Source: Terrabacter sp. MAHUQ-38
Lineage (GTDB): Bacteria; Actinomycetota; Actinomycetes; Actinomycetales; Dermatophilaceae
Direction: 5' to 3'
Assembly: GCF_014518425.1 (NCBI RefSeq)
Contig: NZ_JACVCU010000002.1
Location: 1 to 64,000 of the forward strand
DNA length: 64,000 nt
This document shows, piece after piece, positions 1 through 64,000 of this stretch. Each line of letters starts with the position of its first letter. The first letter of the stretch is position 1. The notes under the pieces are model-generated. The model had not been told where the DNA came from and did no database searches. It saw nothing but the letters and a program-made list of their open reading frames with translations. The position numbers and the translations under genes were made by a program.

Positions 1-860
1 CCGACGGCGTCGAGGACGGCCTCGACGCCGGAGACCCGGCGCCCACCGAGCAGGTGCAGCGCGTAGCCCAGGCCGCCGGCGGCACCGGCCCCCGGCTCAC
101 GCTCGGGCTTGAGGAGCGTGCCGGTCAGCAGGTCCCTCGCGGGCGGACGCACGCGCGCGACGACGCTCGCGAAGTGCCCGAGCGCGCTCTCGAGGCGCTG
201 CGCGTCCTCCTCGCTGGCGCCCTTCTGCGGGGCGAACACGGCGCTCGCCCCCTTGAGCCCCAGCAGGGGCGAGTCGACGTCGCTGGCGATGACGAGGTCG
301 ACGCCACGGAGGCGGTCCCGGGCGGCGTCCAGTCCTGCGAGGTCCTCCGCCGTCGTCGCCTCGAGGGCGAGACCGCCGCGCGCGAGGCGTGCCGCGGGGC
401 CGACGCCCAGCGCAGCGAGCAGTCCCGCGCCCGCGTCGTTGGTGCCCGACCCCCCGAGCCCGATGACGACGCGGCGCGCGCCGGCGTCGAGGGCCGCGAG
501 CAGCAGTGTCCCTACGCCGGCCGTCGTGGCCCGGGTGGGGTCTCGCTCGTCCGGTGCCAGCAGGTGCAGCCCGGCGGCCTGCGCCGACTCCACGTATGCC
601 GTTCGCCCGCCCGCGCCGGTCGTCAGCAGGATCGTGCCCGGGACCTCGCGGCCGAGCGGGTCCGTCGTGACGACCGCGACGATCTCGCCATCGAGGTTGT
701 CGGCCAGGACGTCGACGAAGCCCGGGCCTCCGTCGGACAACGGCACGAGGGTGAGTCGGTCGTGCGGTGCAGAGCGAGCCCAGCCGTCGGCCATCGCGGC
801 GGCGGCCTGGCTCGCCGTGAGGGTTCCGGTGTAGCAGTCCGGGGCGATGATGACGTGCAC
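1..860 (-). CDS. Glycerate kinase, C-terminus beyond left edge
   Basis: ATP-dependent glycerate phosphorylation in the cytoplasm (GarK/GlxK family). About 286 residues are present; the family usually runs 370-385, so roughly the last quarter is off the window. The GTG at 860 is chosen because it yields the family N-terminal strand VHVIIAPDCYTGTL. GLGGSGTNDAGAG lies near residue 130, followed by SDVDSPLLG and VFAPQKGA. The usual ADGGEG turn reads SDGGPG here. The gene lies 80 bp downstream of the queA-like gene on the same strand, separated by a 12-bp tandem repeat. The family call is firm; whether the product is 2- or 3-phosphoglycerate cannot be told. Confidence 0.85.
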   Translation of the reverse strand, partial: MHVIIAPDCYTGTLTASQAAAAMADGWARSAPHDRLTLVPLSDGGPGFVDVLADNLDGEIVAVVTTDPLGREVPGTILLTTGAGGRTAYVESAQAAGLHLLAPDERDPTRATTAGVGTLLLAALDAGARRVVIGLGGSGTNDAGAGLLAALGVGPAARLARGGLALEATTAEDLAGLDAARDRLRGVDLVIASDVDSPLLGLKGASAVFAPQKGASEEDAQRLESALGHFASVVARVRPPARDLLTGTLLKPEREPGAGAAGGLGYALHLLGGRRVSGVEAVLDAV

Positions 861-888
861 GGCCGCATCTTCGCATCCGCGCTGGGTC

Positions 889-936
889 GAGGTGGTGGTC
901 GAGGTGGTGGTCGAGGTGGTGGTCGAGGTGGTGGCC
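889..936. repeat. Four tandem 12-bp units (GAGGTGGTGGTC)
   Basis: Units at 889-900, 901-912 and 913-924 are identical; the fourth (925-936) ends GCC instead of GTC. The array fills most of the 79-bp gap between the queA-like stop and the glycerate kinase start. A variable-number repeat from replication slippage is the simplest reading. Confidence 0.85.
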
Positions 937-939
937 GGC

Positions 940-2031
940 TCAGCGGGTCGGGAGGAACAGGCCGGCGTCGCCGAACTCGTGCCAGAGGTAGCGGTGCGCC
1001 ACCGCCTCGTCGTACGCCCGCTGGGTGAGGGCGGCACCGGCGACCGACTCGACGAGGAGCAGGTGCGAGGCATCCGGGTTGTGCCAGCCGGTGATGAGCC
1101 CGTCGACGACGCGCGCGGGGCGGTCGGGCGAGATCACGACGTCCGTCCAGCCTGCCGCCGCGTGCACGGTGCCGCTCTCGTCGGCCGCCGACTCGATGGC
1201 GCGGGTCGCCGTGGTGCCCACGGCGACGACGCGTGCGCCGCGGGTGCGCACATGGTTGACGAGCGCCGCAGTGCCGCCCGACACGGCGAACCGCTCGGGC
1301 TGTGGCGCCTCGCCGGCCTCCTGCGACGACAGTCCGGTGTGCAGCGTGACCGGTGCGATGTGGATGCCGGATGACACGAGCCGTGTCACGAGCTCGGGCG
1401 TGAACGGCCTTCCCGCGCTCGCCATCTCCGCACTGCCCGGCAGCTGGGCGAAGACCGTCTGGTAGTCCGCGACCGGGAACCGTTCACGGAGGTAGCCGTA
1501 GGCGACCGGTCGCCCGTGCTGCTCCAGGTGTCCGGGGAGCACGCAGTCCTCGAGCTCCACGGCGCGCCAGAGCCGGTTGCCGTGACCGGTTGGCGACGAG
1601 TCGGGGCGCGGGTAGGGCGACTCGAGCCGGAGCCGAGGGCCGCCCTCCGCCAGCTCGACGACGTCGCCCTCTGCCGCGTCGAGCACCGGGCGCGCGGCGT
1701 CCGGCGCGGTCCGCAGCTCGATCACCCAGGTGCAGTCGTCGAGCTCCGTCGCGACGTGCACGACGACTGGCCCACGCCCCCGTACCCGTCCGTCGACCTC
1801 ACCGGCCACGGTCGCCGAGTTGTTGACGAGGAGGAGGTCTCCCGGGCGGAGGTGGTCGCCGAGGTGGTCGAAGGTCGTGTGCGCGACGGCGGTGCCGGCC
1901 GTGGTCCCGGACGCCACGAGCAGCCGTATGCCGTCGCGCCGCAGTCCGCGGGCCTCCGGCGGTGCGTCGGCGGTCAGGTCGCCGGTCTCGCGGAACACGG
2001 TGTGCGGCACGTGCCCGAGAGACGTCGTCAC
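940..2031 (-). CDS. QueA-like S-adenosylmethionine:tRNA ribosyltransferase-isomerase family protein
   Basis: This 363-residue protein has the length and order of QueA, which transfers the ribosyl group of SAM to 7-aminomethyl-7-deazaguanine in tRNA. Visible blocks are LLVNNSATVAGEV near the N-terminus, YLRERFPVADYQTVFA, and GGTAALVNHVRTRGARVVAVGTTATRAIE. The canonical PTAGLHFT signature is replaced by ASAGRPFTPEL, and LHVGLGTF by LHTGLSSQE. This divergent form may be an actinobacterial QueA-like subfamily with another substrate. Start is the GTG at 2031, which overlaps the stop of the upstream dehydrogenase (GTGA), so the two are translationally coupled. No other queuosine gene is in the window. 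Confidence 0.75.
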   Translation of the reverse strand: MTTSLGHVPHTVFRETGDLTADAPPEARGLRRDGIRLLVASGTTAGTAVAHTTFDHLGDHLRPGDLLLVNNSATVAGEVDGRVRGRGPVVVHVATELDDCTWVIELRTAPDAARPVLDAAEGDVVELAEGGPRLRLESPYPRPDSSPTGHGNRLWRAVELEDCVLPGHLEQHGRPVAYGYLRERFPVADYQTVFAQLPGSAEMASAGRPFTPELVTRLVSSGIHIAPVTLHTGLSSQEAGEAPQPERFAVSGGTAALVNHVRTRGARVVAVGTTATRAIESAADESGTVHAAAGWTDVVISPDRPARVVDGLITGWHNPDASHLLLVESVAGAALTQRAYDEAVAHRYLWHEFGDAGLFLPTR

Positions 2032-2777
2032 GAGGCCACCCCCGGCGCGACCGCGTTCGGGATGCCGCTCGTGGTGTCGGCCAGCAGGTCCGCGGCTCGG
2101 TAGCGGCCGCTCGGCGGACGGGCGTCGAGCAGGGCGAGGATCCCGGGCACGGCGACGTCCTCAGGGAGCGGCCGGTCGCTGATGTCCTCCCCTGCGAACG
2201 CGGCCTGGTGCATCGCCGTGCGCATGTCACCCGGGTCGACGGCATACAGGTGGATGGTGGGGGTCTCGGCTGCCAGGGTCAGGGTGAGGTGGTCCAGCGC
2301 TGCCTTGGAGGCGCCGTAGCCGCCCCACGTCTCGTAGTGCTCGACCGCGGCGTCGGACGACACGTCGATGACCGTGCCCGCCGCCGTCTCCAGCACGGGC
2401 AGCAGCGAGCGGACCAGCGCGTGGGGGGCCAGCACGTTCACGGCGAGCACGGCCGCGAGGTCCTCGGACGTGAGGTCGCGCACCGCCCGCAGGGGCACGG
2501 GGCCGAGGGTGCTCGCGTTGTTGACGAGCAGGTCGAGGCCGGACGGACCGGTCACCTCGGTGGCCACGTCGACCACCTCGTCCCGGTGCACGGAGTCGCT
2601 GACGTCACCGGCGAGGCCGACGACCACGTGGCCGTGACGGCGCAGCGAGTCGACGGCGTTGGCCAGGGCGGACGCGTCGCGCGCGGTGACCACGAGGTCC
2701 CAGCCCCTGGCCGCGAGGGCCTCGGCCAGGGCTCGTCCCAGGCCTTGGGTGGCTCCGGTGATGGTCGCGGTGGGCAT
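2028..2777 (-). CDS. Short-chain dehydrogenase/reductase (SDR)
   Basis: A 249-residue NAD(P)-dependent oxidoreductase of the classical SDR fold. The cofactor motif ITGATQGLGRALA is at the N-terminus, LLVNNAS is the NAG-type strand, and the catalytic Ser/Tyr/Lys are visible as DVSSDAAV and YGASKAALD. Two adjacent ATGs occur (2780 and 2777). AAGGAG lies 5 nt before the second, so 2777 is preferred. Substrate unknown. It is the first gene of a two-gene unit, coupled by GTGA overlap to the queA-like gene, and divergent from nadA across a 216-bp gap that holds a perfect 14-bp palindrome. Confidence 0.85.
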   Translation of the reverse strand: MPTATITGATQGLGRALAEALAARGWDLVVTARDASALANAVDSLRRHGHVVVGLAGDVSDSVHRDEVVDVATEVTGPSGLDLLVNNASTLGPVPLRAVRDLTSEDLAAVLAVNVLAPHALVRSLLPVLETAAGTVIDVSSDAAVEHYETWGGYGASKAALDHLTLTLAAETPTIHLYAVDPGDMRTAMHQAAFAGEDISDRPLPEDVAVPGILALLDARPPSGRYRAADLLADTTSGIPNAVAPGVAS

Positions 2778-2821
2778 CATGACTCCTTGGGTCGTGAGGT
2801 ATATGCCCACAGCCTCAGACA

Positions 2822-2835
2822 TCAAGTCGACTTGA
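2822..2835. promoter_or_regulatory. Perfect 14-bp palindrome, candidate operator
   Basis: TCAAGTCGACTTGA is an exact dyad lying 45 bp upstream of the SDR start and 158 bp upstream of nadA. It is followed at once by AGTCAA, so the half-site AAGTC occurs twice in phase. Its position in a divergent intergenic region fits a repressor or activator site for the SDR/QueA-like pair. The cognate regulator is not visible nearby. Confidence 0.5.
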
Positions 2836-2981
2836 AGTCAACCCCCTTCTCTGCCCCAACCCACAGACACACCGAACAACGCGGGACACACCGCGATCGG
2901 ATGCGGGTGCGTCGAGAACTCCTCGGTGTGTTGCGGGGTCGGCGGACCGGAGCCGCGGCGCAGGGACCCCGCCGGGCGGCA

Positions 2982-2987
2982 TACGAT
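2982..2987 (+). promoter_or_regulatory. -10 box of nadA, leaderless
   Basis: TACGAT lies 6 nt before the nadA ATG, which places transcription start at or next to the start codon. No Shine-Dalgarno sequence precedes the gene. Confidence 0.6.
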
Positions 2988-2993
2988 CTGGGC

Positions 2994-4196
2994 ATGACGA
3001 CGGCACCGGCACCACTCCCCCTCCTCGTGCTCGGCCAGGGCACCGACCTGCGCACCGAGCGCGGCGTCGAGTGCCCCGGTGACCTGCCCGCGCCGTCCGA
3101 CCCCGGGCTGGTCGAGCGTGCCCGCGCCGCCAAGGCCGCCCTCGGCGACTCCGTCTTCGTGCTCGGGCACCACTACCAGCGCGACGAGGTCATCGAGTTC
3201 GCCGACGTCACGGGCGACTCCTTCAAGCTCGCGCGCGACGCTGCGGCCCGCCCCGACGCGCCCCACATCGTCTTCTGCGGCGTCCACTTCATGGCCGAGT
3301 CCGCGGACATCCTCACCAGCGACGAGCAGACCGTGATCCTGCCCGACCTCGCCGCAGGCTGCTCGATGGCCGACATGGCCGCGATCGCCCAGGTCGAGGA
3401 CTGCTGGGACCAGCTCGCCGCCGCGGGCATCGCCGCCCGGACGATCCCCGTCACGTACATGAACTCCTCGGCCGCGATCAAGGCGTTCACCGGCCGCCAC
3501 GGCGGCACCATCTGCACGTCGTCCAACGCCCGCACCGCCCTCGAATGGGCCTACGGGCAGGTGGGCGGTGTCGACGGCACCGGCAAGGACGCAGGCAAGG
3601 TGCTCTTCCTGCCCGACCAGCACCTGGGACGCAACACCGCGGTGCGCGAGCTCGGCCTCTCCCTCGACGACTGCGTCCTGTGGGACCCGCACCGCCCCAA
3701 CGGCGGCCTCACCCGCGAGCAGCTCGCGAACGCCCGGATGATCCTGTGGCGCGGGCACTGCTCGGTGCACGGTCGCTTCTCCGTCGAGGCCGTCGAGGCC
3801 GCTCGCCGCGAGATCCCGGACGTCAAGGTCATCGTGCACCCCGAGTGCCGCCACGAGGTCGTCGAGCTCGCCGACGAGGTCGGGTCCACCGAGAAGATCA
3901 TCCAGACGATCGCGGCCGCACCCGACGGGACGTCCTGGGTCGTGGGTACCGAGCTCAACCTCGTGCGCCGACTCGCGAAGCAGTTCCCGAACCAGCGGAT
4001 CGCCTTCCTCGAGAAGAACGTCTGCTACTGCTCGACCATGAACCGCATCGACCTGCCACACCTGGTGTGGGCACTCGAGTCCCTCGTGGACGGGCGCGTC
4101 GTCAACCCGATCCACGTCGACCCGACCGTGGCCGCCGAGGCCCGCGCCGCTCTCGACCGGATGCTCGCCCTGCCCGGCAAGACCCACAAGGACTGA
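2994..4196 (+). CDS. nadA: Quinolinate synthase A
   Basis: Condenses iminoaspartate with dihydroxyacetone phosphate to quinolinate in NAD biosynthesis, using a [4Fe-4S] cluster. The 400-residue protein matches the long actinobacterial NadA form. Likely cluster ligands are Cys123 (AAGCSMAD), Cys256 (RGHCSVHG) and Cys344 or Cys346 (NVCYCSTMN). VLGHHYQRDEVIEFAD is the N-terminal substrate-binding segment. The open frame runs far upstream, but the ATG at 2994 is right because a -10 box ends 6 nt before it and the family start matches. nadB and nadC are not in the window; the phosphoesterase gene follows after 6 bp. Confidence 0.95.
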   Translation: MTTAPAPLPLLVLGQGTDLRTERGVECPGDLPAPSDPGLVERARAAKAALGDSVFVLGHHYQRDEVIEFADVTGDSFKLARDAAARPDAPHIVFCGVHFMAESADILTSDEQTVILPDLAAGCSMADMAAIAQVEDCWDQLAAAGIAARTIPVTYMNSSAAIKAFTGRHGGTICTSSNARTALEWAYGQVGGVDGTGKDAGKVLFLPDQHLGRNTAVRELGLSLDDCVLWDPHRPNGGLTREQLANARMILWRGHCSVHGRFSVEAVEAARREIPDVKVIVHPECRHEVVELADEVGSTEKIIQTIAAAPDGTSWVVGTELNLVRRLAKQFPNQRIAFLEKNVCYCSTMNRIDLPHLVWALESLVDGRVVNPIHVDPTVAAEARAALDRMLALPGKTHKD

Positions 4197-4202
4197 CGAC
4201 TG

Positions 4203-4994
4203 GTGCAACCCGCTCCGCGCGACCCTTGCGGACCACTTCACAAGGTCGCCGTCGTCTCCGACGTGCACGGCAACGTCACCGCGTACGAAGCCGTGCTCGC
4301 GGACATCGCCCGCCGTGGCATCGAGCACGTCGTCAACCTCGGCGACGTCATCGGCAAGGGACCCCGCGGGTCGGAGTGCATCCGCCTGAGCAAGGAGCGG
4401 TGCGCGGTCACGGTGCGCGGCAACTGGGACGCGTTCATCGCCCGCGACGACGCGCAGGCGTGGGGGCACGCCCAGTGGGTGCGCGACGGCCTCTCCCCCG
4501 CCGAGCTGACCTGGCTCGCCCAGCTGCCCAACGTCCACGAGCTCGTCCTGAGCGGCCAGCCGATCCGCTTCTTCCACGCGTCACCGGTCGGCGAGTTCAC
4601 GCGTGTCTTCGCCCCCACGACCGAGGCCGAGCACCGGGCGTTCGCCGCGCAGACGACGTTCACCGGTGACGGTCCCGTGCCGACGATCGTCGGCTACGGC
4701 GACATCCACGGCGCCTACCTCTCCGTCGACTACGGCATCACCGTCTTCAACGCAGGCTCGGTCGGCAACGCCCTCGACGCACCCGGCGCGCCCTACGTCG
4801 TCCTCGAGGGCACGCTGCCGAGACCCGGGGAGACCGACCCACCGGGCCACGTCGGCATCACGTTCGTCCGGGTGCCCTACGACGTCGAGGCCGAGATCGC
4901 GGTCGCCGAGGAGCTCGGCATGCCGGGCGTCGAGGCGTACGCCCTCGAGCTGCGCGAGCAGCGGTACCGCGGGTCGGCGCTGCCCGCCTCGTGA
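4203..4994 (+). CDS. Metallophosphoesterase family protein
   Basis: A 263-residue calcineurin-like phosphoesterase with the two-metal motifs in order: SDVHGN near residue 20, GDVIGKGP, RGNWD (the GNH/D motif), GYGDIHGAY and NAGSVGN towards the C-terminus. This arrangement resembles the YfcE/YmdB-like branch acting on small phosphodiesters; the substrate cannot be inferred. Start is a GTG 6 bp after the nadA stop, so the two are probably co-transcribed. No signal peptide, so cytoplasmic. Confidence 0.8.
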   Translation: MQPAPRDPCGPLHKVAVVSDVHGNVTAYEAVLADIARRGIEHVVNLGDVIGKGPRGSECIRLSKERCAVTVRGNWDAFIARDDAQAWGHAQWVRDGLSPAELTWLAQLPNVHELVLSGQPIRFFHASPVGEFTRVFAPTTEAEHRAFAAQTTFTGDGPVPTIVGYGDIHGAYLSVDYGITVFNAGSVGNALDAPGAPYVVLEGTLPRPGETDPPGHVGITFVRVPYDVEAEIAVAEELGMPGVEAYALELREQRYRGSALPAS

Positions 4995-4997
4995 GCG

Positions 4998-6362
4998 TCA
5001 GCGCTGCAGGGCGCCCAGTCGCGCGAGGAAGACGGCCTCGGCCACGCACACCTTCTCGAACTCGCCCAGGTGCAGCGACTCGTTGGCGCCGTGGGCCCGC
5101 GTGTCCGGGTCCTCGACACCGGTGACGATGATCGACGCGTCCGGGAAGCGCGCCGAGAAGTCGGAGATGAACGGGATCGACCCGCCCACCCCCATGTCGA
5201 CGGGCTCCGTGCCCCACGCATCGGTGAACGAGGCACGTGCCTCGTCGTACACAGGGCCGTCGGCGTCGGCCGCGAACCCCGAGCCGTGCTCCTCGAGCTC
5301 GACGGTGAGGCGGGCACCCCACGGGGCGTTGGCCTCCAGGTGTTCGCGCACCCGGTCGAAGGCGACGAGCGGGTCCTGTGTGGGTGCCAAGCGCACCGAG
5401 ATCTTGGCGGCAGCCTTGGCTGAGAGCGTGTTCGAGGCCTTGTCGATCGTGGTCGCGTCGATGCCGATCGTCGTGATGGACGGCTTGTTCCAGAGGCGGG
5501 ACAGGATCGAGCCGGAGCCGATGAGTGAGACGTCGTCGAGCAGTCCCGACTCCTCGCGGAAGCGCTTCTCGTCGTAGTCGATGTCGGCCGCCTCGCCGGC
5601 GTCGAGACCCACGACGGCGACGTTGCCGTCATCGTCGTGCAGCGAGGCCAGCAGGCGCACGAGCGCCGTGACGGCGTCCGGAGCGGCGCCGCCGAACATG
5701 CCGGAGTGGACCGAGTGGTCGAGCGTCTGGACGCGCACCACGACGCGTATGCCTCCGCGCAGCGTCGTCGTCAGGGCCGGCGTGCCGATGTCCCAGTTGC
5801 CCGAGTCGGCGATGACGATGGCGTCGGCCGCGAGACGGTCGCCGTGCTTCTCCAGGATCGTGCCGAGCGACGGTGAGCCTGACTCCTCCTCGCCCTCGAC
5901 GAAGACGGTCACGCCGACGGGCAGGTTGCCGGCGTGGGCACGCAGCGCGGCGACGTGGGCCATGACGCCGGCCTTGTCGTCGGCGGCCCCCCTGCCGTAG
6001 AGGCGCCCGTCTCGCTCCTGGGGTTCGAACGGCGCGCTGTCCCAGTCGGCGTCGTCGCCGGGAGGCTGCACGTCGTGGTGCGCGTAGAGCGTCACGGTGG
6101 GCGCACCCTCGGGACCGTCGACGTGGCCGATGACGGCTGGGCGGCCGCCTTCGACGACGACCTCGACGTCGAGGCCCTCCCGGCGCAGCAGCTCGGCGAC
6201 GGCCTCGGCGCTGCGCGCGACCTGACTCTGGTCGAACGACGACGCGGAGACGCTCGGGATGCGCACGAGGTCCTCGAGGTCGGCCCGCACCTGCGGCATG
6301 AGGTCGGCCACGCGGTCGCGGATCTGCTGGATCGTGTCGGGGGTGAGGGCGGCGTCAGTCAC
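4998..6362 (-). CDS. M20 family dipeptidase
   Basis: A 454-residue zinc-dependent dipeptidase of the M20 clan. Metal-site segments are YAHHDVQPP (around His95-Asp97), GRGAADDKAG (around Asp128) and EGEEESGS (around 156-162, including the general base Glu). A dimerisation domain insert follows, and GANESLHLGEF near the C-terminus carries the last ligand region. Start is the GTG at 6362, with TAGGGT 6 nt upstream and no Shine-Dalgarno, implying a leaderless mRNA. Its stop lies 4 bp from that of the convergent phosphoesterase. It should release amino acids from cytoplasmic di- or tripeptides. Confidence 0.9.
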   Translation of the reverse strand: MTDAALTPDTIQQIRDRVADLMPQVRADLEDLVRIPSVSASSFDQSQVARSAEAVAELLRREGLDVEVVVEGGRPAVIGHVDGPEGAPTVTLYAHHDVQPPGDDADWDSAPFEPQERDGRLYGRGAADDKAGVMAHVAALRAHAGNLPVGVTVFVEGEEESGSPSLGTILEKHGDRLAADAIVIADSGNWDIGTPALTTTLRGGIRVVVRVQTLDHSVHSGMFGGAAPDAVTALVRLLASLHDDDGNVAVVGLDAGEAADIDYDEKRFREESGLLDDVSLIGSGSILSRLWNKPSITTIGIDATTIDKASNTLSAKAAAKISVRLAPTQDPLVAFDRVREHLEANAPWGARLTVELEEHGSGFAADADGPVYDEARASFTDAWGTEPVDMGVGGSIPFISDFSARFPDASIIVTGVEDPDTRAHGANESLHLGEFEKVCVAEAVFLARLGALQR

Positions 6363-6368
6363 GTGCCG

Positions 6369-6374
6369 ACCCTA
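6369..6374 (-). promoter_or_regulatory. -10 box of M20 dipeptidase, leaderless
   Basis: TAGGGT on the minus strand sits 6 nt before the GTG start. The partner gene on the plus strand begins about 80 bp away with its own -10 box. Confidence 0.6.
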
Positions 6375-6443
6375 CCCACCCGTGGACCGTCCCTCAGACC
6401 GAGCCGCCCCGCGCGCCCGAGCTCGTCCGTCGTCCCCTATGGG

Positions 6444-6449
6444 TAGGTT
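6444..6449 (+). promoter_or_regulatory. -10 box of SAM methyltransferase, leaderless
   Basis: TAGGTT precedes the GTG start by 6 nt, with no Shine-Dalgarno sequence between. Confidence 0.6.
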
Positions 6450-6455
6450 CGCGGC

Positions 6456-7265
6456 GTGGGAGACAACGCTTTCGTGTCCGGGCAGGAGCCCTGGCTCGAA
6501 CGGCTGGGCAACCTGCGCAACGTCGTGCGCCAGGAGCTGGTGACGCGCCAGCTCGCAGCCCACCTCCCCCGCGGCCCCCTGCGCGTCCTCGACGTGGGCG
6601 CCGGCCAGGGCACCCAGGCGCTCCGGCTCGCCCGACTCGGTCACTCGGTGACGGCGGTGGAGCCCGACGCGCGGATGCGGGCCGCGTTCGAGCAGGCCGC
6701 CCGTGGGCTCACGACCGGTCAGCGCGAGCACATCACGCTCGTCGCGACCGACCTCGCCGGGCTCGCGAGCGTCACGCGGCCCACGGCATACGACGTCGTG
6801 ATGTGCCACGGCGTGCTCATGTACCTTCCCGAGAGCCGTGCCGCCGTCGCCGCCCTCGCCCGCCGCGTCGCGCCGGGTGGCGTCGTGTCGATCGTGGCCC
6901 GCAACGGCGACGCCATGGCGTGGCGACCGGCGCGTCGGCACGACTGGGCGGGCACGCTCGCGATGCTCGACGAGATGCGCATCGCAGCCGCCGAGGGCCG
7001 GGATGCCCGCTACCGCAACGAGATCGGCGTAGCTGCTCGCGCCGACACCCTCGCCTCGCTGACGACCGACTGCGAGGCACACGGGCTCGACGTGGCCCAG
7101 TGGTACGGCATCCGCGTCGCGAGCGACGACGTGCCCGTCGACGAGCCGGCGCCGCAGGGCGACGAGCTGGAGACCCTGCTCGATGTCGAGGAACGGCTCG
7201 GCGCGACCGACCCGTACCGCGCGCTGGGCACCCTGCTCCACGTCGTCGCCCGTCCGCGAGGGTGA
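6456..7265 (+). CDS. Class I SAM-dependent methyltransferase, CmoM/SmtA-like
   Basis: A 269-residue Rossmann methyltransferase. Motif I is VLDVGAGQGTQALRLA near residue 45, with the acidic ribose-binding residue in AVEPDARM and YDVVMCHGVLMYLPE as motif IV. The N-terminal LGNLRNVVRQELVTRQL resembles CmoM (SmtA), which methylates carboxymethoxyuridine in tRNA, but similarity is by eye and the substrate is open. GTG at 6456 is chosen because a -10 box ends 6 nt upstream. It is followed by another methyltransferase gene on the same strand. Confidence 0.75.
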   Translation: MGDNAFVSGQEPWLERLGNLRNVVRQELVTRQLAAHLPRGPLRVLDVGAGQGTQALRLARLGHSVTAVEPDARMRAAFEQAARGLTTGQREHITLVATDLAGLASVTRPTAYDVVMCHGVLMYLPESRAAVAALARRVAPGGVVSIVARNGDAMAWRPARRHDWAGTLAMLDEMRIAAAEGRDARYRNEIGVAARADTLASLTTDCEAHGLDVAQWYGIRVASDDVPVDEPAPQGDELETLLDVEERLGATDPYRALGTLLHVVARPRG

Positions 7266-7307
7266 TCGGGACGTGAACACGGTGGCGGGTCGTGCTTGAC
7301 TCGACGG

Positions 7308-7886
7308 ATGGGCACGGCTGACGCGGTGGACGGGGCCTTCCGGGCGGTCCCGCGCGCGCGTTTCCTCCCCCGGCTCTCGCGCCCCCGGGCCCGTCACGAC
7401 GTCCCCATCCTCATCGGGCACGGCCAGACGAACTCCCAGCCGCGCACGGTGGCCGACATGCTGCACCTCCTCCAGGTCCAGCCCGGACAGCGGGTGCTCG
7501 ACGTCGGCTCAGGGTCCGGCTGGACGACCGCACTGCTCGCGCACCTCACCGGGCCGACCGGTGAGGTCGTCGGCGTCGAGCTCGAGCCCGACCTCGTGCG
7601 CTGGGGCGCCGCGAACCTCGCGAGCGTGCGGATGCCGTGGGCCCGCATCCAGGCACCGGCAGCCGGCGTGCTCGGAGACCCTGACCACGCCCCCTGGGAC
7701 CGCATCCTCGTGTCCGCCGAGGCGACCGCGCTGCCGCAGGCGCTCGTGGACCAGCTCGGCGAGCCCGGTCGTCTCGTCGTCCCCGTCTCGGGATGGATGA
7801 CCCTCGTCGTGCGCGCCGGTGGCGTGGTGACGACGAGCACCCACGGCCGGTACCGGTTCGTCCCTCTGCGCGAGGTTCCGGGCTGA
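7308..7886 (+). CDS. Protein-L-isoaspartate O-methyltransferase-like protein
   Basis: A 192-residue SAM methyltransferase of the PCMT family, which repairs isoaspartyl residues in damaged proteins. Family hallmarks are VPRARFLP, the GHGQTNSQPRTVADML loop (the PCMT GxGQTISQP motif with Asn for Ile), and motif I VLDVGSGSGWTTALLA. An in-frame TTG 12 nt upstream is possible, but the ATG at 7308 gives the natural N-terminus. It lies 42 bp after the preceding methyltransferase. The Asn in the substrate loop is a mild departure from classical Pcm. Confidence 0.8.
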   Translation: MGTADAVDGAFRAVPRARFLPRLSRPRARHDVPILIGHGQTNSQPRTVADMLHLLQVQPGQRVLDVGSGSGWTTALLAHLTGPTGEVVGVELEPDLVRWGAANLASVRMPWARIQAPAAGVLGDPDHAPWDRILVSAEATALPQALVDQLGEPGRLVVPVSGWMTLVVRAGGVVTTSTHGRYRFVPLREVPG

Positions 7887-7943
7887 CGGGCGGAGTCCAG
7901 GCGTGCTCCGTGGGCGCGATTCCGGGCCGCGCGCCGTTCGGCT

Positions 7944-7949
7944 TAGAGT
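7944..7949 (+). promoter_or_regulatory. -10 box of DUF3043 gene, leaderless
   Basis: TAGAGT ends immediately before an in-frame GTG at 7950 and 6 nt before a second GTG at 7956. The usual 6-nt spacing in this window favours the second codon as start. Confidence 0.5.
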
Positions 7950-7955
7950 GTGTCC

Positions 7956-8537
7956 GTGTTCGGACGCAAGAAGACCCTCAACGACGAGCTGGCCGCCCAG
8001 GTGGAGGCCGATCAGGCCGCGCGCCCCGGCGCGAAGAACCGGCCCACGCCCAAGCGCCGTGACCAGGAGGCCCTCAACAAGCGCCCGCTCATCGTCACCG
8101 ACCGCAAGGCCGCGGGCAAGCAGGACAAGACGGCCCGCCGCGAGGCGATGGCCAAGCAGCGGGCCGGCATGCTCGTCGGCGACGAGAAGTACCTCCCCGT
8201 CCGCGACAAGGGCCCACGTCGGCGCTTCATCCGCGACTCGGTCGACGCCCGGTGGAACATCGGGGAGTTCATGCTCCCGATCATGCTCATCGTGCTGCTG
8301 CTCAGCTTCGTCCGCACGAGCTGGGCGCTGCTGCTCGTGTTCGTCCTCGTCTACGGGCTCATCCTCGTGGCGATCGGCGACGCGGTGCTCATGTGGCGTC
8401 GCACCCGCCGCAAGGTCGAGGCCAAGTTCGGCCAGGCCGAGAAGGGTGACGCCTGGTACGCGATCATGCGCGCCTTCCAGATGCGCCGCACCCGCATGCC
8501 GAAGCCGCAGGTGGGCCGCGGAGACCACCCCGCCTGA
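7956..8537 (+). CDS. DUF3043 membrane protein
   Basis: About 193 residues, matching the actinobacterial DUF3043 family. The N-terminal half is hydrophilic and basic, with the family segment RPTPKRRDQEA; GDEKYLPVRDKGPRRRFIRDSVD lies mid-protein (written here only as landmark), followed by two transmembrane helices (FMLPIMLIVLLLSFV and ALLLVFVLVYGLILVAIG) and a basic tail. Function is unknown; the topology suggests a cytoplasmic domain anchored by a hairpin of helices. Transcription probably starts at the GTG itself. Confidence 0.8.
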   Translation: MFGRKKTLNDELAAQVEADQAARPGAKNRPTPKRRDQEALNKRPLIVTDRKAAGKQDKTARREAMAKQRAGMLVGDEKYLPVRDKGPRRRFIRDSVDARWNIGEFMLPIMLIVLLLSFVRTSWALLLVFVLVYGLILVAIGDAVLMWRRTRRKVEAKFGQAEKGDAWYAIMRAFQMRRTRMPKPQVGRGDHPA

Positions 8538-8541
8538 CGGT

Positions 8542-9927
8542 TCAGAGCTGCAGGTCGGCGAACGCAAGCGGCGCCCGCGTCACGGCGTACGTCGCGAAGT
8601 AGAGCCGCTCGACGGACCCGTCGGCGGCTCTCACCACCTCGAGCACCTCGCCGGCCTCGCGTCCGTCGACGGCGCGGTAGCGGTCGGTCCCCTCGGCGGA
8701 GTACCGCGTCTCCGACAGCGGCTCGTCGTCGGCGAGCCGCGACCACAGCTGGCCGTCGCGCACGAAGAAGGTGATCGGCGACCCCTCGGACCACCACAGG
8801 CCGAGGAGCTCATCGAGCTCCGGTCGCGGGGCCTCGGGCACCCAGGCGCTCGCCAGTGAGGGCTCGGCGTCAACGACCGCCTCGACGAGGTCGGTCGCGA
8901 GCCCGAGCGTCAGGGCGCCCGACGTGGCGTTGGCGAAGACGATGGCGCCGACGCCCTCCTTGCGGCGGACCCGCAGCCCGGTGAGGAAGCCGGGCATCGC
9001 GCCGCCGTGGCCGACGTAGACCCGGTCGCCGCGTCGGCCCATCCCGAACCCGAGGCCGTAGGCGCCGCTCCAGGCGTCGACGTCGGTCATGATGAGCGGC
9101 CGGCACATCTCGTCGAGCGTCTCGGGCCGCACGACCCGGTCGTCAGGGCTCGCGACGTACGCGGCGTAGCGCGCCATGTCCGCGACGGTCGACCAGAGGC
9201 CACCGAGCGGAGCGGTCGCGTTGAGCGTGAAGAGCGGCTCCTCCCGCGCCGTCCCGGCGTACGGGTCGACCTGGTAGCCGACGGCGCGGTCGTCCCCAGG
9301 CGTCAGCCCGGTGCGGGTCATCCCGAGGGGTTCGAGCACCCGCTCACGCACGACGTCCTCCCACTCCTGCCCGGTGACCTTCTCGACGACCTGGCCGAGC
9401 AGGCCGTACGCGAGGTTGGAGTAGTGGAACGCATGGTGCGGGGGCAGCACCTGCTCGGCGTGCTCGACGCCGGCGAGGAACGCCTCACGGTCCGGGGCCA
9501 CGAGGCTCTCCCAGATGTTGCCTACCGGCTCACGCTGCAGCCCCGAGGCGTGGGCGAGCATCTGCCGCAAGGGAACCCGCGCGTGCCTCGTGCCAACGAG
9601 GTACTCCTCCAGCGTGTCGTCGAGCGAGAGCCTGCCCTCGTCACGCAGTGACATGACCGCCAGAGCGGTGAACGTCTTCGTGACGGAGCCGATCATGAAC
9701 TGCGTGTCGTCGCCGGCCGGCACCGGATCGGCGCCGAGGCGGGCCGCCCCGACGTGGGCCGACCACACGAGGGCGTCGCCGCGCACCACGCCGACGCTGA
9801 CGCCGGGTGAGCGCCAGCTGCGCTGGGCCGTGACGACACGGCCCAGCAGGTCCCGCTCGAGCCCCGCGGAGAGCCCGGCGGACGGCCCCACCCCCGTGCC
9901 GGGTGCCGTGTGCGCCGCGCCGCTCAC
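8542..9927 (-). CDS. Serine hydrolase, beta-lactamase/esterase EstB type
   Basis: A 461-residue class C beta-lactamase-fold hydrolase. The nucleophile is Ser81 in SVTK (SxxK), Tyr169 lies in the YSN motif, and HGG appears in GHGGAMPGF. A C-terminal extension of about 100 residues (lipocalin-like) follows the catalytic domain. No signal peptide or lipobox is seen, so a cytoplasmic esterase or peptidase is more likely than a periplasmic penicillin-binding enzyme. The GTG start overlaps the stop of the small upstream gene (GTGA), indicating coupling. Confidence 0.85.
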   Translation of the reverse strand: MSGAAHTAPGTGVGPSAGLSAGLERDLLGRVVTAQRSWRSPGVSVGVVRGDALVWSAHVGAARLGADPVPAGDDTQFMIGSVTKTFTALAVMSLRDEGRLSLDDTLEEYLVGTRHARVPLRQMLAHASGLQREPVGNIWESLVAPDREAFLAGVEHAEQVLPPHHAFHYSNLAYGLLGQVVEKVTGQEWEDVVRERVLEPLGMTRTGLTPGDDRAVGYQVDPYAGTAREEPLFTLNATAPLGGLWSTVADMARYAAYVASPDDRVVRPETLDEMCRPLIMTDVDAWSGAYGLGFGMGRRGDRVYVGHGGAMPGFLTGLRVRRKEGVGAIVFANATSGALTLGLATDLVEAVVDAEPSLASAWVPEAPRPELDELLGLWWSEGSPITFFVRDGQLWSRLADDEPLSETRYSAEGTDRYRAVDGREAGEVLEVVRAADGSVERLYFATYAVTRAPLAFADLQL

Positions 9928-10139
9928 TCCGCCGCCCGCAGGCTCATCGGCCCGTAGACGACGATGCCGTTCTCGCGGAGCGTGACGGCTTCGACCCCGG
10001 CGGCGAGCAGGTCGCGCCAGGACTCGCCGAGGTAGCTCTCGGCGTCGCTCTGGGTCGGGAAGCCGGTGGTCGTCAGGGCCTCCCCCTCCATCGTCTCTCC
10101 GTGGGCGTCGAGGAACAGCCAGGACCAGTCAGCGCTCAT
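9924..10139 (-). CDS. Small conserved actinobacterial protein, 71 aa
   Basis: Unrecognised function. The product is acidic, soluble and compact, with aromatic-rich WSWLFLDAHGE at the N-terminus and TQSDAESYLGESWRDLL in the middle, a pattern seen in small actinobacterial hypotheticals. The ATG at 10139 has TAGGGT 6 nt upstream (leaderless), and the stop overlaps the serine hydrolase start, so the two form an operon. Confidence 0.7.
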   Translation of the reverse strand: MSADWSWLFLDAHGETMEGEALTTTGFPTQSDAESYLGESWRDLLAAGVEAVTLRENGIVVYGPMSLRAAE

Positions 10140-10145
10140 GCCGTC

Positions 10146-10151
10146 ACCCTA
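10146..10151 (-). promoter_or_regulatory. -10 box of 71-aa gene, leaderless
   Basis: TAGGGT on the minus strand lies 6 nt before the ATG at 10139. Confidence 0.6.
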
Positions 10152-10199
10152 GTTGGCGGGCCGCGCCACGCGTTTGACGGCTGACCCGCCCGCGTGCCA

Positions 10200-10400
10200 C
10201 GGTTCGCTTAACCGAAGGACGACGGGGCAAGCCGGTGAGACTCCGGCGCTGACCCGCAACCGTGATGCCGCCCTCCGTCGCCGTGAGGCCCGGGGTGACC
10301 AGCCGGAAAACCCGCGTCCTCCCGGCTCCCCTGTCAGTCTGTCGTGGAATGCGGACCGGAGTCACCAGCCGGGCCGGCTCCAGACCCGACACGGTGTCCG
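10200..10400 (+). promoter_or_regulatory. Cobalamin (B12) riboswitch
   Basis: The conserved aptamer core is visible: GGGGCAAGCCGGTGAGACTC at about 10224-10243, continuing into GGCGCTGACCCGCAACCGTG to about 10265, which matches the AdoCbl-riboswitch block. The B12 box is AGCCGGAAAACCCGCG at 10301-10316. The downstream stretch to the ribosome binding site has a GC-rich AGCCGGGCCGGCT pairing that could serve as the expression platform. It sits in front of a corrinoid transport and salvage operon, so B12 should switch that operon off. Ends are approximate. Confidence 0.9.
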
Positions 10401-10417
10401 ACCGCGAGGAGGAAACC

Positions 10418-11194
10418 GTGTCCCTTGCCTCTCGTGCCCGTCGAGCTCCGCTCCGGGTCGTGCTCGCCGCGCTCGTCGCGGCATGCCTCTCGGCCCTGAC
10501 GGTCGCTCCGGCCCACGCCGCCGCCTACCGCTTCTGGGGCTTCTACCAGCTCACCGACGGCGCGTGGACCTTCGCGCAGAAGGGCCCCGACCAGACCGTC
10601 CCGGCCGACGGCTCGGTCGACGGCTGGCGGTTCGCGGTCGGCGACGAGGCCTCGACGCGTTTCCCGCGCGGCGTGCTCACGTTCGAGCAGCTCTGCGGCT
10701 CGACGCCTGCCCAGGACGGCAAGAAGCGCGTCGGTCTCGTCGTCGACTTCGGCCGCTCCGCCGACTCCGCAGACGGCGCCACGCCGCCCGAGCCCAAGGC
10801 AGTCTGCGCAGTCGTCGACAAGGACGCGACGAGCACCGCCGTGCTGGCCACTGCCGGTGACGTCCGGGCGGAGAAGGGCCTCGTCTGCGGTGTCGCCGGG
10901 TACCCCACGACCGACTGCGGCGGTGCCGTCAAGGAGGTCAGCGCAGAAGCCAAGGCGCCCGACCAGCCGGTCGCCATCGCGGCACCGGCCGAGACGACGG
11001 CTGCCACGACGGCCGCCACGACGGCCGCCCCGGCCCCGAGCACGGGCGGCACGGACACGAACGTGCCGGGCACGTCGGTCACGGCCGAGTCGGGCACGAA
11101 TGTCGCGGCATACGTCATCGCTGCGCTCGCGCTGCTCGCACTTCTCGGCTACCTCGTCGCCCGATCGCGCTCGCGCGCCCGTCAGGACGGCTGA
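10418..11194 (+). CDS. SCO2322-family secreted, membrane-anchored protein
   Basis: A 258-residue exported protein of unknown biochemical role. A Sec signal peptide spans about residues 1-33, with cleavage after AHA. The mature domain has YRFWGFYQL and GWRFAVGDE, typical of SCO2322 relatives, and four cysteines (LCG, VCA, VCG, DCG) that could form two disulfides. A Thr/Ala repeat linker leads to a C-terminal helix and basic tail, so the domain faces outside. GTG at 10418 has GAGGAGG upstream. As the first gene behind the B12 riboswitch and before ECF transporter genes, it is probably a surface accessory for corrinoid uptake; this is inference. Confidence 0.8.
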   Translation: MSLASRARRAPLRVVLAALVAACLSALTVAPAHAAAYRFWGFYQLTDGAWTFAQKGPDQTVPADGSVDGWRFAVGDEASTRFPRGVLTFEQLCGSTPAQDGKKRVGLVVDFGRSADSADGATPPEPKAVCAVVDKDATSTAVLATAGDVRAEKGLVCGVAGYPTTDCGGAVKEVSAEAKAPDQPVAIAAPAETTAATTAATTAAPAPSTGGTDTNVPGTSVTAESGTNVAAYVIAALALLALLGYLVARSRSRARQDG

Positions 11195-11214
11195 GACCGG
11201 GAGCGACGACCAGC

Positions 11215-12294
11215 GTGATGCAGCATCGTGCGAGGCTCCAGCACCCCGCGGCCTGGTGGCTGTGGGGGCTCGGGCTCGCCACGGCCGCGTCGCGCACGAC
11301 GAACCCCGTGCTCCTGCTCCTCGTGATCGGGGTCTGCGTCGTGGTCGTGACGGAGCGCCGCGACCCCGCGACGGCCAACCCGCTGCCGGCGTTCCTCGTC
11401 ATCGGCGCGGTCATCGTGGCCTTCCGGGTCGCCATGACGGCGCTGCTCGGCAACGGCATCGCGGGGCAGACCGTGCTCGTGACGCTTCCGCGCGTGCCGC
11501 TGCCCGAGTGGGCGGCCAGTGTCCGGATGGGTGGTCCGGTCACGCTCGAGTCCCTGCTGTACGCCGTCTACGACGCGCTCCGTCTGGCCGCCATCCTCGC
11601 GTGCCTGGGTGCCGCCAACGCGCTCGCGAGCCCACGACGCCTGCTGCGCTACCTGCCGGCCACGCTCTACGACGTCGGCACCGCGGTCGTCGTGGGCCTG
11701 ACCTTCGCCCCCCAGCTGCTCACCGATGCCCGGCAGGTCCGTGCGGCCCGGACGCTCCGCGGCCGCGACGGTCGCGGTGTCCGCGAGATGGCCCGCCTGA
11801 CGGTCCCTGTCCTGGAGACGGCCTTCGAGCGTTCGCTCGGGCTCGCCGCGTCGATGGAGTCGAGAGGCTACGGCCGCGTCGTGCGGTCGACGGCCGCCAC
11901 CCGGCGCACGGCGACAGGGCTTGCCCTCGCCGGTCTCGTCGGGGTGCTCGCCGGTCTCTACGGCCTCCTCGACGCCTCGGCCGGTGGCGTCCTCGGCCTG
12001 CCCGTCCTCGTGCTCGGCGTATTGCTCGCGGCGTCGAGCCTCGTCGTCGGTGCCTCGCGCGACCGGAGGTCCGGTCATCGCCGGGACGGATGGGCGTGGA
12101 CCGAGTCGATGACCGTCGTCGCCGGCGCCGCCCCGGGCGCGGTCCTCGTCGTCGCCTCCGTGCTCGGCTGGGACGGCGTCGTGCCCAGCCAACAGGCGCA
12201 GCTCCCGGAGGTGCCGCTCCTCGCGGTCGTCGCCGTGCTCGTGGCCGCCGCCCCGGCGTGGTTCACGCCGCGTCCGAGGGAGATGGCCTCATGA
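11215..12294 (+). CDS. ECF transporter transmembrane subunit EcfT (CbiQ family)
   Basis: A 359-residue membrane protein that couples the ATPases to the substrate-binding S component. Several N-terminal helices precede a cytoplasmic coupling region with the two characteristic Ala-Arg-Gly type motifs, visible as ARTLRGRDG and SMESRGYGR. About 130 further residues with more helices make it longer than the minimal CbiQ (~250). GTG at 11215 is followed by an ATG; either may start. It is 20 bp after the SCO2322-family gene and overlaps the ATPase gene by ATGA. Confidence 0.85.
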   Translation: MMQHRARLQHPAAWWLWGLGLATAASRTTNPVLLLLVIGVCVVVVTERRDPATANPLPAFLVIGAVIVAFRVAMTALLGNGIAGQTVLVTLPRVPLPEWAASVRMGGPVTLESLLYAVYDALRLAAILACLGAANALASPRRLLRYLPATLYDVGTAVVVGLTFAPQLLTDARQVRAARTLRGRDGRGVREMARLTVPVLETAFERSLGLAASMESRGYGRVVRSTAATRRTATGLALAGLVGVLAGLYGLLDASAGGVLGLPVLVLGVLLAASSLVVGASRDRRSGHRRDGWAWTESMTVVAGAAPGAVLVVASVLGWDGVVPSQQAQLPEVPLLAVVAVLVAAAPAWFTPRPREMAS

Positions 12295-13913
12295 TCAGCT
12301 TCCGGCACGTCTCGGTGCAGTACGCCGACGCCGCCACTCCCAGCCTGCGCGACGTCACGCTCGAGATCCCCGAGGGCGAGCTGGTCCTCGTCGTCGGCCC
12401 GACGGGCAGCGGCAAGTCGACCCTGCTGCGCACTATTAACGGGCTGGTCCCGCACTTCAGCGGCGGCACCCTGACGGGGCGGGTCACGGTCGACGGCCTC
12501 TCCACGGACGAGCACCGGCCGCGTGACCTCGCGACGGTCGTCGGTCTCGTCGAGCAGAACCCCTCGTCGACGTTCGTCACCGACGTCGTGGAGGACGAGG
12601 TGGCCTACGGCATGGAGACGATGGGGCTCGACTCGACGACCATCCGCCGCCGCGTCGAGGAGACGCTCGACCTGTTCGGTCTCACGCCGTTGCGCGCACG
12701 CTCCCTGACGACGCTCTCCGGCGGGCAGCAGCAGCGCGTCGCGATCGCGGCACTCTTCGCGGCAGGACCACGCGTGCTCGTGCTCGACGAGCCCACCTCG
12801 GCGCTGGATCCGGTTGCGGCCGAAGAGGTTCTCGCGTCGCTCCACCGCATCGTCCACGACCTCGGGGTCACGGTGGTGCTCGCCGAGCACCGTCTCGAGC
12901 GGGTGGTCCACCACGCCGACCGGGTGGTCCTCGTCGACGACGGTCACGTCTCCGAGCTCCTCGACCCGGCCGAGGCCATGCGTCAGTCGCAGATCTACCC
13001 GCCCGTCGTGGGGCTGTCGCGGCTCGCCGGCTGGTCACCGACACCGCTGTCGATCCGCGACGCGCGGCGCCGGGCCGCGACCCTGCGCGACGACCTCGGT
13101 TCGCGCGAGCACTCCCAGGTTGCTGCCCTGCGTGCCATCGGGCCTCAGGATGCCGTCAGGGTCTCCGGCATCCGGGTCTCGCGCGGGAGCCGGGTCGTCC
13201 TCGACGGGGTCGACCTGTCCGTCGGGCGCGGGTCCGTCACGACGCTCATGGGCCGCAACGGCGCCGGCAAGTCGACCCTCCTGGGGGCCATCGCAGCCCA
13301 GCACCGGCTGACCTCGGGCCGGGTCACGCTCGGCGCAAGCGCCGTCAACCCGCACACCACGCCACCGCGTGAGCGCGTGCGCACGGTGGGTCTCGTGCCG
13401 CAACAGCCCGAGCTGCTCATCTACGCCGACTCCGTGGCGGCCGAGTGCGCGGCGGCCGACGCGGACTTCGCGGCCGCTCCCGGGACCACAAGCTCCCTCC
13501 TCGACCGCATCTCCGGCGGCGTCGAGCCCACGACACACCCGCGCGACCTGTCCGAGGGCCAGCGGCTCGAGCTCGCCCTCTCCGTCATCCTCGCCGGCTC
13601 CCCGGAGGTGCTCCTGCTCGACGAGCCGACGCGCGGCCTCGACTACGGGGCGAAGAAGCGGCTCGGTGAGGTCCTCACCGAGCTCGCCGCGCGCGGCACG
13701 ACGGTCCTGCTCGCGACGCACGACGTGGAGCTCGCAGCCGAGGTGGCGGACCGGGTCGTCATCCTCGCCGACGGCGAGGTCGTCACCGACGGGCCCGCGC
13801 GTGACGTCCTTGCCTCGTCGCCGGCCTTCGCCCCGCAGGTGACGAAGGTCCTGCTCCCCCAGACCTGGCTGACGGTCGCCGAGGTGGCGGCCGCGCTCGG
13901 GAGGCCGGCGTGA
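12291..13913 (+). CDS. Fused ECF ATPase (two ABC domains in one chain)
   Basis: A 540-residue protein holding both energising ATPases of an ECF transporter. Domain 1: Walker A GPTGSGKST, Q-loop GLVEQNPSS, signature LSGGQQQRV, Walker B VLVLDEPTSALD. Domain 2: Walker A GRNGAGKST, signature LSEGQRLEL, Walker B VLLLDEPTRGLD. The Gly-to-Glu change in the second signature (LSEGQ) suggests unequal nucleotide sites. The open frame extends far upstream, but ATG at 12291 overlaps the EcfT stop (ATGA) and begins with the family strand ISFRHVSVQY. GTGA overlap joins it to EcfS. Confidence 0.92.
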   Translation: MISFRHVSVQYADAATPSLRDVTLEIPEGELVLVVGPTGSGKSTLLRTINGLVPHFSGGTLTGRVTVDGLSTDEHRPRDLATVVGLVEQNPSSTFVTDVVEDEVAYGMETMGLDSTTIRRRVEETLDLFGLTPLRARSLTTLSGGQQQRVAIAALFAAGPRVLVLDEPTSALDPVAAEEVLASLHRIVHDLGVTVVLAEHRLERVVHHADRVVLVDDGHVSELLDPAEAMRQSQIYPPVVGLSRLAGWSPTPLSIRDARRRAATLRDDLGSREHSQVAALRAIGPQDAVRVSGIRVSRGSRVVLDGVDLSVGRGSVTTLMGRNGAGKSTLLGAIAAQHRLTSGRVTLGASAVNPHTTPPRERVRTVGLVPQQPELLIYADSVAAECAAADADFAAAPGTTSSLLDRISGGVEPTTHPRDLSEGQRLELALSVILAGSPEVLLLDEPTRGLDYGAKKRLGEVLTELAARGTTVLLATHDVELAAEVADRVVILADGEVVTDGPARDVLASSPAFAPQVTKVLLPQTWLTVAEVAAALGRPA

Positions 13914-14752
13914 CCGGCCGGCGGGTCATCCCGCTGCGCTGGCCGGCCGTCGTCGCCGTGACGGTGGTCGGGCTGGTCGGGCTCGTCGCCTTCACCTGGC
14001 CGTTCTTCGTCACCGGCGACTTCGCCCGCGACCACGGCAACGACGCGCCGTGGCTCTTCGCGGTCCTGCTCGGCCTGCTCGCCGTGGTCTGCCTCGCGGA
14101 GGTGACAGCCGGGCGCCTCGACGCCAAGACCATCGCCGTCCTCGGCGTCGCGGCGGCCGCCGGGGGCGCCCTGCGGCTGCTCAGCGCGGGCACCGCGGGG
14201 CTCGAGCCGATGTTCTTCGTGGTCATCGTCGCGGGATGCGTGCTCGGCCCGGGCGTCGGCTTCGTGTCCGGAGCGCTCGCCGTCACGACGGGTGCCCTCC
14301 TCACGGGTGGGGTGGGACCGTGGCTGCCGTTCCAGATGATCTGCGCGGGCGGAATCGGGCTGGGCGCCGGGCTCCTCCCGGCCCGAGCGGGTGGTCGCGT
14401 GGAGCGGTGGGTGCTCGCGGCGTACGCCCTCGTCACCGGACTCGCGTACGGCCTGCTCATGAACCTGTGGTTCTGGCCGTTCCTGGGCGCCAACGCGCCG
14501 ACCGGGATGGGCTTCGTGCCAGGCGCGCCGCTCCTCGACAACCTCGGCCACTACGGCCTCTTCTACCTGACGACCTCGCTCGGCTGGGACCTTCCCCGCG
14601 GCCTTCTCAACGCCCTTCTCGTCCTCTCCGCTGGTCCAGCCCTGCTGCGGGTCTTCCGGCGGGCCGCACGGCGCGCGGCGTTCGGCGCCCCGGTCGTCTT
14701 CGCGCCGCCCGAGACCCCTGCCTCGCTCCAGGACACGAGGGGCCGACCATGA
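13910..14752 (+). CDS. ECF transporter substrate-binding (S) component, probably for corrinoids
   Basis: A 280-residue polytopic membrane protein with about six to seven helices. The segment GALRLLSAGTAGLEPMFF and the following glycine-rich helices resemble S components found with SCO2322-family proteins and ECF ATPases. Substrate is inferred from context: a B12 riboswitch upstream and cobU/cobS downstream point to cobalamin or cobinamide. GTG at 13910 overlaps the ATPase stop and its own stop overlaps cobU (ATGA), so the transporter subunits are made in a coupled series. Confidence 0.82.
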   Translation: MTGRRVIPLRWPAVVAVTVVGLVGLVAFTWPFFVTGDFARDHGNDAPWLFAVLLGLLAVVCLAEVTAGRLDAKTIAVLGVAAAAGGALRLLSAGTAGLEPMFFVVIVAGCVLGPGVGFVSGALAVTTGALLTGGVGPWLPFQMICAGGIGLGAGLLPARAGGRVERWVLAAYALVTGLAYGLLMNLWFWPFLGANAPTGMGFVPGAPLLDNLGHYGLFYLTTSLGWDLPRGLLNALLVLSAGPALLRVFRRAARRAAFGAPVVFAPPETPASLQDTRGRP

Positions 14753-15339
14753 GGGCAGTGGCCCGCACCACGACCCTCGTGACAGGCCCCGTGCGCAGCG
14801 GCAAGAGTCGTCACGCCGAGGACCTCCTGGGGGATAGCCACTCGGTCACCTACGTCGCGACCGGGCGCCGGGCCGACCCGAGTGACCCCGAGTGGAGCCG
14901 CCGCGTCGCGAGCCACCAGGTCCGCCGACCGGAGTCGTGGCGCACGGTCGAGACCGTCGACGTGGCGGGGGTCGTCGACGCCGCGACCGGCCCGGTGCTC
15001 GTCGACTGCCTCGGCACCTGGCTCACGGCTGTCGTGGACGAAACCGGCTGGGACGACCTCGTCGCGGCTGCCACCACGGTTCGTGACGCCAGCGCGCTGC
15101 TCATCGAGTCCCTCTGTGCCGCGTGCGTACCCGTCGTCGTCGTGACCAACGAGGTCGGCTGGTCCCTCGTCCCCACCACGGCATCGGGGCGGTTCTTCCA
15201 GGACGAGCTCGGTCGCCTCAATGCCGCGGTGGCGGCGGTGGCAGCCCACGTCCACCTGGTCGTGGCGGGTCGGGTCCTCGACCTCAGCAGCGCCCCGGTC
15301 GTGCCCCTCGAGCCGCGGCCCGGGACGCTCGATGCGTGA
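14749..15339 (+). CDS. cobU: Adenosylcobinamide kinase/adenosylcobinamide-phosphate guanylyltransferase
   Basis: A 196-residue bifunctional enzyme that phosphorylates and then guanylylates adenosylcobinamide in nucleotide-loop assembly. The P-loop is GPVRSGKS, then YVATGR, SHQVRRPESW (the catalytic His region), VDCLGTWLT, VVVVTNEVGWSLVP and FFQDELGRLNA follow in family order. ATG at 14749 overlaps the EcfS stop. The 3' end overlaps cobS by 8 nt. It supports salvage of imported cobinamide. Confidence 0.93.
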   Translation: MRAVARTTTLVTGPVRSGKSRHAEDLLGDSHSVTYVATGRRADPSDPEWSRRVASHQVRRPESWRTVETVDVAGVVDAATGPVLVDCLGTWLTAVVDETGWDDLVAAATTVRDASALLIESLCAACVPVVVVTNEVGWSLVPTTASGRFFQDELGRLNAAVAAVAAHVHLVVAGRVLDLSSAPVVPLEPRPGTLDA

Positions 15340-16114
15340 CGCGTGGCGGCTCGCCGTCGGGACCTTCACTGCGCTTCGCACCCCTCCCCCTCGACACGTC
15401 GACGACCGCGTGCTGGGGCGCGCCATGCTGCTCGCCCCCGTCACCGCCCTCCCGGCCGCTCTCGTGTGGGCCGTGCTCGGTGTCCTCGTGGGCGCCGGCC
15501 TCGTGCCACCTCTCGTGGCCGCCGTCCTCGCCGTGCTCACCACGGCCCTCGTGTCACGAGCCCTGCACCTCGACGGGCTGGCCGACCTTGCCGACGGGCT
15601 GACGTCCGGCCACGACCCGACACGGTCGCTGGAGGTCATGCGTCGTGGCGACACCGGCCCGGCCGGTGCGGCAGCCCTCGTGCTCGTGCTGCTGCTCGAG
15701 GTCGCATGCCTCGCCTCCCTGCTCGGGTCGCCGACCGGCATCGCGCTCACGATCGCCGCCCTCGTCGCGAGCCGGCTGGCGTGCGCGGTGTGCGCGCGGG
15801 ACGGCATACCCCCGGCGCGCGCGGAGGGCCTGGGTCAGGGAGTCGCCGGCACGGTGTCGCGGCCGCATCTCGTGGGCCTCGTCGCCGCGGTCGTCGTCGT
15901 GGCCGGTGCCGTGGGGATCCTCTTCCTCGGTGGTCCGTCCGCGGCCCTCGGCCTCGCGGCCGTCGTCGTCGCAGCGGTCGCCTCGGCGGTCGTCGCGCGC
16001 CGGCACGCGGTGCGACGCCTGGGAGGTGTCACGGGCGACGTCATCGGCGCGGCCATCGAGGTCTCGCTCGCCGTGGCACTCGTCGCCGCTTCGGTCATCG
16101 CGTCACTCGGCTGA
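15332..16114 (+). CDS. cobS: Adenosylcobinamide-GDP ribazoletransferase (cobalamin synthase)
   Basis: An integral membrane enzyme of 260 residues that joins adenosylcobinamide-GDP to alpha-ribazole. The active-site loop HLDGLADLADGL lies near residue 73, and MRRGDTGPAGAAAL follows; both are family signatures with the metal-binding Asp residues. About six to seven helices. ATG at 15332 lies inside the end of cobU. It is the last gene of the riboswitch operon; the next gene is convergent. cobT (lower-ligand activation) is absent from the window. Confidence 0.93.
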   Translation: MRDAWRLAVGTFTALRTPPPRHVDDRVLGRAMLLAPVTALPAALVWAVLGVLVGAGLVPPLVAAVLAVLTTALVSRALHLDGLADLADGLTSGHDPTRSLEVMRRGDTGPAGAAALVLVLLLEVACLASLLGSPTGIALTIAALVASRLACAVCARDGIPPARAEGLGQGVAGTVSRPHLVGLVAAVVVVAGAVGILFLGGPSAALGLAAVVVAAVASAVVARRHAVRRLGGVTGDVIGAAIEVSLAVALVAASVIASLG

Positions 16115-16164
16115 GCCGCCAGCGGCCCCGCGCCGAGTGGCCGCGTCTCGTGGCCCCCGCCGGG

Positions 16165-16950
16165 TCAGCCACGCAGGCGGGCGGCCAGCGGCTTCGGCAG
16201 TCGGCTGCGCCAGTCGGAGCGTGGGGCCTCGCGCCGGGTGTCGGCGATGCGTTCGACGCGGGCCCGCTCGACCGACCCGGAGCGGAGGGTGGGCCACGCC
16301 TCCTCGCGGCCGGTGGCGCGGGCCAGCACGAGGTCGGCGAGCTCGGGGTTCAACGCGAGGAGCGGACCGTGCAGCCGAGTGCCCATCACGGAGCCGGCCA
16401 GAACGCCCTCCGCTACGGCGCCGTCGGCCTCCTGCGTCCGGTTGCCGGCTCCGATCTCGAGCCTGAACAGCGGCCGGGCGCCGTCCTCGCGCACCGTGCG
16501 CAGGTCGTTGGCCTCCCAGCCGACCAGGGCCGGCAGGTCGAGCGAGGGGTCAGGGTGAGTCACGACCGTGCCCGTCGACTCGGACGCCGGGTGCACCGTG
16601 ACGGGGACGAGACCGAGACCCTCGTGTCGGGAGCCTGACGCGTCGACCCACGTGCGGGCGACGGCGTCGAGGCCGGCATCGACGGCGAAGAGCACCGCGC
16701 CGTCCGCGACGCGAGCCGCGAGGTCGGTCGACGCCAGGGCCTCGACGAGCGCTCCCACTCCCCCTCGACCGGTGCCGCCGACGAGGTACACGTCGGCCTC
16801 CACGAAGGAGTCGGCGCGGTCGACCGTGAGGGTCTCGACCGTGAGGTCACGCGCGGCCCCGCGACGCACGAGCGCAGCGGCGTTCGCCTCGTCGGCCGCC
16901 GCGACCGTCGCCAGGGGGAAGAGCGTCGCGACCGTGAGTGCCCGGCTCAA
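16165..16950 (-). CDS. GatD-like glutamine amidotransferase homologue lacking the catalytic cysteine
   Basis: A 261-residue homologue of GatD, the glutaminase half of lipid II isoglutaminyl synthase. The C-terminal landmark GSVMGTRLHGPLLALNPEL matches the GatD His-containing segment, and LVGWEANDLRT matches its LVGFENH region. However, where GatD has the nucleophile Cys (CGGYQ; Cys94 in S. aureus) this protein reads FAVDAGLDAVA, with Asp91, and the whole chain contains no cysteine. The GGGQD oxyanion loop reads VGGTGRGG. Start is the TTG at 16950, overlapping the MurT-like stop (TTGA). It cannot hydrolyse glutamine by the known mechanism; a structural or regulatory partner is inferred. Confidence 0.75.
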   Translation of the reverse strand: MSRALTVATLFPLATVAAADEANAAALVRRGAARDLTVETLTVDRADSFVEADVYLVGGTGRGGVGALVEALASTDLAARVADGAVLFAVDAGLDAVARTWVDASGSRHEGLGLVPVTVHPASESTGTVVTHPDPSLDLPALVGWEANDLRTVREDGARPLFRLEIGAGNRTQEADGAVAEGVLAGSVMGTRLHGPLLALNPELADLVLARATGREEAWPTLRSGSVERARVERIADTRREAPRSDWRSRLPKPLAARLRG

Positions 16951-18194
16951 CGGGTGCCTCCTCGGAGGTGCTTGGAGATGCGTCGGAACGCCGGGTAGTT
17001 GCACGCGACGATCACCTCGCCGGACGCGTGCCGGCGTAGCGCCGACTCGAGGTCCGGCGCCTCGACGACGTCGGCGCCGAAGGACTCGAGGATCGCGACG
17101 GCGTCCGCCGTGCGACCGCCCGTGACGGCCACCCGCTGACCCGCGAGGCGCTCGAACGGCGCCTCCCACATCGTCGCCGTGTCCTTCGGTCCGAACGGGT
17201 CGACGGCGACGACGAGCGGCCGGTCCGTCGAGACGACGACGTCGATCGCCTCCGCCCACCCGGCGGGGTTCTTCAGCATGAGCAGGCGCGCGGAGTGGTC
17301 GCCGACCCGGTACGGCGCGTAGCGGCCGTCGACGTCGGCGACGGCGCTGACGCGCTCGGCCGCCGTGTCGACGTCGACCCCGAGCGCGTCCGCGGCGGCC
17401 AGTGCGAAGGCTCCCCCGACCGGGCCCGTCCGCCCGGGCACGGTGACCTCGATGCGCGTGCGGGCACCCGCGTGCTCGACGGCCCAGCCGTCACCGTCGG
17501 GGACGACCTTCCAGTCGGGTTCGGGCCGGGATCGCCGGCACCCGGGGCAGCTCCACGAGTCGTCAGAGAAGTCCTGCACGGTCCCGCACGCCGGGCAGAT
17601 GAGCGCGTCGCCGCGCCAGTAGAGGCCTCCGCTGACGCCGACCCGCCGCGGCGCCGTCTCGAACGCCCAGCTGACGAGGGGGTCGTCGACGTTGACGATG
17701 GCCACGCAGTCCTCGGGCAAGCCGGCCGCCGTGCGACGCCAGTGCTCGAGCGTGCTCTTCAGGGAGACACCTCGCGTGTACTCGCGCGAGCTGTTGAGCA
17801 CGACGACGGCCTTGGGTCGCGTGCCGCGCGCCACCGGCTCGAGGTAGACCTCGTCGACCTCAAGGGCTGCGAGCGGCGACACACGGTCGCTCGAGAGCGC
17901 GGTGACGATGCCGTCGGTCATGTTGGCGCCGGTCGTGTTGCTGACGACCGCGCCGCCGGGCGAGATCGCCGCAGCGACGAGCGCCGTCACGGTGCTCTTG
18001 CCGTTGGTGCCGGTGACGAGAACGCTGCGGCGGTCACCCCCCACCGCACGCAGCACCTGTGGGTCGACCCGCAGGGCCAGCCGGCCTCCGATCATCGAAC
18101 CCGAACCCTTGCCCAGGGCTTGCGAGAGCCGTCCCGCCAGCCGTCCCGTGGCCAGCGCCAGGCGGGCACGGAGCGGATCGCGTGCGTCAGTCAA
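16947..18194 (-). CDS. MurT-like Mur ligase domain protein
   Basis: A 415-residue relative of MurT, the ATP-dependent synthetase half of the lipid II amidating complex. The ATP loop is VTGTNGKSTVTALV, the MurT zinc ribbon is intact (CPACG ... CPGCRRSRP), and LLMLKNPAGWAEA is the family motif before the C-terminal DUF1727 domain. In that domain the usual SWxWDVxFE reads TMWEAPFERL, so the Asp that MurT lends to the amidotransferase triad (Asp349 in S. aureus) is Glu344. Start appears to be a TTG at 18194 with GAAGGG upstream. Coupled by TTGA to the cysteine-less GatD-like gene. A second, canonical pair may exist elsewhere. Confidence 0.78.
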   Translation of the reverse strand: MTDARDPLRARLALATGRLAGRLSQALGKGSGSMIGGRLALRVDPQVLRAVGGDRRSVLVTGTNGKSTVTALVAAAISPGGAVVSNTTGANMTDGIVTALSSDRVSPLAALEVDEVYLEPVARGTRPKAVVVLNSSREYTRGVSLKSTLEHWRRTAAGLPEDCVAIVNVDDPLVSWAFETAPRRVGVSGGLYWRGDALICPACGTVQDFSDDSWSCPGCRRSRPEPDWKVVPDGDGWAVEHAGARTRIEVTVPGRTGPVGGAFALAAADALGVDVDTAAERVSAVADVDGRYAPYRVGDHSARLLMLKNPAGWAEAIDVVVSTDRPLVVAVDPFGPKDTATMWEAPFERLAGQRVAVTGGRTADAVAILESFGADVVEAPDLESALRRHASGEVIVACNYPAFRRISKHLRGGTR

Positions 18195-18335
18195 AACGGG
18201 TTACCCTTCTCGACGTCGTGGCCGGGCCGAGGCCGCCTGCGTCGGGCGACCGCTCGATGACATGCCAGATCGATCAGCCAGATGCTATCCGCAGCACCGG
18301 CCCCGCCGGCCCGCGGGGGACGAGGAGGAGACCGC

Positions 18336-19469
18336 GTGCGAGCCGCCGATGTCGGGATCGAGATCGGGACCGGCTGCTCGGGTCCACTCAACGCCATCAC
18401 CGACGTGGAGGGGGTTCGCGTCGGGTACAGCACGATCGTCCACGGCGAGGGTGACCTCCTGGTCGGGCAGGGTCCCGTCCGCACCGGCGTCACCGTCATC
18501 CGGCCCCACGGCGGACGTGCGTCGACCGAGCCCGTGTTCGCCGGCTACCACCGGCTCAACGGCTTCGGCGAGCTGACCGGCCTCGAGTGGCTCCACGAGT
18601 CGGGCATGCTCTCGAGCCCCATCGCGCTGACCAACACCGACAGCGTCGGCATCGTGCGCGACTCGCTCATCGCCCGCGAGACCCGGCTCCCGGGCCGGAT
18701 GCCGATCATGCTCCCGGTCGTCGGCGAGACGTGGGACGGCATCCTCAACGACATCAGCGGCCAGCACGTGACCCGGGAGCACGTGTACGCCGCCTTCGAC
18801 GACGCGCGCACGGGCCCCGTCGCGGAGGGCAACGTCGGCGGTGGCACCGGCACGCAGTGCTACGGCTTCAAGGGCGGCACGGGCACGGCGTCCCGCGTCG
18901 TCGACCTCGGCCACCGGCACTTCACGATCGGCGTCCTCGTCCAGGCCAACCACGGCGACCGCAAGCACTTCGAGGTCAACGGCGTGCCCGTCGGGCACGT
19001 CCTGACGAAGAAGGCCGTGCCGTTCCCGCGCATGTCCGAGATCACCCGCGTGCCGCCACCGGGCACGGGCTCGGTGCTCGCCGTCGTCGCGACGGACGCG
19101 CCCCTGCTGCCTCACCAGCTCAACCGTCTCGCCCAGCGCGCCGGTCTCGGCATCGCGAAGTTCGGCGCCCGTGGCGACAACTACTCCGGCGACCTCATGA
19201 TCGCCTTCTCCACCGCCGCGCACGGCATGCCCGACCAGGGTCCAGGTGCCCGAACACAGATCGGCATGCAGGTCGAGATGCTCGCGCTCGAGTACTTCGA
19301 CGCCCTGTTCGGCGCTGTCATCGAGGCGACCGCGGAGGCGATCCTCAACGCCATGCTCCAGGCCGAGACGATGACCGGCCGCGACGGCCTGACGGTCCAC
19401 GCCCTCGACGGCGAGCGGCTCGCCGCGCTCCTCGACCGCCACGGCCGCCGCCGCTTCGCCCTGCACTAG
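18336..19469 (+). CDS. P1 family (DmpA-type) self-processing peptidase
   Basis: A 377-residue N-terminal-nucleophile aminopeptidase of family S58. The expected autocleavage site is Gly245-Ser246 within GTGSVLAVVATDAPL, making Ser246 the nucleophile of the small beta chain. NTDSVGIVRD and EGNVGGGTGTQCYGFKGG are other family blocks. YSGDLMIAFST near residue 283 completes the site. GTG at 18336 has GGAGGAG 7 nt upstream. No signal peptide, so cytoplasmic. It is divergent from the MurT-like gene, with 141 bp between starts. Substrate specificity (D-aminopeptidase, beta-peptidyl or general) cannot be told. Confidence 0.85.
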   Translation: MRAADVGIEIGTGCSGPLNAITDVEGVRVGYSTIVHGEGDLLVGQGPVRTGVTVIRPHGGRASTEPVFAGYHRLNGFGELTGLEWLHESGMLSSPIALTNTDSVGIVRDSLIARETRLPGRMPIMLPVVGETWDGILNDISGQHVTREHVYAAFDDARTGPVAEGNVGGGTGTQCYGFKGGTGTASRVVDLGHRHFTIGVLVQANHGDRKHFEVNGVPVGHVLTKKAVPFPRMSEITRVPPPGTGSVLAVVATDAPLLPHQLNRLAQRAGLGIAKFGARGDNYSGDLMIAFSTAAHGMPDQGPGARTQIGMQVEMLALEYFDALFGAVIEATAEAILNAMLQAETMTGRDGLTVHALDGERLAALLDRHGRRRFALH

Positions 19470-19495
19470 CAGGCCCGCGGGCCGACACCCGCCGG

Positions 19496-20614
19496 TCAGG
19501 ACTCGCGGACCTGCACCTGCACGAACGGCGGCTTGACGACCGTCGCCTCCACCGCACGACCGCGCACGTCGACCGTCACCGTCTCGCCGTCGGCGATCTC
19601 GGGGGTGAGCAGGGCGAGCGCGATGCCCTGCCTGAGCGTCGGCGAGAAGGTGCCCGACGTCACCTCGCCGGCGGCCGAACCGTTCCACGACACCGTGCAG
19701 TGCGGCCGCGGGATGCCGCGACCGGTCACGAGCAGGCCCCGCATGAGCCGGGTCGGGTTGGCCCGCTCGGCCTCGAGGGCGGCCTTGCCCCAGAAGGTCT
19801 CCTTCTTCCAGCCGACGGCCCAACCGGCGCGGGCCTGGACAGGCGAGATCTCGAGCGAGAGGTCCTGGCCGTGCAGCGGGTAGCCCATCTCGGTGCGCAA
19901 CGTGTCGCGCGCGCCGAGGCCACACGGCATACCCCCGAAGGTCTCGAGCGAGGCGACCAGCGCGTCCCACAGGGCCGGCGTGTCGTCCCAGCGCGGCACG
20001 AGCTCGTAGCCTCGCTCGCCGGTGTAGCCCGTGCGGCAGACGATGACCGCCCGCCCCTGCCAGTCGGCCTCGACGAAGGACATGTACTCGTGCCCGGTCG
20101 GGAGGCCCAGCGAGTCGAGCAGCTCGTCGCTCTTCGTTCCCTGCACGGCGATGACGCCGTGGTCACGGTGCAGGTTCGTCACCGTGATGCCTTCGGGCGC
20201 GGCGGCCTCGAGACGGCGCACGACCTCAGCGGTGTTGGCGGCGTTGGGAATGAGGAACACGTCGTCGTCGGACTTGAGGTAGACGATGAGGTCGTCGACG
20301 ACCCCGCCCGCATCGTCGCAGCACAAGGTGTACTGCGCCGAGCCCGGTTGGATGCGCCGGACGTCGTTGGTGAGGCACGCGTTGACGAAGTCAGCGGCGC
20401 CCGGTCCCGTCACGGACGCCTTGCCGAGGTGGCTCACGTCGAAGATCCCGACGCGCTCGCGCACCGCGGTGTGCTCGGCGACGACGCCTCCGCCCGGGTA
20501 CTCGATCGGCATGTCCCAACCGCCGAAGTCGGCCATCTTGGCTCCGAGGGCGACGTGGCGGTCATGGAGCGGGGAGGTGAGCGGGGAGGTCGTCCCCGAC
20601 GTCGCTGTCGTCAT
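19496..20614 (-). CDS. gcvT: Glycine cleavage system T protein (aminomethyltransferase)
   Basis: Transfers the methylene group of glycine to tetrahydrofolate, releasing ammonia. The 372-residue chain has the T-protein blocks [52 protein letters not shown] and [20 protein letters not shown]. The ATG at 20614 is preferred over an upstream TTG, because TAGGTT lies 7 nt before it (leaderless). Other glycine-cleavage genes are not in the window, but the E3 subunit lpdA is 3 kb away. The gcvT-pepA divergent order is conserved in actinobacteria. Confidence 0.95.
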
Positions 20615-20621
20615 GGGCGCC

Positions 20622-20627
20622 AACCTA
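20622..20627 (-). promoter_or_regulatory. -10 box of gcvT, leaderless
   Basis: TAGGTT on the minus strand, 7 nt before the ATG at 20614. Confidence 0.6.
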
Positions 20628-20657
20628 CCGCTCGGCGGGTATGCCGCTTCCGCTCGT

Positions 20658-20689
20658 TATCATCGGACGCCGCCACCAGCGGCGGCGTC
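20658..20689 (+). promoter_or_regulatory. pepA promoter -10 with hairpin at the 5' end of the transcript
   Basis: TATCAT (20658-20663) is a good -10 box. It is followed at once by GACGCCGCC/GGCGGCGTC (20666-20674 and 20681-20689), a perfect 9-bp stem with a 6-nt loop that would begin the pepA leader. A 5'-terminal hairpin may stabilise the mRNA. The leader is then about 105 nt and ends in AAAGGAG. Confidence 0.5.
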
Positions 20690-20776
20690 GCCCGCACCAC
20701 CACGTGCACCACCGACCCGACGCCAGGACGCGCTGTGACTCGTGCGCCCACAAGCACCTCGACAAAGGAGTCCTTC

Positions 20777-22246
20777 GTGGCCAACCTGACCATCTCGAAC
20801 CGCTCGGCCGCCGACACCCCCGGCGACGCGCTCGTCGTCGCGCTCGTCTCGGGTGACAGCGGCGCCGCCCTGGCCCCCGGTCACGGCCTGCCTCGCAAGA
20901 CGGTCTCGCACCTCAAGTCCGTCGTCGCCGACCTCGAGCTGGCCGGGAAGGTCGGTGAGGTGACCACCATCGCCGCCGTGCCCGAGGTGACCGCGAAGCT
21001 CGTCGTGCTGGCCGGGGTCGGGGAGCTCGCGACCGACCCCGCTGGCCTCGAGGAGACCCGCAAGGGTTTCGGTGCGGCGATCCGGACGCTGAGCAAGAAG
21101 AAGAAGGTCGCTGTCGTCGTGCCGGGGACGTCGGTCGAGCTCGTGGCCGCGGTGGCCGAGGGGGTCGCCCTCGGCGCGTATGCCGTGTCGAAGGCCGGCA
21201 CGACGAGCACGGACGCCGTCGCCGCGGTCGCGCTCGTGGGCCCGGCCGACGCCGTGTCACGCCGGGCGGTCAAGCGTGCCGCGGCGATCGGCGAGGCCGT
21301 CGCCTACACGCGCGACCTCGTCAACCTCCCGCCGAACCTGCTGTATCCGGCGACGTTCGTCGACTCCCTCTCCGACCGCATCAAGGGCACGAAGGTCAAG
21401 CTCAAGTCGTACGACATGAAGGCGCTACGCGCCGGCGGGTTCGGTGGCACGGTCGGCGTCGGGCAGGGTTCCGCCAACGAGCCGCGCATTGCCGTGCTCA
21501 GCTACACGCCGTCGCGGTCCAAGGCCTCCATCGCCTTCGTCGGCAAGGGCATCACCTTCGACTCTGGTGGCCTGTGCATCAAGCCGGCGAACGGCATGCT
21601 GACGATGAAGTGCGACATGGCCGGCGCGGCCGCCGTCGCGGGCGCGGTCCTCGCGATCGCCGAGCTGGGCCTGCCCATCACCGTCACCGGCTACCTCGGC
21701 CTCGCCGAGAACATGCCGAGCTCGACCGCGCAGCGCCCGAGCGACGTCGTGACGATGCGCGGCGGCAAGACCGTCGAGGTGCTCAACACCGACGCCGAGG
21801 GTCGCATGGTGCTCGGCGACTGCATCGCGCTCGCGTCGGAGAGCAAGCCCGACGCGATCGTCGACATCGCGACGCTGACCGGGGCCCAGGTCGTCGCGCT
21901 CGCCAACACGGCTGCGGTCATGGGCAACGACGACGACTTCCGCACCCGCGTGCTCGAGGCGGCGCAGTCGGTGGGCGAGTCGATGTGGCCGATGCCGTTG
22001 CCCAAGGAGCTGCGCCCGGGCCTCGATTCGATCAACGCCGACATCGCGCACAAGGGCGGCGCCGAGGGCGGCATGCTCACGGCCGGTCTCTTCCTCGGCG
22101 AGTTCGTCGGTGAGGGCATCCCGTGGGGCCACCTCGACATCGCCGGCCCCGCCTACAACGACAAGGCGCCGGCCGGCTACTGGCCCAAGGGCGGCACCGG
22201 CTTCGGCGTGCGCACGCTCGTCGGCCTCGCCGAGTCCTACACCTGA
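20777..22246 (+). CDS. pepA: Leucyl aminopeptidase (M17)
   Basis: A 489-residue hexameric two-metal cytosolic aminopeptidase. The catalytic C-terminal domain shows VGKGITFDSGG (metal-binding Lys and Asp), MKCDMAGAAAV, and the M17 signature NTDAEGRMVLGD. The N-terminal domain is the usual substrate-gating macro-like fold. GTG at 20777 is fixed by AAAGGAG with a 6-nt spacer; the longer open frame upstream is spurious. The order gcvT-pepA-lpdA-sucB is conserved in actinobacteria. A 21-bp inverted repeat follows its stop. Confidence 0.95.
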   Translation: MANLTISNRSAADTPGDALVVALVSGDSGAALAPGHGLPRKTVSHLKSVVADLELAGKVGEVTTIAAVPEVTAKLVVLAGVGELATDPAGLEETRKGFGAAIRTLSKKKKVAVVVPGTSVELVAAVAEGVALGAYAVSKAGTTSTDAVAAVALVGPADAVSRRAVKRAAAIGEAVAYTRDLVNLPPNLLYPATFVDSLSDRIKGTKVKLKSYDMKALRAGGFGGTVGVGQGSANEPRIAVLSYTPSRSKASIAFVGKGITFDSGGLCIKPANGMLTMKCDMAGAAAVAGAVLAIAELGLPITVTGYLGLAENMPSSTAQRPSDVVTMRGGKTVEVLNTDAEGRMVLGDCIALASESKPDAIVDIATLTGAQVVALANTAAVMGNDDDFRTRVLEAAQSVGESMWPMPLPKELRPGLDSINADIAHKGGAEGGMLTAGLFLGEFVGEGIPWGHLDIAGPAYNDKAPAGYWPKGGTGFGVRTLVGLAESYT

Positions 22247-22255
22247 TCCCCTGAC

Positions 22256-22330
22256 CGTCGAGAGGCCACGTTCCGGAGGTGTGCCAGAGGTCAGCGACCT
22301 CGGGGGCAACCGGAACGTGGCCTCTCGACG
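22256..22330. repeat. 21-bp perfect inverted repeat with nested hairpin
   Basis: The arms 22256-22276 and 22310-22330 are exact reverse complements (inner end CCACGTTCCGG / CCGGAACGTGG). The 33-nt loop holds a second perfect stem, GAGGTC-AGC-GACCTC at 22287-22301. It lies between the convergent pepA and DUF5302 genes and would work as a bidirectional terminator, although no T-run follows. Its length is unusual for a terminator, and it could be a copy of a palindromic repeat element. Confidence 0.8.
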
Positions 22331-22343
22331 TGGTGAGCCGGGG

Positions 22344-22532
22344 TCAGCCGCCGGACTTGCGGCGGAACATCTGCTGGGCCTTGGCCGGCCCGTGCGCGCC
22401 GTGCACCTTGGAGCGGTCGTGGTCGTCGGAGACGTCCTTGCCGCCGTGTGCGTGCTTCTTGTCGAGGGCGGCCCGGAACTTGGCCTTCATCTCCTCGCTG
22501 GGACCGCTTCCTGCGCCATCCTGCTTCGACAT
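22344..22532 (-). CDS. DUF5302 small protein
   Basis: A 62-residue hydrophilic, highly charged protein matching the actinobacterial DUF5302 family. MKAKFRAALDKKHAHGG and the basic, alanine-containing C-terminus AQQMFRRKSGG are the family landmarks. AGGAGG lies 7 nt before the ATG. Function unknown; the lack of hydrophobic core residues suggests it is disordered or nucleic-acid or protein associated. Confidence 0.75.
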   Translation of the reverse strand: MSKQDGAGSGPSEEMKAKFRAALDKKHAHGGKDVSDDHDRSKVHGAHGPAKAQQMFRRKSGG

Positions 22533-22664
22533 TCGAGTACCTCCTGTTGTGCTGTGGCGCCGAATCCGGCACGGACTGAACGCCTTTTCACCCTGTCAGC
22601 CAACCGCGGTGCGGTCCAGCCCATATCGTCCGGGGCGCCTCGTGTCGGGTGCCGGGGTGCCGGC

Positions 22665-23012
22665 TCAGGCGTCGCCCCGGCGGCGCCGCTTGCTCCACTC
22701 GCGCATGCGGTTGGGGTAGCCGGTCTGGTTGACGTCGTAGACGGGGATGCCGAGCTTCTGGCTCATCTCGAAGCCGTCTCTGGCGGACCCGACCGCGCGT
22801 CGTGTCCACTCGCCGTCCCAGGCGATGAGCACGATCGTCGTCGTCGTGACGCTCGTGGCGGGCTCGACGTACGCCTCGACGCCTCGCCGGGACTCGACGA
22901 AAGCGCGGAGGTGTTGCTCGACCGCCTTGCGGTCGATCTGCATCTGCGGCCCGTCGGAGCGCCCGGGGCGGATGTCGCCCTTGCGGCCGCCACGCCGTGA
23001 GAACCAGCCCAT
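22665..23012 (-). CDS. Conserved hypothetical protein, 115 aa
   Basis: Not recognised as a characterised family. The start MGWFSRRGGRKGD is basic; the middle (VEPATSVTTTTIVLIAWDGEWTRR) forms beta strands, and the tail KLGIPVYDVNQTGYPNRMREW is typical of a small actinobacterial family. The ATG at 23012 is chosen over in-frame upstream codons because TACAGT lies 6 nt before it. Divergent from lpdA, an arrangement common in relatives. Confidence 0.65.
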   Translation of the reverse strand: MGWFSRRGGRKGDIRPGRSDGPQMQIDRKAVEQHLRAFVESRRGVEAYVEPATSVTTTTIVLIAWDGEWTRRAVGSARDGFEMSQKLGIPVYDVNQTGYPNRMREWSKRRRRGDA

Positions 23013-23018
23013 GGCGGC

Positions 23019-23024
23019 ACTGTA
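23019..23024 (-). promoter_or_regulatory. -10 box of 115-aa gene, leaderless
   Basis: TACAGT on the minus strand ends 6 nt before the ATG at 23012. Confidence 0.55.
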
Positions 23025-23210
23025 CGGGGTCGACCCGTGCCCGCCACCGCAGCAACCCGCGCGGCGTGACCTGCCTGTGACGTCTCCGTCGATCAATGAC
23101 AAGATGCTCTTGCACGTCCCCCGAGCGTCCACCGACGTTCACCCTGCACGTCCCTGGACTCCGCTGCACGACGGCCGGAGCGGGTGACCGACCTGAAGGA
23201 GCACTCACTT

Positions 23211-24590
23211 ATGTCGGCTGGTGCCGCAGGCGACTACGACGTCGTCATCCTCGGTGGGGGGTCGGGCGGCTACGCCTGTGCCCTCCGGTCGGCAGAGCTT
23301 GGCCTGTCCGTGGCCCTCGTCGAGAAGGGACGCCTGGGCGGCACGTGCCTCCACCAGGGCTGCATCCCGACGAAGGCGCTCCTGCACGCAGCCGAGGTCG
23401 CCGACGTCGCCCGTGAGGGCGCGTCGTTCGGCGTGAAGACCACCTTCGAGTCGGTCGACATGACGGGTGTCAACGCATACAAGGACGGCGTCGTCGGCCG
23501 TCTCTACAAGGGCCTGCAGGGCCTGGTGAAGGCAGCCAAGATCGACTACGTCGAAGGCGCAGGTGTCCTCGACGGGCCGCGTACCGTCGTCGTCGGCGAC
23601 CGCCGCGTCACCGGGCGCAACCTCGTGCTCGCCACGGGCAGCTACGCGAAGTCGCTGCCCGGGCTCGAGATCGGCGGCCGCATCATGACGAGCGAGCAGG
23701 CCCTCGCGATCGAGGACGTGCCGGCGCGCGTCGTCGTCCTCGGCGGTGGCGTCATCGGCGTCGAGTTCGCCTCGGTGTTCAAGAGCTTCGGGTCCGAGGT
23801 CACGATCGTCGAGGCGCTGCCACGGCTCGTGGCCGCCGAGGACGAGGCCATCAGCAAGCAGCTCGAGCGCTCGTTCCGCAAGCGCAAGATCGCCTTCAAG
23901 ACCGGTGTGCGTTTCGCGGGCGCGACCCAGCGGGGTGACGTCGTGACGGTGTCGCTCGAGTCGGGCGAGACCATCGACGCAGACCTGCTCCTCGTCGCGG
24001 TCGGCCGTGGCCCCGTCACCGACGGCCTGGGCTACGAGGCGGCCGGCGTCGCCGTCGACCGCGGCTTCGTGCCGACCGACGAGCGACTGCGCACCAACGT
24101 GGAGGGCGTGTACGCCGTCGGCGACATCGTGCCCGGGCTCCAGCTCGCGCACCGCGGGTTCGCGCAGGGCATCTTCGTCGCCGAGGAGATCGCGGGCCTC
24201 GCGCCGGCTGTCATCGAGGAGACCGGCATCCCCCGGGTCACCTACTGCGACCCGGAGATCGCGAGCGTGGGCCTCACCGAGCCGCAGGCCCGAGAGAAGT
24301 ACGGCGACGTGGCGACCTACGAGTACAACCTCGGCGGCAACGGCAAGTCGCAGATCCTCGGAACGCAGGGCTTCGTCAAGCTCGTGCGCCGGGTCGACGG
24401 CCCGATCGTCGGGGTCCACATGATCGGCGCCCGGATGGGCGAACAGATCGGCGAGGCACAGCTCGTCGTCAACTGGGAAGCACACCCGGAGGACGTCGCC
24501 AGTCTCATCCACGCGCACCCCACACAGAACGAGGCACTCGGCGAGGCACACTTGGCCTTGGCGGGCAAGCCGCTGCACGCACACGCTTGA
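23211..24590 (+). CDS. lpdA: Dihydrolipoyl dehydrogenase (E3)
   Basis: A 459-residue FAD-dependent disulfide oxidoreductase that reoxidises dihydrolipoyl groups of 2-oxoacid dehydrogenases and the glycine cleavage system. FAD motif [10 protein letters not shown], redox disulfide Cys46/Cys51 in [16 protein letters not shown] motif [12 protein letters not shown], second FAD motif [10 protein letters not shown], and the C-terminal catalytic HPTQNE with His436 are all present. GAAGGAG supports ATG 23211 rather than the in-frame GTG 27 nt upstream. Followed after 31 bp by the E2 gene. Confidence 0.96.
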
Positions 24591-24621
24591 GCCAGACACT
24601 GGGAAGAGGAGAAAACACGTC

Positions 24622-26484
24622 ATGTCAGAACGCGTGACCATGCCGGCCCTGGGTGAGTCAGTCACCGAGGGGACCGTCACCCGCTGGCTGAAGAACGTCG
24701 GTGACCGCGTCGAGATCGATGAGCCACTGCTCGAGGTCTCGACGGACAAGGTCGACACCGAGATCCCCTCACCCGTGGCGGGCACGCTGCAGGAGATCCT
24801 CGCCCAGGAGGACGACACGGTGCCGGTCGGTGCCGACCTCGCCGTGATCGGCGACGGTGCCGCTCCGGCCGGTGGGGGCGAGGCTCCCGCCGCCGCCCAG
24901 GAGCAGCCGGCCCAGGCGCAGCAGGACCAGGCGCAGCAGGACCAGCAGGCAGCGCCGGCGCCCGAGGCCCCGAGCACCGAGCAGGAGCCGCAGCCCGCGA
25001 CGAGCGAGCCCGAGGCCGAGCAGGCCGAGCAGCCGCAGGCCGCCGCATCGACCGCCGGTGGCGGCGAGGGCCAGACGGTCACGATGCCGGCGCTCGGCGA
25101 GTCCGTCACCGAGGGCACGGTCACGCGGTGGCTCAAGGCCGAGGGCGACGAGGTCGCCGTCGACGAGCCGCTGCTCGAGGTCTCGACCGACAAGGTCGAC
25201 ACCGAGATCCCGTCCCCGGTCGCTGGCACGCTGACGAAGATCCTCGTCCAGGAGGACGACACCGTGCCGGTGGGGGCCGACCTCGCCATCGTCGGTGGCA
25301 GCGCCCCTGCCGCCCAGGCCCAGCCCGAGAAGGCCCCGGAGCCCGCACCCGCCGCCGAGCCGGAGAAGGCCCCCGAGGCCGCACCGGCGCCCCAGCAGGC
25401 GCAGGCCGAGGCGCCCGCACAGGAGCAGCCGGAGGCGACCCCGGAGGCCGCCGGCAAGCCCGCGGACGCCGAGCGTCCGCCCGCCCAGCAGTCGCCCGAG
25501 GCCGCGGAGCCGGCCCAGCCGGAGCCCGCGTCCGCGCCCTCGCGCGATGACGCCGCCTCGTACGTGACGCCGCTCGTGCGCAAGCTCGCGTCCCAGCACG
25601 GCGTCGACCTGGGCTCGGTAGCGGGCACCGGGGTCGGCGGCCGCATCCGCAAGCAGGACGTCCTCGACGCGGCCGAGGCCGCCAAGGTCCCGGCCGAGCC
25701 CGCGGCACCGGCTCAGCCCGCTGCCGCGGCTACGGCAGCCAGCGCGCCGAGCGCCCCTGCCACGGCGGAGGTGTCGCCCAAGCGCGGCACGCGCGAGAAG
25801 ATGAGCCGTCTGCGCAAGGTCATCGCCACGCGCATGGTCGAGTCGCTCCAGGTGTCGGCTCAGCTGACGACCGTCGTCGAGGTCGACCTGACGAAGGTCG
25901 CCCGCCTCCGCGCCAGGGTCAAGGGCGACTTCGAGGCACGCGAGGGCACGAAGCTCAGCTTCCTGCCGTTCATCGCGCTCGCCGCGACGGAGGCCCTGAA
26001 GGCGCACCCGATGGTCAACGCGAGCGTCGAGGGCGACGAGATCGTCTACCACGGCAGCGAGAACCTCTCGATCGCCGTGGACACCGAGAAGGGCCTCATC
26101 GTCCCGGTCGTGAAGAACGCCGGCGACCTCAACATCGCCGGGCTCGCCCGCGCCATCGCCGACGTGGCGGCGCGCACGCGCAGCAACAAGATCACGCCCG
26201 ACGACCTCGCCGGTGGCACGTTCACCATCACCAACACCGGCAGCCGCGGTGCGCTCTTCGACACCCCGATCATCAACCAGCCGCAGGTCGCCATCCTCGG
26301 CACCGGCGCGATCGTCAAGCGTCCTGTCGTCGTCACCGACTCCGACGGCGGCGAGACCATCGCGGTCCGCTCGATGATGTACCTCGCGCTGTCGTACGAC
26401 CACCGCATCGTCGACGGGGCCGACGCCGCTCGGTTCCTGGGCACGATGAAGACCCGGCTCGAGGAGGGCCGCTTCGAGGCCTGA
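24622..26484 (+). CDS. sucB: Dihydrolipoamide acyltransferase E2 with two lipoyl domains (SucB/DlaT type)
   Basis: A 620-residue E2 core of a 2-oxoacid dehydrogenase. Two lipoyl domains carry the lipoylation lysines Lys43 and Lys191 in [11 protein letters not shown]. The domains are nearly identical, pointing to internal duplication. Ala/Pro/Glu/Gln linkers follow each, then an E3-binding domain from about residue 314 ([10 protein letters not shown]), then the catalytic domain with His594 in [10 protein letters not shown]. In actinobacteria one such E2 serves both pyruvate and 2-oxoglutarate dehydrogenases, so SucB versus DlaT naming is not decisive. GAGGAG precedes the ATG. lipB and lipA, which make the cofactor, lie downstream. 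Confidence 0.94.
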
Positions 26485-26508
26485 CGTCTCTGGCGTCAGG
26501 ACCAGACC

Positions 26509-27417
26509 ATGACGAAGCGCGTCGCCATCACCGGCTCGTCCGGCCTGATCGGCGGCGCGCTTCGTCGTCGCCTTCTCGAGCGCGGTGACGAGGTGGTGCG
26601 CCTCGTGCGCCGCCCACCATCGGCTCCGGACGAGATCCATTGGGACCCCTCACGGGGCCGGCTCGCCCCGGAAGCCCTTGACGGGGTCGACGGCGTCGTC
26701 AACCTCGCCGGCATCGGTATCGGCGACCGCCGCTGGAACGCCGAGCACAAGCGCGAGGTCGAACGCTCACGCACGGACGCCACGGGCACGATCGCCCAGG
26801 CTCTCGCCGCACACCACGAGCGCACCGGGGCCGCCATCCGCCTCGTGAACGCCTCGGCAGTCGGCTACTACGGCGACCGCGGAGACGAGGTCCTCACCGA
26901 GAGCAGCTCTCCCGGCCAGGACTTTCTCGCCGGCGTCGTCGGTCGCTGGGAAGGGGCGGCCCAGCCCGCGGTCGACGCCGGTGTCCCCGTCGCCTTCACC
27001 CGCAGCGGTCTCGTGATGGCCCCCGACGGCGGTGCGTTCCAGCCGATCCTCCTGCTCGGGCGGCTCGGGCTCGGCGGGCCGATGGGCACGGGCCGCGAGT
27101 GGTGGCCCTGGATCACGCTCGCCGACGAGACCCGCGCCATCATCCACCTGCTCGACCACAGCGAGCTCGTCGGCCCGTTCAACCTCGCCGCACCGGAGGC
27201 CTCACGACAGAAGGAGATCGCCGCGACGATCGGCCGGGTGCTGTCGCGTCCGGCAGTCCTGCCGGCACCGCGCGTCGCGCTGCGAGCGGTTATCGGTGAG
27301 TTCGCCGACTACGTGCTCGCGAGCCAGAGGGTCGAGCCGGCAGGTCTCCTCGCCTCGGGCTTCACGTTCGAACACCCTGGCCTCGAGGGCGCCGTCAGGT
27401 GGCTGGTGCGTCGCTGA
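26509..27417 (+). CDS. TIGR01777-family epimerase (YfcH-like)
   Basis: A 302-residue extended SDR protein. NAD(P)-binding ITGSSGLIGGALRRRL begins the chain; DGVVNLAGIGIGDRRW, NASAVGYYGDRGDEVLTE (the family active-site region with Tyr) and RSGLVMAPDGGAFQP follow, and the C-terminal FEHPGLEGAVRWL is diagnostic of TIGR01777. Substrate unknown. It is 24 bp after sucB and likely co-transcribed; its 3' end overlaps the convergent kinase gene by 23 bp. The same family follows dlaT in mycobacteria (Rv2216). Confidence 0.9.
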   Translation: MTKRVAITGSSGLIGGALRRRLLERGDEVVRLVRRPPSAPDEIHWDPSRGRLAPEALDGVDGVVNLAGIGIGDRRWNAEHKREVERSRTDATGTIAQALAAHHERTGAAIRLVNASAVGYYGDRGDEVLTESSSPGQDFLAGVVGRWEGAAQPAVDAGVPVAFTRSGLVMAPDGGAFQPILLLGRLGLGGPMGTGREWWPWITLADETRAIIHLLDHSELVGPFNLAAPEASRQKEIAATIGRVLSRPAVLPAPRVALRAVIGEFADYVLASQRVEPAGLLASGFTFEHPGLEGAVRWLVRR

Positions 27418-29026
27418 TCGACGCGATGCGCCACCCCCTGGCATCGCGCGCCAGCGAGAAGTCGAGCAGGCGCCCCGAGTCGGGCGGTCGAGCGACCCTG
27501 GTGCCATCGCTCCACACGACCGCGTATGCCGTCCAGTCGACGCGGGCGCGCAGCACCGCCTTCGTGGACGTGCCTGACACGAAGGCCGACTCGGCCACCT
27601 CGAGCCGCAGACCGGTCCACCGCACCTGTGACTCGACGAGTCTCGCGACGAGCGCCCGGTCGCTTGCCGCGCTCGGCGACCGCGGTGCGTGGACGTCGTC
27701 GAGCGCCGAGGCGTCCCGGGCGACGAGGACCGCGCAACGCCGGTCGCTGAGCACCTGGAGAATCTCCTCCGGATGGGCCGACGGACTGGCAGGGTCGCGG
27801 AGCAGCCGGTCGACAGGCCCCGGCTCCGCCGTCGACCTGTGGGTCGGGATGCGCGCCGTCGGTGCGGCGGCCCTGCCGGGTGTGACCGGCCGGCTCGTCG
27901 ACGGCTGCTCCAAGCCCGCGGGTGGTCCGTCAGGGGCCCGTGCCGCCAGGGCCCAGCCGGCAGCCGCGAGCACCGGGATCGCGAAAAGCATTGCGGTTGC
28001 GAGCCGGCGGGGCCATCGGGACGGCCATCGGGAGGGCCATCGAAGTCGCCGGCCGCGCAGCCGCCCCAGCGTCCAGCCGCCCAGGCGCCGCCAGCCACGG
28101 CGCGGCACATGTGCCGGGCCAGGCACCTCGCGACTGGCCTGGGCGCGCAGGCGATGGGTCAGGGCCGAGGCCTCGTCCGCGCCGAGGACGACCTCGATGG
28201 GCTCGGCCGAGGCCGCCTCGTAGAAGCGCCGGGCGAGCTCGGCGGCGCTCGGCCGGCGTTCCGGCTCCGGGTCGATGCACGCGGCGACGACGTCGGCCAG
28301 CTCGGGCCCGACATGGCTGAGCACGGTCTCGGGATCGAGCCGCATCATCGTGTCGGGTGCTCCGTTGCCCGTCGCGCAGAACCACGCGACGGCGCCGAGC
28401 GCGTACACGTCCGCCGCCTCTCCCGGCTCGGACCCCAGCCGGACCTCGGGCGCGACGAAGCCGGATGTGCCATGGACGTCGCCCGGCTCGTGACCGGCGA
28501 CCCGCGCCGCCCCGAGGTCGAGCAGGACCGGACGGCCGGTGGCCGTCACCGTGATGTTGGACGGCGAGATGTCTCCGTGCAGGCCGCCGGCCGAGTGCAG
28601 GTGCGCGACGGCCTCGCAGACGGGTGTGAGCACGGTGACGACCTCACCGGGGCGCATGTGACCGCGGCTGCCGACCATGGCGCGCAGCACCGCGCCACGG
28701 ACGAGATCGAAGACGAGGGCATCACGTCCGTCGTCCAGGGGTACGACGGCGCGCAGGCGCACGAGATGGTCGTGCTGGACGGCCATCAGCACCTGCTGCT
28801 CGACGAGAGCCTGGCGGGCGTCGACGTCACCGCGGCACCGGTGCGGGATCTTGACCGCCACCCGTCGGCCGGTGGCATCCACCCCGGACCACACGACGGC
28901 GGAGCCGCCCCGTCCGAGGATGGTGTCGAGCCGGTGGCCGGGCACGTCGGGCCGCTCGACCACGTCGGATGTGCGGCTCTCGTCCACGCCGTCAGGGCCG
29001 TGCTTGCGGTGCTGCTCGTCGATCAC
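27395..29026 (-). CDS. Membrane Ser/Thr protein kinase, atypical HGD/DLG type
   Basis: A 543-residue kinase. The glycine loop is LGRGGSAVVW; the ATP lysine is Lys59 (VAVKIP); the catalytic loop reads LHGDISPSN with Asp152 (HGD rather than HRD); the metal motif is DLG (Asp170) rather than DFG; the activation segment ends GTSGFVAPEV. All chemically essential residues are kept, so activity is plausible. After the kinase domain comes a basic stretch with a WPSR repeat, one transmembrane helix around 345-362, and an extracellular C-terminal domain of about 150 residues with one Cys. GTG at 29026 is assumed. Convergent overlap with the epimerase gene. Confidence 0.8.
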   Translation of the reverse strand: MIDEQHRKHGPDGVDESRTSDVVERPDVPGHRLDTILGRGGSAVVWSGVDATGRRVAVKIPHRCRGDVDARQALVEQQVLMAVQHDHLVRLRAVVPLDDGRDALVFDLVRGAVLRAMVGSRGHMRPGEVVTVLTPVCEAVAHLHSAGGLHGDISPSNITVTATGRPVLLDLGAARVAGHEPGDVHGTSGFVAPEVRLGSEPGEAADVYALGAVAWFCATGNGAPDTMMRLDPETVLSHVGPELADVVAACIDPEPERRPSAAELARRFYEAASAEPIEVVLGADEASALTHRLRAQASREVPGPAHVPRRGWRRLGGWTLGRLRGRRLRWPSRWPSRWPRRLATAMLFAIPVLAAAGWALAARAPDGPPAGLEQPSTSRPVTPGRAAAPTARIPTHRSTAEPGPVDRLLRDPASPSAHPEEILQVLSDRRCAVLVARDASALDDVHAPRSPSAASDRALVARLVESQVRWTGLRLEVAESAFVSGTSTKAVLRARVDWTAYAVVWSDGTRVARPPDSGRLLDFSLARDARGWRIASISDAPAT

Positions 29027-29092
29027 CCGCCCATGAAACCAAGCGCCGTCCTGATCGCGGGCACGTCATCCACAGGCCCGGAGACCGACCGT

Positions 29093-30160
29093 TCAGGGGG
29101 TCTGTCCGGGGGTCACGACCTCGACGACGCGGCCGCCACGCGCGCTGGTCCGCGCCGCGTCGATGACGGCCAGCACATGGACGGCGTCGCGCGGGTCGAC
29201 GGGCATCGTCGCCTGCGGGTCCGAGCCAGCCAACGCCGCGGCGACGGCCCGGTAGAAGTCCGCCTGGTCGGCGTCGGTGACGACGGGCCCGGGCTCTCGC
29301 TCGTCGCCCCGCACGATCCAGCCCACGGCGTCGCCGTCGTTCTCGAACTCGGTGAACGAGCTGACCGAGTCGAACTGCCGCCCGATGACGAACGACCCGG
29401 TTGACCCGTTGACCCGGGCCCGGGGCCCGGGCGCGCCGTTGACCGAGCTCGACATCACATGGCTGACGACACCGGAGGTGTGGCGGCAGGCCAGGAAGGT
29501 GTCGTCCTCGGCGACGGTCGTCCGCGAGTCGACCTCGGCGTAGACCGACTCGACCTCGCCGTGGAGCAGCACGGCCTGGTCGACGAGGTGGCTCTGCAGA
29601 TCGAGGAGAAGGCCACCACCCTCGACGGCCGACGCCTGCTCACGCCAGCGCCGCCTCGGCTCTGGACGCCAACGGTCCCACCGGTACTCGGCCCGCCAGA
29701 TCTCCCCGACGAGCCCTTCGTCGCGCACGGTGCGCAGTGCGGCGAGCTCGGGGTCGAAGCGGCGGTTGTTGAAGACGGTGAGCGGCACGCCGTGGTGGGC
29801 GGCCTGGTCGACGACGTCGAGCGCCTGGCTCGCGTCGACCGCCAGCGGCTTGTCGACGACGATCGGGAGGCCTGCCCCGATGACCTGCTCGGCCTGCTCG
29901 GCATGCACGCCGCTGGGCGACGCGAGCACGACGAGGTCGAGGCCGTCGACCGCGAGCAGCGCCTCGAGATCGGGCACGACCTCGGTGCCGGGCAGGTCGG
30001 CGCGCACCTCGTCGGCGCGGGTCGCGTTCGACGTCGAGACGACGGCCACGGTGAGCCCGGCACGCACGATGAGCGGCGCGTGGATGCCGCGGCCGGCGGA
30101 GCCGTAGCCGACGAGGCCGACGCGCAGGGGGGTGGACGGGGACGGCTCGGCAGACGGCAT
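29093..30160 (-). CDS. Gfo/Idh/MocA family oxidoreductase
   Basis: A 355-residue NAD(P)-dependent sugar or cyclitol dehydrogenase. The cofactor motif is VGLVGYGSAGRGIHAP; VVDKPLAVDASQA carries the catalytic-site Lys in the EKP-type motif (DKP here); GGGLLLDLQSHLVDQAV fits the second domain. Substrate not inferable. The ATG at 30160 is chosen because TACGAT lies 6 nt upstream. It is divergent from lipB with only 36 bp between start codons, so both promoters are packed in that gap. Confidence 0.88.
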   Translation of the reverse strand: MPSAEPSPSTPLRVGLVGYGSAGRGIHAPLIVRAGLTVAVVSTSNATRADEVRADLPGTEVVPDLEALLAVDGLDLVVLASPSGVHAEQAEQVIGAGLPIVVDKPLAVDASQALDVVDQAAHHGVPLTVFNNRRFDPELAALRTVRDEGLVGEIWRAEYRWDRWRPEPRRRWREQASAVEGGGLLLDLQSHLVDQAVLLHGEVESVYAEVDSRTTVAEDDTFLACRHTSGVVSHVMSSSVNGAPGPRARVNGSTGSFVIGRQFDSVSSFTEFENDGDAVGWIVRGDEREPGPVVTDADQADFYRAVAAALAGSDPQATMPVDPRDAVHVLAVIDAARTSARGGRVVEVVTPGQTP

Positions 30161-30166
30161 TCCGGC

Positions 30167-30172
30167 ATCGTA
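30167..30172 (-). promoter_or_regulatory. -10 box of Gfo/Idh/MocA gene, leaderless
   Basis: TACGAT on the minus strand, 6 nt before the ATG. The flanking GGCATACGAT is identical to the nadA -10 region. Confidence 0.6.
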
Positions 30173-30184
30173 TGCCGCCCGGCG

Positions 30185-30190
30185 TAGGGT
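30185..30190 (+). promoter_or_regulatory. -10 box of lipB, leaderless
   Basis: TAGGGT, 6 nt before the lipB ATG. The divergent -10 box of the oxidoreductase gene lies only 12 bp away. Confidence 0.6.
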
Positions 30191-30196
30191 GGCCGC

Positions 30197-30856
30197 ATGC
30201 GCTTCGTGCACCTCGGCCTCGACCCCGACTTCGTCGACTACGAGCGGGCGTGGCAGGTCCAGCGCGACACCCACGCGAAGGTCGTCGCCGGCGAGGAGCC
30301 CGACACCGTCTACCTGCTCGAGCACCGAGCCGTCTACACGGCGGGCAAGCGCACCGAGCCCCAGGAACGGCCGAACGACGGCACGCCGGTCATCGACGTC
30401 GACCGCGGCGGCAAGATCACGTGGCACGGGCCGGGTCAGATCACGGGCTACCCGATCGTCCGGCTCCCCGCCCCGATCGACGTCGTCGGTTACGTGCGGC
30501 ACATCGAGGAGATGATGATCCGCGTGTGTGCCGACTTCGGCGTGGAGGCCGGCCGCGTCCAGGGCGAGAGCGGCACATGGATCGCCGCCGACGACCGGGG
30601 CCCGCGACGCAAGATCGGGGCCATCGGCATCCGCGTGAGCCGGCAGGTCGCGATGCACGGCTTCGCGTTCAACGCCAACCCGGACCTCTCGTGGGGCGAC
30701 GTCATCATCCCGTGCGGCATCCTCGATGCCGGCGTCACCTCGCTCTCCTTCGAACTTGGCCGCGACGTCCCCGTCACCGAGGTCCTCCCCCACGTCGAGA
30801 AGCACCTGGCCGACATCCTGCCGACGCTCCAACCCAACCGCCGCGTCCTCGCCTGA
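30197..30856 (+). CDS. lipB: Octanoyl-[acyl carrier protein]:protein N-octanoyltransferase
   Basis: Moves octanoate from acyl carrier protein to lipoyl-domain lysines, the first step of lipoate assembly. The 219-residue chain has [12 protein letters not shown], the motif [14 protein letters not shown], catalytic Lys139 in [13 protein letters not shown], and the acyl-thioester Cys173 in [15 protein letters not shown]. Starts at ATG 30197 directly after a -10 box. Substrates are the two lipoyl domains of SucB encoded 4 kb upstream; lipA, the next enzyme, is 2.4 kb downstream with an ABC exporter and a decayed sigma-factor locus between. Confidence 0.96.
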
Positions 30857-30910
30857 CCCTGCTCCACCCCCTAGGGTGTCGAACACACACCGGTCGAACC
30901 AGGGGGATCG

Positions 30911-31873
30911 ATGGACGTCGCCGTCCGCACCACCAACCTACGCAAGACGTACGTGAGCAGAGGCTCGCGCCGGGTCGCGGTCCAGGGCCTGTCCATGGCC
31001 GTGCCACACGGCGGGGTCCACGGGTTCCTGGGCCCGAACGGCTCGGGCAAGACGACGACGATCCGGATGCTGCTGGGTCTCGTCCGCCCCGACTCAGGCA
31101 CCGCCGAGCTCTTCGGTGAGGCGGTACCCCGCCGCCTCCCCCAGGTCATGGACCGGGTGGGCGCCATCGTCGAGTCCCCGAAGTTCTTCCCGGCCTTCTC
31201 CGCGCGCCAGAACCTCGTGCTGCTCGCGGGCGCCATCGGCACGCCGCGCCACCGCGTCGACGAGGTGCTCGAGGCCACGCACCTCGCGGACCGGGGGCGT
31301 GACCGGTATGCCGGGTTCTCCCTCGGCATGAAGCAGCGCCTCGCGATCGCAGCCACGCTCCTAAAAGACCCGGACCTGCTGATCTTCGACGAGCCCACCA
31401 ACGGTCTCGACCCTGCAGGCATCCGCGAGGTGCGTGACACCATGAGATCGCTTGGCGCACAAGGCAAGACGGTGCTCGTCAGCTCTCACATCCTTGCCGA
31501 GGTCGAGCAGGTCGCCGACACGGTCTCGATCATCGGGCAGGGGGCGCTGCTGGCCGAGGGCGCCGTGAGCGACATCCTCGGCGGGTCCGGCGTCGCGCAG
31601 GTCCGCGTCGGGGTCGCGGCACCCGACCGCGCCGAGCAGGTGCTCCGCGACGCAGGTTTCACCCCCACCCGCGACGGCCAGTACCTCGTCGTCGGCGTCG
31701 AGGACCCGTCCGCCGTGACGCGAGCGCTCGCCGGCCACGGCCTCTACGTGAGCGAGCTCGTCCCGATCCGCCCAGACCTCGAGTCGGCGTTCCTCGCGCT
31801 GACGGCCGACCAAGGTCTCGGGAGCGATGCCGACCGAGCCGCCGGTGGCCGGACGACAGGCGGTGCGGCATGA
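30911..31873 (+). CDS. ABC transporter ATP-binding protein (ABC-2 exporter type)
   Basis: A 320-residue ATPase of the multidrug/antibiotic-export type. Walker A GPNGSGKTT, signature region FSLGMKQRL (LGM in place of SGG, usual for this subgroup), Walker B LLIFDEPTNGLDP, and a C-terminal extension of about 90 residues. A GGGGGA Shine-Dalgarno precedes ATG 30911, and TAGGGT near 30871 may be its -10 box. ATGA overlap with the permease gene downstream. Exported substrate unknown. Confidence 0.9.
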   Translation: MDVAVRTTNLRKTYVSRGSRRVAVQGLSMAVPHGGVHGFLGPNGSGKTTTIRMLLGLVRPDSGTAELFGEAVPRRLPQVMDRVGAIVESPKFFPAFSARQNLVLLAGAIGTPRHRVDEVLEATHLADRGRDRYAGFSLGMKQRLAIAATLLKDPDLLIFDEPTNGLDPAGIREVRDTMRSLGAQGKTVLVSSHILAEVEQVADTVSIIGQGALLAEGAVSDILGGSGVAQVRVGVAAPDRAEQVLRDAGFTPTRDGQYLVVGVEDPSAVTRALAGHGLYVSELVPIRPDLESAFLALTADQGLGSDADRAAGGRTTGGAA

Positions 31874-32919
31874 GCGAGACGCTCGTCAGCAGGGAGTCCC
31901 GGCCGCGCAGTGAGCTGCGGCCGTCGGGCACGTCCTTCGCCGGCCTCGTAGGCGTGGAGGTGCGTCGCCTCTGGTGGCGCCGCCTCACGAAGGCCGTCGT
32001 CGTGGCCGTCGTGCTCTTCACCGGCGCCACCATCTACAACGCGTACAACGCCAGCTCGCCCGAGCGTCTCGCCCAGCAGCTCGACGAGTACCGCACCATG
32101 CAGGAGCAGCTACCCCGCATGGTCGAGGACTGCCGCAAGCAGCAGGCGATGGAGCGGGATCGCAGCGGGGACCCGACGATCGACTTCGGGTGCGACCAGC
32201 AGGGCCAGGCTCCGACGCTGGAGCAGATGGGGCTCTCGCTGCCCGTCGCGGACTCGATGACCGCGGAGATCGCCAAGGTCAGCGCCCTCCTGTTCGCCTT
32301 TCTCGCTCTCCTGCTCGCGGCGAGCTTCGTCGGGGCGGAGTTCTCGACCGGCTCGATGGGCACGTGGCTCACCTTCCAGCCGCGCCGGGTCCGCGTCGCC
32401 ACGAGCAAGCTCGCCGCCGCGGCGTTGGGCGGCGCGGTCCTCGCCGTTCTGGGGCTGGTGCTGACCAACCTCGGTGCGCGGATGATCGCGGTGGTCAACC
32501 GACCGGGGGCCGGGCTCCAGCTGCCCGACCCTCCCGCGATCGGCGAGCCGTTGGCGGTACTGGGCCTGCGCGTCGTCGCGCTCACGCTCGGCGCCGGGCT
32601 GGTCGGCGCTGCCCTCGGGCTTCTGCTGCGGCACACCGCCGCGATCATCGGCGTCGTGCTCGGGTTCGCCGTGGTCATCGAGGGAATCGTCGTCCAGGCG
32701 TTCTTCGAGGGCCGGCTACAGCAGTGGTCCGTCCTCAAGAACATGGAGGCGTTCGTGGAGAAGGGCACGACGTACTTCGCCGAGACCTGCACCGACTCAG
32801 GCTGCGACTACGCATCGCACACGATCACGTACACCCACGGCTGGGTGTACCTGCTCAGCCTCGTCCTCGTCATCGTGGCGGCCGGCGTCGTCTCCTTCCG
32901 TCAGCGCGACGTCACCTGA
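31870..32919 (+). CDS. ABC-2 type permease
   Basis: A 349-residue membrane protein with about six helices. One follows the N-terminal cytoplasmic segment (AVVVAVVLFTGATIYNAY); then comes an extracytoplasmic loop with three cysteines (EDC, FGC and, near the C-terminus, the TCTDSGCDY cluster), and helices at LLFAFLALLLAASF onward. SFVGAEFSTGSMGTWL is the characteristic ABC-2 segment. It overlaps the ATPase gene (ATGA) and forms the channel of that exporter. The paired extracellular cysteines could form disulfides. Confidence 0.85.
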   Translation: MSETLVSRESRPRSELRPSGTSFAGLVGVEVRRLWWRRLTKAVVVAVVLFTGATIYNAYNASSPERLAQQLDEYRTMQEQLPRMVEDCRKQQAMERDRSGDPTIDFGCDQQGQAPTLEQMGLSLPVADSMTAEIAKVSALLFAFLALLLAASFVGAEFSTGSMGTWLTFQPRRVRVATSKLAAAALGGAVLAVLGLVLTNLGARMIAVVNRPGAGLQLPDPPAIGEPLAVLGLRVVALTLGAGLVGAALGLLLRHTAAIIGVVLGFAVVIEGIVVQAFFEGRLQQWSVLKNMEAFVEKGTTYFAETCTDSGCDYASHTITYTHGWVYLLSLVLVIVAAGVVSFRQRDVT

Positions 32920-32921
32920 CC

Positions 32922-32950
32922 TGTCGATCCGCGCCGGGGTCGTTCGTCGT
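32922..32950 (+). promoter_or_regulatory. Promoter-like element resembling ECF42 sigma targets
   Basis: TGTCGA (32922-32927), a 17-nt spacer and CGTCGT (32945-32950) match my recollection of ECF42 promoters (TGTCGA/CGTC). GAAGGAG and ATG follow at 32980-32996, as expected for an ECF42-controlled DGPF/YCII gene, but the gene body is missing. Confidence 0.45.
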
Positions 32951-32992
32951 ATGTGTGGTCGGACGAGCCGGCCACGAACGAAGGAGTGATGA

Positions 32993-33196
32993 CATGTCGC
33001 CGATCCCGCCGTCGCCACCTACCCATACCCCTACCTCAGCGCGGCCCGTGCCGACTTCCTCCGCCGGCTCGCGGCCTGGGGCGATGCGGCCCTGGCCTAC
33101 GAGGAGGCCGTTGCGCTCGCCGGCAACGAGGTCGAGCGCGCCTTCCTGCTCGGCCGTCTCGAGGAGGTCCGCGCCCGCCAGGGGCGGTGGGCGTGA
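32993..33196 (+). pseudogene. Remnant of an ECF sigma factor C-terminus (ECF42-like, DUF6596 type)
   Basis: The frame from 33002 to the TGA at 33194-33196 encodes 64 residues, with [33 protein letters not shown] and [10 protein letters not shown]. This matches the TPR-like C-terminal tail of ECF42-type sigma factors, as in their usual ending AERAFLxRRLxEV. There is no sigma2/sigma4 region and no start codon in this frame; TGA closes it at 32990. The good ribosome binding site and ATG at 32994 are in another frame that gives a nonsense proline-rich peptide. I read it as a DGPF-sigma operon reduced by one large deletion to its promoter/start and its last 64 codons. Confidence 0.6.
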
Positions 33197-33285
33197 GGCC
33201 ACGGGGCGGCATACGGGCGTGGTCGGTGGCGTTGTCACGGAGGCGTAACCTGTCCGGAGCAGCAAATCCCGACCAAGGAGCCCCT

Positions 33286-34311
33286 GTGTCTGTCGTTCCC
33301 GACGGCCGTCGTCTGCTGCGCGTCGAGGCGCGCAACGCCGAGACCCCCATCGAGCGCAAGCCGTCCTGGATCCGGACGACCGCGAAGATGGGCCCCGAGT
33401 ACACCGCCCTGCACTCCATGGTGAAGTCCGAGGGACTGCACACGGTGTGCCAGGAGGCGGCCTGCCCCAACATCTTCGAGTGCTGGGAGGACAAGGAGGC
33501 CACGTTCCTCATCGGGGGTGACGTGTGCACCCGGCGTTGCGACTTCTGCGACATCGCGACGGGCCGCCCCACCGACCTCGACCTCGACGAGCCGCGCCGC
33601 GTGGCCGAGTCGGTGCGTCAGATGGGCCTGCGCTACTCCACCGTCACCGGCGTCGCCCGTGACGACCAGCCCGACGGCGCCGCCGGGCTCTACGCCGAGA
33701 CGATCCGCCAGATCCACCTGCTCAACCCCAACACGGGCGTCGAGATCCTGCCGCCCGACTTCGGCGCCAAGCCGGAGCTCGTCGGGCAGGTCTTCGACGC
33801 GCGTCCGGAGGTGTTCGCGCACAACCTCGAGACCGTGCCGCGGATCTTCCGCCGCATCCGTCCGGCGTTCACCTACGAGAAGTCGCTGAAGGTCCTCTCG
33901 ATGGCGCGCGCGGCCCAGCTCGTCACGAAGTCGAACCTCATCCTGGGCATGGGCGAGACCGACACCGAGATCGAGGAGGCGATCCGCGACCTGCACGACG
34001 CCGGCTGCGACATCCTCACGATCACCCAGTACCTGCGGCCCTCGAAGCTGCACCACCCGATCGACCGGTGGGTCAAGCCGGAGGAGTTCGTCCACTGGTC
34101 CGAGCTCGCCGAGGAGATCGGTTTCAAGGGCGTCATGGCCGGTCCGCTCGTGCGCTCGTCGTACCGCGCCGGGCGCCTCTGGGCGACGGCCATGCGCAAG
34201 TGGGGCCGCGAGATCCCCGCGCATCTGTCCCACCTCGCCGAGGCCGCTGGGTCACCTGCCCGCCAAGAGGCGGCGTCGTTGGTGGCGCGTGCGCAGAGCG
34301 CCGTATCCTGA
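33286..34311 (+). CDS. lipA: Lipoyl synthase
   Basis: A radical SAM enzyme of 341 residues that inserts two sulfurs into protein-bound octanoate. The sacrificed auxiliary cluster ligands are Cys55, Cys60 and Cys66 ([14 protein letters not shown]); the radical SAM cluster uses Cys81, Cys85 and Cys88 (CTRRCDFCD). [10 protein letters not shown] and the C-terminal RSSYRAG follow; the latter has the Ser ligand of the auxiliary cluster. GTG at 33286 with AAGGAG 5 nt upstream is the start; the longer frame upstream runs through the sigma remnant and is not genuine. It completes lipoate synthesis begun by LipB. Confidence 0.97.
34304..34309 (+). promoter_or_regulatory. -10 box of DUF4191 gene inside the lipA 3' end
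   Basis: TATCCT overlaps the lipA stop codon and lies 7 nt before the ATG at 34317, suggesting an additional leaderless transcript. Confidence 0.5.
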
Positions 34312-34316
34312 GCACC

Positions 34317-35051
34317 ATGGCACGCAACAAGGACGGCGACTCGACGAGCACGCCCCAGGAGAAGAAGCAGGGACGGCTGTCCCAGATCCGTGAGGTCTAC
34401 CGGGTCTCCAGGCAGGCTGACCCGCTCATCGGCTGGTACATGCTGCTCTCGTTCCTCGTGGTCTTCGGGGTGCTGCTCGTCGTCGGCTTCCTGGTCAAGC
34501 TCCCGTGGATCCTCGGAGCCTTCGGGGTCCTCTTCGGCATCCTCGCCGCGACGATCGTGATGAGCCGTCGGGCCGAGCGCGCCGCCTACACCCAGATCGA
34601 GGGGCAGGCAGGCGCCGCCGGCGCCGCGCTCACCTCGATCCGCCGCGGGTGGTACACCGATCGCGAGCCGGTCGCCGCCGACGTCGCCCGCGCCGGTGAC
34701 ATCAGCTCGGCCGCGATGGTCTACCGCGCCCTCGGCCGTCCGGGCGTCGTGCTCGTCGGCGAGGGCCCGACCGGCCGCGTCCAGAAGCTGCTCGCCGCCG
34801 AGAAGAAGCGCGTCGAGCGTGTCGCTCCGGGCGTGCCCGTCACGACCCTGCGGGTCGGCAGCGGCGAGGACGAGGTGCCCCTGCCGAAGCTCGCGAGCAA
34901 GGTGCAGCGCCTCAAGCCGCAGATCACCAAGGACGAGATGGCCATGGTCAACAAGCGACTCAAGGCCCTCGGCGGCATGCGCGCCCCGCTGCCGCCGGGC
35001 GTCGACCCGATGCGTGCCCGCATGGACCGGAAGGCCTTGCGCGGCAAGTGA
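34317..35051 (+). CDS. DUF4191 membrane protein
   Basis: A 244-residue actinobacterial protein of unknown function. A charged N-terminus (about 45 residues) precedes two transmembrane helices (WYMLLSFLVVFGVLLVVG and LGAFGVLFGILAATIV), and a cytoplasmic domain of about 160 residues follows with MVYRALGRPGVVLVGEGP. The family sits between lipA and the RDD gene in many actinobacteria (Rv2219 in M. tuberculosis), as here, so a link with lipoylation or cell envelope upkeep is possible but unproven. Confidence 0.85.
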   Translation: MARNKDGDSTSTPQEKKQGRLSQIREVYRVSRQADPLIGWYMLLSFLVVFGVLLVVGFLVKLPWILGAFGVLFGILAATIVMSRRAERAAYTQIEGQAGAAGAALTSIRRGWYTDREPVAADVARAGDISSAAMVYRALGRPGVVLVGEGPTGRVQKLLAAEKKRVERVAPGVPVTTLRVGSGEDEVPLPKLASKVQRLKPQITKDEMAMVNKRLKALGGMRAPLPPGVDPMRARMDRKALRGK

Positions 35052-35073
35052 TCCCGGGGTGATCCCGGCGTAT

Positions 35074-35110
35074 GCGGAAGGGCGGGCTCCCGGGGAGCCC
35101 GCCCTTCTGC
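35074..35110. terminator. Bidirectional hairpin terminator
   Basis: GGAAGGGCGGGCTCCC and GGGAGCCCGCCCTTCT pair over 15 or more base pairs around a short loop, between the convergent DUF4191 and RDD genes. No T-run, as usual in high-GC actinobacteria. Confidence 0.85.
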
Positions 35111-35144
35111 ATATGCCGAGGTTCTTCGCCTATCGGCGCCCGCG

Positions 35145-35627
35145 TCAGCGCGTGCGCACGATGACCGTGTTGGGCACCTTGTCGTGCAGCCCACGCCCGT
35201 TGCGGTCCCAGACGACAGCGGGGATGAACAGGCACAGCAGGATCGTGCGCACGACCGCCTGGATGGGCATGACCCGTGCACCGCCGAGGGAACGCACCTG
35301 GAGGCCGGCGACGCGGTGGCCGATGGTGTAGCCGATCGTGCCGACGAGCAGCAGGTGCATGAGGGCGAAGACGCCGAGCACGACGAAGTTCTGCGCACCC
35401 GTCGCCGGCGGCTGCGCGAACGGCAGGGGCACCGAGAAGGTCCCACGCGCGATGAGCGCCGCGATCCCCCAGTCGATCAGCACGCCCACGAGGCGGATGC
35501 CGAAACCGGCGATCGATCCCGGGCCGCTCGGCGGCAGACCGAGATCACGGCCCCGGTACTCCTCCTGGGCGCTCGTGCGTGCGCGCGGGCCCTCGAGCCA
35601 CGAGCCGAAGTCCTTGCGGTCCACCAC
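35145..35627 (-). CDS. RDD family membrane protein
   Basis: A 160-residue protein with three to four helices. The RDD signature Arg lies in IAGFGIRLVGVLIDW and the Asp-bearing segment follows; IGYTIGHRVAGLQVRSLGG is the conserved inter-helix loop. GTG at 35627 is chosen over upstream frames because TACGCT lies 6 nt before it. Function uncertain; family members are proposed transporters or adaptors. It is the counterpart of Rv2219A next to glnA. Confidence 0.85.
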   Translation of the reverse strand: MVDRKDFGSWLEGPRARTSAQEEYRGRDLGLPPSGPGSIAGFGIRLVGVLIDWGIAALIARGTFSVPLPFAQPPATGAQNFVVLGVFALMHLLLVGTIGYTIGHRVAGLQVRSLGGARVMPIQAVVRTILLCLFIPAVVWDRNGRGLHDKVPNTVIVRTR

Positions 35628-35633
35628 GGCACC

Positions 35634-35639
35634 AGCGTA
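35634..35639 (-). promoter_or_regulatory. -10 box of RDD gene, leaderless
   Basis: TACGCT on the minus strand, 6 nt before the GTG at 35627. Confidence 0.55.
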
Positions 35640-35681
35640 ACGAGACACGAGCCGGGCGCTTTGCCCGGGCCTGCCCATCCC

Positions 35682-35719
35682 GTAACACCCGCGAAACATT
35701 GGGGTCATTGCCGAGAAAT
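35682..35719 (+). promoter_or_regulatory. Double GlnR box upstream of glnA
   Basis: GTAAC-n6-GAAAC (35682-35697) is followed after 6 nt by GTCAT-n6-GAAAT (35704-35719), matching the actinobacterial GlnR a-site/b-site consensus gTnAC-n6-GaAAC in phase. A -10-like TAGTGT is at about 35729. GlnR should activate glnA under nitrogen limitation. Confidence 0.85.
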
Positions 35720-35826
35720 CGGTTGTCGATAGTGTCGTCCCCGACAGCACGAGGCCGTCCTCGATCTGCAACGCCCCGAGCGCTCGCGATCACCGAGGAC
35801 GACCTCGCCCCACATCAGGAGGTTGG

Positions 35827-37251
35827 ATGTTCAGCTCAGCTGACGAGGTCCTCAAGTTCATCAAGGACGAGGACGTCAAGTTCGTCGACATTCGGTTCTG
35901 CGATCTGCCCGGTGTCATGCAGCACTTCAACGTGCCGGCTGAGACGGTCGACAAGGACTTCTTCACCGTTGGTCAGATGTTCGACGGCTCGTCGATCCGC
36001 GGCTTCCAGGCCATTCACGAGTCGGACATGAAGCTCGTGCCGGACCCCGCGACGGCGTTCGTCGACCCGTACCGCGTCGAGAAGACGCTGGTCATGAACT
36101 TCTCGATCCTCGACCCGTTCACCGACGAGCGCTACAGCCGCGACCCGCGCAACATCGCGAGCAAGGCCGAGGAGTACCTCAAGTCGACGGGTATCGCCGA
36201 CACCGCCTACTTCGGTGCCGAAGCCGAGTTCTACGTCTTCGACGACGTGCGCTTCGAGACGAAGCAGAACGCCGGGTACTACTACATCGACTCCATCGAG
36301 GCCGCGTGGAACACCGGTCGTGAGGAGGAGGGCGGCAACAAGGCGTACAAGACCCGCTACAAGGGCGGCTACTTCCCCGTCTCCCCCGTCGACCACTTCG
36401 CGGACTTCCGCGACCAGGTCTGCCTCCAGCTCAAGGAGGTCGGGCTCAACGTGGAGCGCAGCCACCACGAGGTGGGCACCGCCGGGCAGATGGAGATCAA
36501 CTACCGGTTCAACACGCTGCTGCACTCCGGCGACGACATCATGAAGTTCAAGTACGTCGTCAAGAACCAGGCGTGGGCCGCCGGTCGCACTGCCACCTTC
36601 ATGCCGAAGCCGCTCTTCGGTGACAACGGCTCGGGCATGCACACGCACCAGTCGCTCTGGAAGGACGGCGAGCCGCTGTTCTACGACGAGCGCGGCTACG
36701 GCGGCCTGTCGGACCTCGCGCGCTGGTACATCGGTGGCCTGCTCAAGCACGCCCCGTCGCTGCTCGCGTTCACGAACCCGACGATCAACAGCTACCACCG
36801 TCTGGTCCCGGGTTACGAGGCGCCCGTGAACCTGGTGTACTCGGCCCGCAACCGCTCGGCCTGTGTGCGCATCCCGATCACGGGCACCTCGCCGAAGGCC
36901 AAGCGCATCGAGTTCCGCGTCCCGGACCCGTCGGCCAACCCGTACCTCTCCTTCGCGGCCCAGCTCATGGCCGGCCTCGACGGCATCAAGAACCGCATCG
37001 AGCCCCCGGAGCCCGTGGACAAGGACCTCTACGAGCTGCCGCCCGAGGAGCACGCGGCCATCGAGCAGGTCCCGGGCTCGCTCCCCGAGGTGCTCAACGC
37101 GCTCGAGGCCGACCACGAGTACCTGCTCGAGGGCGACGTGTTCACCCAGGACCTCATCGAGGCCTGGATCGAGTACAAGCGCAAGAACGAGGTGGACCCG
37201 ATCCGCTTCCGCCCGCACCCGCACGAGTTCGAGATGTACTTCGACATCTGA
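35827..37251 (+). CDS. glnA: Glutamine synthetase type I, adenylylated form
   Basis: Makes glutamine from glutamate, ammonia and ATP as a dodecamer. The 474-residue chain has the class I-beta features: [10 protein letters not shown] near the N-terminus, [12 protein letters not shown] (metal ligands), [20 protein letters not shown] (glutamate-binding Arg) and Tyr402 in [11 protein letters not shown], the site modified by GlnE. ATG is preceded by AGGAGG with a 5-nt spacer. The promoter carries a double GlnR box. The last codons lie in a 49-bp tandem repeat that continues past the stop. glnE lies 4 kb downstream on the other strand. Confidence 0.98.
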
Positions 37252-37350
37252 CGGAGCGAAGCGGAGTCTGATGTCGAACGACGAGCTCAGCGACATCTGA
37301 CGGAGCGAAGCGGAGTCTGATGTCGAACGACGAGCTCAGCGACATCTGAC
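37242..37350 (+). repeat. 49-bp tandem duplication spanning the glnA stop codon
   Basis: Units 37242-37290 and 37291-37339 are identical, with an 11-nt partial third copy (37340-37350). Each starts CGACATCTGACGGAGCGAAG, so the glnA terminal Asp-Ile-stop codons are recreated in the repeats. Within each unit, CGACATC and GATGTCG are inverted and can form a stem around the GCGAAGC core. Confidence 0.9.
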
Positions 37351-37366
37351 CGGAACAGCCGCAGCC

Positions 37367-37402
37367 GACAGGCGCGGACCCCACGAGGGGTCCGCGCCTG
37401 TC
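37367..37402 (+). terminator. glnA terminator
   Basis: A perfect 16-bp stem (37367-37382 with 37387-37402; GACAGGCGCGGACCCC on the left) closes an ACGA tetraloop. It is the strongest hairpin after glnA. Confidence 0.9.
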
Positions 37403-37451
37403 GTCGTGTCGGGAGAGGGTGAATTGACCGCGGCTGGGGCCGATGGGCGAG

Positions 37452-37457
37452 TAGCGT
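37452..37457 (+). promoter_or_regulatory. -10 box of membrane protein gene, leaderless or nearly so
   Basis: TAGCGT lies 8 nt before the ATG at 37466. Confidence 0.5.
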
Positions 37458-37465
37458 CATTTGTC

Positions 37466-38371
37466 ATGGCAGCAGGAGTCGTTGCACCGACCGAGACCGG
37501 TCCTGGGCCGGCCCTCCAGACGTATCGCTACCTGAGGCTGACGCTTGCCCTCCCGGCGGTCTTCCTCATAGTCGCGACGCTGCTCGAGGCGTGGAACCAA
37601 GGCGCGTTCCGCCAGTCCATCAGCGACTCCTACCAGGGGCCGGTCCGCGACGTCTTCGTGGGAGCCCTGATGGCCTCGGGCGTCTGCATGATCGCGTACA
37701 AGGGTCGCTCGAAGCTCGAGGACTACGCGCTGAACTTCGGCGGCTTCAACACCTTCTTCGTCGCTCTCGTGCCGAACAACTTCACCCAGGTCCTGCGCGA
37801 CGCGCCGACCGGATCGCTCGGCGCCACAGGCACAGCCACGCGCGAGCAGATGCTGACGAACCTCCGGCTGGTTCTCGCGGCGTTCCTGCTGGTGGCGGTG
37901 GTCTTTGTGGTCCTCGACGCGAGGCTCATGCAGTGGAGTGCGATCCGGTGGCAGAACCAGCAGCCCGTCTCGAACGTTCTCGTCGTCGTCTCGTGGGTCG
38001 CTGAGGTCGTGTTCATCGTCGTCGTCGGTGGGGTGCTCATGGGCTGGGAGACGCTGTTCGGCGCGTCGATCTTCGGCATCGTCCACTTCGCCGCCGCGGG
38101 GCTCCTCATCGCGAACCTGTCCTTCGCGGTGGCCAGCCACGCGTTCCCCGACAAGCTGCGGACCGCAGCGGATGACGCTCCCGAACCCCCTTCGACGCAG
38201 ATGTTCTACCGGGTGGTCGTCGCCCTGATGTGGCTCGGTCTGCTCGTCGGCGGCTTCGCCATCGCGAAGAACGTCAGCTACTCGGTGCTGGCCACGGAGT
38301 ACTACGAGATCGTCATGTTCCTTCTCTTCTGGGCCGTCGCGACCCGCCACGGCTGGAACCCGACGGTCTGA
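37466..38371 (+). CDS. Polytopic membrane protein of unknown function
   Basis: A 301-residue integral membrane protein with about seven hydrophobic segments, starting LRLTLALPAVFLIVATLL and ending EIVMFLLFWAVATRHGW. A large loop between the second and third segments contains FVALVPNNFTQVLRD and a Gly/Thr-rich stretch. I do not recognise the family by name. The ATG at 37466 follows a -10 box; the in-frame GTG at 37406 lies next to the glnA terminator and is unlikely. Stands alone between that terminator and the DUF1810 gene 27 bp downstream. Confidence 0.7.
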   Translation: MAAGVVAPTETGPGPALQTYRYLRLTLALPAVFLIVATLLEAWNQGAFRQSISDSYQGPVRDVFVGALMASGVCMIAYKGRSKLEDYALNFGGFNTFFVALVPNNFTQVLRDAPTGSLGATGTATREQMLTNLRLVLAAFLLVAVVFVVLDARLMQWSAIRWQNQQPVSNVLVVVSWVAEVVFIVVVGGVLMGWETLFGASIFGIVHFAAAGLLIANLSFAVASHAFPDKLRTAADDAPEPPSTQMFYRVVVALMWLGLLVGGFAIAKNVSYSVLATEYYEIVMFLLFWAVATRHGWNPTV

Positions 38372-38398
38372 GCACGCCTCGCGGGGTACGTCCCGTCC

Positions 38399-38842
38399 AT
38401 GACCGGCGACCCGTACGACCTCGACCGCTTCGTCCGCGCCCAGGACTCGGGCGCCACCTATGCCGCAGCCCTGGCCGAGCTGCGGGCGGGGACGAAACGG
38501 GGGCACTGGATGTGGTTCGTCCTGCCCCAGGTCGCCGGCCTCGGGCGCAGCGAGACGGCCCAGCGGTATGCCGTGTCGGGCCTCGCGGAGGCCCGTGCCT
38601 ACCTGCGCCACCCCGTCCTCGGCCCGCGGCTGCGCGAGTGCGCCGACGCCCTCGACGCGCTGGACACGACCGACCCCGTCGAGGTGCTCGGCAGCATCGA
38701 CGCGACGAAGCTGCGTTCGTCGATGACGCTCTTCGAGAGGGCGGCGGCCGACGGCACGGAAGCGGAGCCGTTCGTGCGGGTGCTCGACCACTTCTTCGGG
38801 GGTCGCCGCGACGACGCGACCGCCGGGATCCTCGGGTCGTGA
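38399..38842 (+). CDS. DUF1810 family protein
   Basis: A 147-residue soluble protein. DPYDLDRFVRAQ, the block GHWMWFVLPQVAGLGRS, and YLRHPVLGPRLREC are diagnostic of DUF1810, whose members are small alpha-helical proteins without a known role (sometimes labelled calpastatin-like on weak grounds). The start is ATG 38399, with no clear Shine-Dalgarno. It may be co-transcribed with the preceding membrane protein gene (27-bp gap). Confidence 0.88.
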   Translation: MTGDPYDLDRFVRAQDSGATYAAALAELRAGTKRGHWMWFVLPQVAGLGRSETAQRYAVSGLAEARAYLRHPVLGPRLRECADALDALDTTDPVEVLGSIDATKLRSSMTLFERAAADGTEAEPFVRVLDHFFGGRRDDATAGILGS

Positions 38843-39090
38843 CGCCGGCCGGCACGGCTCAGCCTGATCCAGAGCGGCGAGGTGACGAATTCCACGCGTG
38901 TCGTTCCCACCCTCGACCCCGGGAATGTGCATCAAGCGGACAAATGGGTTAAAGTGCCGCACCCGCGTTCGCAGGTCTCTCTGACGGCCTCTCTCCACGC
39001 GCCCGGGATCACAACACAACAGCCCTCGCGCTCGCCGCCCTGCCCTCGCGCAGGAGCGGATTCCGTCCCCATCCGTCTCGGAGAACCCGC

Positions 39091-40077
39091 ATGAACCACA
39101 CCCTCAACCCTCGACGCCTCCGGGTGGTCGTCCTGTTGTTGTCGGCCGTCGCCTCTGTCGCCATCGTCTCGTCCGTCGCACCCGCCGCCACGGCCGGTGG
39201 CGGTCCCCCCGCTCCCGCGACGCCGACGGGCCTGCCGACCTCCATCGAGGGCCTGTCCCCCTACGTCGGGCCGACCGGCTGCGACCTGCGCACCCGGACG
39301 GGTTCGCTCAAGCTCGCCAAGCTCATCCAGGCCACCTACGCCAACACCTACGGCCTGTCCCGCACCTGCACCTCAGCCACGACGCCGTCCTCGGAGCACT
39401 TCGACGGCCGAGCCGTCGACTCCTTCTTCAACGTCCGCAACACGACCGAGCGCGCCGAGGCCAGTGCCCTGTTGACCTGGCTGCTGAAGTACGACGCAGC
39501 CGGCAACCGCTACGCCAACGCTCGCCGTCTCGGCGTCATGTACATCATCTGGAACAACAAGATGTGGAGCTCGTACCGCGCGGGCGAGGGCTGGCGCCCG
39601 TACAGCAACTGCGCCGACACGCCCTCGTCGGCGTACGACACGGCCTGCCACCGCAACCACATCCACGTCAGCCTCTCGTGGGAGGGCGCCCAGGGGCGGA
39701 CGTCGTTCTGGACGAAGGCGGTCGCCCCGGTCGACTGGGGCCCGTGCCGCCCGGCCGACCTCAACTGGTCGGCGGGACAGGCCGCGTACAACCCGCGGCC
39801 GTGCCCGCGCTACGCCGTCGTCAAGGCTCCGTCGGGCGCGAGCTCGCTGCTCAAGGAGATGGTCCCGCGGTCCGGCATGGTGCTGCGTCCGGGCATGGCC
39901 GGGCCCGCGGTCAAGACCGTGCAGAAGGTCATCGGCGTGACCGCGACCGGCACGTTCGGCTCGACGACGAAGGATCGCCTCATGGCCTGGCAGCGCGCCC
40001 ACGGTCTCGATGCCAGCGGCATCACCTGGCCGACGACGTGGCGGGCGATGCTCGCGTCCAACGGCATGCCGCGCTGA
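39091..40077 (+). CDS. Secreted protein with ARB_07466-like hydrolase domain and C-terminal peptidoglycan-binding domain
   Basis: A 328-residue exported protein. The signal peptide spans about residues 1-35 (VVVLLLSAVASVAIV, cleavage near ATA). The middle domain has SEHFDGRAVDSFF, LGVMYIIWNNKMW and CHRNHIHVSLSW. His and Asp arranged as in HxxxD/HxH zinc peptidase folds resemble ARB_07466-like and VanY-like domains. The last 80 residues resemble peptidoglycan_binding_1 (LRPGMAGPAVKTVQKVIG). Likely a cell-wall-acting enzyme. The 248-bp upstream gap holds TAAAGT at 38950 as a possible -10 and a leader of about 130 nt with no recognised riboswitch. Confidence 0.75.
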   Translation: MNHTLNPRRLRVVVLLLSAVASVAIVSSVAPAATAGGGPPAPATPTGLPTSIEGLSPYVGPTGCDLRTRTGSLKLAKLIQATYANTYGLSRTCTSATTPSSEHFDGRAVDSFFNVRNTTERAEASALLTWLLKYDAAGNRYANARRLGVMYIIWNNKMWSSYRAGEGWRPYSNCADTPSSAYDTACHRNHIHVSLSWEGAQGRTSFWTKAVAPVDWGPCRPADLNWSAGQAAYNPRPCPRYAVVKAPSGASSLLKEMVPRSGMVLRPGMAGPAVKTVQKVIGVTATGTFGSTTKDRLMAWQRAHGLDASGITWPTTWRAMLASNGMPR

Positions 40078-40116
40078 GCCGAGCCCGCGGACGCGCGTCG
40101 TCGTCCTCCGCGTCGC

Positions 40117-41388
40117 TCAGGCGGCGTGGGAGGAGGACGACGGCGCGTAGGCGCGGTCGACGGCGCTTCGGACGTGGCGGTGGGGCCACGTCGCAGCCAC
40201 GGCCGCGACGAGGCCCAGGCACACCGCCGCGCAGATCGTGACGCCGAGGTAGGCGTTGGTGTGCTGGCCGACCCACCCTGCGGCGAGGTACGACAACCCT
40301 GCTGCGGCGATCGACACCGACCCTGCGAGGCTGAAGATGCGGCCACGCAGCTGCGGCTCGGTGACGAGCGCGAACGTGGCCTGCAGCGGCACCATGAACG
40401 CCTGGAGCATGCCCGAGGCGAAGAAGATCACGGCCACCACGACCAGGGGCGGTTCCAGCGCCGTCAGCAGCAGCGGCATCGGCATCGCCAGCGCCAACGG
40501 CACGATCGAGCGGTTCTGCCGGTGCACGTCACGGCGGCCGATGACCAGGATGCCGACGACAGCACCCACGATCGGCGAGGCCATGAGCACGCCGCCCCAG
40601 GTGGTCGGACCGGCGATCGGGATCGCGAGCGCCTCGGGCGCCGCGATGGCGAGGCAGGCCACCGCGCTCAGGGTCACGAGCCGGGCGAGCACGGGGTGTC
40701 GCACAAGATCCGTCGCGGCCGTCGTGAGGTCACGGGCGAAGCCGCGCAGGCCGCGACCGCGTTGGCCGGTGATCGGCCGGAGCTCGACGACGAAGAGGAT
40801 GACGAGAGCTGCGACGACGAACGTGACGAGGTCGAAGAGGAGCCCGGTCTCAGGACCGACGAGGGCGACGAGCGCCCCACCGACCGCGAGACCGATCGCC
40901 TGGTTGAACTGCTCGGACATGGCGCCGAGCCCCACGGCGCGGGCATACAGGTGCCGGTCCTCGAAGAGGTCGGTGAGCAGCACCATGTTGGAGGCGGTGG
41001 AGGCGCCCCCGATCAGCTCGAGGACGAAGAGCACGAGGAACATCGGCCACAGCGACGCGCCGGTGAGGACGAGCCACATGAGCCCGAGGACACACGTCGC
41101 CCGCAACAGGTGGGACCAGATGAGGACCCACTTGTAGGGGAACCGGTCCACGACCGGCCCGACGAGGCTGCGCCCGAAGAAAGACGGCACCAGGCTGACC
41201 GCGAGGGTCGTGGCCGTTGCGAGCGGCGACCTGGTCACGTCGTAGACGACGGCGGCGATCGTGACGCGCGCTATGAAGTCGCCCCACATCGACAGGGCGT
41301 TGGCCAGGAAGATGGGCAGGTACCGCGGAACGCGGAGGACGGCGGCGTACGTCGGCACGCTGGCGCCCTGCCCCTGGCTCGGATTCAC
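40117..41388 (-). CDS. MFS transporter
   Basis: A 423-residue major facilitator protein with about twelve helices (LPIFLANALSMWGDFIARV at the start). PFYKWVL-like VDRFPYKWVLIW takes the place of the loop 2-3 motif, and LVTEPQLRGRIFSLAGS lies in the second half. The pattern is that of enterobactin-exporter-like or macrolide-efflux-like members, but the substrate is unknown. GTG start overlaps the glnE stop (GTGA), so translation is coupled to glnE, an unusual partner. Confidence 0.88.
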   Translation of the reverse strand: MNPSQGQGASVPTYAAVLRVPRYLPIFLANALSMWGDFIARVTIAAVVYDVTRSPLATATTLAVSLVPSFFGRSLVGPVVDRFPYKWVLIWSHLLRATCVLGLMWLVLTGASLWPMFLVLFVLELIGGASTASNMVLLTDLFEDRHLYARAVGLGAMSEQFNQAIGLAVGGALVALVGPETGLLFDLVTFVVAALVILFVVELRPITGQRGRGLRGFARDLTTAATDLVRHPVLARLVTLSAVACLAIAAPEALAIPIAGPTTWGGVLMASPIVGAVVGILVIGRRDVHRQNRSIVPLALAMPMPLLLTALEPPLVVVAVIFFASGMLQAFMVPLQATFALVTEPQLRGRIFSLAGSVSIAAAGLSYLAAGWVGQHTNAYLGVTICAAVCLGLVAAVAATWPHRHVRSAVDRAYAPSSSSHAA

Positions 41389-44300
41389 GTGATGACGCTA
41401 CCCCGAGGTGGGGAGTCGTAAAAGTTGAAATCAGTAGCATGGCGTGACCGCCGGGCTACCCGCCGCCACAGCTCCGCGAGGGCCGCGCCCTCCCCCGCCG
41501 GGCGGCCCATGATCCGGCCGATCCCATCGAGGTCGCGCACGTCGGAGGGGACGCTGTCGATGGGCCGTCCGCGCCACAGGACCCCGGCGTTGCGCATGAG
41601 CGCGCCGAGGCGCCACGCCTCCCGCAACGCCGCGACGTCCCCGGCGGAGAGCAGCCCCTCGGCGCCGAGCGCGTCGAGCCCCGCCATGGTGCCGGCCACC
41701 CTGAGCGCGGGCCGCTCGTGGGCGTGCTCGAGCTGGTGCAGCTGCACCACCCACTCGACGTCGGTCAGGCCACCGCGACCGAGCTTGATGTGGGTGCTCG
41801 GGTCGGCGCCGCGCGGCAGCCGTTCGCTCTCGACGCGGGCCTTGAGCGTGCGGATGTCGCGGACCTGGCTCTCGTCGAGACCGCCTTCGGGCCACCGGAA
41901 CGGGTCGATGAGCTCGATGAACGCGTCGGCCAGGGACTGCGGTCCGGCGATCGGCGCGGCACGGAGCAGGGCCTGGAACTCCCATGTCAGGGCCCAGCGC
42001 TCGTAGTAGGTGCGGTAGGAGTCCAGGCTCCGCACGAGCGGCCCGTTCTTGCCCTCGGGCCGCAGGTCCGGGTCGAGCCCGAGCGCCGGGTCAGCTCCGG
42101 AGCCGGCCAGGAGCCGTCGCAGCTCCTGCACGACGAGGGTCGCACGCGCCTGGACGTCCTTCTCCGTCGACCCGGGGTGCGGCTGGTGGACGAACATCAC
42201 GTCCGCGTCGGAGGCGTAGCCGAGCTCGCGGCCGCCGAAGCTGCCCATGGCCACGACGAGCACGTCGCCGCCGATCGGCGTCCCCTCGCGAGCCTCGACC
42301 TCCCGGATGGCCGCGTCGAGGGCGACCTGGATCGTCGCGCCGGTGAGATCAGTCAGAGCCGCGCCGACGGCGGGTAGGTCGATGACGCCGACGAGGTCGG
42401 ACATGACGATGCGCAGCAGCTCGTGACGGCGGATCGCGCGCACCGCCGCGACGGCGTCGGCCGCGGACTCGCGCCTCCCGGCCGCCGACTGCATCGTCGC
42501 CGTGAGGGCCTCCCGAGTGCGTGGCGTCAGGCCGTTGTCGTCGCCCAGGATCGACACGCTCTCGGGCGAGCGCACGAGCAGGTCGGCGGCGTACCGGCTG
42601 CGGGCGAGGCAGTGCGCGAGCCGGTCGGCGGCCCGGCCCTCGTCACGCAGCATCTTGAGGTACCAGTGCGTCGTCCCGAGCTCGTCGGACACGCGGCGGA
42701 ACGACAGGAGGCCCGCGTCCGGGTCGGCCTCGTCGGCGAACCAGCCGAGCATGACCGGGAGCAGGGTGCGCTGGATCGCCGCGCGCCGACTGACGCCCGA
42801 GGTCAGGGCCTCGAGGTGGCGTAGGGCGCCCGCGGGGTCGCGGAAGCCGAGTGCGAGCAGCCGCTGGCGGGCGGCCTCGGCGCTCAGCCGCGACTCGGTG
42901 GGACTGAGCTTGGCGGCCGCCGCGAGCAGCGGGCGGTAGAAGAGTCGCTCGTGCAGGCGCCGCACCTCGCGTGCCGCCGCCTGCCGGTCGGCGACGACGG
43001 CCTGCTCGGGATGGGTGCGGTGCCCCATGGCCCGGCCGAGACGGCGCAGGTCCGGCTCGGTCACGGGCATGAGGTGGGTGCGACGAAGACGGTGCAGCTG
43101 GATGCGGTGCTCGAGGCACCGGAGGTGGCGGTAGGCACGGTCGAGGATGGCTGCGTCGTCGCGGCCGACGTAGCCGCCGCGGGCGAGGGCCGTGAGGGCC
43201 TCGAGGGTCGTCGCGGACCGCAGGCTCGGGTCGGTGCGGCCGTGGACGAGCTGGAGCAGCTGGACGCTGAACTCGACGTCGCGCAGGCCACCCGGGCCGA
43301 GCTTGAGCTGGCGGGGGGCCTCGTTGGCCGGCACGTGCTGCTCCACCCGGCGACGCATCGCCTGGACGTCCTCGACGAACCGGTCGCGACTGGCGGCCTC
43401 CCACACCATCGGTGAGATCTCGGCCTTGTAGCGCAGCCCGATCTCCCTGTCACCCGCCGACACCCACGCCTTCAGCAGCGCCTGGAACTCCCAGGTCTTG
43501 GCCCAGCGCTCGTAGTACGCCTTGTGGCTGCTGACGGTACGCACGAGCGGGCCCTGCTTGCCCTCGGGACGCAGCGCCGCGTCGACGGGCCACAGGCTGC
43601 CTTCGGGCGTCGGCGTCGAGCAGGCCCGCATCGTCGCGGTCGCGAGAGCCGTGCCGACGCGCAGCGCCGTGTCCTCGTCGACGCCCTCGGCCGGCTCGGC
43701 GACGAAGATGACGTCGACGTCGCTGACGTAGTTGAGCTCCCCGCCCCCGGTCTTGCCCATGCCGATGATCGCGAGGCGGCACGCCTCGTGGCCCTCGCCG
43801 TACTCCTCGCGCGCGATCGCCAGGGCCGCCTCCAGGGCCGCCTCGGCCAGCTCCGCGAGGGCCTCTCCGACGGCGGGCATCTGCGCCAACGGGTCCGGAG
43901 ACGTCACGTCGAGCGCCGCGATGCGCAGCAACCCGCGTCGGTACGCGATGCGCAGCGCGTCGAGCGGAGCCACGTCGCCGCGGTCCTCGGTGACGGCCCG
44001 GACGAGCTCGTCTCGCACCTGCTCCCCGGTGCGCCGCTCGGCACGCGCAGTGTCGAGCCAGTGCTCGGGGTGGCGGACCAGCTCGTCGACGAGGGCCGTC
44101 GACGCTCCGAGGACCCCCATCACGCGGTCCCGGCCGACGCCCTCCGTGGCGAGCTCACCCGCGAACGCGGAGATCCCCCAGTGCGGTGGGTCGCCACGCT
44201 GCTGGAGGGATTCCGCGACGCGCACGAGGCCGAGCAGCCCCTGGTCGGGGTCGGCGGTGTCACCGATGACGGCGACGAGGTCGTCGAGGAGGCCGTCGGG

Positions 44301-44417
44301 GACGGCTGCGCGCAACGGCAGCAACGCCCGGTCCTCGAGGAGCGCCGCAGCCCGGTTGGGGTCGGCGAAGCCGAGCCGGGCGAGGGCTCCCTCGGTGGTG
44401 CTGGTGCGAGATGACAT
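41385..44417 (-). CDS. glnE: Bifunctional glutamine synthetase adenylyltransferase/adenylyl-removing enzyme
   Basis: A 1010-residue regulator that adds and removes AMP on GlnA. It has two nucleotidyltransferase domains: the N-terminal one with GMGKTGGGELNYVSDVDV near residue 215, and the C-terminal one with AMGSFGGRELGYASDADV near 720, each with the DxD metal pair. Linker helices lie between and a regulatory tail follows. Target is Tyr402 of GlnA. Start at 44417 gives MSSRTSTTEG; an internal start a few codons later is possible. It lies between glnA2 and an MFS gene overlapping its stop. Confidence 0.96.
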   Translation of the reverse strand: MSSRTSTTEGALARLGFADPNRAAALLEDRALLPLRAAVPDGLLDDLVAVIGDTADPDQGLLGLVRVAESLQQRGDPPHWGISAFAGELATEGVGRDRVMGVLGASTALVDELVRHPEHWLDTARAERRTGEQVRDELVRAVTEDRGDVAPLDALRIAYRRGLLRIAALDVTSPDPLAQMPAVGEALAELAEAALEAALAIAREEYGEGHEACRLAIIGMGKTGGGELNYVSDVDVIFVAEPAEGVDEDTALRVGTALATATMRACSTPTPEGSLWPVDAALRPEGKQGPLVRTVSSHKAYYERWAKTWEFQALLKAWVSAGDREIGLRYKAEISPMVWEAASRDRFVEDVQAMRRRVEQHVPANEAPRQLKLGPGGLRDVEFSVQLLQLVHGRTDPSLRSATTLEALTALARGGYVGRDDAAILDRAYRHLRCLEHRIQLHRLRRTHLMPVTEPDLRRLGRAMGHRTHPEQAVVADRQAAAREVRRLHERLFYRPLLAAAAKLSPTESRLSAEAARQRLLALGFRDPAGALRHLEALTSGVSRRAAIQRTLLPVMLGWFADEADPDAGLLSFRRVSDELGTTHWYLKMLRDEGRAADRLAHCLARSRYAADLLVRSPESVSILGDDNGLTPRTREALTATMQSAAGRRESAADAVAAVRAIRRHELLRIVMSDLVGVIDLPAVGAALTDLTGATIQVALDAAIREVEAREGTPIGGDVLVVAMGSFGGRELGYASDADVMFVHQPHPGSTEKDVQARATLVVQELRRLLAGSGADPALGLDPDLRPEGKNGPLVRSLDSYRTYYERWALTWEFQALLRAAPIAGPQSLADAFIELIDPFRWPEGGLDESQVRDIRTLKARVESERLPRGADPSTHIKLGRGGLTDVEWVVQLHQLEHAHERPALRVAGTMAGLDALGAEGLLSAGDVAALREAWRLGALMRNAGVLWRGRPIDSVPSDVRDLDGIGRIMGRPAGEGAALAELWRRVARRSRHATDFNFYDSPPRGSVIT

Positions 44418-44529
44418 CGGTCGAGCCGTTCGGTGTCAGAGGATGCGGGGCGCCTCGTCGTGCGACGGGCGTACGCATGGGGCTGCGTCGGAGGGCGCCG
44501 CGACGTCGACCGGCCGCGACGCCCCGCGG

Positions 44530-45867
44530 TCACAGCCTCGGCAGGTAGCGATCGAGCTCGAAGCGGCTGACCTCATGACGGTAGTCGAGCCACTCCTGGC
44601 GCTTGTTGCGCAGGAAGAAGTCGAAGACGTGCTCGCCCAGGACGTCGGCGACGAGCTCGCTCTCCTCCATGACCTCGAGCGCCCGGCCGAGCGAGGCCGG
44701 GAGCGGCTTGATCCCCATGGCCCGGCGCTCCGAGTCGGTGAGGCTCCAGACATCGTCCTCGGTCTCCGGGGGCAGCTCATAGCCCTCCTCGATGCCCTTG
44801 AGGCCCGCCCCGAGCAGCACCGCGAAGGCGAGGTAGGGGTTGCACGCGGCATCGAGGGAACGCACCTCGACCCGCGTCGACTGTCCCTTGTTCGGCTTGT
44901 GCATGGGCACGCGCACGAGGGCCGAGCGGTTGTTGTGTCCCCACGTCAGGTGGGCCGGAGCCTCCCCGCCACCCCAGAGGCGCTTGTAGCTGTTGACCCA
45001 CTGGTTCGTGACCGCCGCGATCTCCGCGCCGTGCCGCAGCAGCCCTGCGATGAACTGCCGTCCGACCTTGCTCAGCTGGTAGGGGGCGCCCGCTTCGTAG
45101 AACGCGTTCGCGTCGCCCTCGAAGAGCGAGAGGTGCGTGTGCATGCCCGAGCCCGGGTGCTCGGTGAACGGCTTCGGCATGAAGGTCGCGTAGATGCCCT
45201 GCGTCAGGGCGACCTCCTTGACGACCGTGCGGAAGGTCTGGATGTTGTCGGCGGTGCTCAGCGCGTCGGCATAACGCAGGTCGATCTCGTTCTGGCCCGG
45301 TGCGCCCTCGTGGTGGCTGAACTCGACCGAGATGCCCATGTTCTCGAGCATCGTGATGGCGGCCCGCCGGAAGTCGTGCCCGGTGCCGTGCGGCACGTGG
45401 TCGAAGTAGCCGGCGTCGTCGACCGGGACGGGCCGCCCGTCGGCGTCACGCTCCTGCTCGAGCAGGAAGAACTCGATCTCGGGATGCGTGTAGAACGTGA
45501 ACCCGAGGTCGGCCGCCTTGCCGAGGGACCGTTGGAGCACGTGCCGCGGGTCGGCGAAGCTCGGCGTGCCGTCGGGCAGCTGGAGGTCACAGAACATGCG
45601 CGCAGTGCCGGGCGGGTCACCGCGCCAGGGCAGGATCTGGAACGTCGAGGGGTCGGGCTTGGCCAGCATGTCGGCCTCGTAGACGCGCGCGAAGCCCTCG
45701 ATGGCCGAACCGTCGAACCCGATGCCCTCGGCGAAGGCGCCCTCGAGCTCGGCCGGCGCGACGGCCACCGACTTGAGGGTGCCGAGGACGTCCGTGAACC
45801 ACAGACGGACGAACCGGATGTCACGCTCTTCGATCGTGCGGAGCACGAACTCTTCCTGACGGTTCAT
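44530..45867 (-). CDS. glnA2: Glutamine synthetase type I paralogue GlnA2 (non-adenylylated)
   Basis: A 445-residue GS-like enzyme. FDGSAIEGFARVYEADM, THPEIEFFLL (metal ligands), MHTHLSLFEG and NNRSALVRVP show an intact GS active site. The adenylylation loop reads TEDDVWSLTDSERR, with no Tyr, so GlnE next door should not modify it. The protein lacks the 25-residue insert of GlnA. GlnA2 in M. tuberculosis (Rv2222c) has the same place beside glnE. A GlnR-type half-box lies about 25-40 bp upstream of the start. Physiological role may be reserve GS or a related ligase. Confidence 0.93.
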   Translation of the reverse strand: MNRQEEFVLRTIEERDIRFVRLWFTDVLGTLKSVAVAPAELEGAFAEGIGFDGSAIEGFARVYEADMLAKPDPSTFQILPWRGDPPGTARMFCDLQLPDGTPSFADPRHVLQRSLGKAADLGFTFYTHPEIEFFLLEQERDADGRPVPVDDAGYFDHVPHGTGHDFRRAAITMLENMGISVEFSHHEGAPGQNEIDLRYADALSTADNIQTFRTVVKEVALTQGIYATFMPKPFTEHPGSGMHTHLSLFEGDANAFYEAGAPYQLSKVGRQFIAGLLRHGAEIAAVTNQWVNSYKRLWGGGEAPAHLTWGHNNRSALVRVPMHKPNKGQSTRVEVRSLDAACNPYLAFAVLLGAGLKGIEEGYELPPETEDDVWSLTDSERRAMGIKPLPASLGRALEVMEESELVADVLGEHVFDFFLRNKRQEWLDYRHEVSRFELDRYLPRL

Positions 45868-45889
45868 GTGTCGATCCTGCCGCATCGCT

Positions 45890-45905
45890 GTTTCACGAAT
45901 GTGAC
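45890..45905 (-). promoter_or_regulatory. GlnR a-site upstream of glnA2
   Basis: On the minus strand, GTCAC-n6-GAAAC is an exact match to gTnAC-n6-GaAAC. The b-site 6 nt further on (GCGGC-n6-GACAC) is degenerate. It points to nitrogen control of glnA2, weaker than at glnA. Confidence 0.65.
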
Positions 45906-45957
45906 GACACACGTTTTGTGGGACCGGCCCCTTGCGTATGCCGTCGGGTGGGACGCG

Positions 45958-45991
45958 GAGGGCCCCCGGGAGACGTGTCCCGGGGGCCCTC
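45958..45991. terminator. Hairpin terminator of the M6 protease gene
   Basis: GAGGGCCCCCGGGA pairs with TCCCGGGGGCCCTC (14 bp) around a 6-nt loop, 18 bp after the protease stop and before the glnA2 promoter. Confidence 0.85.
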
Positions 45992-46009
45992 GCACTCATG
46001 ACCCTGAGG

Positions 46010-48316
46010 TCACCGGAAGGTGACCTTCACCTGCAGCTCCATGCCGCCGGCGGAGGTCTTGCTCACGGTCATCCGGGTGCCCGACCCGGCGACCTTGGTC
46101 GACGACCACGGGTTGGCCGAGGACCAGTAGCGGTTGACGTCGGAGTCGTCGAACGTCGGGACCGCCGGCTGCGACGGGACCGCGCCGGCGGCGCCGTTGC
46201 GGTGGAAGGTCACCGCGTCGGTGGCCTCCTGGCCGAAGGTCGCGTCGAAGGGCTGACGACGGTTGCCGAGCTTGACGCCGTCCGGGAAGGTGACCGGCGC
46301 CGGGCGGGCGTCGACCGGGAGAACCTCGCCCCCACCCGGGTGGTCCTTCGTGTTGTTGTCGGCGTACTCACCGTTGGCGAACCACACGAGCATGCCGTTC
46401 TGGTACGGGAAGCGCTCCACCCAGTCGGGCCGCGTGTTGCCCCAGCCGAAGTTGTACGGGCCGGTCCTCAGCGTGTCGTCGTAGCCGCTGTAGACGCGAT
46501 TCTCGGCGTAGTAGACGTCCTGGACCTGCTTCGAGGTCGTGCCGCTGCTGATGGAGAAGCCCTTGGCCGTCCACGCACCGGCACCGGACTCGACGTCGTC
46601 GACCGCGCCGGCCACACCGTCGACCATCACGGTGAGGTCGTCGAGGAAGGCCTCGCTGGCCACGCCGCCGTCGGTGGCGACGCGAACCCGGAACTGGACG
46701 CTCTGACCCTTGTACGCCGAGAGGTCCCATGACTTCTGCGTCCAGGCGAAGACGCCGTCGATCGGGGCGCCCGCGTCCTTCCAGCTCGCGCCGTTGTCGG
46801 TGGAGACCTCGCCGTAGAGGAAGTCGTAGCCCTTCTCGAGGTTGCCCTGGACCCAGGCGCCCACCGACGCGGAGGTCGTCGCGGACGTCAGGTCGATGGT
46901 GCGGGTCAGGGTCGAGTTGAGGTTGTCGCCGAACCCACTCCACCACTCGGCGATGCCGGAGTGCGGGGTGTTGCGCTTGGTCGTGACCGTGCGCTCGGGC
47001 AGCGGGACGACGATCGCCTGGTAGCTCGTCGCGCTCGCGCGGTCGGCCGCACCGAGCTTGACGGACATGTCGGTGCCGTAGGGGACGACCTTGTAGTCGA
47101 GCCAGCCGAGCTGGAGCTTCTCCCACGGGCCCATGTAGCCCGGCGTCGTGCCGATCGAGTCGGTGCCGTGGTTGAGCCACGAGCCACCGCTCATGAGCGT
47201 CCAGAAGCCGGTGCCGTTGTCACCACCGTTGGTGTCGTAGAGGTCGGGCAGACCGAGGTCGTGGCCGAACTCGTGGGTGAAGACGCCGAGGCCACCGTTC
47301 TCAGGCTCGGTCGTGTAGTCACCGATCCAGATCCCGGAGTCGCCCAGTGGCACACCACCGAGCTTGTTGAAGTCCGGGCCCGACTTGCCCTGGCCGTTGG
47401 AGAAGGCGTACCAGCGGTGCGACCAGATCGCGTTGACCCCCTGGGCGCCACCGCCCGCTTCCTCGCCCTCACCGGCGTGGATGGCCTGGAAGTGGTCGAT
47501 GTAGCCGTCGGGCTCGTTGAAGTTGCCGTCGCCGTCGTAGTCGTAGCGGTCGACCTTGTCGAACTGGGCGAGGTACGCCGTGATGTCGGCGTCGCTCTTG
47601 CCCTGGGCCTTCTGGTCGTCGTACCAGGCGGCGGCCGTGTCCTTGATGTAGTTCCAGTAGCCGTCGGCGTCGTTCTTCGCGCCGTAGCGGGCCTCGTTGT
47701 AGGGCACCGTGACCCAGTCGGAGACGTCCCCCTTGGCGAGGAAGCGGCCGTTGGACAGCTTGAGGTAGAAGTCCTTGAACGACTCCCCCTCGCCGAACAT
47801 CATGCCCAGGTAGTGGTCGCGGTTGAAGTCGGCCGTCCAGTACGTCGAGTTGTCGTCGGTGCTGTTGCCGTCCCAGGTGCGGTCGGGCGCCGGGATCTTG
47901 TTGTGCACCGGCCCCGGCGTCGTGTCGAAACCGGTCTGCGTCCGGGTGCCGAAGTCGGTGAGGATCGTGAAGATGTCCTCCTCGCGGTTCACCGGGTAGT
48001 CGATGTACCTCGACGTGCCGGCCTTGCCGGCCTTGCCCTTGCCCTTGACCTCGATGACGCGGTTGCCACCGATGGTCTTCGTCGTCGCCTCACCGTTGAT
48101 GAGCTTGGTGACGGCGTCCTTGCGCTCGGCGGCCTTGGCCTCGGCGAGCGGGTTGGGAAGGTTGTCCGGCTGCGAAGCCTGCGCGGCCGCGGGGTCACCG
48201 CTGACCGGAGCCTTGGCAACGGGAGTTGCCTGAGCCTGCATCGGGGCCGTCAGGCCGGTGACGACGAGCGCCCCCACGGCCAACCCCGAGACAGCACTCC
48301 ACTGGCGCTTGTTCAA
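46010..48316 (-). CDS. Secreted M6 metalloprotease (immune inhibitor A type)
   Basis: A 768-residue exported zinc protease. The signal peptide is residues 1-30 (cleavage after AQA), followed by a propeptide. The catalytic motif HEFGHDLGLPD has His348, Glu349 and His352. The preceding DYDGDGNFNEPDGYID is a calcium-loop-like segment. An immune inhibitor A-like beta domain (DLSAYKGQSVQFRVRVATDGG) follows. The start is a TTG at 48316 with GGAGGA upstream. It should degrade extracellular protein. A terminator hairpin follows the gene; a 13-bp dyad lies upstream. Confidence 0.92.
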   Translation of the reverse strand: MNKRQWSAVSGLAVGALVVTGLTAPMQAQATPVAKAPVSGDPAAAQASQPDNLPNPLAEAKAAERKDAVTKLINGEATTKTIGGNRVIEVKGKGKAGKAGTSRYIDYPVNREEDIFTILTDFGTRTQTGFDTTPGPVHNKIPAPDRTWDGNSTDDNSTYWTADFNRDHYLGMMFGEGESFKDFYLKLSNGRFLAKGDVSDWVTVPYNEARYGAKNDADGYWNYIKDTAAAWYDDQKAQGKSDADITAYLAQFDKVDRYDYDGDGNFNEPDGYIDHFQAIHAGEGEEAGGGAQGVNAIWSHRWYAFSNGQGKSGPDFNKLGGVPLGDSGIWIGDYTTEPENGGLGVFTHEFGHDLGLPDLYDTNGGDNGTGFWTLMSGGSWLNHGTDSIGTTPGYMGPWEKLQLGWLDYKVVPYGTDMSVKLGAADRASATSYQAIVVPLPERTVTTKRNTPHSGIAEWWSGFGDNLNSTLTRTIDLTSATTSASVGAWVQGNLEKGYDFLYGEVSTDNGASWKDAGAPIDGVFAWTQKSWDLSAYKGQSVQFRVRVATDGGVASEAFLDDLTVMVDGVAGAVDDVESGAGAWTAKGFSISSGTTSKQVQDVYYAENRVYSGYDDTLRTGPYNFGWGNTRPDWVERFPYQNGMLVWFANGEYADNNTKDHPGGGEVLPVDARPAPVTFPDGVKLGNRRQPFDATFGQEATDAVTFHRNGAAGAVPSQPAVPTFDDSDVNRYWSSANPWSSTKVAGSGTRMTVSKTSAGGMELQVKVTFR

Positions 48317-48592
48317 GATCTGTCCTCCTGGTCACGGACGCCGTCCATCCGGCGCCTCGGGTATGAGAACACAGATGGCCGACAATGTGGCGTCTAGAGG
48401 CCCCAGATCCGGAAAAACTTGTGCCACAAGGCAGTTCGACGCAAAGAACGTAAAATCTTCGTAAAGAAGGGCCCGTGCGGTCTAGGCAGGACGGGCCGCT
48501 CTCCGATACGGGTCACAGGAGTCACAGAGCCCCCACCTCGGGCACGCATCGCGGGCGGACGACCGGCGCGAAGCCCCGGCTATGCTCCCGCA
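48317..48592. promoter_or_regulatory. Divergent M6 protease/panB intergenic region with 13-bp dyad
   Basis: CTTGTG-C-CACAAG at 48418-48430 is an exact dyad about 100 bp upstream of the protease. Beside it is one of the most AT-rich stretches of the window, CGTAAAATCTTCGTAAAG (about 48450-48467), with a repeated CGTAAA. These could be regulator sites or promoter elements. No ORF with gene-like features was seen here. Confidence 0.4.
48581..48586 (+). promoter_or_regulatory. -10 box of panB, leaderless
   Basis: TATGCT lies 6 nt before the panB ATG. Confidence 0.65.
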
Positions 48593-49498
48593 ATGAGCAC
48601 TGACGCCCACGAGGAGCAGAGTCCCTACGGTTCCGGGACCCGGGCGCAGGTCCCGCCCACGGGTGTCGGTGCCGAGACCTCCGGTGCCACGCCGACTCCG
48701 CGCAAGGTGCGCATCCCCCACCTGCACGCCATGAAGGCGGAGGGGCGGCGCTGGGCGATGCTGACGGCATACGACATGTACGCCGCCCAGATCTTCGACG
48801 AGGCCGGCATCCCGGTCCTGCTCGTCGGCGACTCCGCCGGCAACAACGTGTACGGCTACGAGACCACCGTCCCCGTCACGCTCGAGGAGATGATCCCGCT
48901 CGTCCGGGCCGTGTCGTCGGCCGCGCGTCGCGCCCTCGTCGTCGCCGACCTGCCCTTCGGGTCCTACGGAGGGTCGGTCGAGCAGGGCTTCGCGAGCGCG
49001 GTGCGGCTCATGAAGGAGGGGCTTGCGCACGCCGTGAAGCTCGAGGGTGGCACCGCGATGGTGCCGCTCGTGACGGCGCTCACGGACGCCGGCATCCCGG
49101 TCATGGCGCACGTCGGCTTCACTCCGCAGAGCGAGCACCAGCTGGGCGGCTACCGGGTCCAGGGTCGGGGCGACGCGGCCGACGCCCTGGTGGACGAGGC
49201 CCGGGCACTGCAGGACGCCGGGGCGTTCGCCGTCGTCCTCGAGATGGTGCCGGCCCCGGTCGCCGCGCGCGTCACCGAGGTGCTCACCATCCCCACCATC
49301 GGCATCGGCGCCGGCAACGGCACGGACGCCCAGGTGCTCGTCTGGAGCGACTTCGCCGGTCTGCGCAGCGGCAAGGCTCCTCGCTTCGTCAAGAAGTATG
49401 CCGACCTGCGCGGCACGCTGCTCGAGGCCGCCCGCACGTACGCCGCCGACGTCGAGTCGGGCGCGTTCCCCGACACCGAGCACTCGTTCGACTCCTGA
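48593..49498 (+). CDS. panB: 3-methyl-2-oxobutanoate hydroxymethyltransferase
   Basis: First committed enzyme of pantothenate synthesis, transferring a hydroxymethyl group from methylene-tetrahydrofolate to ketoisovalerate. The 301-residue chain has an actinobacterial N-terminal extension of about 35 residues, then [37 protein letters not shown] (metal-binding Asp), VKLEGG, and LEMVPAPVA with the catalytic Glu. ATG at 48593 lies directly after a -10 box; longer frames upstream are not supported. Position near glnA2 is conserved in actinobacteria. Confidence 0.95.
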
Positions 49499-49565
49499 GC
49501 CGGCCCCGCCCAGACGGCCGGAGGACCCGCCGGGCGGATGTCCGGCGGACGTCGCGCGGTGACTC

Positions 49566-49775
49566 TCAGTCCTCGTCGTCCCCGTCGGTGCGCGTGGCGC
49601 CACGCTGGTTCCAGGCGCGGTCCTCGGCGTCCCACTTCTCCGTCCTTGCGTGGGCGGTGTCGAGGGCCGCCCGCGCCTCGGCCTCGGTGGCGTACGGACC
49701 GAGCACCTGCTCGCCCCGGCTGCGGTTCTCGTCGGTCTCGACCTGACCGGTGTCGACGTTGTACCAGAAGCTCAC
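49566..49775 (-). CDS. Small conserved SPOR-like actinobacterial protein, 69 aa
   Basis: A short acidic protein with an aromatic start (MSFWYNVDTGQVETD) and GPYATEAEARAALDTAHART, which resembles the strand-turn-helix of SPOR-type repeats. A poorly conserved acidic tail (DGDDED) follows. GTG at 49775 is chosen over the GTG at 49781 because GAAGGAG stands 7 nt before it. Function unknown; similar small genes sit beside map in related genomes. Divergent from map with 89 bp between starts. Confidence 0.65.
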   Translation of the reverse strand: MSFWYNVDTGQVETDENRSRGEQVLGPYATEAEARAALDTAHARTEKWDAEDRAWNQRGATRTDGDDED

Positions 49776-49851
49776 GAGCACACTCCTTCTCTTCCGACTC
49801 GAGCGGGTCCGCCTCGTGAGCGCCCTTCGTGGACGGCACGCGCTGACGACC

Positions 49852-49857
49852 TAGACT
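49852..49857 (+). promoter_or_regulatory. -10 box of map, leaderless
   Basis: TAGACT lies 7 nt before the map ATG, which itself sits in a GTATGCC heptamer. Confidence 0.6.
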
Positions 49858-49864
49858 CCACCGT

Positions 49865-50746
49865 ATGCCGTTGCTCCAGCCGCGGGTGTCTGCGCACCCC
49901 ATCAGCCCTCGACGTCCGGTGCCCGCCTCGATCGAACGGCCGCACTACGTCGACGTGCCCAACCCGCGCGAGGACGGCGACCTTCGCGTCAAGGACGCCG
50001 AGACGATCGAGAAGATGCGTGTCGCCGGCCGGATCGCGGCCAGCGCGATGGTCGAGGCCTCCAAGCGGATCGCCCCGGGGGTCACGACCGACGAGCTCGA
50101 CGTCGTCGCCCACGAGTACCTGCTCGACCACGGCGCCTACCCGTCGCCCCTCGGCTACAAGGCCTTCCCCAAGTCGGTGTGCACCAGCGTCAACGAGGTC
50201 ATCTGCCACGGCATCCCCGACGCGCGTCCCCTCGAGGACGGCGACATCGTCAACATCGACGTCACCGCGTACGTCCACGGCGTGCACGGGGACACCGACG
50301 CGACCTACCTGGTCGGCGACGTCGACGAGGAGTCACGGCTGCTCGTCGAGCGCACCCACGAGGCGATGATGCGCGGCATCCGCGCCGCCCGCCCCGGTCG
50401 GGAGATCAACGTCATCGGCCGCGTCATCGAGAGCTACGCCAAGCGCTTCGGCTACGGCGTCGTGCGCGACTTCACGGGCCACGGCATCGGGCTCGAGTTC
50501 CACTCCGGCCTGATCGTCCCCCACTACGACGCCGCGCCGCACTACGACACCGTGATCGAGCCGGGCATGACCTTCACGATCGAGCCGATGCTCAACCTCG
50601 GCACGCACGAGTGGGACATGTGGGACGACCGGTGGACGGTCGTGACGCGCGACGGCTCGCGTTCGGCACAGTTCGAGCACACGATCGTCATCACCGACGA
50701 CGGCAACGAGATCCTGACGCTGCCCGACGGCGCCGAACGGCCGTAA
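49865..50746 (+). CDS. map: Methionine aminopeptidase, type I
   Basis: Removes the initiator methionine. The 293-residue chain has an N-terminal extension of about 40 residues with a proline-containing linker, as in actinobacterial MapB, then the pita-bread fold. Metal ligands are visible in NIDVTAY and HGDTDATY (two Asp), [13 protein letters not shown] (His), TIEPMLN (Glu) and FEHTIVIT (Glu). Starts at ATG 49865 just after a -10 box. ppgK follows after 91 bp with its own Shine-Dalgarno. Confidence 0.95.
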
Positions 50747-50837
50747 CGCAGCGGGCCGACCGGCCCCCGGGCTCGACCGCACGACCTCGCACGACCGATC
50801 ACGACTCAACGACGTCCTCGACAAGGAAGCAGGGACC

Positions 50838-51596
50838 ATGGGCAAGAAGGGCACGCCCCTCGGCATCGACATCGGCGGCAGCGGCATCAAGGGAGCCCCC
50901 GTCGACCTGAAGGCGGGCGAGCTGGCCGGCAAGCGAATGCGCATCGACACGCCGAAGCCGGCCACCCCAGATGCGGTGGCCGAGGTCGTCGACGAGATCG
51001 TCGACCACTTCGCCGACGTCACGGGCGGCTCCCCCATCGGCGTGACGATCCCGGCCGTCGTCATCCGCGGCACCGTGCTGTCGGCTGCCAACATCGACCC
51101 GACGTGGATCAACACCGACGCCGAGGCCCTGATCCAGGAGCACACCGGCCGCGCCGTGACCGTCCTCAACGACGCCGACGCGGCCGGGCTCGCCGAGCTG
51201 TACTACGGCGCCGCCAAGGGCGTCACCGGCCTCGTCATCCTCACGACCCTCGGCACCGGCATCGGCACGGCCCTGATCCACGACGGCCGCCTGGTGCCCA
51301 ACTCCGAGCTCGGCCACCTCGAGATCGACGGCTACGACGCCGAGGACCGCGCAGCCTCGTCCGTCAAGGACATCGAGAACCTGTCGTGGGACGAGTACAT
51401 CGAGCGGCTGCAGACGTACTACGACACGATCGAGAAGCTCTTCTCCCCTGACCTCATCGTCGTGGGCGGCGGGATCTCGAAGGACAGCGACGAGTTCCTG
51501 CCGAAGCTGAAGCTGCGCTGCCCGATCGTGCCGGCGCAGCTGCGCAACCAGGCGGGCATCATCGGGGCGGCGCACCTCGCTGTCGACCTCGCCTGA
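50838..51596 (+). CDS. ppgK: Polyphosphate glucokinase
   Basis: Phosphorylates glucose with polyphosphate (or ATP). The 252-residue ROK-type kinase has [12 protein letters not shown] (phosphate 1), [10 protein letters not shown] (catalytic Asp), [12 protein letters not shown] (phosphate 2) and [18 protein letters not shown], the last specific to the PPGK subfamily in place of the ROK zinc site. [16 protein letters not shown] is the adenosine region. AAGGAAGCAGGGACC precedes the ATG. It links polyphosphate stores to glycolysis. Confidence 0.95.
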
Positions 51597-51639
51597 CCTC
51601 GCTCGCCCTCCACCTGGCTCGCCCCGGGCTTGCCCGAGC

Positions 51640-53211
51640 TCAGGAACGCCGCAGCGCCGCCAAGAGCTCGGGCGCCCGCCGGTCGAAGAGCCCTGCCCCG
51701 ACCCGGATGCCCACGAGCGCGACGACGGCACCGGTCCCGACACCCACGGCGCCCGTCGCCCACGCCGCGACGACCGAGCCCTGCCAGGCGAGCCACGCAA
51801 GGACCAGGACGGGTGACGCGAGCGCGACGGTGCCGATGCTCGCCAGCGACTGCGCGGCGATCGTGATGCCGGCCGCTCCGGGCGGCGTGTTGAAGGGGCT
51901 CTCGCCCGACGCGGGCACCGGGTAGGGCAGGACCACGCTCATGACGCTCGACACGGCATACCCCGCGCCGAGCAGGCCCAGACACAGACCGACGACGGGC
52001 ACGAGCAGGTCCCAGCGTGCGGCGACGGCGACTCCCACGACGGCATAAAGCGGCACGAGGGCGAGCGCGAGGAATGCGCCGGGCACGAGGCGGCCGCGGC
52101 GGTCGTCACGTCCGGACGTGCCGGCGACGACGTGCAGCCACAACGCGTCCGCCTCGTAGGCGACGGCGTTGTGCTCGCTCCACCCGAGGAGGAACGCGAT
52201 GAGCGGGCCCATGAGCAAGGGCGTCCACAGGAGGTCGCCGGTGTAGTACGGGACGAGCAGGGCGAGCGGCAGGAGCGGCGTCATGGCCATGCTGATCTGG
52301 TACCGGGGGTCACGTCGCCAGTACGTGATCACGCGGGCCGCGACCGCGCCCGGCGGGGTGCCGGGAAGTCGGGCGAACAGGCCGAGGTCGTCACCGACCG
52401 AGGCGCCCGAGTCGGACCGCGACACGGCCCGCGGGTTGTCGACCTGGCCACGCAGGGCGCGGGACCAGAGCCAGCCCACGAGCGCGAGCAGCGCGACCGC
52501 GAGGGCGAGCCGGACCAGGCCGGTGCCCGTCGCGCCGGCGGCGATGTCACCCGGGGCGGCCCACGCCCACCCGAGCGGTGTCCACGCCACGACCTGCGCC
52601 GCGGAGGTGGCCAGGTGGCGCAGGTCCCGGTCGAGGTTCGCCACGAGGGAGACAGCGGGCCCGATGACGACGAGCAGGAAGAGTCCGAGCACGGCCACGA
52701 CGTCGCGGCCGCGCCGGCTCGAGATCGCGTGCGTCAGGACAGCCGAGACCCAGCGGCTCGTCGTGATCGCCGTGAGCAGCCCGAGAGCCGTCGCGACGAC
52801 CGCGACGGCCGTCGACGCCGGGGTGTGCGACCACGCGACGACGACCCCGACGCAGAGGACCATCGACGCGAGCGCGGGCAGACCCACCAGCGCTGCGACG
52901 ATGAGCCCGGCCGCGAGGACGCGGTGCGGCACGGCGAACGTCGCGAACCGGCCGGGGTCGAGGGTCGGGTCGGAGCCGAAGGAGAAGAGCGGGACCACCG
53001 TCCACAGCACGGTCCCCGCCGCGCCGGCGAGCGGGATGACGACCTTGGCGGCGTCGAGCGAGGTGCGGAAGGAGGACAGGATGACCGTGAGCCCGACGAC
53101 GAGGAACGCGAAGTAGACGATGCCGATCACGGCACCGATCGCCTGCGCCCGGCTGCGACGGAAGATGTTGCGGAGCAGGGCGAGCTTCAGTCGGACGAGG
53201 TGCGCAACCAC
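51640..53211 (-). CDS. ABC exporter permease, large ABC-2-like type
   Basis: A 523-residue membrane protein with about twelve hydrophobic segments in two halves, joined by a hydrophilic part containing ALRGQVDNPRAVSRSDSGAS. The N-terminus VAHLVRLKLALLRNIFRRS is typical of actinobacterial transporter permeases of this size. Its start overlaps the ATPase gene by 25 bp, so the two form one exporter. Substrate unknown. It is convergent with ppgK. Confidence 0.82.
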   Translation of the reverse strand: MVAHLVRLKLALLRNIFRRSRAQAIGAVIGIVYFAFLVVGLTVILSSFRTSLDAAKVVIPLAGAAGTVLWTVVPLFSFGSDPTLDPGRFATFAVPHRVLAAGLIVAALVGLPALASMVLCVGVVVAWSHTPASTAVAVVATALGLLTAITTSRWVSAVLTHAISSRRGRDVVAVLGLFLLVVIGPAVSLVANLDRDLRHLATSAAQVVAWTPLGWAWAAPGDIAAGATGTGLVRLALAVALLALVGWLWSRALRGQVDNPRAVSRSDSGASVGDDLGLFARLPGTPPGAVAARVITYWRRDPRYQISMAMTPLLPLALLVPYYTGDLLWTPLLMGPLIAFLLGWSEHNAVAYEADALWLHVVAGTSGRDDRRGRLVPGAFLALALVPLYAVVGVAVAARWDLLVPVVGLCLGLLGAGYAVSSVMSVVLPYPVPASGESPFNTPPGAAGITIAAQSLASIGTVALASPVLVLAWLAWQGSVVAAWATGAVGVGTGAVVALVGIRVGAGLFDRRAPELLAALRRS

Positions 53212-53993
53212 GACAGCCCCACCACCTCGGTCGAGCCCCCGACGAGGTCGACGAACCGCTCCTCCAGGGACCGGCCCGCACGCACTGCCTCGACCTCGCC
53301 TGCCGCAAGCACCTGACCGTCGGAGATGACCGCGACGTGCGAGCAGATGCGCTCGACGAGGTCCATGACGTGGCTCGAGAGAACGACGGTGCCCCCAGCG
53401 CCGACGTAGTCCGCGAGGATCCGACGGATCGTCGCGGCCGAGACCGGGTCGACGGCCTCGAAGGGCTCGTCGAGCACGAGCACGCGCGGGGCGTGGACGA
53501 GGGCCGAGGCGAGGGTGACCTTCTTCGTCATGCCGGCGGAGTAGTCGACGACGAGCTTGCCCTGTGCCTCGGAGAGCCCGAGCGCCACGACCAGCTCGGC
53601 GGCCCGCTCCGACGCGAGGTCACGCGACATCCCACGCAGCAGGCCGGCATACGTGATGAGCTGCAGACCGGTGAGACGGTCGAAGAGCTTGAGGCCGTCG
53701 GGCAGCACCCCGATCAGTCGCTTGGCGGCGACCGGGTCGGACCACACGTCGCGGCCGAGGACGAACGCCTGCCCGGCGTCGGGTCGCAGCAGACCGGTCA
53801 CCATCGACAGGGTCGTCGTCTTGCCCGCGCCGTTGGGTCCGACGAGCCCGAAGAAGGAACCACGGGGCACGTCGAGGTCGATGCCCTTCACCGCGACGAG
53901 GTCGCCGAAGCGCTTGCCCAACCCGCGCAGGGCGATGGCCGGACCGTCGTGTGGATCGCCCTGTGGCGCAGGCAGATCGGCGATGCCACTCAC
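53187..53993 (-). CDS. ABC transporter ATP-binding protein
   Basis: A 268-residue ATPase partner of the downstream permease. Walker A GPNGAGKTT; the signature reads VDYSAGMTKKV, a departure from LSGGQ; Walker B is VLVLDEPFEAVDP; HVMDLVERI carries the switch His region. GTG at 53993 starts the gene 22 bp after the metallo-beta-lactamase-fold gene on the same strand. The Ala-Gly-Met signature occurs in several actinobacterial ABC-2 ATPases. Confidence 0.88.
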   Translation of the reverse strand: MSGIADLPAPQGDPHDGPAIALRGLGKRFGDLVAVKGIDLDVPRGSFFGLVGPNGAGKTTTLSMVTGLLRPDAGQAFVLGRDVWSDPVAAKRLIGVLPDGLKLFDRLTGLQLITYAGLLRGMSRDLASERAAELVVALGLSEAQGKLVVDYSAGMTKKVTLASALVHAPRVLVLDEPFEAVDPVSAATIRRILADYVGAGGTVVLSSHVMDLVERICSHVAVISDGQVLAAGEVEAVRAGRSLEERFVDLVGGSTEVVGLSWLRTSSD

Positions 53994-54015
53994 GTCGCTC
54001 CCGGAGTCCCCGAGC

Positions 54016-54669
54016 TCAGAACGTCGCGGACTCGGCGTCGCGCAGCGCGGTGTACGTCAGGCCCTCGACACCGGAGAACTGCTCGATGTGGCCGGAGTAC
54101 ATCTTGTGCCCGACGTCGCTGAGCAGCGCGTCGTGGATGGGGATGAAGACCTTCGGGGCGATGCGGCCGACGAAGTCGATCGAGTCGCGGCTCGCTGCCC
54201 ATGGGGCGTTGAGCGGATGCGCGAGCACGTCGACCTGACCCGGCTCGCCGTCGTACGCGTCGCCGGGGTGGAAGATCGACGGCTCACCGTCCGCACGCAG
54301 CACGACGCCGACATTGGGGATGCGTGGCATCGCCGGATGGTTGAACGCGTGCAGCTCGCCGACCGGTGAGACCGTGACGTCGCCGACGACGAAGTCCTCC
54401 CCCTGTCGCGAGGGCACCGCATCGAGCCCCTCGCCGCGCAGCTTCTCGGCCGTCAGTGGGTCGGTGTGGACGGTCGCCGCCGGGTTGGCGCGCAGCAGGG
54501 CGGGGACCCGCTCCGGGTCGAAGTGGTCGGCATGGTTGTGGGTCACGAGGACGGCATCGAGGCTGGTCAGGTCCTCGAAACCGGACGAGAAGCTGCCCGG
54601 GTCGATGAGGATGCGGCGGTCCGCGAGCTCGACGAGGAGGCAGGCATGTCCGAGATGAGTCACGCGCAT
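54016..54669 (-). CDS. MBL-fold metal-dependent hydrolase, UlaG-like
   Basis: A 217-residue metallo-beta-lactamase-fold protein. The metal motif THNHADHFD has His44, His46, Asp48 and His49. IFHPGDAYDGEPG contributes the bridging Asp, and FIPIHDALLSD near the C-terminus gives the last His. The N-terminus MRVTHLGHACLLVE fits the UlaG/YtxM-like subgroup with small, often phosphoester or lactone substrates; the actual one is unknown. A near-consensus -10 (TTAGGT) lies 6 nt before the ATG. Confidence 0.85.
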   Translation of the reverse strand: MRVTHLGHACLLVELADRRILIDPGSFSSGFEDLTSLDAVLVTHNHADHFDPERVPALLRANPAATVHTDPLTAEKLRGEGLDAVPSRQGEDFVVGDVTVSPVGELHAFNHPAMPRIPNVGVVLRADGEPSIFHPGDAYDGEPGQVDVLAHPLNAPWAASRDSIDFVGRIAPKVFIPIHDALLSDVGHKMYSGHIEQFSGVEGLTYTALRDAESATF

Positions 54670-54746
54670 GTCCCCACCTAATCACGCGCGACCGGGGCGC
54701 ATCCCCGAGTCCCTGATCTCCCAGCTCGAGTCCCCGCTGCCCGGCC

Positions 54747-56351
54747 TCACACGATCGTGAAGTTGACCATCATGGCCATGTCTTCGTGCTCGAGGTTGTG
54801 GCAGTGCATGACGTAGCGCCCGCGGTAGCCCTCGATCCGGGTGAGGACCTCGACGACCTCACCGGGCCGAAGGTCGATCGTGTCCTTCCAGCCGAGGTCG
54901 CCGCCGCGCGGGTCGCCGCCGTTGCGTCCGACCACCTGCATCCGGAGCGCATGTACGTGGACCGGATGGTGCACGTCCGTCGTGAAACGCCACCGTTCGA
55001 CCGTTCCGAGCACGGGCCGGGCGACGTCCGCACCACTGGCGAAGGTGACGCCGTTGACGGTCCACAGGTGTCCGGACGGGTGCGCCCGGCCATGCTGCGA
55101 GCGACCACCACCTCCGCCGCCGTCAGCGCGTAGCTGGAAGTGGAAGCTCCGGGTCGCCGTGACCTCGCGCGGGTCGATGACGCGCATCGATGCCGCTGAT
55201 GCGAGCGCCTCCGGCACCCGACTCTCGTCAGCGGCCTTGCGTGCGACGACGAACTGGAGGATCAGGATCCCCCCGACGACGTCCGGGTCGAGCGTGTCCC
55301 GCAGGGTGACCCGTGCCCCGACCGGCAGACCGCCGAAGTCGACGACGACATCGGACCGCTCACCCTGCGCCACGACGATCGAGCCACGTTGCAGCGGTCG
55401 CTCGAGCAGTCCTTGGTCGGACCCGACCTGGACGAACGGCCGCGCGGATCCGTGTCCGTCGAGCACCAGCTCGTAGCGCCGTGCGGACGACGCGTTGAGG
55501 ACGCGGAGGCGGTAGCGCGCCGCATCGACCTCGTGGACCGGCCACGGTGCACCGTTGACGAGGACGACGTCGCCGAGCACCCCGCCCATGAACCGCGACT
55601 GCACGCCGGGCCCGCGCCGATCGGCGAACAACGCCGGATACAGCAGGTCACCGTCTGCACCGAAGGAACGGTCCGCGATGACGAGCGGCAGGTCCCGCTC
55701 GCCGGTCGGCAGCCCGAGTGCGGCGTCCTGCTCATCCTCGACGACAAACATCCCGGCGAGCCCGCGGTAGACGTTCGGAGCGGTGAAGTCCATGGCGTGG
55801 TCGTGATACCAGAGCGTGGCCGCACGCTGCTTCAGCGGGAACTCGTAGGTGCGCGTCACCGACGTCGAGGTGCCCTGCGGTCCCATCACGGTCGGTTCAG
55901 AAACCCCCTGCGGCAGAACATAATCCGTGGGGTATCCGTCCGAGGCCGGTGGTGTCTGACCACCATGGAGGTGCAGCACGGTCGGGACCGAGAGCTCGTT
56001 GCGCAGCACGACGTCGAGCGCCCGAGCTCTGCGACCCCGGATCGTCGGCCCGGGAAAGGTGCCGTCGTAACCCCAGATGCGGGTGTGCCGACCCGGGAGG
56101 ATCTCGAACTCGGACTCGCGTGCCACGAGTTCGACACGGTCCCGACCGCCCGGTCCCCGTCCACGAACTACCTTGGCCTCGCGGGGGATCGGAAGCGGCA
56201 CGCGGAACCGTTCTGGCAGGGGCCCGGCGCTGCGCAGAAGGGCACCCGTCGACCCTACGGGACTCCCCGCAGCGCGCCAGAGCCCACCCGTGGCCGCGAC
56301 CGCCCCGCCGACGCCGAGGATCCCGAGGACCTGTCGACGGCTCGCCCTCAT
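54747..56351 (-). CDS. Tat-exported multicopper oxidase
   Basis: A 534-residue three-cupredoxin oxidase. The N-terminus MRASRRQVLGILGVGGAVA is a Tat-type leader. Copper ligands appear in order: HLHGG (HxH), WYHDHAMD (HxH), HHPVHVHAL (HxxHxH) and HCHNLEHEDM, where the final Met is the type 1 axial ligand. A glycine- and His-bearing insert (DGGGGGGRSQHGRAH) before the last domain is unusual. Likely roles are copper or metal oxidation or phenol oxidation outside the membrane. ATG 56351 overlaps the stop of the small membrane gene (ATGA). Confidence 0.92.
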   Translation of the reverse strand: MRASRRQVLGILGVGGAVAATGGLWRAAGSPVGSTGALLRSAGPLPERFRVPLPIPREAKVVRGRGPGGRDRVELVARESEFEILPGRHTRIWGYDGTFPGPTIRGRRARALDVVLRNELSVPTVLHLHGGQTPPASDGYPTDYVLPQGVSEPTVMGPQGTSTSVTRTYEFPLKQRAATLWYHDHAMDFTAPNVYRGLAGMFVVEDEQDAALGLPTGERDLPLVIADRSFGADGDLLYPALFADRRGPGVQSRFMGGVLGDVVLVNGAPWPVHEVDAARYRLRVLNASSARRYELVLDGHGSARPFVQVGSDQGLLERPLQRGSIVVAQGERSDVVVDFGGLPVGARVTLRDTLDPDVVGGILILQFVVARKAADESRVPEALASAASMRVIDPREVTATRSFHFQLRADGGGGGGRSQHGRAHPSGHLWTVNGVTFASGADVARPVLGTVERWRFTTDVHHPVHVHALRMQVVGRNGGDPRGGDLGWKDTIDLRPGEVVEVLTRIEGYRGRYVMHCHNLEHEDMAMMVNFTIV

Positions 56352-56797
56352 GGCGCGCCCACCCGCGCCGGTCGGGTGCCGAGCCGTCGCGGTGACCAGG
56401 CCCAACCCAGCATGGCCAACCCCGTCGCGACGATGGCGACGCCGAGTGGCAGGTGCACGCCGAGGCTTCGGTTGTAGCCGGCGACGACCTGCACGACGGT
56501 CAGCACCGACAGGAGCCCCGACGCGACAAGCGGGAAGGGACTGAAGCGACCCGGTCGCCAGGCGAGAAACGCTGCGGCACAAACGATCCAGGTGAGTGGG
56601 ATGATCCCACCCCCGATCGCACCGTGGGGTTTGAGAGCCTCGTAGGAGCCCTCGAGGAACCGTCCGGCGAGCACCGGTTGCGCGACGAGCAGAGCGGCGT
56701 AGGGCACGAGGACGATACGCAACGGCCACAGCAGGACGCGTCGAGGCTGGGAGGGAGCGGCGCCGGGCGCCGGGCGGAGCTGCGTGGGAGCGGACAC
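56348..56797 (-). CDS. Small membrane protein coupled to the multicopper oxidase
   Basis: A 149-residue protein with four hydrophobic helices: LRIVLVPYAALLVAQPVLAG, GIIPLTWIVCAAAFLA, LVASGLLSVLTVVQVVAG and LPLGVAIVATGLAMLGWAW. No cysteine pair or metal motif stands out. The spacing resembles small quinone- or cytochrome-associated subunits, but the family is not recognised. ATGA overlap with the oxidase gene implies a joint role, perhaps in electron or copper delivery. Confidence 0.65.
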   Translation of the reverse strand: MSAPTQLRPAPGAAPSQPRRVLLWPLRIVLVPYAALLVAQPVLAGRFLEGSYEALKPHGAIGGGIIPLTWIVCAAAFLAWRPGRFSPFPLVASGLLSVLTVVQVVAGYNRSLGVHLPLGVAIVATGLAMLGWAWSPRRLGTRPARVGAP

Positions 56798-56926
56798 GGT
56801 TCGACCGTACGAACGGAGACGCAGCCGCCGCGTCCGTCAGGGCGCTACGGCGACTACGTCGCTGGTCGTATGCCGCTCGGCTCGCTCTGCGTCACGGCGC
56901 TGACTCCGCCCGCGGCCGCGTCGTCA

Positions 56927-56932
56927 TACGCT
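56927..56932 (+). promoter_or_regulatory. -10 box of histidine kinase gene, leaderless
   Basis: TACGCT lies 6 nt before the in-frame GTG at 56939, which is therefore preferred to the ATG at 56870. Confidence 0.6.
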
Positions 56933-56938
56933 CGGTCC

Positions 56939-58162
56939 GTGACGACGAGGGCGCGGTGGGCGAGCGGCGCGGACCGGGACCCCATGGCCACCGGGGGCTG
57001 GGGCCCGAGCGCGCAGGTGACGGACGGCGTACTGGCGGCATTCACCTTCGTCGCGGTGGCCATCCCCATGGCGACGAACCACCCCGGCAGGGAGGACCGG
57101 CCGGTCGACGCGATCTCCTGGCTCCTCCCCGTCATCCTGTCCGCCGCCATGGTCCTGCGACGGCGGTGGCCTGTGCGGGTCCTCATCGCCTCGAGCGCGG
57201 TCATCCTCGGCTACTACGCCCTGCACTACCCGCCGGTGGGCCTCGAGCTGCCGCTGGCCCCGGCGTTCTACACCGTGGCCGAGGCGGGTCGCCTCTGGTG
57301 GGGGGTCGGCATCGGCGTCGTGCTCCAGGCCGTCGCGTTCAGCGCGCGGATCATGCAGGGCCAGGACGAGCGGGTCCTCTTCGGCTTCGAGCTGTCGCCG
57401 GCGATCGCGATCACCGCGGCGGCGCTCGCCCTCGGTGACTCGGCGCGCAACCGACGACGCCAACGGGCCGAGCGCGCCCGGGGCGAGGCGGCGGCGGCCA
57501 CGGAGCACGAGCTCGAGGCGAAGCGACGGGTCGAGCAGGAGCGCGTCCACCTGGCTCGCGAGCTGCACGACGTGCTCGCGCACACCGTCTCCGTCATCGG
57601 CCTGCAGGCCGGGGTCGCCGCGGAGGCCATCGAGGACGACGACCGGGTCGCCGCAGCGCGGGCCGTCGAGTCGATCCGCGGCACGAGCCATGAGGCGATG
57701 CGGGACCTGCGTGCGGCCCTGGGCCTCCTTCGTGGCGAGGCCCGCGCCGGCGAGGACGACGGCCGGGCCCCGGTCGGCTCGGTGGGGCACCTCGAGCCGC
57801 TCGCCGACACCGCGCGCGCCACGGGTCTGGACGTACGCCTCGACCTCTCGACCGACCTTCCGCCGCTCACGGCCGCGGTGGACGCGACCGTCTACCGGGT
57901 CGTGCAGGAGTCACTGACCAACGTGCTGCGCCACTCGGGCGCCGAGCACGTGGTCGTGCGCCTCGCCCGCGGCGACGGCTACCTCGACATCACGGTCACG
58001 GACGACGGTGGTGGGGTGGCCGACGGGTCCGAGGACGGTGCAGTGAACGGCGGCCACGGCATCCGGGGGATGCGCGAGCGGGTCGCGCTGGTCGGGGGCC
58101 GGCTCGAGGCGGGCCCTGTGCCGAGCGGTGGCTTCGCCGTCCGTGTCAGGCTGCCACTGTGA
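56939..58162 (+). CDS. NarL-type sensor histidine kinase
   Basis: A 407-residue kinase. Six hydrophobic segments lie in the first 165 residues (no large extracellular domain), then a coiled linker (RNRRRQRAERARGEAAAATE), the HisKA_3 box with His210 in ELHDVLAHTVSVIGLQAG, and an HATPase domain (VQESLTNVLRHSG, TDDGGGVA, GHGIRGMRERV). Its stop overlaps the response regulator gene (GTGA). It faces the multicopper oxidase operon across 140 bp, so that operon is a possible target. The ligand is unknown. Confidence 0.9.
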   Translation: MTTRARWASGADRDPMATGGWGPSAQVTDGVLAAFTFVAVAIPMATNHPGREDRPVDAISWLLPVILSAAMVLRRRWPVRVLIASSAVILGYYALHYPPVGLELPLAPAFYTVAEAGRLWWGVGIGVVLQAVAFSARIMQGQDERVLFGFELSPAIAITAAALALGDSARNRRRQRAERARGEAAAATEHELEAKRRVEQERVHLARELHDVLAHTVSVIGLQAGVAAEAIEDDDRVAAARAVESIRGTSHEAMRDLRAALGLLRGEARAGEDDGRAPVGSVGHLEPLADTARATGLDVRLDLSTDLPPLTAAVDATVYRVVQESLTNVLRHSGAEHVVVRLARGDGYLDITVTDDGGGVADGSEDGAVNGGHGIRGMRERVALVGGRLEAGPVPSGGFAVRVRLPL

Positions 58163-58608
58163 GCGAGATCGACCGAGCGGGCCGCCACGGTGACGAGGCT
58201 GCGGAGACGACCGCGCCGATCCGCGTCGCCGTCGTCGATGACCAGCCCCTCGTGCGCGAGGGGCCGCGGGCACTGCTCGAACGCGCCGGAGACATCCAGG
58301 TCGTCGGGGAGGCCGGCGACGGCCGCGAGGGGATCGCGCTCGTCCGTCGGACGCGTCCGCGCGTGGTGCTCATGGACGTGCGCATGCCCGGGATCGACGG
58401 CATCACCGCCACCTCGACGATCCTGGACGACCCGGACCTCGTCCGGACGGCCGTCGTCGTCCTGACGACGTTCGACACCGATCGCCATGTGTTCGACGCC
58501 ATCCGGGCCGGTGCTGCCGGGTTCCTGCTCAAGGACACGAGCCCCGATGCCCTGCGCGATGCCGTGCGGGTCGTGGCGCGGGGAGAGGCGCTCCTCTCCC
58601 CGCCGTGA
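58159..58608 (+). CDS. Response regulator receiver domain (split from its DNA-binding half)
   Basis: A 149-residue receiver with phosphoacceptor Asp73 (LMDVRMPGIDG), acidic pair Asp27/Asp28, Thr103 and Lys125. The usual Phe of REGFRALL is Pro36. In NarL regulators the chain continues after ALLSP into a linker and LuxR-type HTH. Here a TGA ends it at 58606-58608, and the HTH continues in the next frame from a GTG that overlaps the stop (GTGA). This is either a one-nucleotide frameshift (or sequencing error) or a two-protein arrangement made by coupled re-initiation. Confidence 0.85.
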   Translation: MSEIDRAGRHGDEAAETTAPIRVAVVDDQPLVREGPRALLERAGDIQVVGEAGDGREGIALVRRTRPRVVLMDVRMPGIDGITATSTILDDPDLVRTAVVVLTTFDTDRHVFDAIRAGAAGFLLKDTSPDALRDAVRVVARGEALLSPP

Positions 58609-58874
58609 CCGCACGGGTCATGGCCGCTGCCCGCACCGGGGTCGCCTCGCCCGAGGCCCTCGCGCAGATCGAGGGCCTCACCGAACGGGAGCGCGAGGTC
58701 CTCGCCACCGTCGGGCGTGGCCTGAGCAACGACGAGATCGCGGCGCTGCTGTTCATCAGCCCGGCCACGGCGCGGACCCACGTGGGCCGGCTCCTGACGA
58801 AGACGTCGGCGCGTGACCGCGCGGGTCTCGTCGCGCTCGCCTACGAGGCAGGACTCGTCCGGCCGGGTGGGTGA
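58605..58874 (+). CDS. LuxR/NarL-type DNA-binding domain (second half of split response regulator)
   Basis: An 89-residue stretch with the short interdomain linker VTARVMAAARTGVASPE, and then the full HTH: LTEREREVLATVGRGLSNDE, with ATARTHVGRLLTKTSARDR as the recognition helix region. Nothing in the HTH looks decayed. GTG 58605 overlaps the receiver stop by 4 nt, the same junction type used between other coupled genes here. Missing a single base restores the usual 210-240-residue regulator. Confidence 0.82.
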   Translation: MTARVMAAARTGVASPEALAQIEGLTEREREVLATVGRGLSNDEIAALLFISPATARTHVGRLLTKTSARDRAGLVALAYEAGLVRPGG

Positions 58875-58937
58875 CGGAGGCTGCCACCCGATCGCGACGG
58901 ATCGAGCAGCAGCCACCGCACCGCATCAGCGCGAGGT

Positions 58938-59954
58938 TCAGGCGTCGATGCTCGACATGTCGCCGTACCGCTCCCCCGCGACCGCCCCGCGCGGCACGGC
59001 CACCTCGATGGCGGCGAGGTCGTCGGCCGTCAGCTCGACCGAGACGGCGGCGACGTTCTCCTCGAGATAGGGCACGCGCTTGGTGCCCGGGATGGGCGCG
59101 ATGTCGTCGCCCTGGGCGAGCACCCAGGCGAGCGCGAGCTGACCGGCTGTCGCGCCCTTGGTCTTGGCGATCTCGCGCAGCCGTGCGACGAGGGCGAGGT
59201 TGGACTCGAGGGCGTCGCCCTGGAAGCGCGGGAAGTACGCCGTTCGGCGCGAGTCCGCCGACTCCAGGTCGTCGGACCTGGTGATGGCGCCCGTGAGGAT
59301 GCCACGCCCCAGTGGCGAGTACGGCACGAGCCCGATGCCCAGTTCGCGCAGGGTCGGCAGGATCTCGTCCTCGACGTCGCGCGTGAAGAGCGAGTACTCG
59401 GTCTGGAGGGCGGTGATCGGGTGGACGGCGTGGGCCCTGCGGATCGTCTCGGGCGAGGCCTCGGAGAGGCCCAGGTGGCGCACCTTGCCCGCCTCGACGA
59501 GCTCGGCCATGGCGCCGACGGTCTCCTCGATCGGGACCGTCTTGTCGACGCGGTGCTGGTAGTAGAGGTCGATGTGGTCGACGCCCAGCCGCCGGAGCGA
59601 CGCCTCGGCGGCAGACCGCACGTACTCGGGCCGGCCGTTGATGCCCAGACGAGTGCCGTCGGCCGCGCGTTCGTTGCCGAACTTCGTGGCCAGCACGACG
59701 CCGTCGCGTCGATCGGCGACGGCCCGGCCCACGAGCTTCTCGTTGGTGAAGGGCCCGTACATGTCGGCCGTGTCGAGGAAGGTGACGCCGAGGTCGAGGG
59801 CTCGGTGGATGGTGGCGATACCTTGGGCCTCGTCGCCGGTGCCGTAGAACTCCGACATCCCCATGCAGCCGAGCCCGATGCTCGACACGGTCAGCGGGGA
59901 GGCGACACCGAGCGTGCGGCGCCCGAGGCTGGTGGTCGTTTCGTTCGTGGTCAT
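58938..59954 (-). CDS. Aldo/keto reductase
   Basis: A 338-residue NADPH-dependent reductase of the AKR superfamily. The catalytic tetrad is Asp61 and Tyr66 ([11 protein letters not shown]), Lys91 (ATKFGNE) and His134 (YYQHRVD). The C-terminal [23 protein letters not shown] is the cofactor-binding loop, written here as landmark. This sequence type (AKR13-like) reduces aldehydes or quinones. ATG 59954 is preferred to an in-frame TTG at 59966 that is part of the promoter. A MerR-type operator lies 15 bp upstream and the merR gene is next, so it is probably induced by the aldehyde or electrophile sensed by that regulator. Confidence 0.92.
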
Positions 59955-59968
59955 GACTCGAGTCAAGA

Positions 59969-59992
59969 CCTTTGAGCGCGCTCGAAGTCAAG
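59969..59992 (-). promoter_or_regulatory. MerR-type operator/promoter of aldo/keto reductase gene
   Basis: On the minus strand, CTTGACTTCGAGCGCGCTCAAAGG starts with a -35 (TTGACT) and holds a near-perfect dyad, CTTCGAGCGC/GCGCTCAAAG, in the position MerR activators use between -35 and -10. The same sequence recurs before the merR gene. Confidence 0.75.
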
Positions 59993-60008
59993 CGGTGCGC
60001 CGGCGGTC

Positions 60009-60404
60009 TCAGGGACTGGCGACCTCGAGCCTGGACTGGTAGATGCCGATCTTGTTGTCGATCGCACCGAGGTGCTCGGTGACCTCGGCGAGCTGGGCGA
60101 GTACTCGAGCCCGGTGCGTCTGCAGCAGCTCCAGGCGTGCGAGCTCGTTGCCGTCACCGCGACGGCACAGGGCGGCGTACGCCTTGACCTCACGGATCGG
60201 CATACCGGTGGCGCGCAGCCGGGTCAGCATCGCGACCCACGTGAGGTCACGCTCGGTGTAGACCCGGTGGCCCGAGCTCGTGCGACCGACGTCGCGGAGC
60301 ATCAGGCCGTCGCGCTCGTAGTAGCGCAGGGTGTGGGTGCTCAGGCCGGTGCGCTCGGCGGCCTCGGCGATGGACAGGCCTGTGGTGGGTGCGATGACGG
60401 TCAC
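60009..60404 (-). CDS. MerR family transcriptional regulator
   Basis: A 131-residue regulator. The winged HTH is LSIAEAAERTGLSTHTLRYYERDGLM, given as landmark, with RTSSGHRVYTERDLTWV as the wing. A long coiled-coil dimerisation helix (ARLELLQTHRARVLAQLAEV) follows. There are no cysteines arranged as for metal sensing, so an organic or oxidative signal is more likely. GTG at 60404. Matching dyads precede both this gene and the aldo/keto reductase gene downstream, which indicates autoregulation plus control of the reductase. Confidence 0.9.
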   Translation of the reverse strand: MTVIAPTTGLSIAEAAERTGLSTHTLRYYERDGLMLRDVGRTSSGHRVYTERDLTWVAMLTRLRATGMPIREVKAYAALCRRGDGNELARLELLQTHRARVLAQLAEVTEHLGAIDNKIGIYQSRLEVASP

Positions 60405-60420
60405 CGACCCATGCTCGCCC

Positions 60421-60442
60421 CTCGAGTGCGCTCGAAGTCAAG
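60421..60442 (-). promoter_or_regulatory. MerR-type operator/promoter of merR-family gene
   Basis: On the minus strand, CTTGACTTCGAGCGCACTCGAG shares 17 of the first 19 positions or better with the reductase operator, with TTGACT as the -35. It ends 16 bp before the GTG start. Confidence 0.7.
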
Positions 60443-60870
60443 CGAACTCAAAGCGAGGTCGAGCGAGGCCCAGCCAGGCCCGGCTGGGTCAGACCGGTGG
60501 AAGGCTGCCGTGCTGTCGGCCGTCGCCGACGCTCCGGCAGACGGACACCCGCAGGTACCTCTGGCGGCGTCGACCCAGGGCGCACCGGTCGCCCGGGTGG
60601 AGCCGCCGGTGCTGTGCCGCGGGCCAGGTCCAGCAGGCCCACTGCCCTGCGGTCTGCAGGCGTGTGCAGGAGTCGGGGGTCACCCGCGACGCCCGTCACG
60701 AGAGGCCGGGAGCGGGCGGTGCCAGTGTGCTGCGGTGGGCACGGTGACTTCTCCTCTCGCCGGGGTGATCGGCTGCCGTGAGACCTTGACGTACTCACGC
60801 ACCCGGACACCCGCGCTGAACGCGGACCTTGCGGCCGCGTACCCGGACAACGACGGCTCGCGCCCTGAGG
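60443..60870. other. 428-bp gap without a recognisable gene
   Basis: All frames here give proline/arginine- or serine-rich peptides typical of high-GC noncoding DNA. The only structure seen is a 7-bp hairpin (CCCAGCC/GGCTGGG, 60469-60488). A short readable run, YSRTRTPALNADLAAAYPD near 60790-60850 on the plus strand, has no family resemblance. It may be a decayed gene or the far upstream region of the MerR gene. Confidence 0.5.
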
Positions 60871-62100
60871 TCACGGTAGCGCGCCTCCCGAGCCCTTTGT
60901 GGGGGTTTGGCCACGACGGTCACCACCCAGGTGACGCAGGCCCTTCCACATCCGTGGTGACGGCGGCGGTGGTCGGAGGGGTCCGCTGTCGGTCGGGACG
61001 ACGGCGGACTGCCGTGACGCCCGCAGGTCGTTGACCGCGCGCATCGACTCACTGATGAGCGCGCCGTAGACCGGCCAGCTGTCGGGATCCTCCAGCGGCG
61101 TGCTCCGTACCTCCTCACGCAGCTCGGTGAGGACAGCCAGCGCGCGATCCGTGGCCTGAGTGAACGCAGCGCTCTCCGCCTCCTCGTGACGACCGAACTG
61201 CTCGACCGCCACCGCCATCGAGCTCAGCGCCTCGGCGTACCGCGCGAGGAAGGTCGTCGAGGGGGCCGGCTGCTGCTGCTCCGCGTCCCCGGCGTCGACG
61301 AGGGTCCGTGCGATACCGGTGACCTGCCAGAGGACGCGGCGCAGCGCGGTCACCGTGTGCTCGTACCCCTCCCAGTCGATGTCGGCCGGGCGGAGGTTCT
61401 CGCGCGGGTTGAAGCGCGTGCTCTCGCGACCCGTCTTGATGTCGTCGATGACGAACGGCGCCTTGTCGGCCACCTCGGTCCCCCGGCGGTACCACCCCCG
61501 CGCCACGTCGTGGTCCCACTCGTCCGGCAGGCCGCGCGCCATCTCCTCCAGCAGGTCGTGGACCTGACGCGCCAGAGCCGTGACCCGCTGCCGTGGCCGG
61601 GTGAGGTGCAGTGGCGCCAGGACGACGGCGTTCGTCGCAACCCCGATGACGCCGCCGGCGACGGTCTCCACGATCGTCAGGTAGGTGAACTCCTCGTTCG
61701 TGCCCTTCGCGGTGATGAGCGAGAGGAGCACCATCGCAGGCACCTGGATCCCGTGGTCACCGAGCCTGGACCAGCGCCCGATGACGAGTGCCACGAGCAC
61801 GACGCCGAACATCGTCCACCACGTGATCCCGACGACGGTCGCCACGGCCCACGCGACGCTCAGGCCGAGCACGACGGCGGCGATGCGCTGCGCGCTCGCC
61901 GACAGCGACCGCACCATCGTCCGGTCGACGACGAGCAGGGCCGCCATCGGGGCGTAGAACGGGACCGGACTGTCGAGGACCTGGACGGCGAACTGCCAGG
62001 CGATCACGGTCGCTGCGGCGGCCTTGAGCAGGAGCAGGAGAGCGTCCCGCTCCGGCCCCGGCTCGCGCAGCGCCGTGCGCAGGGCGCGCAGCCGCGTCAT
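60871..62100 (-). CDS. FUSC-family membrane protein (aromatic acid exporter type)
   Basis: A 409-residue protein. The N-terminal third has five to six helices (ALLLLLKAAAATVIAWQF through AGGVIGVATNAVVLAPL) with the FUSC-like APMAALLVVDRT segment. The C-terminal two thirds are cytoplasmic and alpha-helical, with a proline-rich basic tail. Family members resemble AaeB/YccS exporters or cell-envelope proteins. ATG at 62100 has GAGGA 5 nt upstream; an in-frame GTG at 62124 is an alternative. Follows the YihY gene by 46 bp on the same strand. Confidence 0.82.
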   Translation of the reverse strand: MTRLRALRTALREPGPERDALLLLLKAAAATVIAWQFAVQVLDSPVPFYAPMAALLVVDRTMVRSLSASAQRIAAVVLGLSVAWAVATVVGITWWTMFGVVLVALVIGRWSRLGDHGIQVPAMVLLSLITAKGTNEEFTYLTIVETVAGGVIGVATNAVVLAPLHLTRPRQRVTALARQVHDLLEEMARGLPDEWDHDVARGWYRRGTEVADKAPFVIDDIKTGRESTRFNPRENLRPADIDWEGYEHTVTALRRVLWQVTGIARTLVDAGDAEQQQPAPSTTFLARYAEALSSMAVAVEQFGRHEEAESAAFTQATDRALAVLTELREEVRSTPLEDPDSWPVYGALISESMRAVNDLRASRQSAVVPTDSGPLRPPPPSPRMWKGLRHLGGDRRGQTPTKGSGGALP

Positions 62101-62146
62101 CGCGTCCTCGCGCCACCTGCTCACGGTCGGCTGCTCGCGCCGACCA

Positions 62147-63157
62147 TCAGCTCGAGCGCCGCTTCGCAGCCTCGGCGACGGCGTGCCGGTCCGCCTCGTC
62201 CATGGCGCGCGTGTCACGCGGCTCCGCGAACGGCTCGAGGTCCTCTGGCACACCCTCGGCGATGGCCCGACTGCGGTCCAGCTCGGCGTTGACCTCGGCA
62301 CCGAGCAGGATCGCGATGTTCGTCAGCCAGAGCCACACGAGGAAGATGACGACACCGGCGAGCGATCCGTACGTCTTGTCGTACGACGAGAACTTGGCGA
62401 CGTAGAGGGCGAAGAGTCCGGAGACGACGAGCCACAGGAGGACGGCGATGATCCCACCCGGGCTGACCCACTTGATGCCTCCCTGACGCGCGTTCGGGCT
62501 CGCCCAGAAGAACACCGCGAAGAGCACCGAGACGATGACGAGGAGCACGGGCCACTTGGCGATCCCCCAGGCGAGCACGGCGGCGTCGCCAGCGCCCACG
62601 AGGTCACCGATCTGTTCGGCGACGGGTCCGCTCACGATGACGATGACCGCGCTCAGGACCATGACGAGAACCGCCAGGACGGTGACGCCGAGGCGGATCG
62701 GCACCGTCTTCCACAACGGCCGGCCCTCCGGGATGTCGTAGATGACGTTGGAGGCGCGCATGAAGGCCGAGACGTACCCTGACGCCGACCAGATTGCCAC
62801 GAGCAGACCGAGCACGGCGCCGAGTCCGGCGGTCGTCCGGTTGGCCTGCGCCTGAGCGATGAGGGTGCGCACGAACTCCGCACTCGAGCCCGGCGCGATG
62901 GCCCGCACCTGGTCCACCACCTGGGCCGTCAGGTCCGGCCCGAGCAGCCCGAGCAGAGCCACGAGCACGACGAGAGCCGGGGCCAGGGACAGCAGGCCGT
63001 AGTAGGTCAGCGAGGCAGCGAGGTCGGTGAGGTTGTCGCGCTTGAACTCGGTGCGGGCTCTCTTCACGGCAGCGAGCAGTGACGAGCGGGGCAGGTCGGT
63101 CGGGCTGTCGGGACCGGCGTCGTCGTCCCGTGAGGGGTCGGGAGATTTCTGTGCCAT
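62147..63157 (-). CDS. YihY/virulence factor BrkB family membrane protein
   Basis: A 336-residue protein with a hydrophilic N-terminal tail of 40 residues, then six helices. The family hallmarks are LAASLTYYGLLSLAPALVVL, IWSASGYVSAFMRASNVIYD, GGIKWVSPGGIIAVLLWLV and YGSLAGVVIFLVWLW...AILLGAEVNAEL. Once labelled ribonuclease BN in error; role unknown, possibly transport. ATG 63157 has a near -10 (TATGCG) 6 nt upstream. Probably co-transcribed with the FUSC gene. Confidence 0.9.
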   Translation of the reverse strand: MAQKSPDPSRDDDAGPDSPTDLPRSSLLAAVKRARTEFKRDNLTDLAASLTYYGLLSLAPALVVLVALLGLLGPDLTAQVVDQVRAIAPGSSAEFVRTLIAQAQANRTTAGLGAVLGLLVAIWSASGYVSAFMRASNVIYDIPEGRPLWKTVPIRLGVTVLAVLVMVLSAVIVIVSGPVAEQIGDLVGAGDAAVLAWGIAKWPVLLVIVSVLFAVFFWASPNARQGGIKWVSPGGIIAVLLWLVVSGLFALYVAKFSSYDKTYGSLAGVVIFLVWLWLTNIAILLGAEVNAELDRSRAIAEGVPEDLEPFAEPRDTRAMDEADRHAVAEAAKRRSS

Positions 63158-63309
63158 ACCTGTCGCATACCCCGTACCGCCCGGTCGCAGCGCTCGCTCC
63201 GGCGTTGCTGCCCACGGGACGTCGCCTCCGGCTGCGATGGCACGATGGTCAGCGCCCGACGGGCCGCTCTGGGTATGTGGCCGGGTGATGTGACAGGAGG
63301 ATGCTGACG

Positions 63310-64000
63310 ATGGCCGTCGACCAGCCGGATCTCGTGGGCGGACGCTATCGCCTCATGAACCGCATCGGGTCCGGAGGAATGGGCCAGGTCTGGCTGGCGT
63401 GGGACGAGCGGCTGAGCCGTGCCGTGGCGCTCAAACAGCTGCACGCCCCCGTCGGCCTGCCCGAAGACGAGGCCCGTTCGGCGCACGCCCGCGCAATGCG
63501 GGAGGCACGCATCACGGCACGGTTGCACCACGCGAACGCCGTGCCCGTCTTCGACGTGGTGGACGACGACGGCCGTCCGTGCCTCGTCATGCAGTACCTG
63601 CCGTCGCGCAGCCTGCATGACGTGATCTCCGACCGAGGCAGGCTCCCGGCCCGCGAGGTCGCCCGCCTGGGCAGCGAGGTGGCGTCGGCCCTCGCCGCCG
63701 CCCACGAAGCCGGCATCGTCCACCGCGACGTCAAGCCGGGCAACATCCTGCTCACCGAGGACGGGTCCGCGCGGATCACCGACTTCGGCATCTCGCACGC
63801 CCTCGGCGACGCCTCCCTGACCTCCACCGGCATGGTGACCGGCACCCCGGCGTACCTCGCGCCCGAGGTCGCACGGGGCGAGGCATCGAGCCCGGCTTCC
63901 GACGTGTTCTCGCTCGGCGCCACCCTGTACACCGCGACCGAGGGGGCACCTCCCTTCGGCACGGCTGACAACGCCATGGCGCTGCTCCACCGCGTCGCCT
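63310..64000 (+). CDS. PknB-type Ser/Thr protein kinase, C-terminus beyond right edge
   Basis: The visible 230 residues cover most of a Hanks-type kinase domain: glycine loop IGSGGMGQVW, ATP lysine in AVALKQLH, catalytic loop IVHRDVKPGN, DFG motif ITDFGISHA, and activation segment end GTPAYLAPEVARG. CAGGAGG precedes two in-frame ATGs (63301 and 63310); spacing and the family N-terminus favour 63310. Unlike the kinase at 27.4-29.0 kb it has canonical HRD and DFG. The juxtamembrane and sensor parts are off the window. Confidence 0.92.
   Translation, partial: MAVDQPDLVGGRYRLMNRIGSGGMGQVWLAWDERLSRAVALKQLHAPVGLPEDEARSAHARAMREARITARLHHANAVPVFDVVDDDGRPCLVMQYLPSRSLHDVISDRGRLPAREVARLGSEVASALAAAHEAGIVHRDVKPGNILLTEDGSARITDFGISHALGDASLTSTGMVTGTPAYLAPEVARGEASSPASDVFSLGATLYTATEGAPPFGTADNAMALLHRVA

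Follow-up and report, generated by a model that had tools for sequence, protein, structure and literature searches.

A gene pair encoding a MurT-like Mur ligase and a GatD-like amidotransferase was examined in the soil bacterium Terrabacter sp. MAHUQ-38, within a stretch of 64,000 nt that is called the window here. MurT and GatD jointly form a Cys-His-Asp glutaminase that amidates the D-glutamate of lipid II; the two halves of this enzyme are closely coupled, several pathogens cannot live without it, and it has been investigated as a target for drugs. The locus contains the following features:

15221..16114, plus strand: cobS, left flank of the insertion site, outside the cassette
16165..16950, minus strand: gatD-like gene, 261 aa, class I amidotransferase family, no Cys
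16369-16371: His194 of the GatD-like protein, the triad His, kept
16678-16680: Asp91 of the GatD-like protein (GAT), replacing the Cys nucleophile
16947..16950, minus strand: TTGA overlap of the murT stop codon (TGA) and the gatD start codon (TTG)
16947..18194, minus strand: murT-like gene, 415 aa, Mur ligase with ATP-site residues and Cys4 ribbon kept
17163-17165: Glu344 of the MurT-like protein (GAG), at the place of the triad Asp
E138-Y139-T140 of the MurT-like protein: altered gate loop
18282..19469, plus strand: S58 (DmpA/BapA-type) aminopeptidase gene, the cassette's third, transcribed divergently from murT; its start codon is uncertain (18282 or slightly downstream)
19496..20623, minus strand: gcvT, right flank of the insertion site, outside the cassette

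Comparison with solved structures matched the MurT-like protein to MurT of S. pneumoniae and S. aureus (best match, 5e-26) and the GatD-like protein to S. aureus GatD (7e-13). In the alignment with S. aureus GatD, Asp91 corresponds to Cys94 and His194 to His189, and Glu344 aligns with the Asp of the IWDADFE stretch of the solved MurT structures. The Cys-free GatD-like protein with Asp91 at the nucleophile position, its VGGTGRGG loop instead of GGG(E/Q)D and its conserved TRLHGPLL segment were present as described in the initial annotation, and the same is true of the MurT-like partner, which keeps the ATP loop (TGTNGKS) and the four-Cys ribbon (CPAC...CPGC) and carries Glu344 within MWEAPFE. 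The TTGA coupling of both genes (16950-16947) is likewise real. Both proteins missed the NCBIfam equivalog cut-offs (MurT, 91.7 of 800 bits; GatD, 46.1 of 450 and 34.8 of 400 bits), and the Pfam MurT_C match stayed below its cut-off (21.2 of 25 bits); GATase_3 (42.8 of 27 bits) and Mur_ligase_M (24.8 of 24 bits) passed theirs. AlphaFold models, built on nine-row alignments, were poor (pLDDT 52 for the MurT-like and 48 for the GatD-like protein), and none of the conclusions draws on them.

The Cys-less pair, whose members are designated MurT′ and GatD′, was found in 11 genomes, nine from the family of the host and two from one other family (f32). The search of 186 family genomes returned nine, including that of the host, with a MurT of at least 64% identity, each followed by a GatD with the Cys-to-Asp change. 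The relatives bore the names Terrabacter, Terracoccus sp. 273MFTsu3.1, Humibacillus xanthopallidus, Intrasporangium oryzae and an Intrasporangiaceae bacterium; these named relatives make up eight of the ten loci found and are the same genomes as eight already counted in the clade, not additional ones, and the remaining two loci were weak matches in Bacteroidota MAGs. A sample of the class (394 genomes) yielded two further cases, both from f32 and with ~61% MurT identity. When all four f32 genomes of the collection were searched, two had the pair, one had a decayed fragment and one was without it. In the phylum sample (396 genomes), the host genome alone passed an E-value of 1e-100. In the order sample (396 genomes), 29 passed 1e-60, three of which, all from the host family, were of the Cys-less kind (>750 bits), the rest scoring 219-298 bits. 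The Cys-less pair is rare in these samples, and no report of a Cys-less MurT/GatD was found among the open-access papers listed, as judged by titles and the starts of abstracts.

Canonical relatives carried the nucleophile in 65/65 cases inspected. A Cys codon (TGC or TGT) occupied the motif in 48/48 canonical loci of the family (21) and class (27) searches, and in the order search Cys was present in 17/17 loci with a GatD inside the fetched DNA (18 were looked at, and L135 held no GatD). According to the initial annotation, a Cys in most homologues would make the change a sequencing error or a single-strain mutation. Most homologues do have the Cys, but the Cys-less form makes up a conserved clade, so this conclusion does not follow. 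Maximum-likelihood trees of 44 rows (11 clade, 27 class and 6 of the 21 canonical family rows) separated the 11 Cys-less pairs from all other rows by a single branch, supported at 100/100 in MurT as in GatD and with long stems, a topology for which the tree program warns, in MurT and GatD trees alike, of long branches meeting. The tree proposed in the initial annotation as a check for a conserved clade thus returned one. The MurT tree did not resolve how I. oryzae, f32 and the remaining clade branched.

Pairwise dN/dS values (Nei-Gojobori; five pairs of Terrabacter/Humibacillus loci) were 0.06-0.18 for murT′, 0.15-0.30 for gatD′ and 0.02-0.12 for the S58 gene, the yardstick genes giving 0.06-0.15 (gcvT), 0.09-0.22 (pepA) and 0.27-0.34 (cobS). 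That is, murT′ resembles gcvT and pepA, and gatD′, which evolves faster than murT′, falls between pepA and cobS. Against I. oryzae, both pair genes gave a dN/dS of ~0.35 at a dS near 0.8. The pair genes are under purifying selection. A site table comparing the 11 clade rows with 27 + 6 canonical rows showed Asp91 and Glu344 in 11/11 clade rows versus Cys and Asp in 33/33 canonical rows, with synonymous codon variation inside the clade (GAT or GAC for Asp91; GAG or GAA for Glu344). Since Cys to Asp requires at least two base changes and has been retained, it is not a sequencing slip. Altogether, the clade of 11, the purifying selection, the site table and the codons rule out sequencing error as well as random decay, against which the initial annotation had already argued.

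The proposal that all three triad residues had changed held for Cys to Asp91 and for the MurT Asp to Glu344. It did not hold for the His, because His194 is unchanged, as it is in 11/11 clade rows. The third member of the triad is itself in dispute. In the available part of PMC6113224, the S. aureus triad comprises GatD C94 and H189 and MurT D349; C94S or C94G abolish activity and D349N abolishes or severely reduces it. In that of PMC6085368, GatD Asp32 was proposed as the third residue, and MurT D355A merely lowered activity. The residue matching S. pneumoniae GatD Asp32 is Asp20, which is kept in 11/11 clade rows, so that Cys would be the sole changed triad residue if Asp32 is the third one. 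Depending on which paper's triad is adopted, one or two of the three residues appear to be changed.

Changes in the clade extended well beyond the triad. In GatD′, the third oxyanion Gly was replaced by Thr or Asp, the two residues after it changed from E/Q-D to G-R or G-L, and the Gln of the CxxxQ motif became Asp or Ala, each in 11/11 rows. The ENH loop had lost its N in 11/11 and its H in 10/11 rows. The glutamine-capturing Arg (R128 in S. aureus, R142 in S. pneumoniae) was lost in 10/11 (Glu in eight, among them the window protein, Pro in one and Gly in one) and persisted in one f32 row; the roles of these glutamine-handling residues are those given in the available part of PMC6085368. The HGP motif was kept in 11/11. 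On the MurT′ side, the P-loop K66, the Mg Glu E112, D114, R291, N309 and P310 were present in 11/11 rows and K308 in 10/11, together with the four ribbon Cys in 11/11; the P-loop Thr after the Lys was Ser in 10/11 and Ala in 1/11. The MurT′ gate loop, discussed in PMC6085368 (available part) at the mouth of the ammonia path, was shortened by one residue, with E-Y-T in place of Q-(L/M)-D in 11/11 rows and both Arg kept. The stretch before the triad Asp, which reads (A/P)DG(R/T)D in most canonical rows, was two residues shorter in the clade. This stretch is taken to be the one tied to muropeptide binding in PMC6113224 (available part), and its shortening makes even lipid II unsure as the acceptor. 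Three GatD′ pocket segments, chosen after the alignment was seen, were invariant at 24/35 positions versus 58/195 elsewhere, and part of this invariance may reflect the interface rather than catalysis. Judging from the aligned residues, most of the glutamine side appears to have been dismantled and rebuilt consistently and the ATP side left largely intact, which supports the initial suggestion that the glutaminase was probably lost and the ligase half kept.

The initial annotation had also suggested that the pair might regulate a canonical MurT/GatD of its own cell and had asked for a second, canonical pair in the genome. Neither found support, for no other MurT was detected in the host genome by single sequence or by profile. 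Apart from the window gene itself (4.3e-274), the single-sequence search (E-values up to 1) turned up one weak Mur ligase hit (0.35), and the profile search gave the window gene as its single match. The GATase_3 profile hit five other places in the host genome and missed the gatD-like gene of the window, so that search alone proves nothing. As GatD candidates, these five amidotransferases were rejected: by Pfam they are of the SNO, GATase_5/class I or CobB/CobQ types, and against canonical GatD rows they gave at most partial matches of 27-40%. The other eight family genomes of the clade had one MurT match each by single-sequence search; since this kind of search missed 10 canonical MurT elsewhere, the absence of a second MurT is less sure in those eight.

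The initial annotation had overlooked the third cassette gene, the insertion site that is empty elsewhere and the fact that the module is accessory and transferable. The S58 protein scored 372 bits with Pfam S58 (cut-off, 23.9 bits) and had no match in the NCBIfam search. Its solved relatives are a D-aminopeptidase (5tzb), a DmpA-type enzyme (1b65) and beta-peptidyl aminopeptidases, and it keeps the Gly-Ser processing context (GS-VLAVVATDA), compared here with the self-cleavage reported in the available part of PMC9570944, as well as the NHG and SGD motifs. An S58 gene of at least 90% identity lay beside murT in 8/9 pair-positive family genomes. In the ninth, I. oryzae, the pair has no adjacent S58 gene, and its S58 of 57% identity is on another contig. 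Among the 177 other family genomes, seven passed 1e-60 with an S58 (best, 57%), and the two members of the host genus G170 and G177 had no S58 at 1e-20. In f32, S58, murT and gatD are on one strand in G209, whose S58 is 75-76% identical to that of the window; the contig of G245 begins at murT, so the order of S58 is visible in G209 alone.

The cassette of the Terrabacter and Humibacillus loci is flanked by cobS on one side and gcvT on the other. Six genomes were tried for an empty site, and in four of them (G170, G177, G041 and G017), two of which belong to the genus of the host, cobS directly adjoined gcvT; of the other two, G043 had no cobS match and the gcvT of G178 was outside the fetched flank. 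In the decayed f32 copy (G228), pieces of murT′ and gatD′ lie side by side, in-frame stops interrupt the sequence and much of it is gone. The module is accessory and has been gained and lost: its presence in two families indicates transfer, and the decayed f32 fragment and the cassette-negative Terrabacter indicate that it is dispensable. The one repeat at the cassette edges, an imperfect 23-nt pair toward the cobS side, was not convincing. A terminator scan found one terminator-like site versus 0.6 expected, a promoter scan found no promoter-like site, a PADLOC search for defence systems with the three cassette proteins gave no match, and the search of viral contigs gave no relative.

We propose, with about even confidence, that the accessory module combines the S58 enzyme with a working Mur-type ligase and a rebuilt non-glutaminase partner, and that it uses an amine other than glutamine-derived ammonia. 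As the conserved residues suggest, MurT′ would bind ATP and activate a carboxylate as an acyl phosphate. GatD′ would be unable to make ammonia from glutamine and would be kept as a structural partner. There is a precedent in S. aureus, where MurT paired with the inactive GatD C94G could still draw on free ammonia (pH 8.5) to amidate lipid II and GatD was apparently still required (PMC3266927, available part); a dead GatD can in this way be retained as a scaffold. The rebuilt pocket, formed by Asp91 and His194 with Glu344 of MurT′, would no longer fit glutamine and may hold another amine or an acceptor. If GatD′ is no glutaminase, the amide would be formed from an amine that is not glutamine ammonia, most probably that of an amino acid or a small peptide, and the acceptor would be a peptidoglycan-type or similar carboxylate. 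The S58 enzyme might act on this amide, or remove or supply the same amine, as its linkage to the pair hints, and such a partner suggests an N-terminal aminoacyl amide as the product or as the source of the amine. In a bolder form of the proposal, which we regard as rather unlikely, the amidotransferase subunit would have turned from a glutaminase into an amine-donor or catalytic subunit: an Asp-His-Glu centre across the two chains would pass an amino acid or other non-ammonia amine to the MurT acyl phosphate and S58 would edit the product, the whole being an accessory cassette for a hitherto unrecognised tailoring of the wall or of a metabolite.

The S. aureus C94G experiment also speaks for a rival explanation, a lipid II D-Glu amidase fed with free ammonia, either cytosolic or released by S58 from an amide, with GatD′ as a mere scaffold. 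The lack of another detected MurT in the host genome and the named D-aminopeptidases among the solved S58 relatives are consistent with it. Nevertheless, the use of ammonia would not obviously call for rebuilding the gate loop and the segment ahead of the triad Asp along with the pocket, and this rebuilding favours a different amine. Moreover, Intrasporangium calvum, from the same family, carries glycine rather than ammonia at this position: its A3gamma wall contains LL-DAP and a triglycine bridge, and the alpha-carboxyl of its D-Glu bears a glycine (PMC3035309, available part). Ammonia as the amine seems a tentative option of limited probability. The same wall raises the question of whether the pair is a glycine (amino acid) ligase for that carboxyl of peptidoglycan D-Glu. 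In its favour, all nine pair-bearing family genomes fall within one FemAB match type. ATP-dependent addition of glycine to lipid II was reportedly described in Micrococcus by Katz in 1967, and we know of no gene assigned to placing glycine or other amino acids on the D-Glu carboxyl of actinobacterial walls, nor of a gene family for a lipid II D-Glu glycine ligase. However, neither the single-sequence nor the mixed-profile search detected a MurT in I. calvum (G041); its glycine must then be put in place by something else, and for this reason we consider the glycine reading improbable. The FemAB distribution weighs on both sides. The search of the family with PF02388 gave one match type in genera g1, g8, g9, g17-g20, g26 and g51, a group of 20 genomes, delimited by our own cut and not the basis of any test, with nine Cys-less pairs, no canonical MurT and 11 genomes in which no MurT was found, the latter counting against a glycine ligase. 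Genera g33 and g46 had about equally good FemAB matches, G085 scoring better than the weakest in the group, and with them the 24 genomes comprised nine Cys-less, two canonical (G084, G086) and 13 in which no MurT was found. Two genomes are incomplete, G016 (58%) and G051 (81%). Across the family, the single-sequence search left 61/186 genomes without MurT; scoring as many as 30 candidates in each genome with a mixed profile recovered MurT in 10 of the 61 (one of them partial) and left 51/186, a figure that may be low, as the weak matches in G014 and G121 may be ordinary Mur ligases. The 51 genomes, 43 of which are at least 90% complete, gave nothing beyond ordinary Mur ligases. For cassette-positive Terrabacter, no description of the wall was found among the papers listed or in the available part of PMC6113628.

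Two further readings concern the fate of the altered centre. Asp nucleophiles at a nucleophile elbow of this kind are known in alpha/beta hydrolases, and an Asp-His-Glu centre, with Asp as nucleophile and Glu344 as acid, would make the pair a hydrolase of new chemistry in an amidotransferase fold. The elbow A-V-D-A-G is intact, and Asp91, His194 and Glu344 are invariant in 11/11 rows, and the codons for Asp91 and Glu344 differ synonymously between rows. Three invariant sites are weak proof in a clade whose far ends are still 45-60% identical, the third oxyanion glycine is lost and the GatD′ model (pLDDT 48) is unusable; we consider this hydrolase very improbable. A regulator or binding protein made of two catalytically inactive subunits would fit the two changed triad residues and the decayed copy in one f32 genome, but the ATP and Mg residues are kept in 11/11 or 10/11 rows and the host genome has no detected canonical MurT to regulate, so that we give this possibility little credit.

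On sequence grounds, the proposed S58-coupled ligase would be best filed as a MurT/GatD variant and not as an isoglutaminyl synthase. With the MurT/GatD isoglutaminyl synthases of S. aureus, S. pneumoniae and mycobacteria it shares homologous subunits, gene order and overlap, the P-loop Lys, the Mg Glu, the Cys4 ribbon, the GatD His and Asp20. It differs from them in the missing GatD Cys, the MurT Asp changed to Glu, the lost glutamine-capturing Arg and third oxyanion Gly, the changed gate loop and pre-triad-Asp stretch, the S58 partner, the accessory site and the missed NCBIfam equivalog cut-offs. A natural clade with the glutaminase off and the ligase kept would show a role of GatD besides making ammonia, and it might bring to light a ligase attaching a non-ammonia group to the D-Glu carboxyl or to another carboxylate. 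The question can be tested directly in I. calvum, with its glycine and no MurT found, and in Terrabacter that naturally carry or lack the cassette. Another MurT-family ligase without a glutaminase occurs in archaea, where the MurT-like ligases of Methanopyrales and Methanobacteriales do without GatD (PMC11915815, available part); genomes with such ligases as their only MurT have no GatD, whereas here a GatD-like gene is kept, conserved and overlapping murT. As for the S58 protein, it shares with DmpA and BapA (PDB 1b65, 3n2w, 5tzb) the Pfam family, the Gly-Ser processing context and the NHG and SGD motifs, but it has ETWDG where 1b65 and 5tzb have ETYDG and is encoded beside a Mur-type ligase pair.

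MurT was not detected, by single-sequence and mixed-profile searches, in 51 of the 186 genomes of the family to which Terrabacter belongs, and 43 of these 51 genomes are at least 90% complete. This contrasts with the universal presence of the murT/gatD operon in Actinobacteria that is stated in PMC6085368. Among the genomes in which neither search found MurT was that of Intrasporangium calvum (G041; loci L119 and L123), a species whose wall, according to PMC3035309, bears glycine on the α-carboxyl of D-Glu. In the class search, two or three MurT-profile matches were found in several genomes of families f24, f11, f33 and f44 (for example G239, G333 and G440), the extra matches possibly being paralogues or interrupted genes.

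The MurT proteins of the Cys-less clade carry the four zinc-ribbon cysteines, whereas canonical MurT of the Terrabacter family lacks them (six of six rows tabulated, out of the 21 loci L016-L036). These cysteines are present in the 27 canonical MurT rows of the class search, one row being short of one Cys.

With regard to the third gene of the cassette, its S58 peptidases contain ETWDG in all nine close members (window 18282-19469, L067-L072, L074 and L113), a count that takes in neither L119 nor L120; L117 gave no match over this stretch. At this site, structures 1b65 and 5tzb carry ETYDG instead. A decayed remnant is present in G228, a genome of family f32:

L115 6381-6871, murT' piece followed directly by gatD' piece, with in-frame stops.

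Also located in the window was the following element:

10183-10321, cobalamin riboswitch, upstream of the ABC/ECF transporter and cobU/cobS genes.
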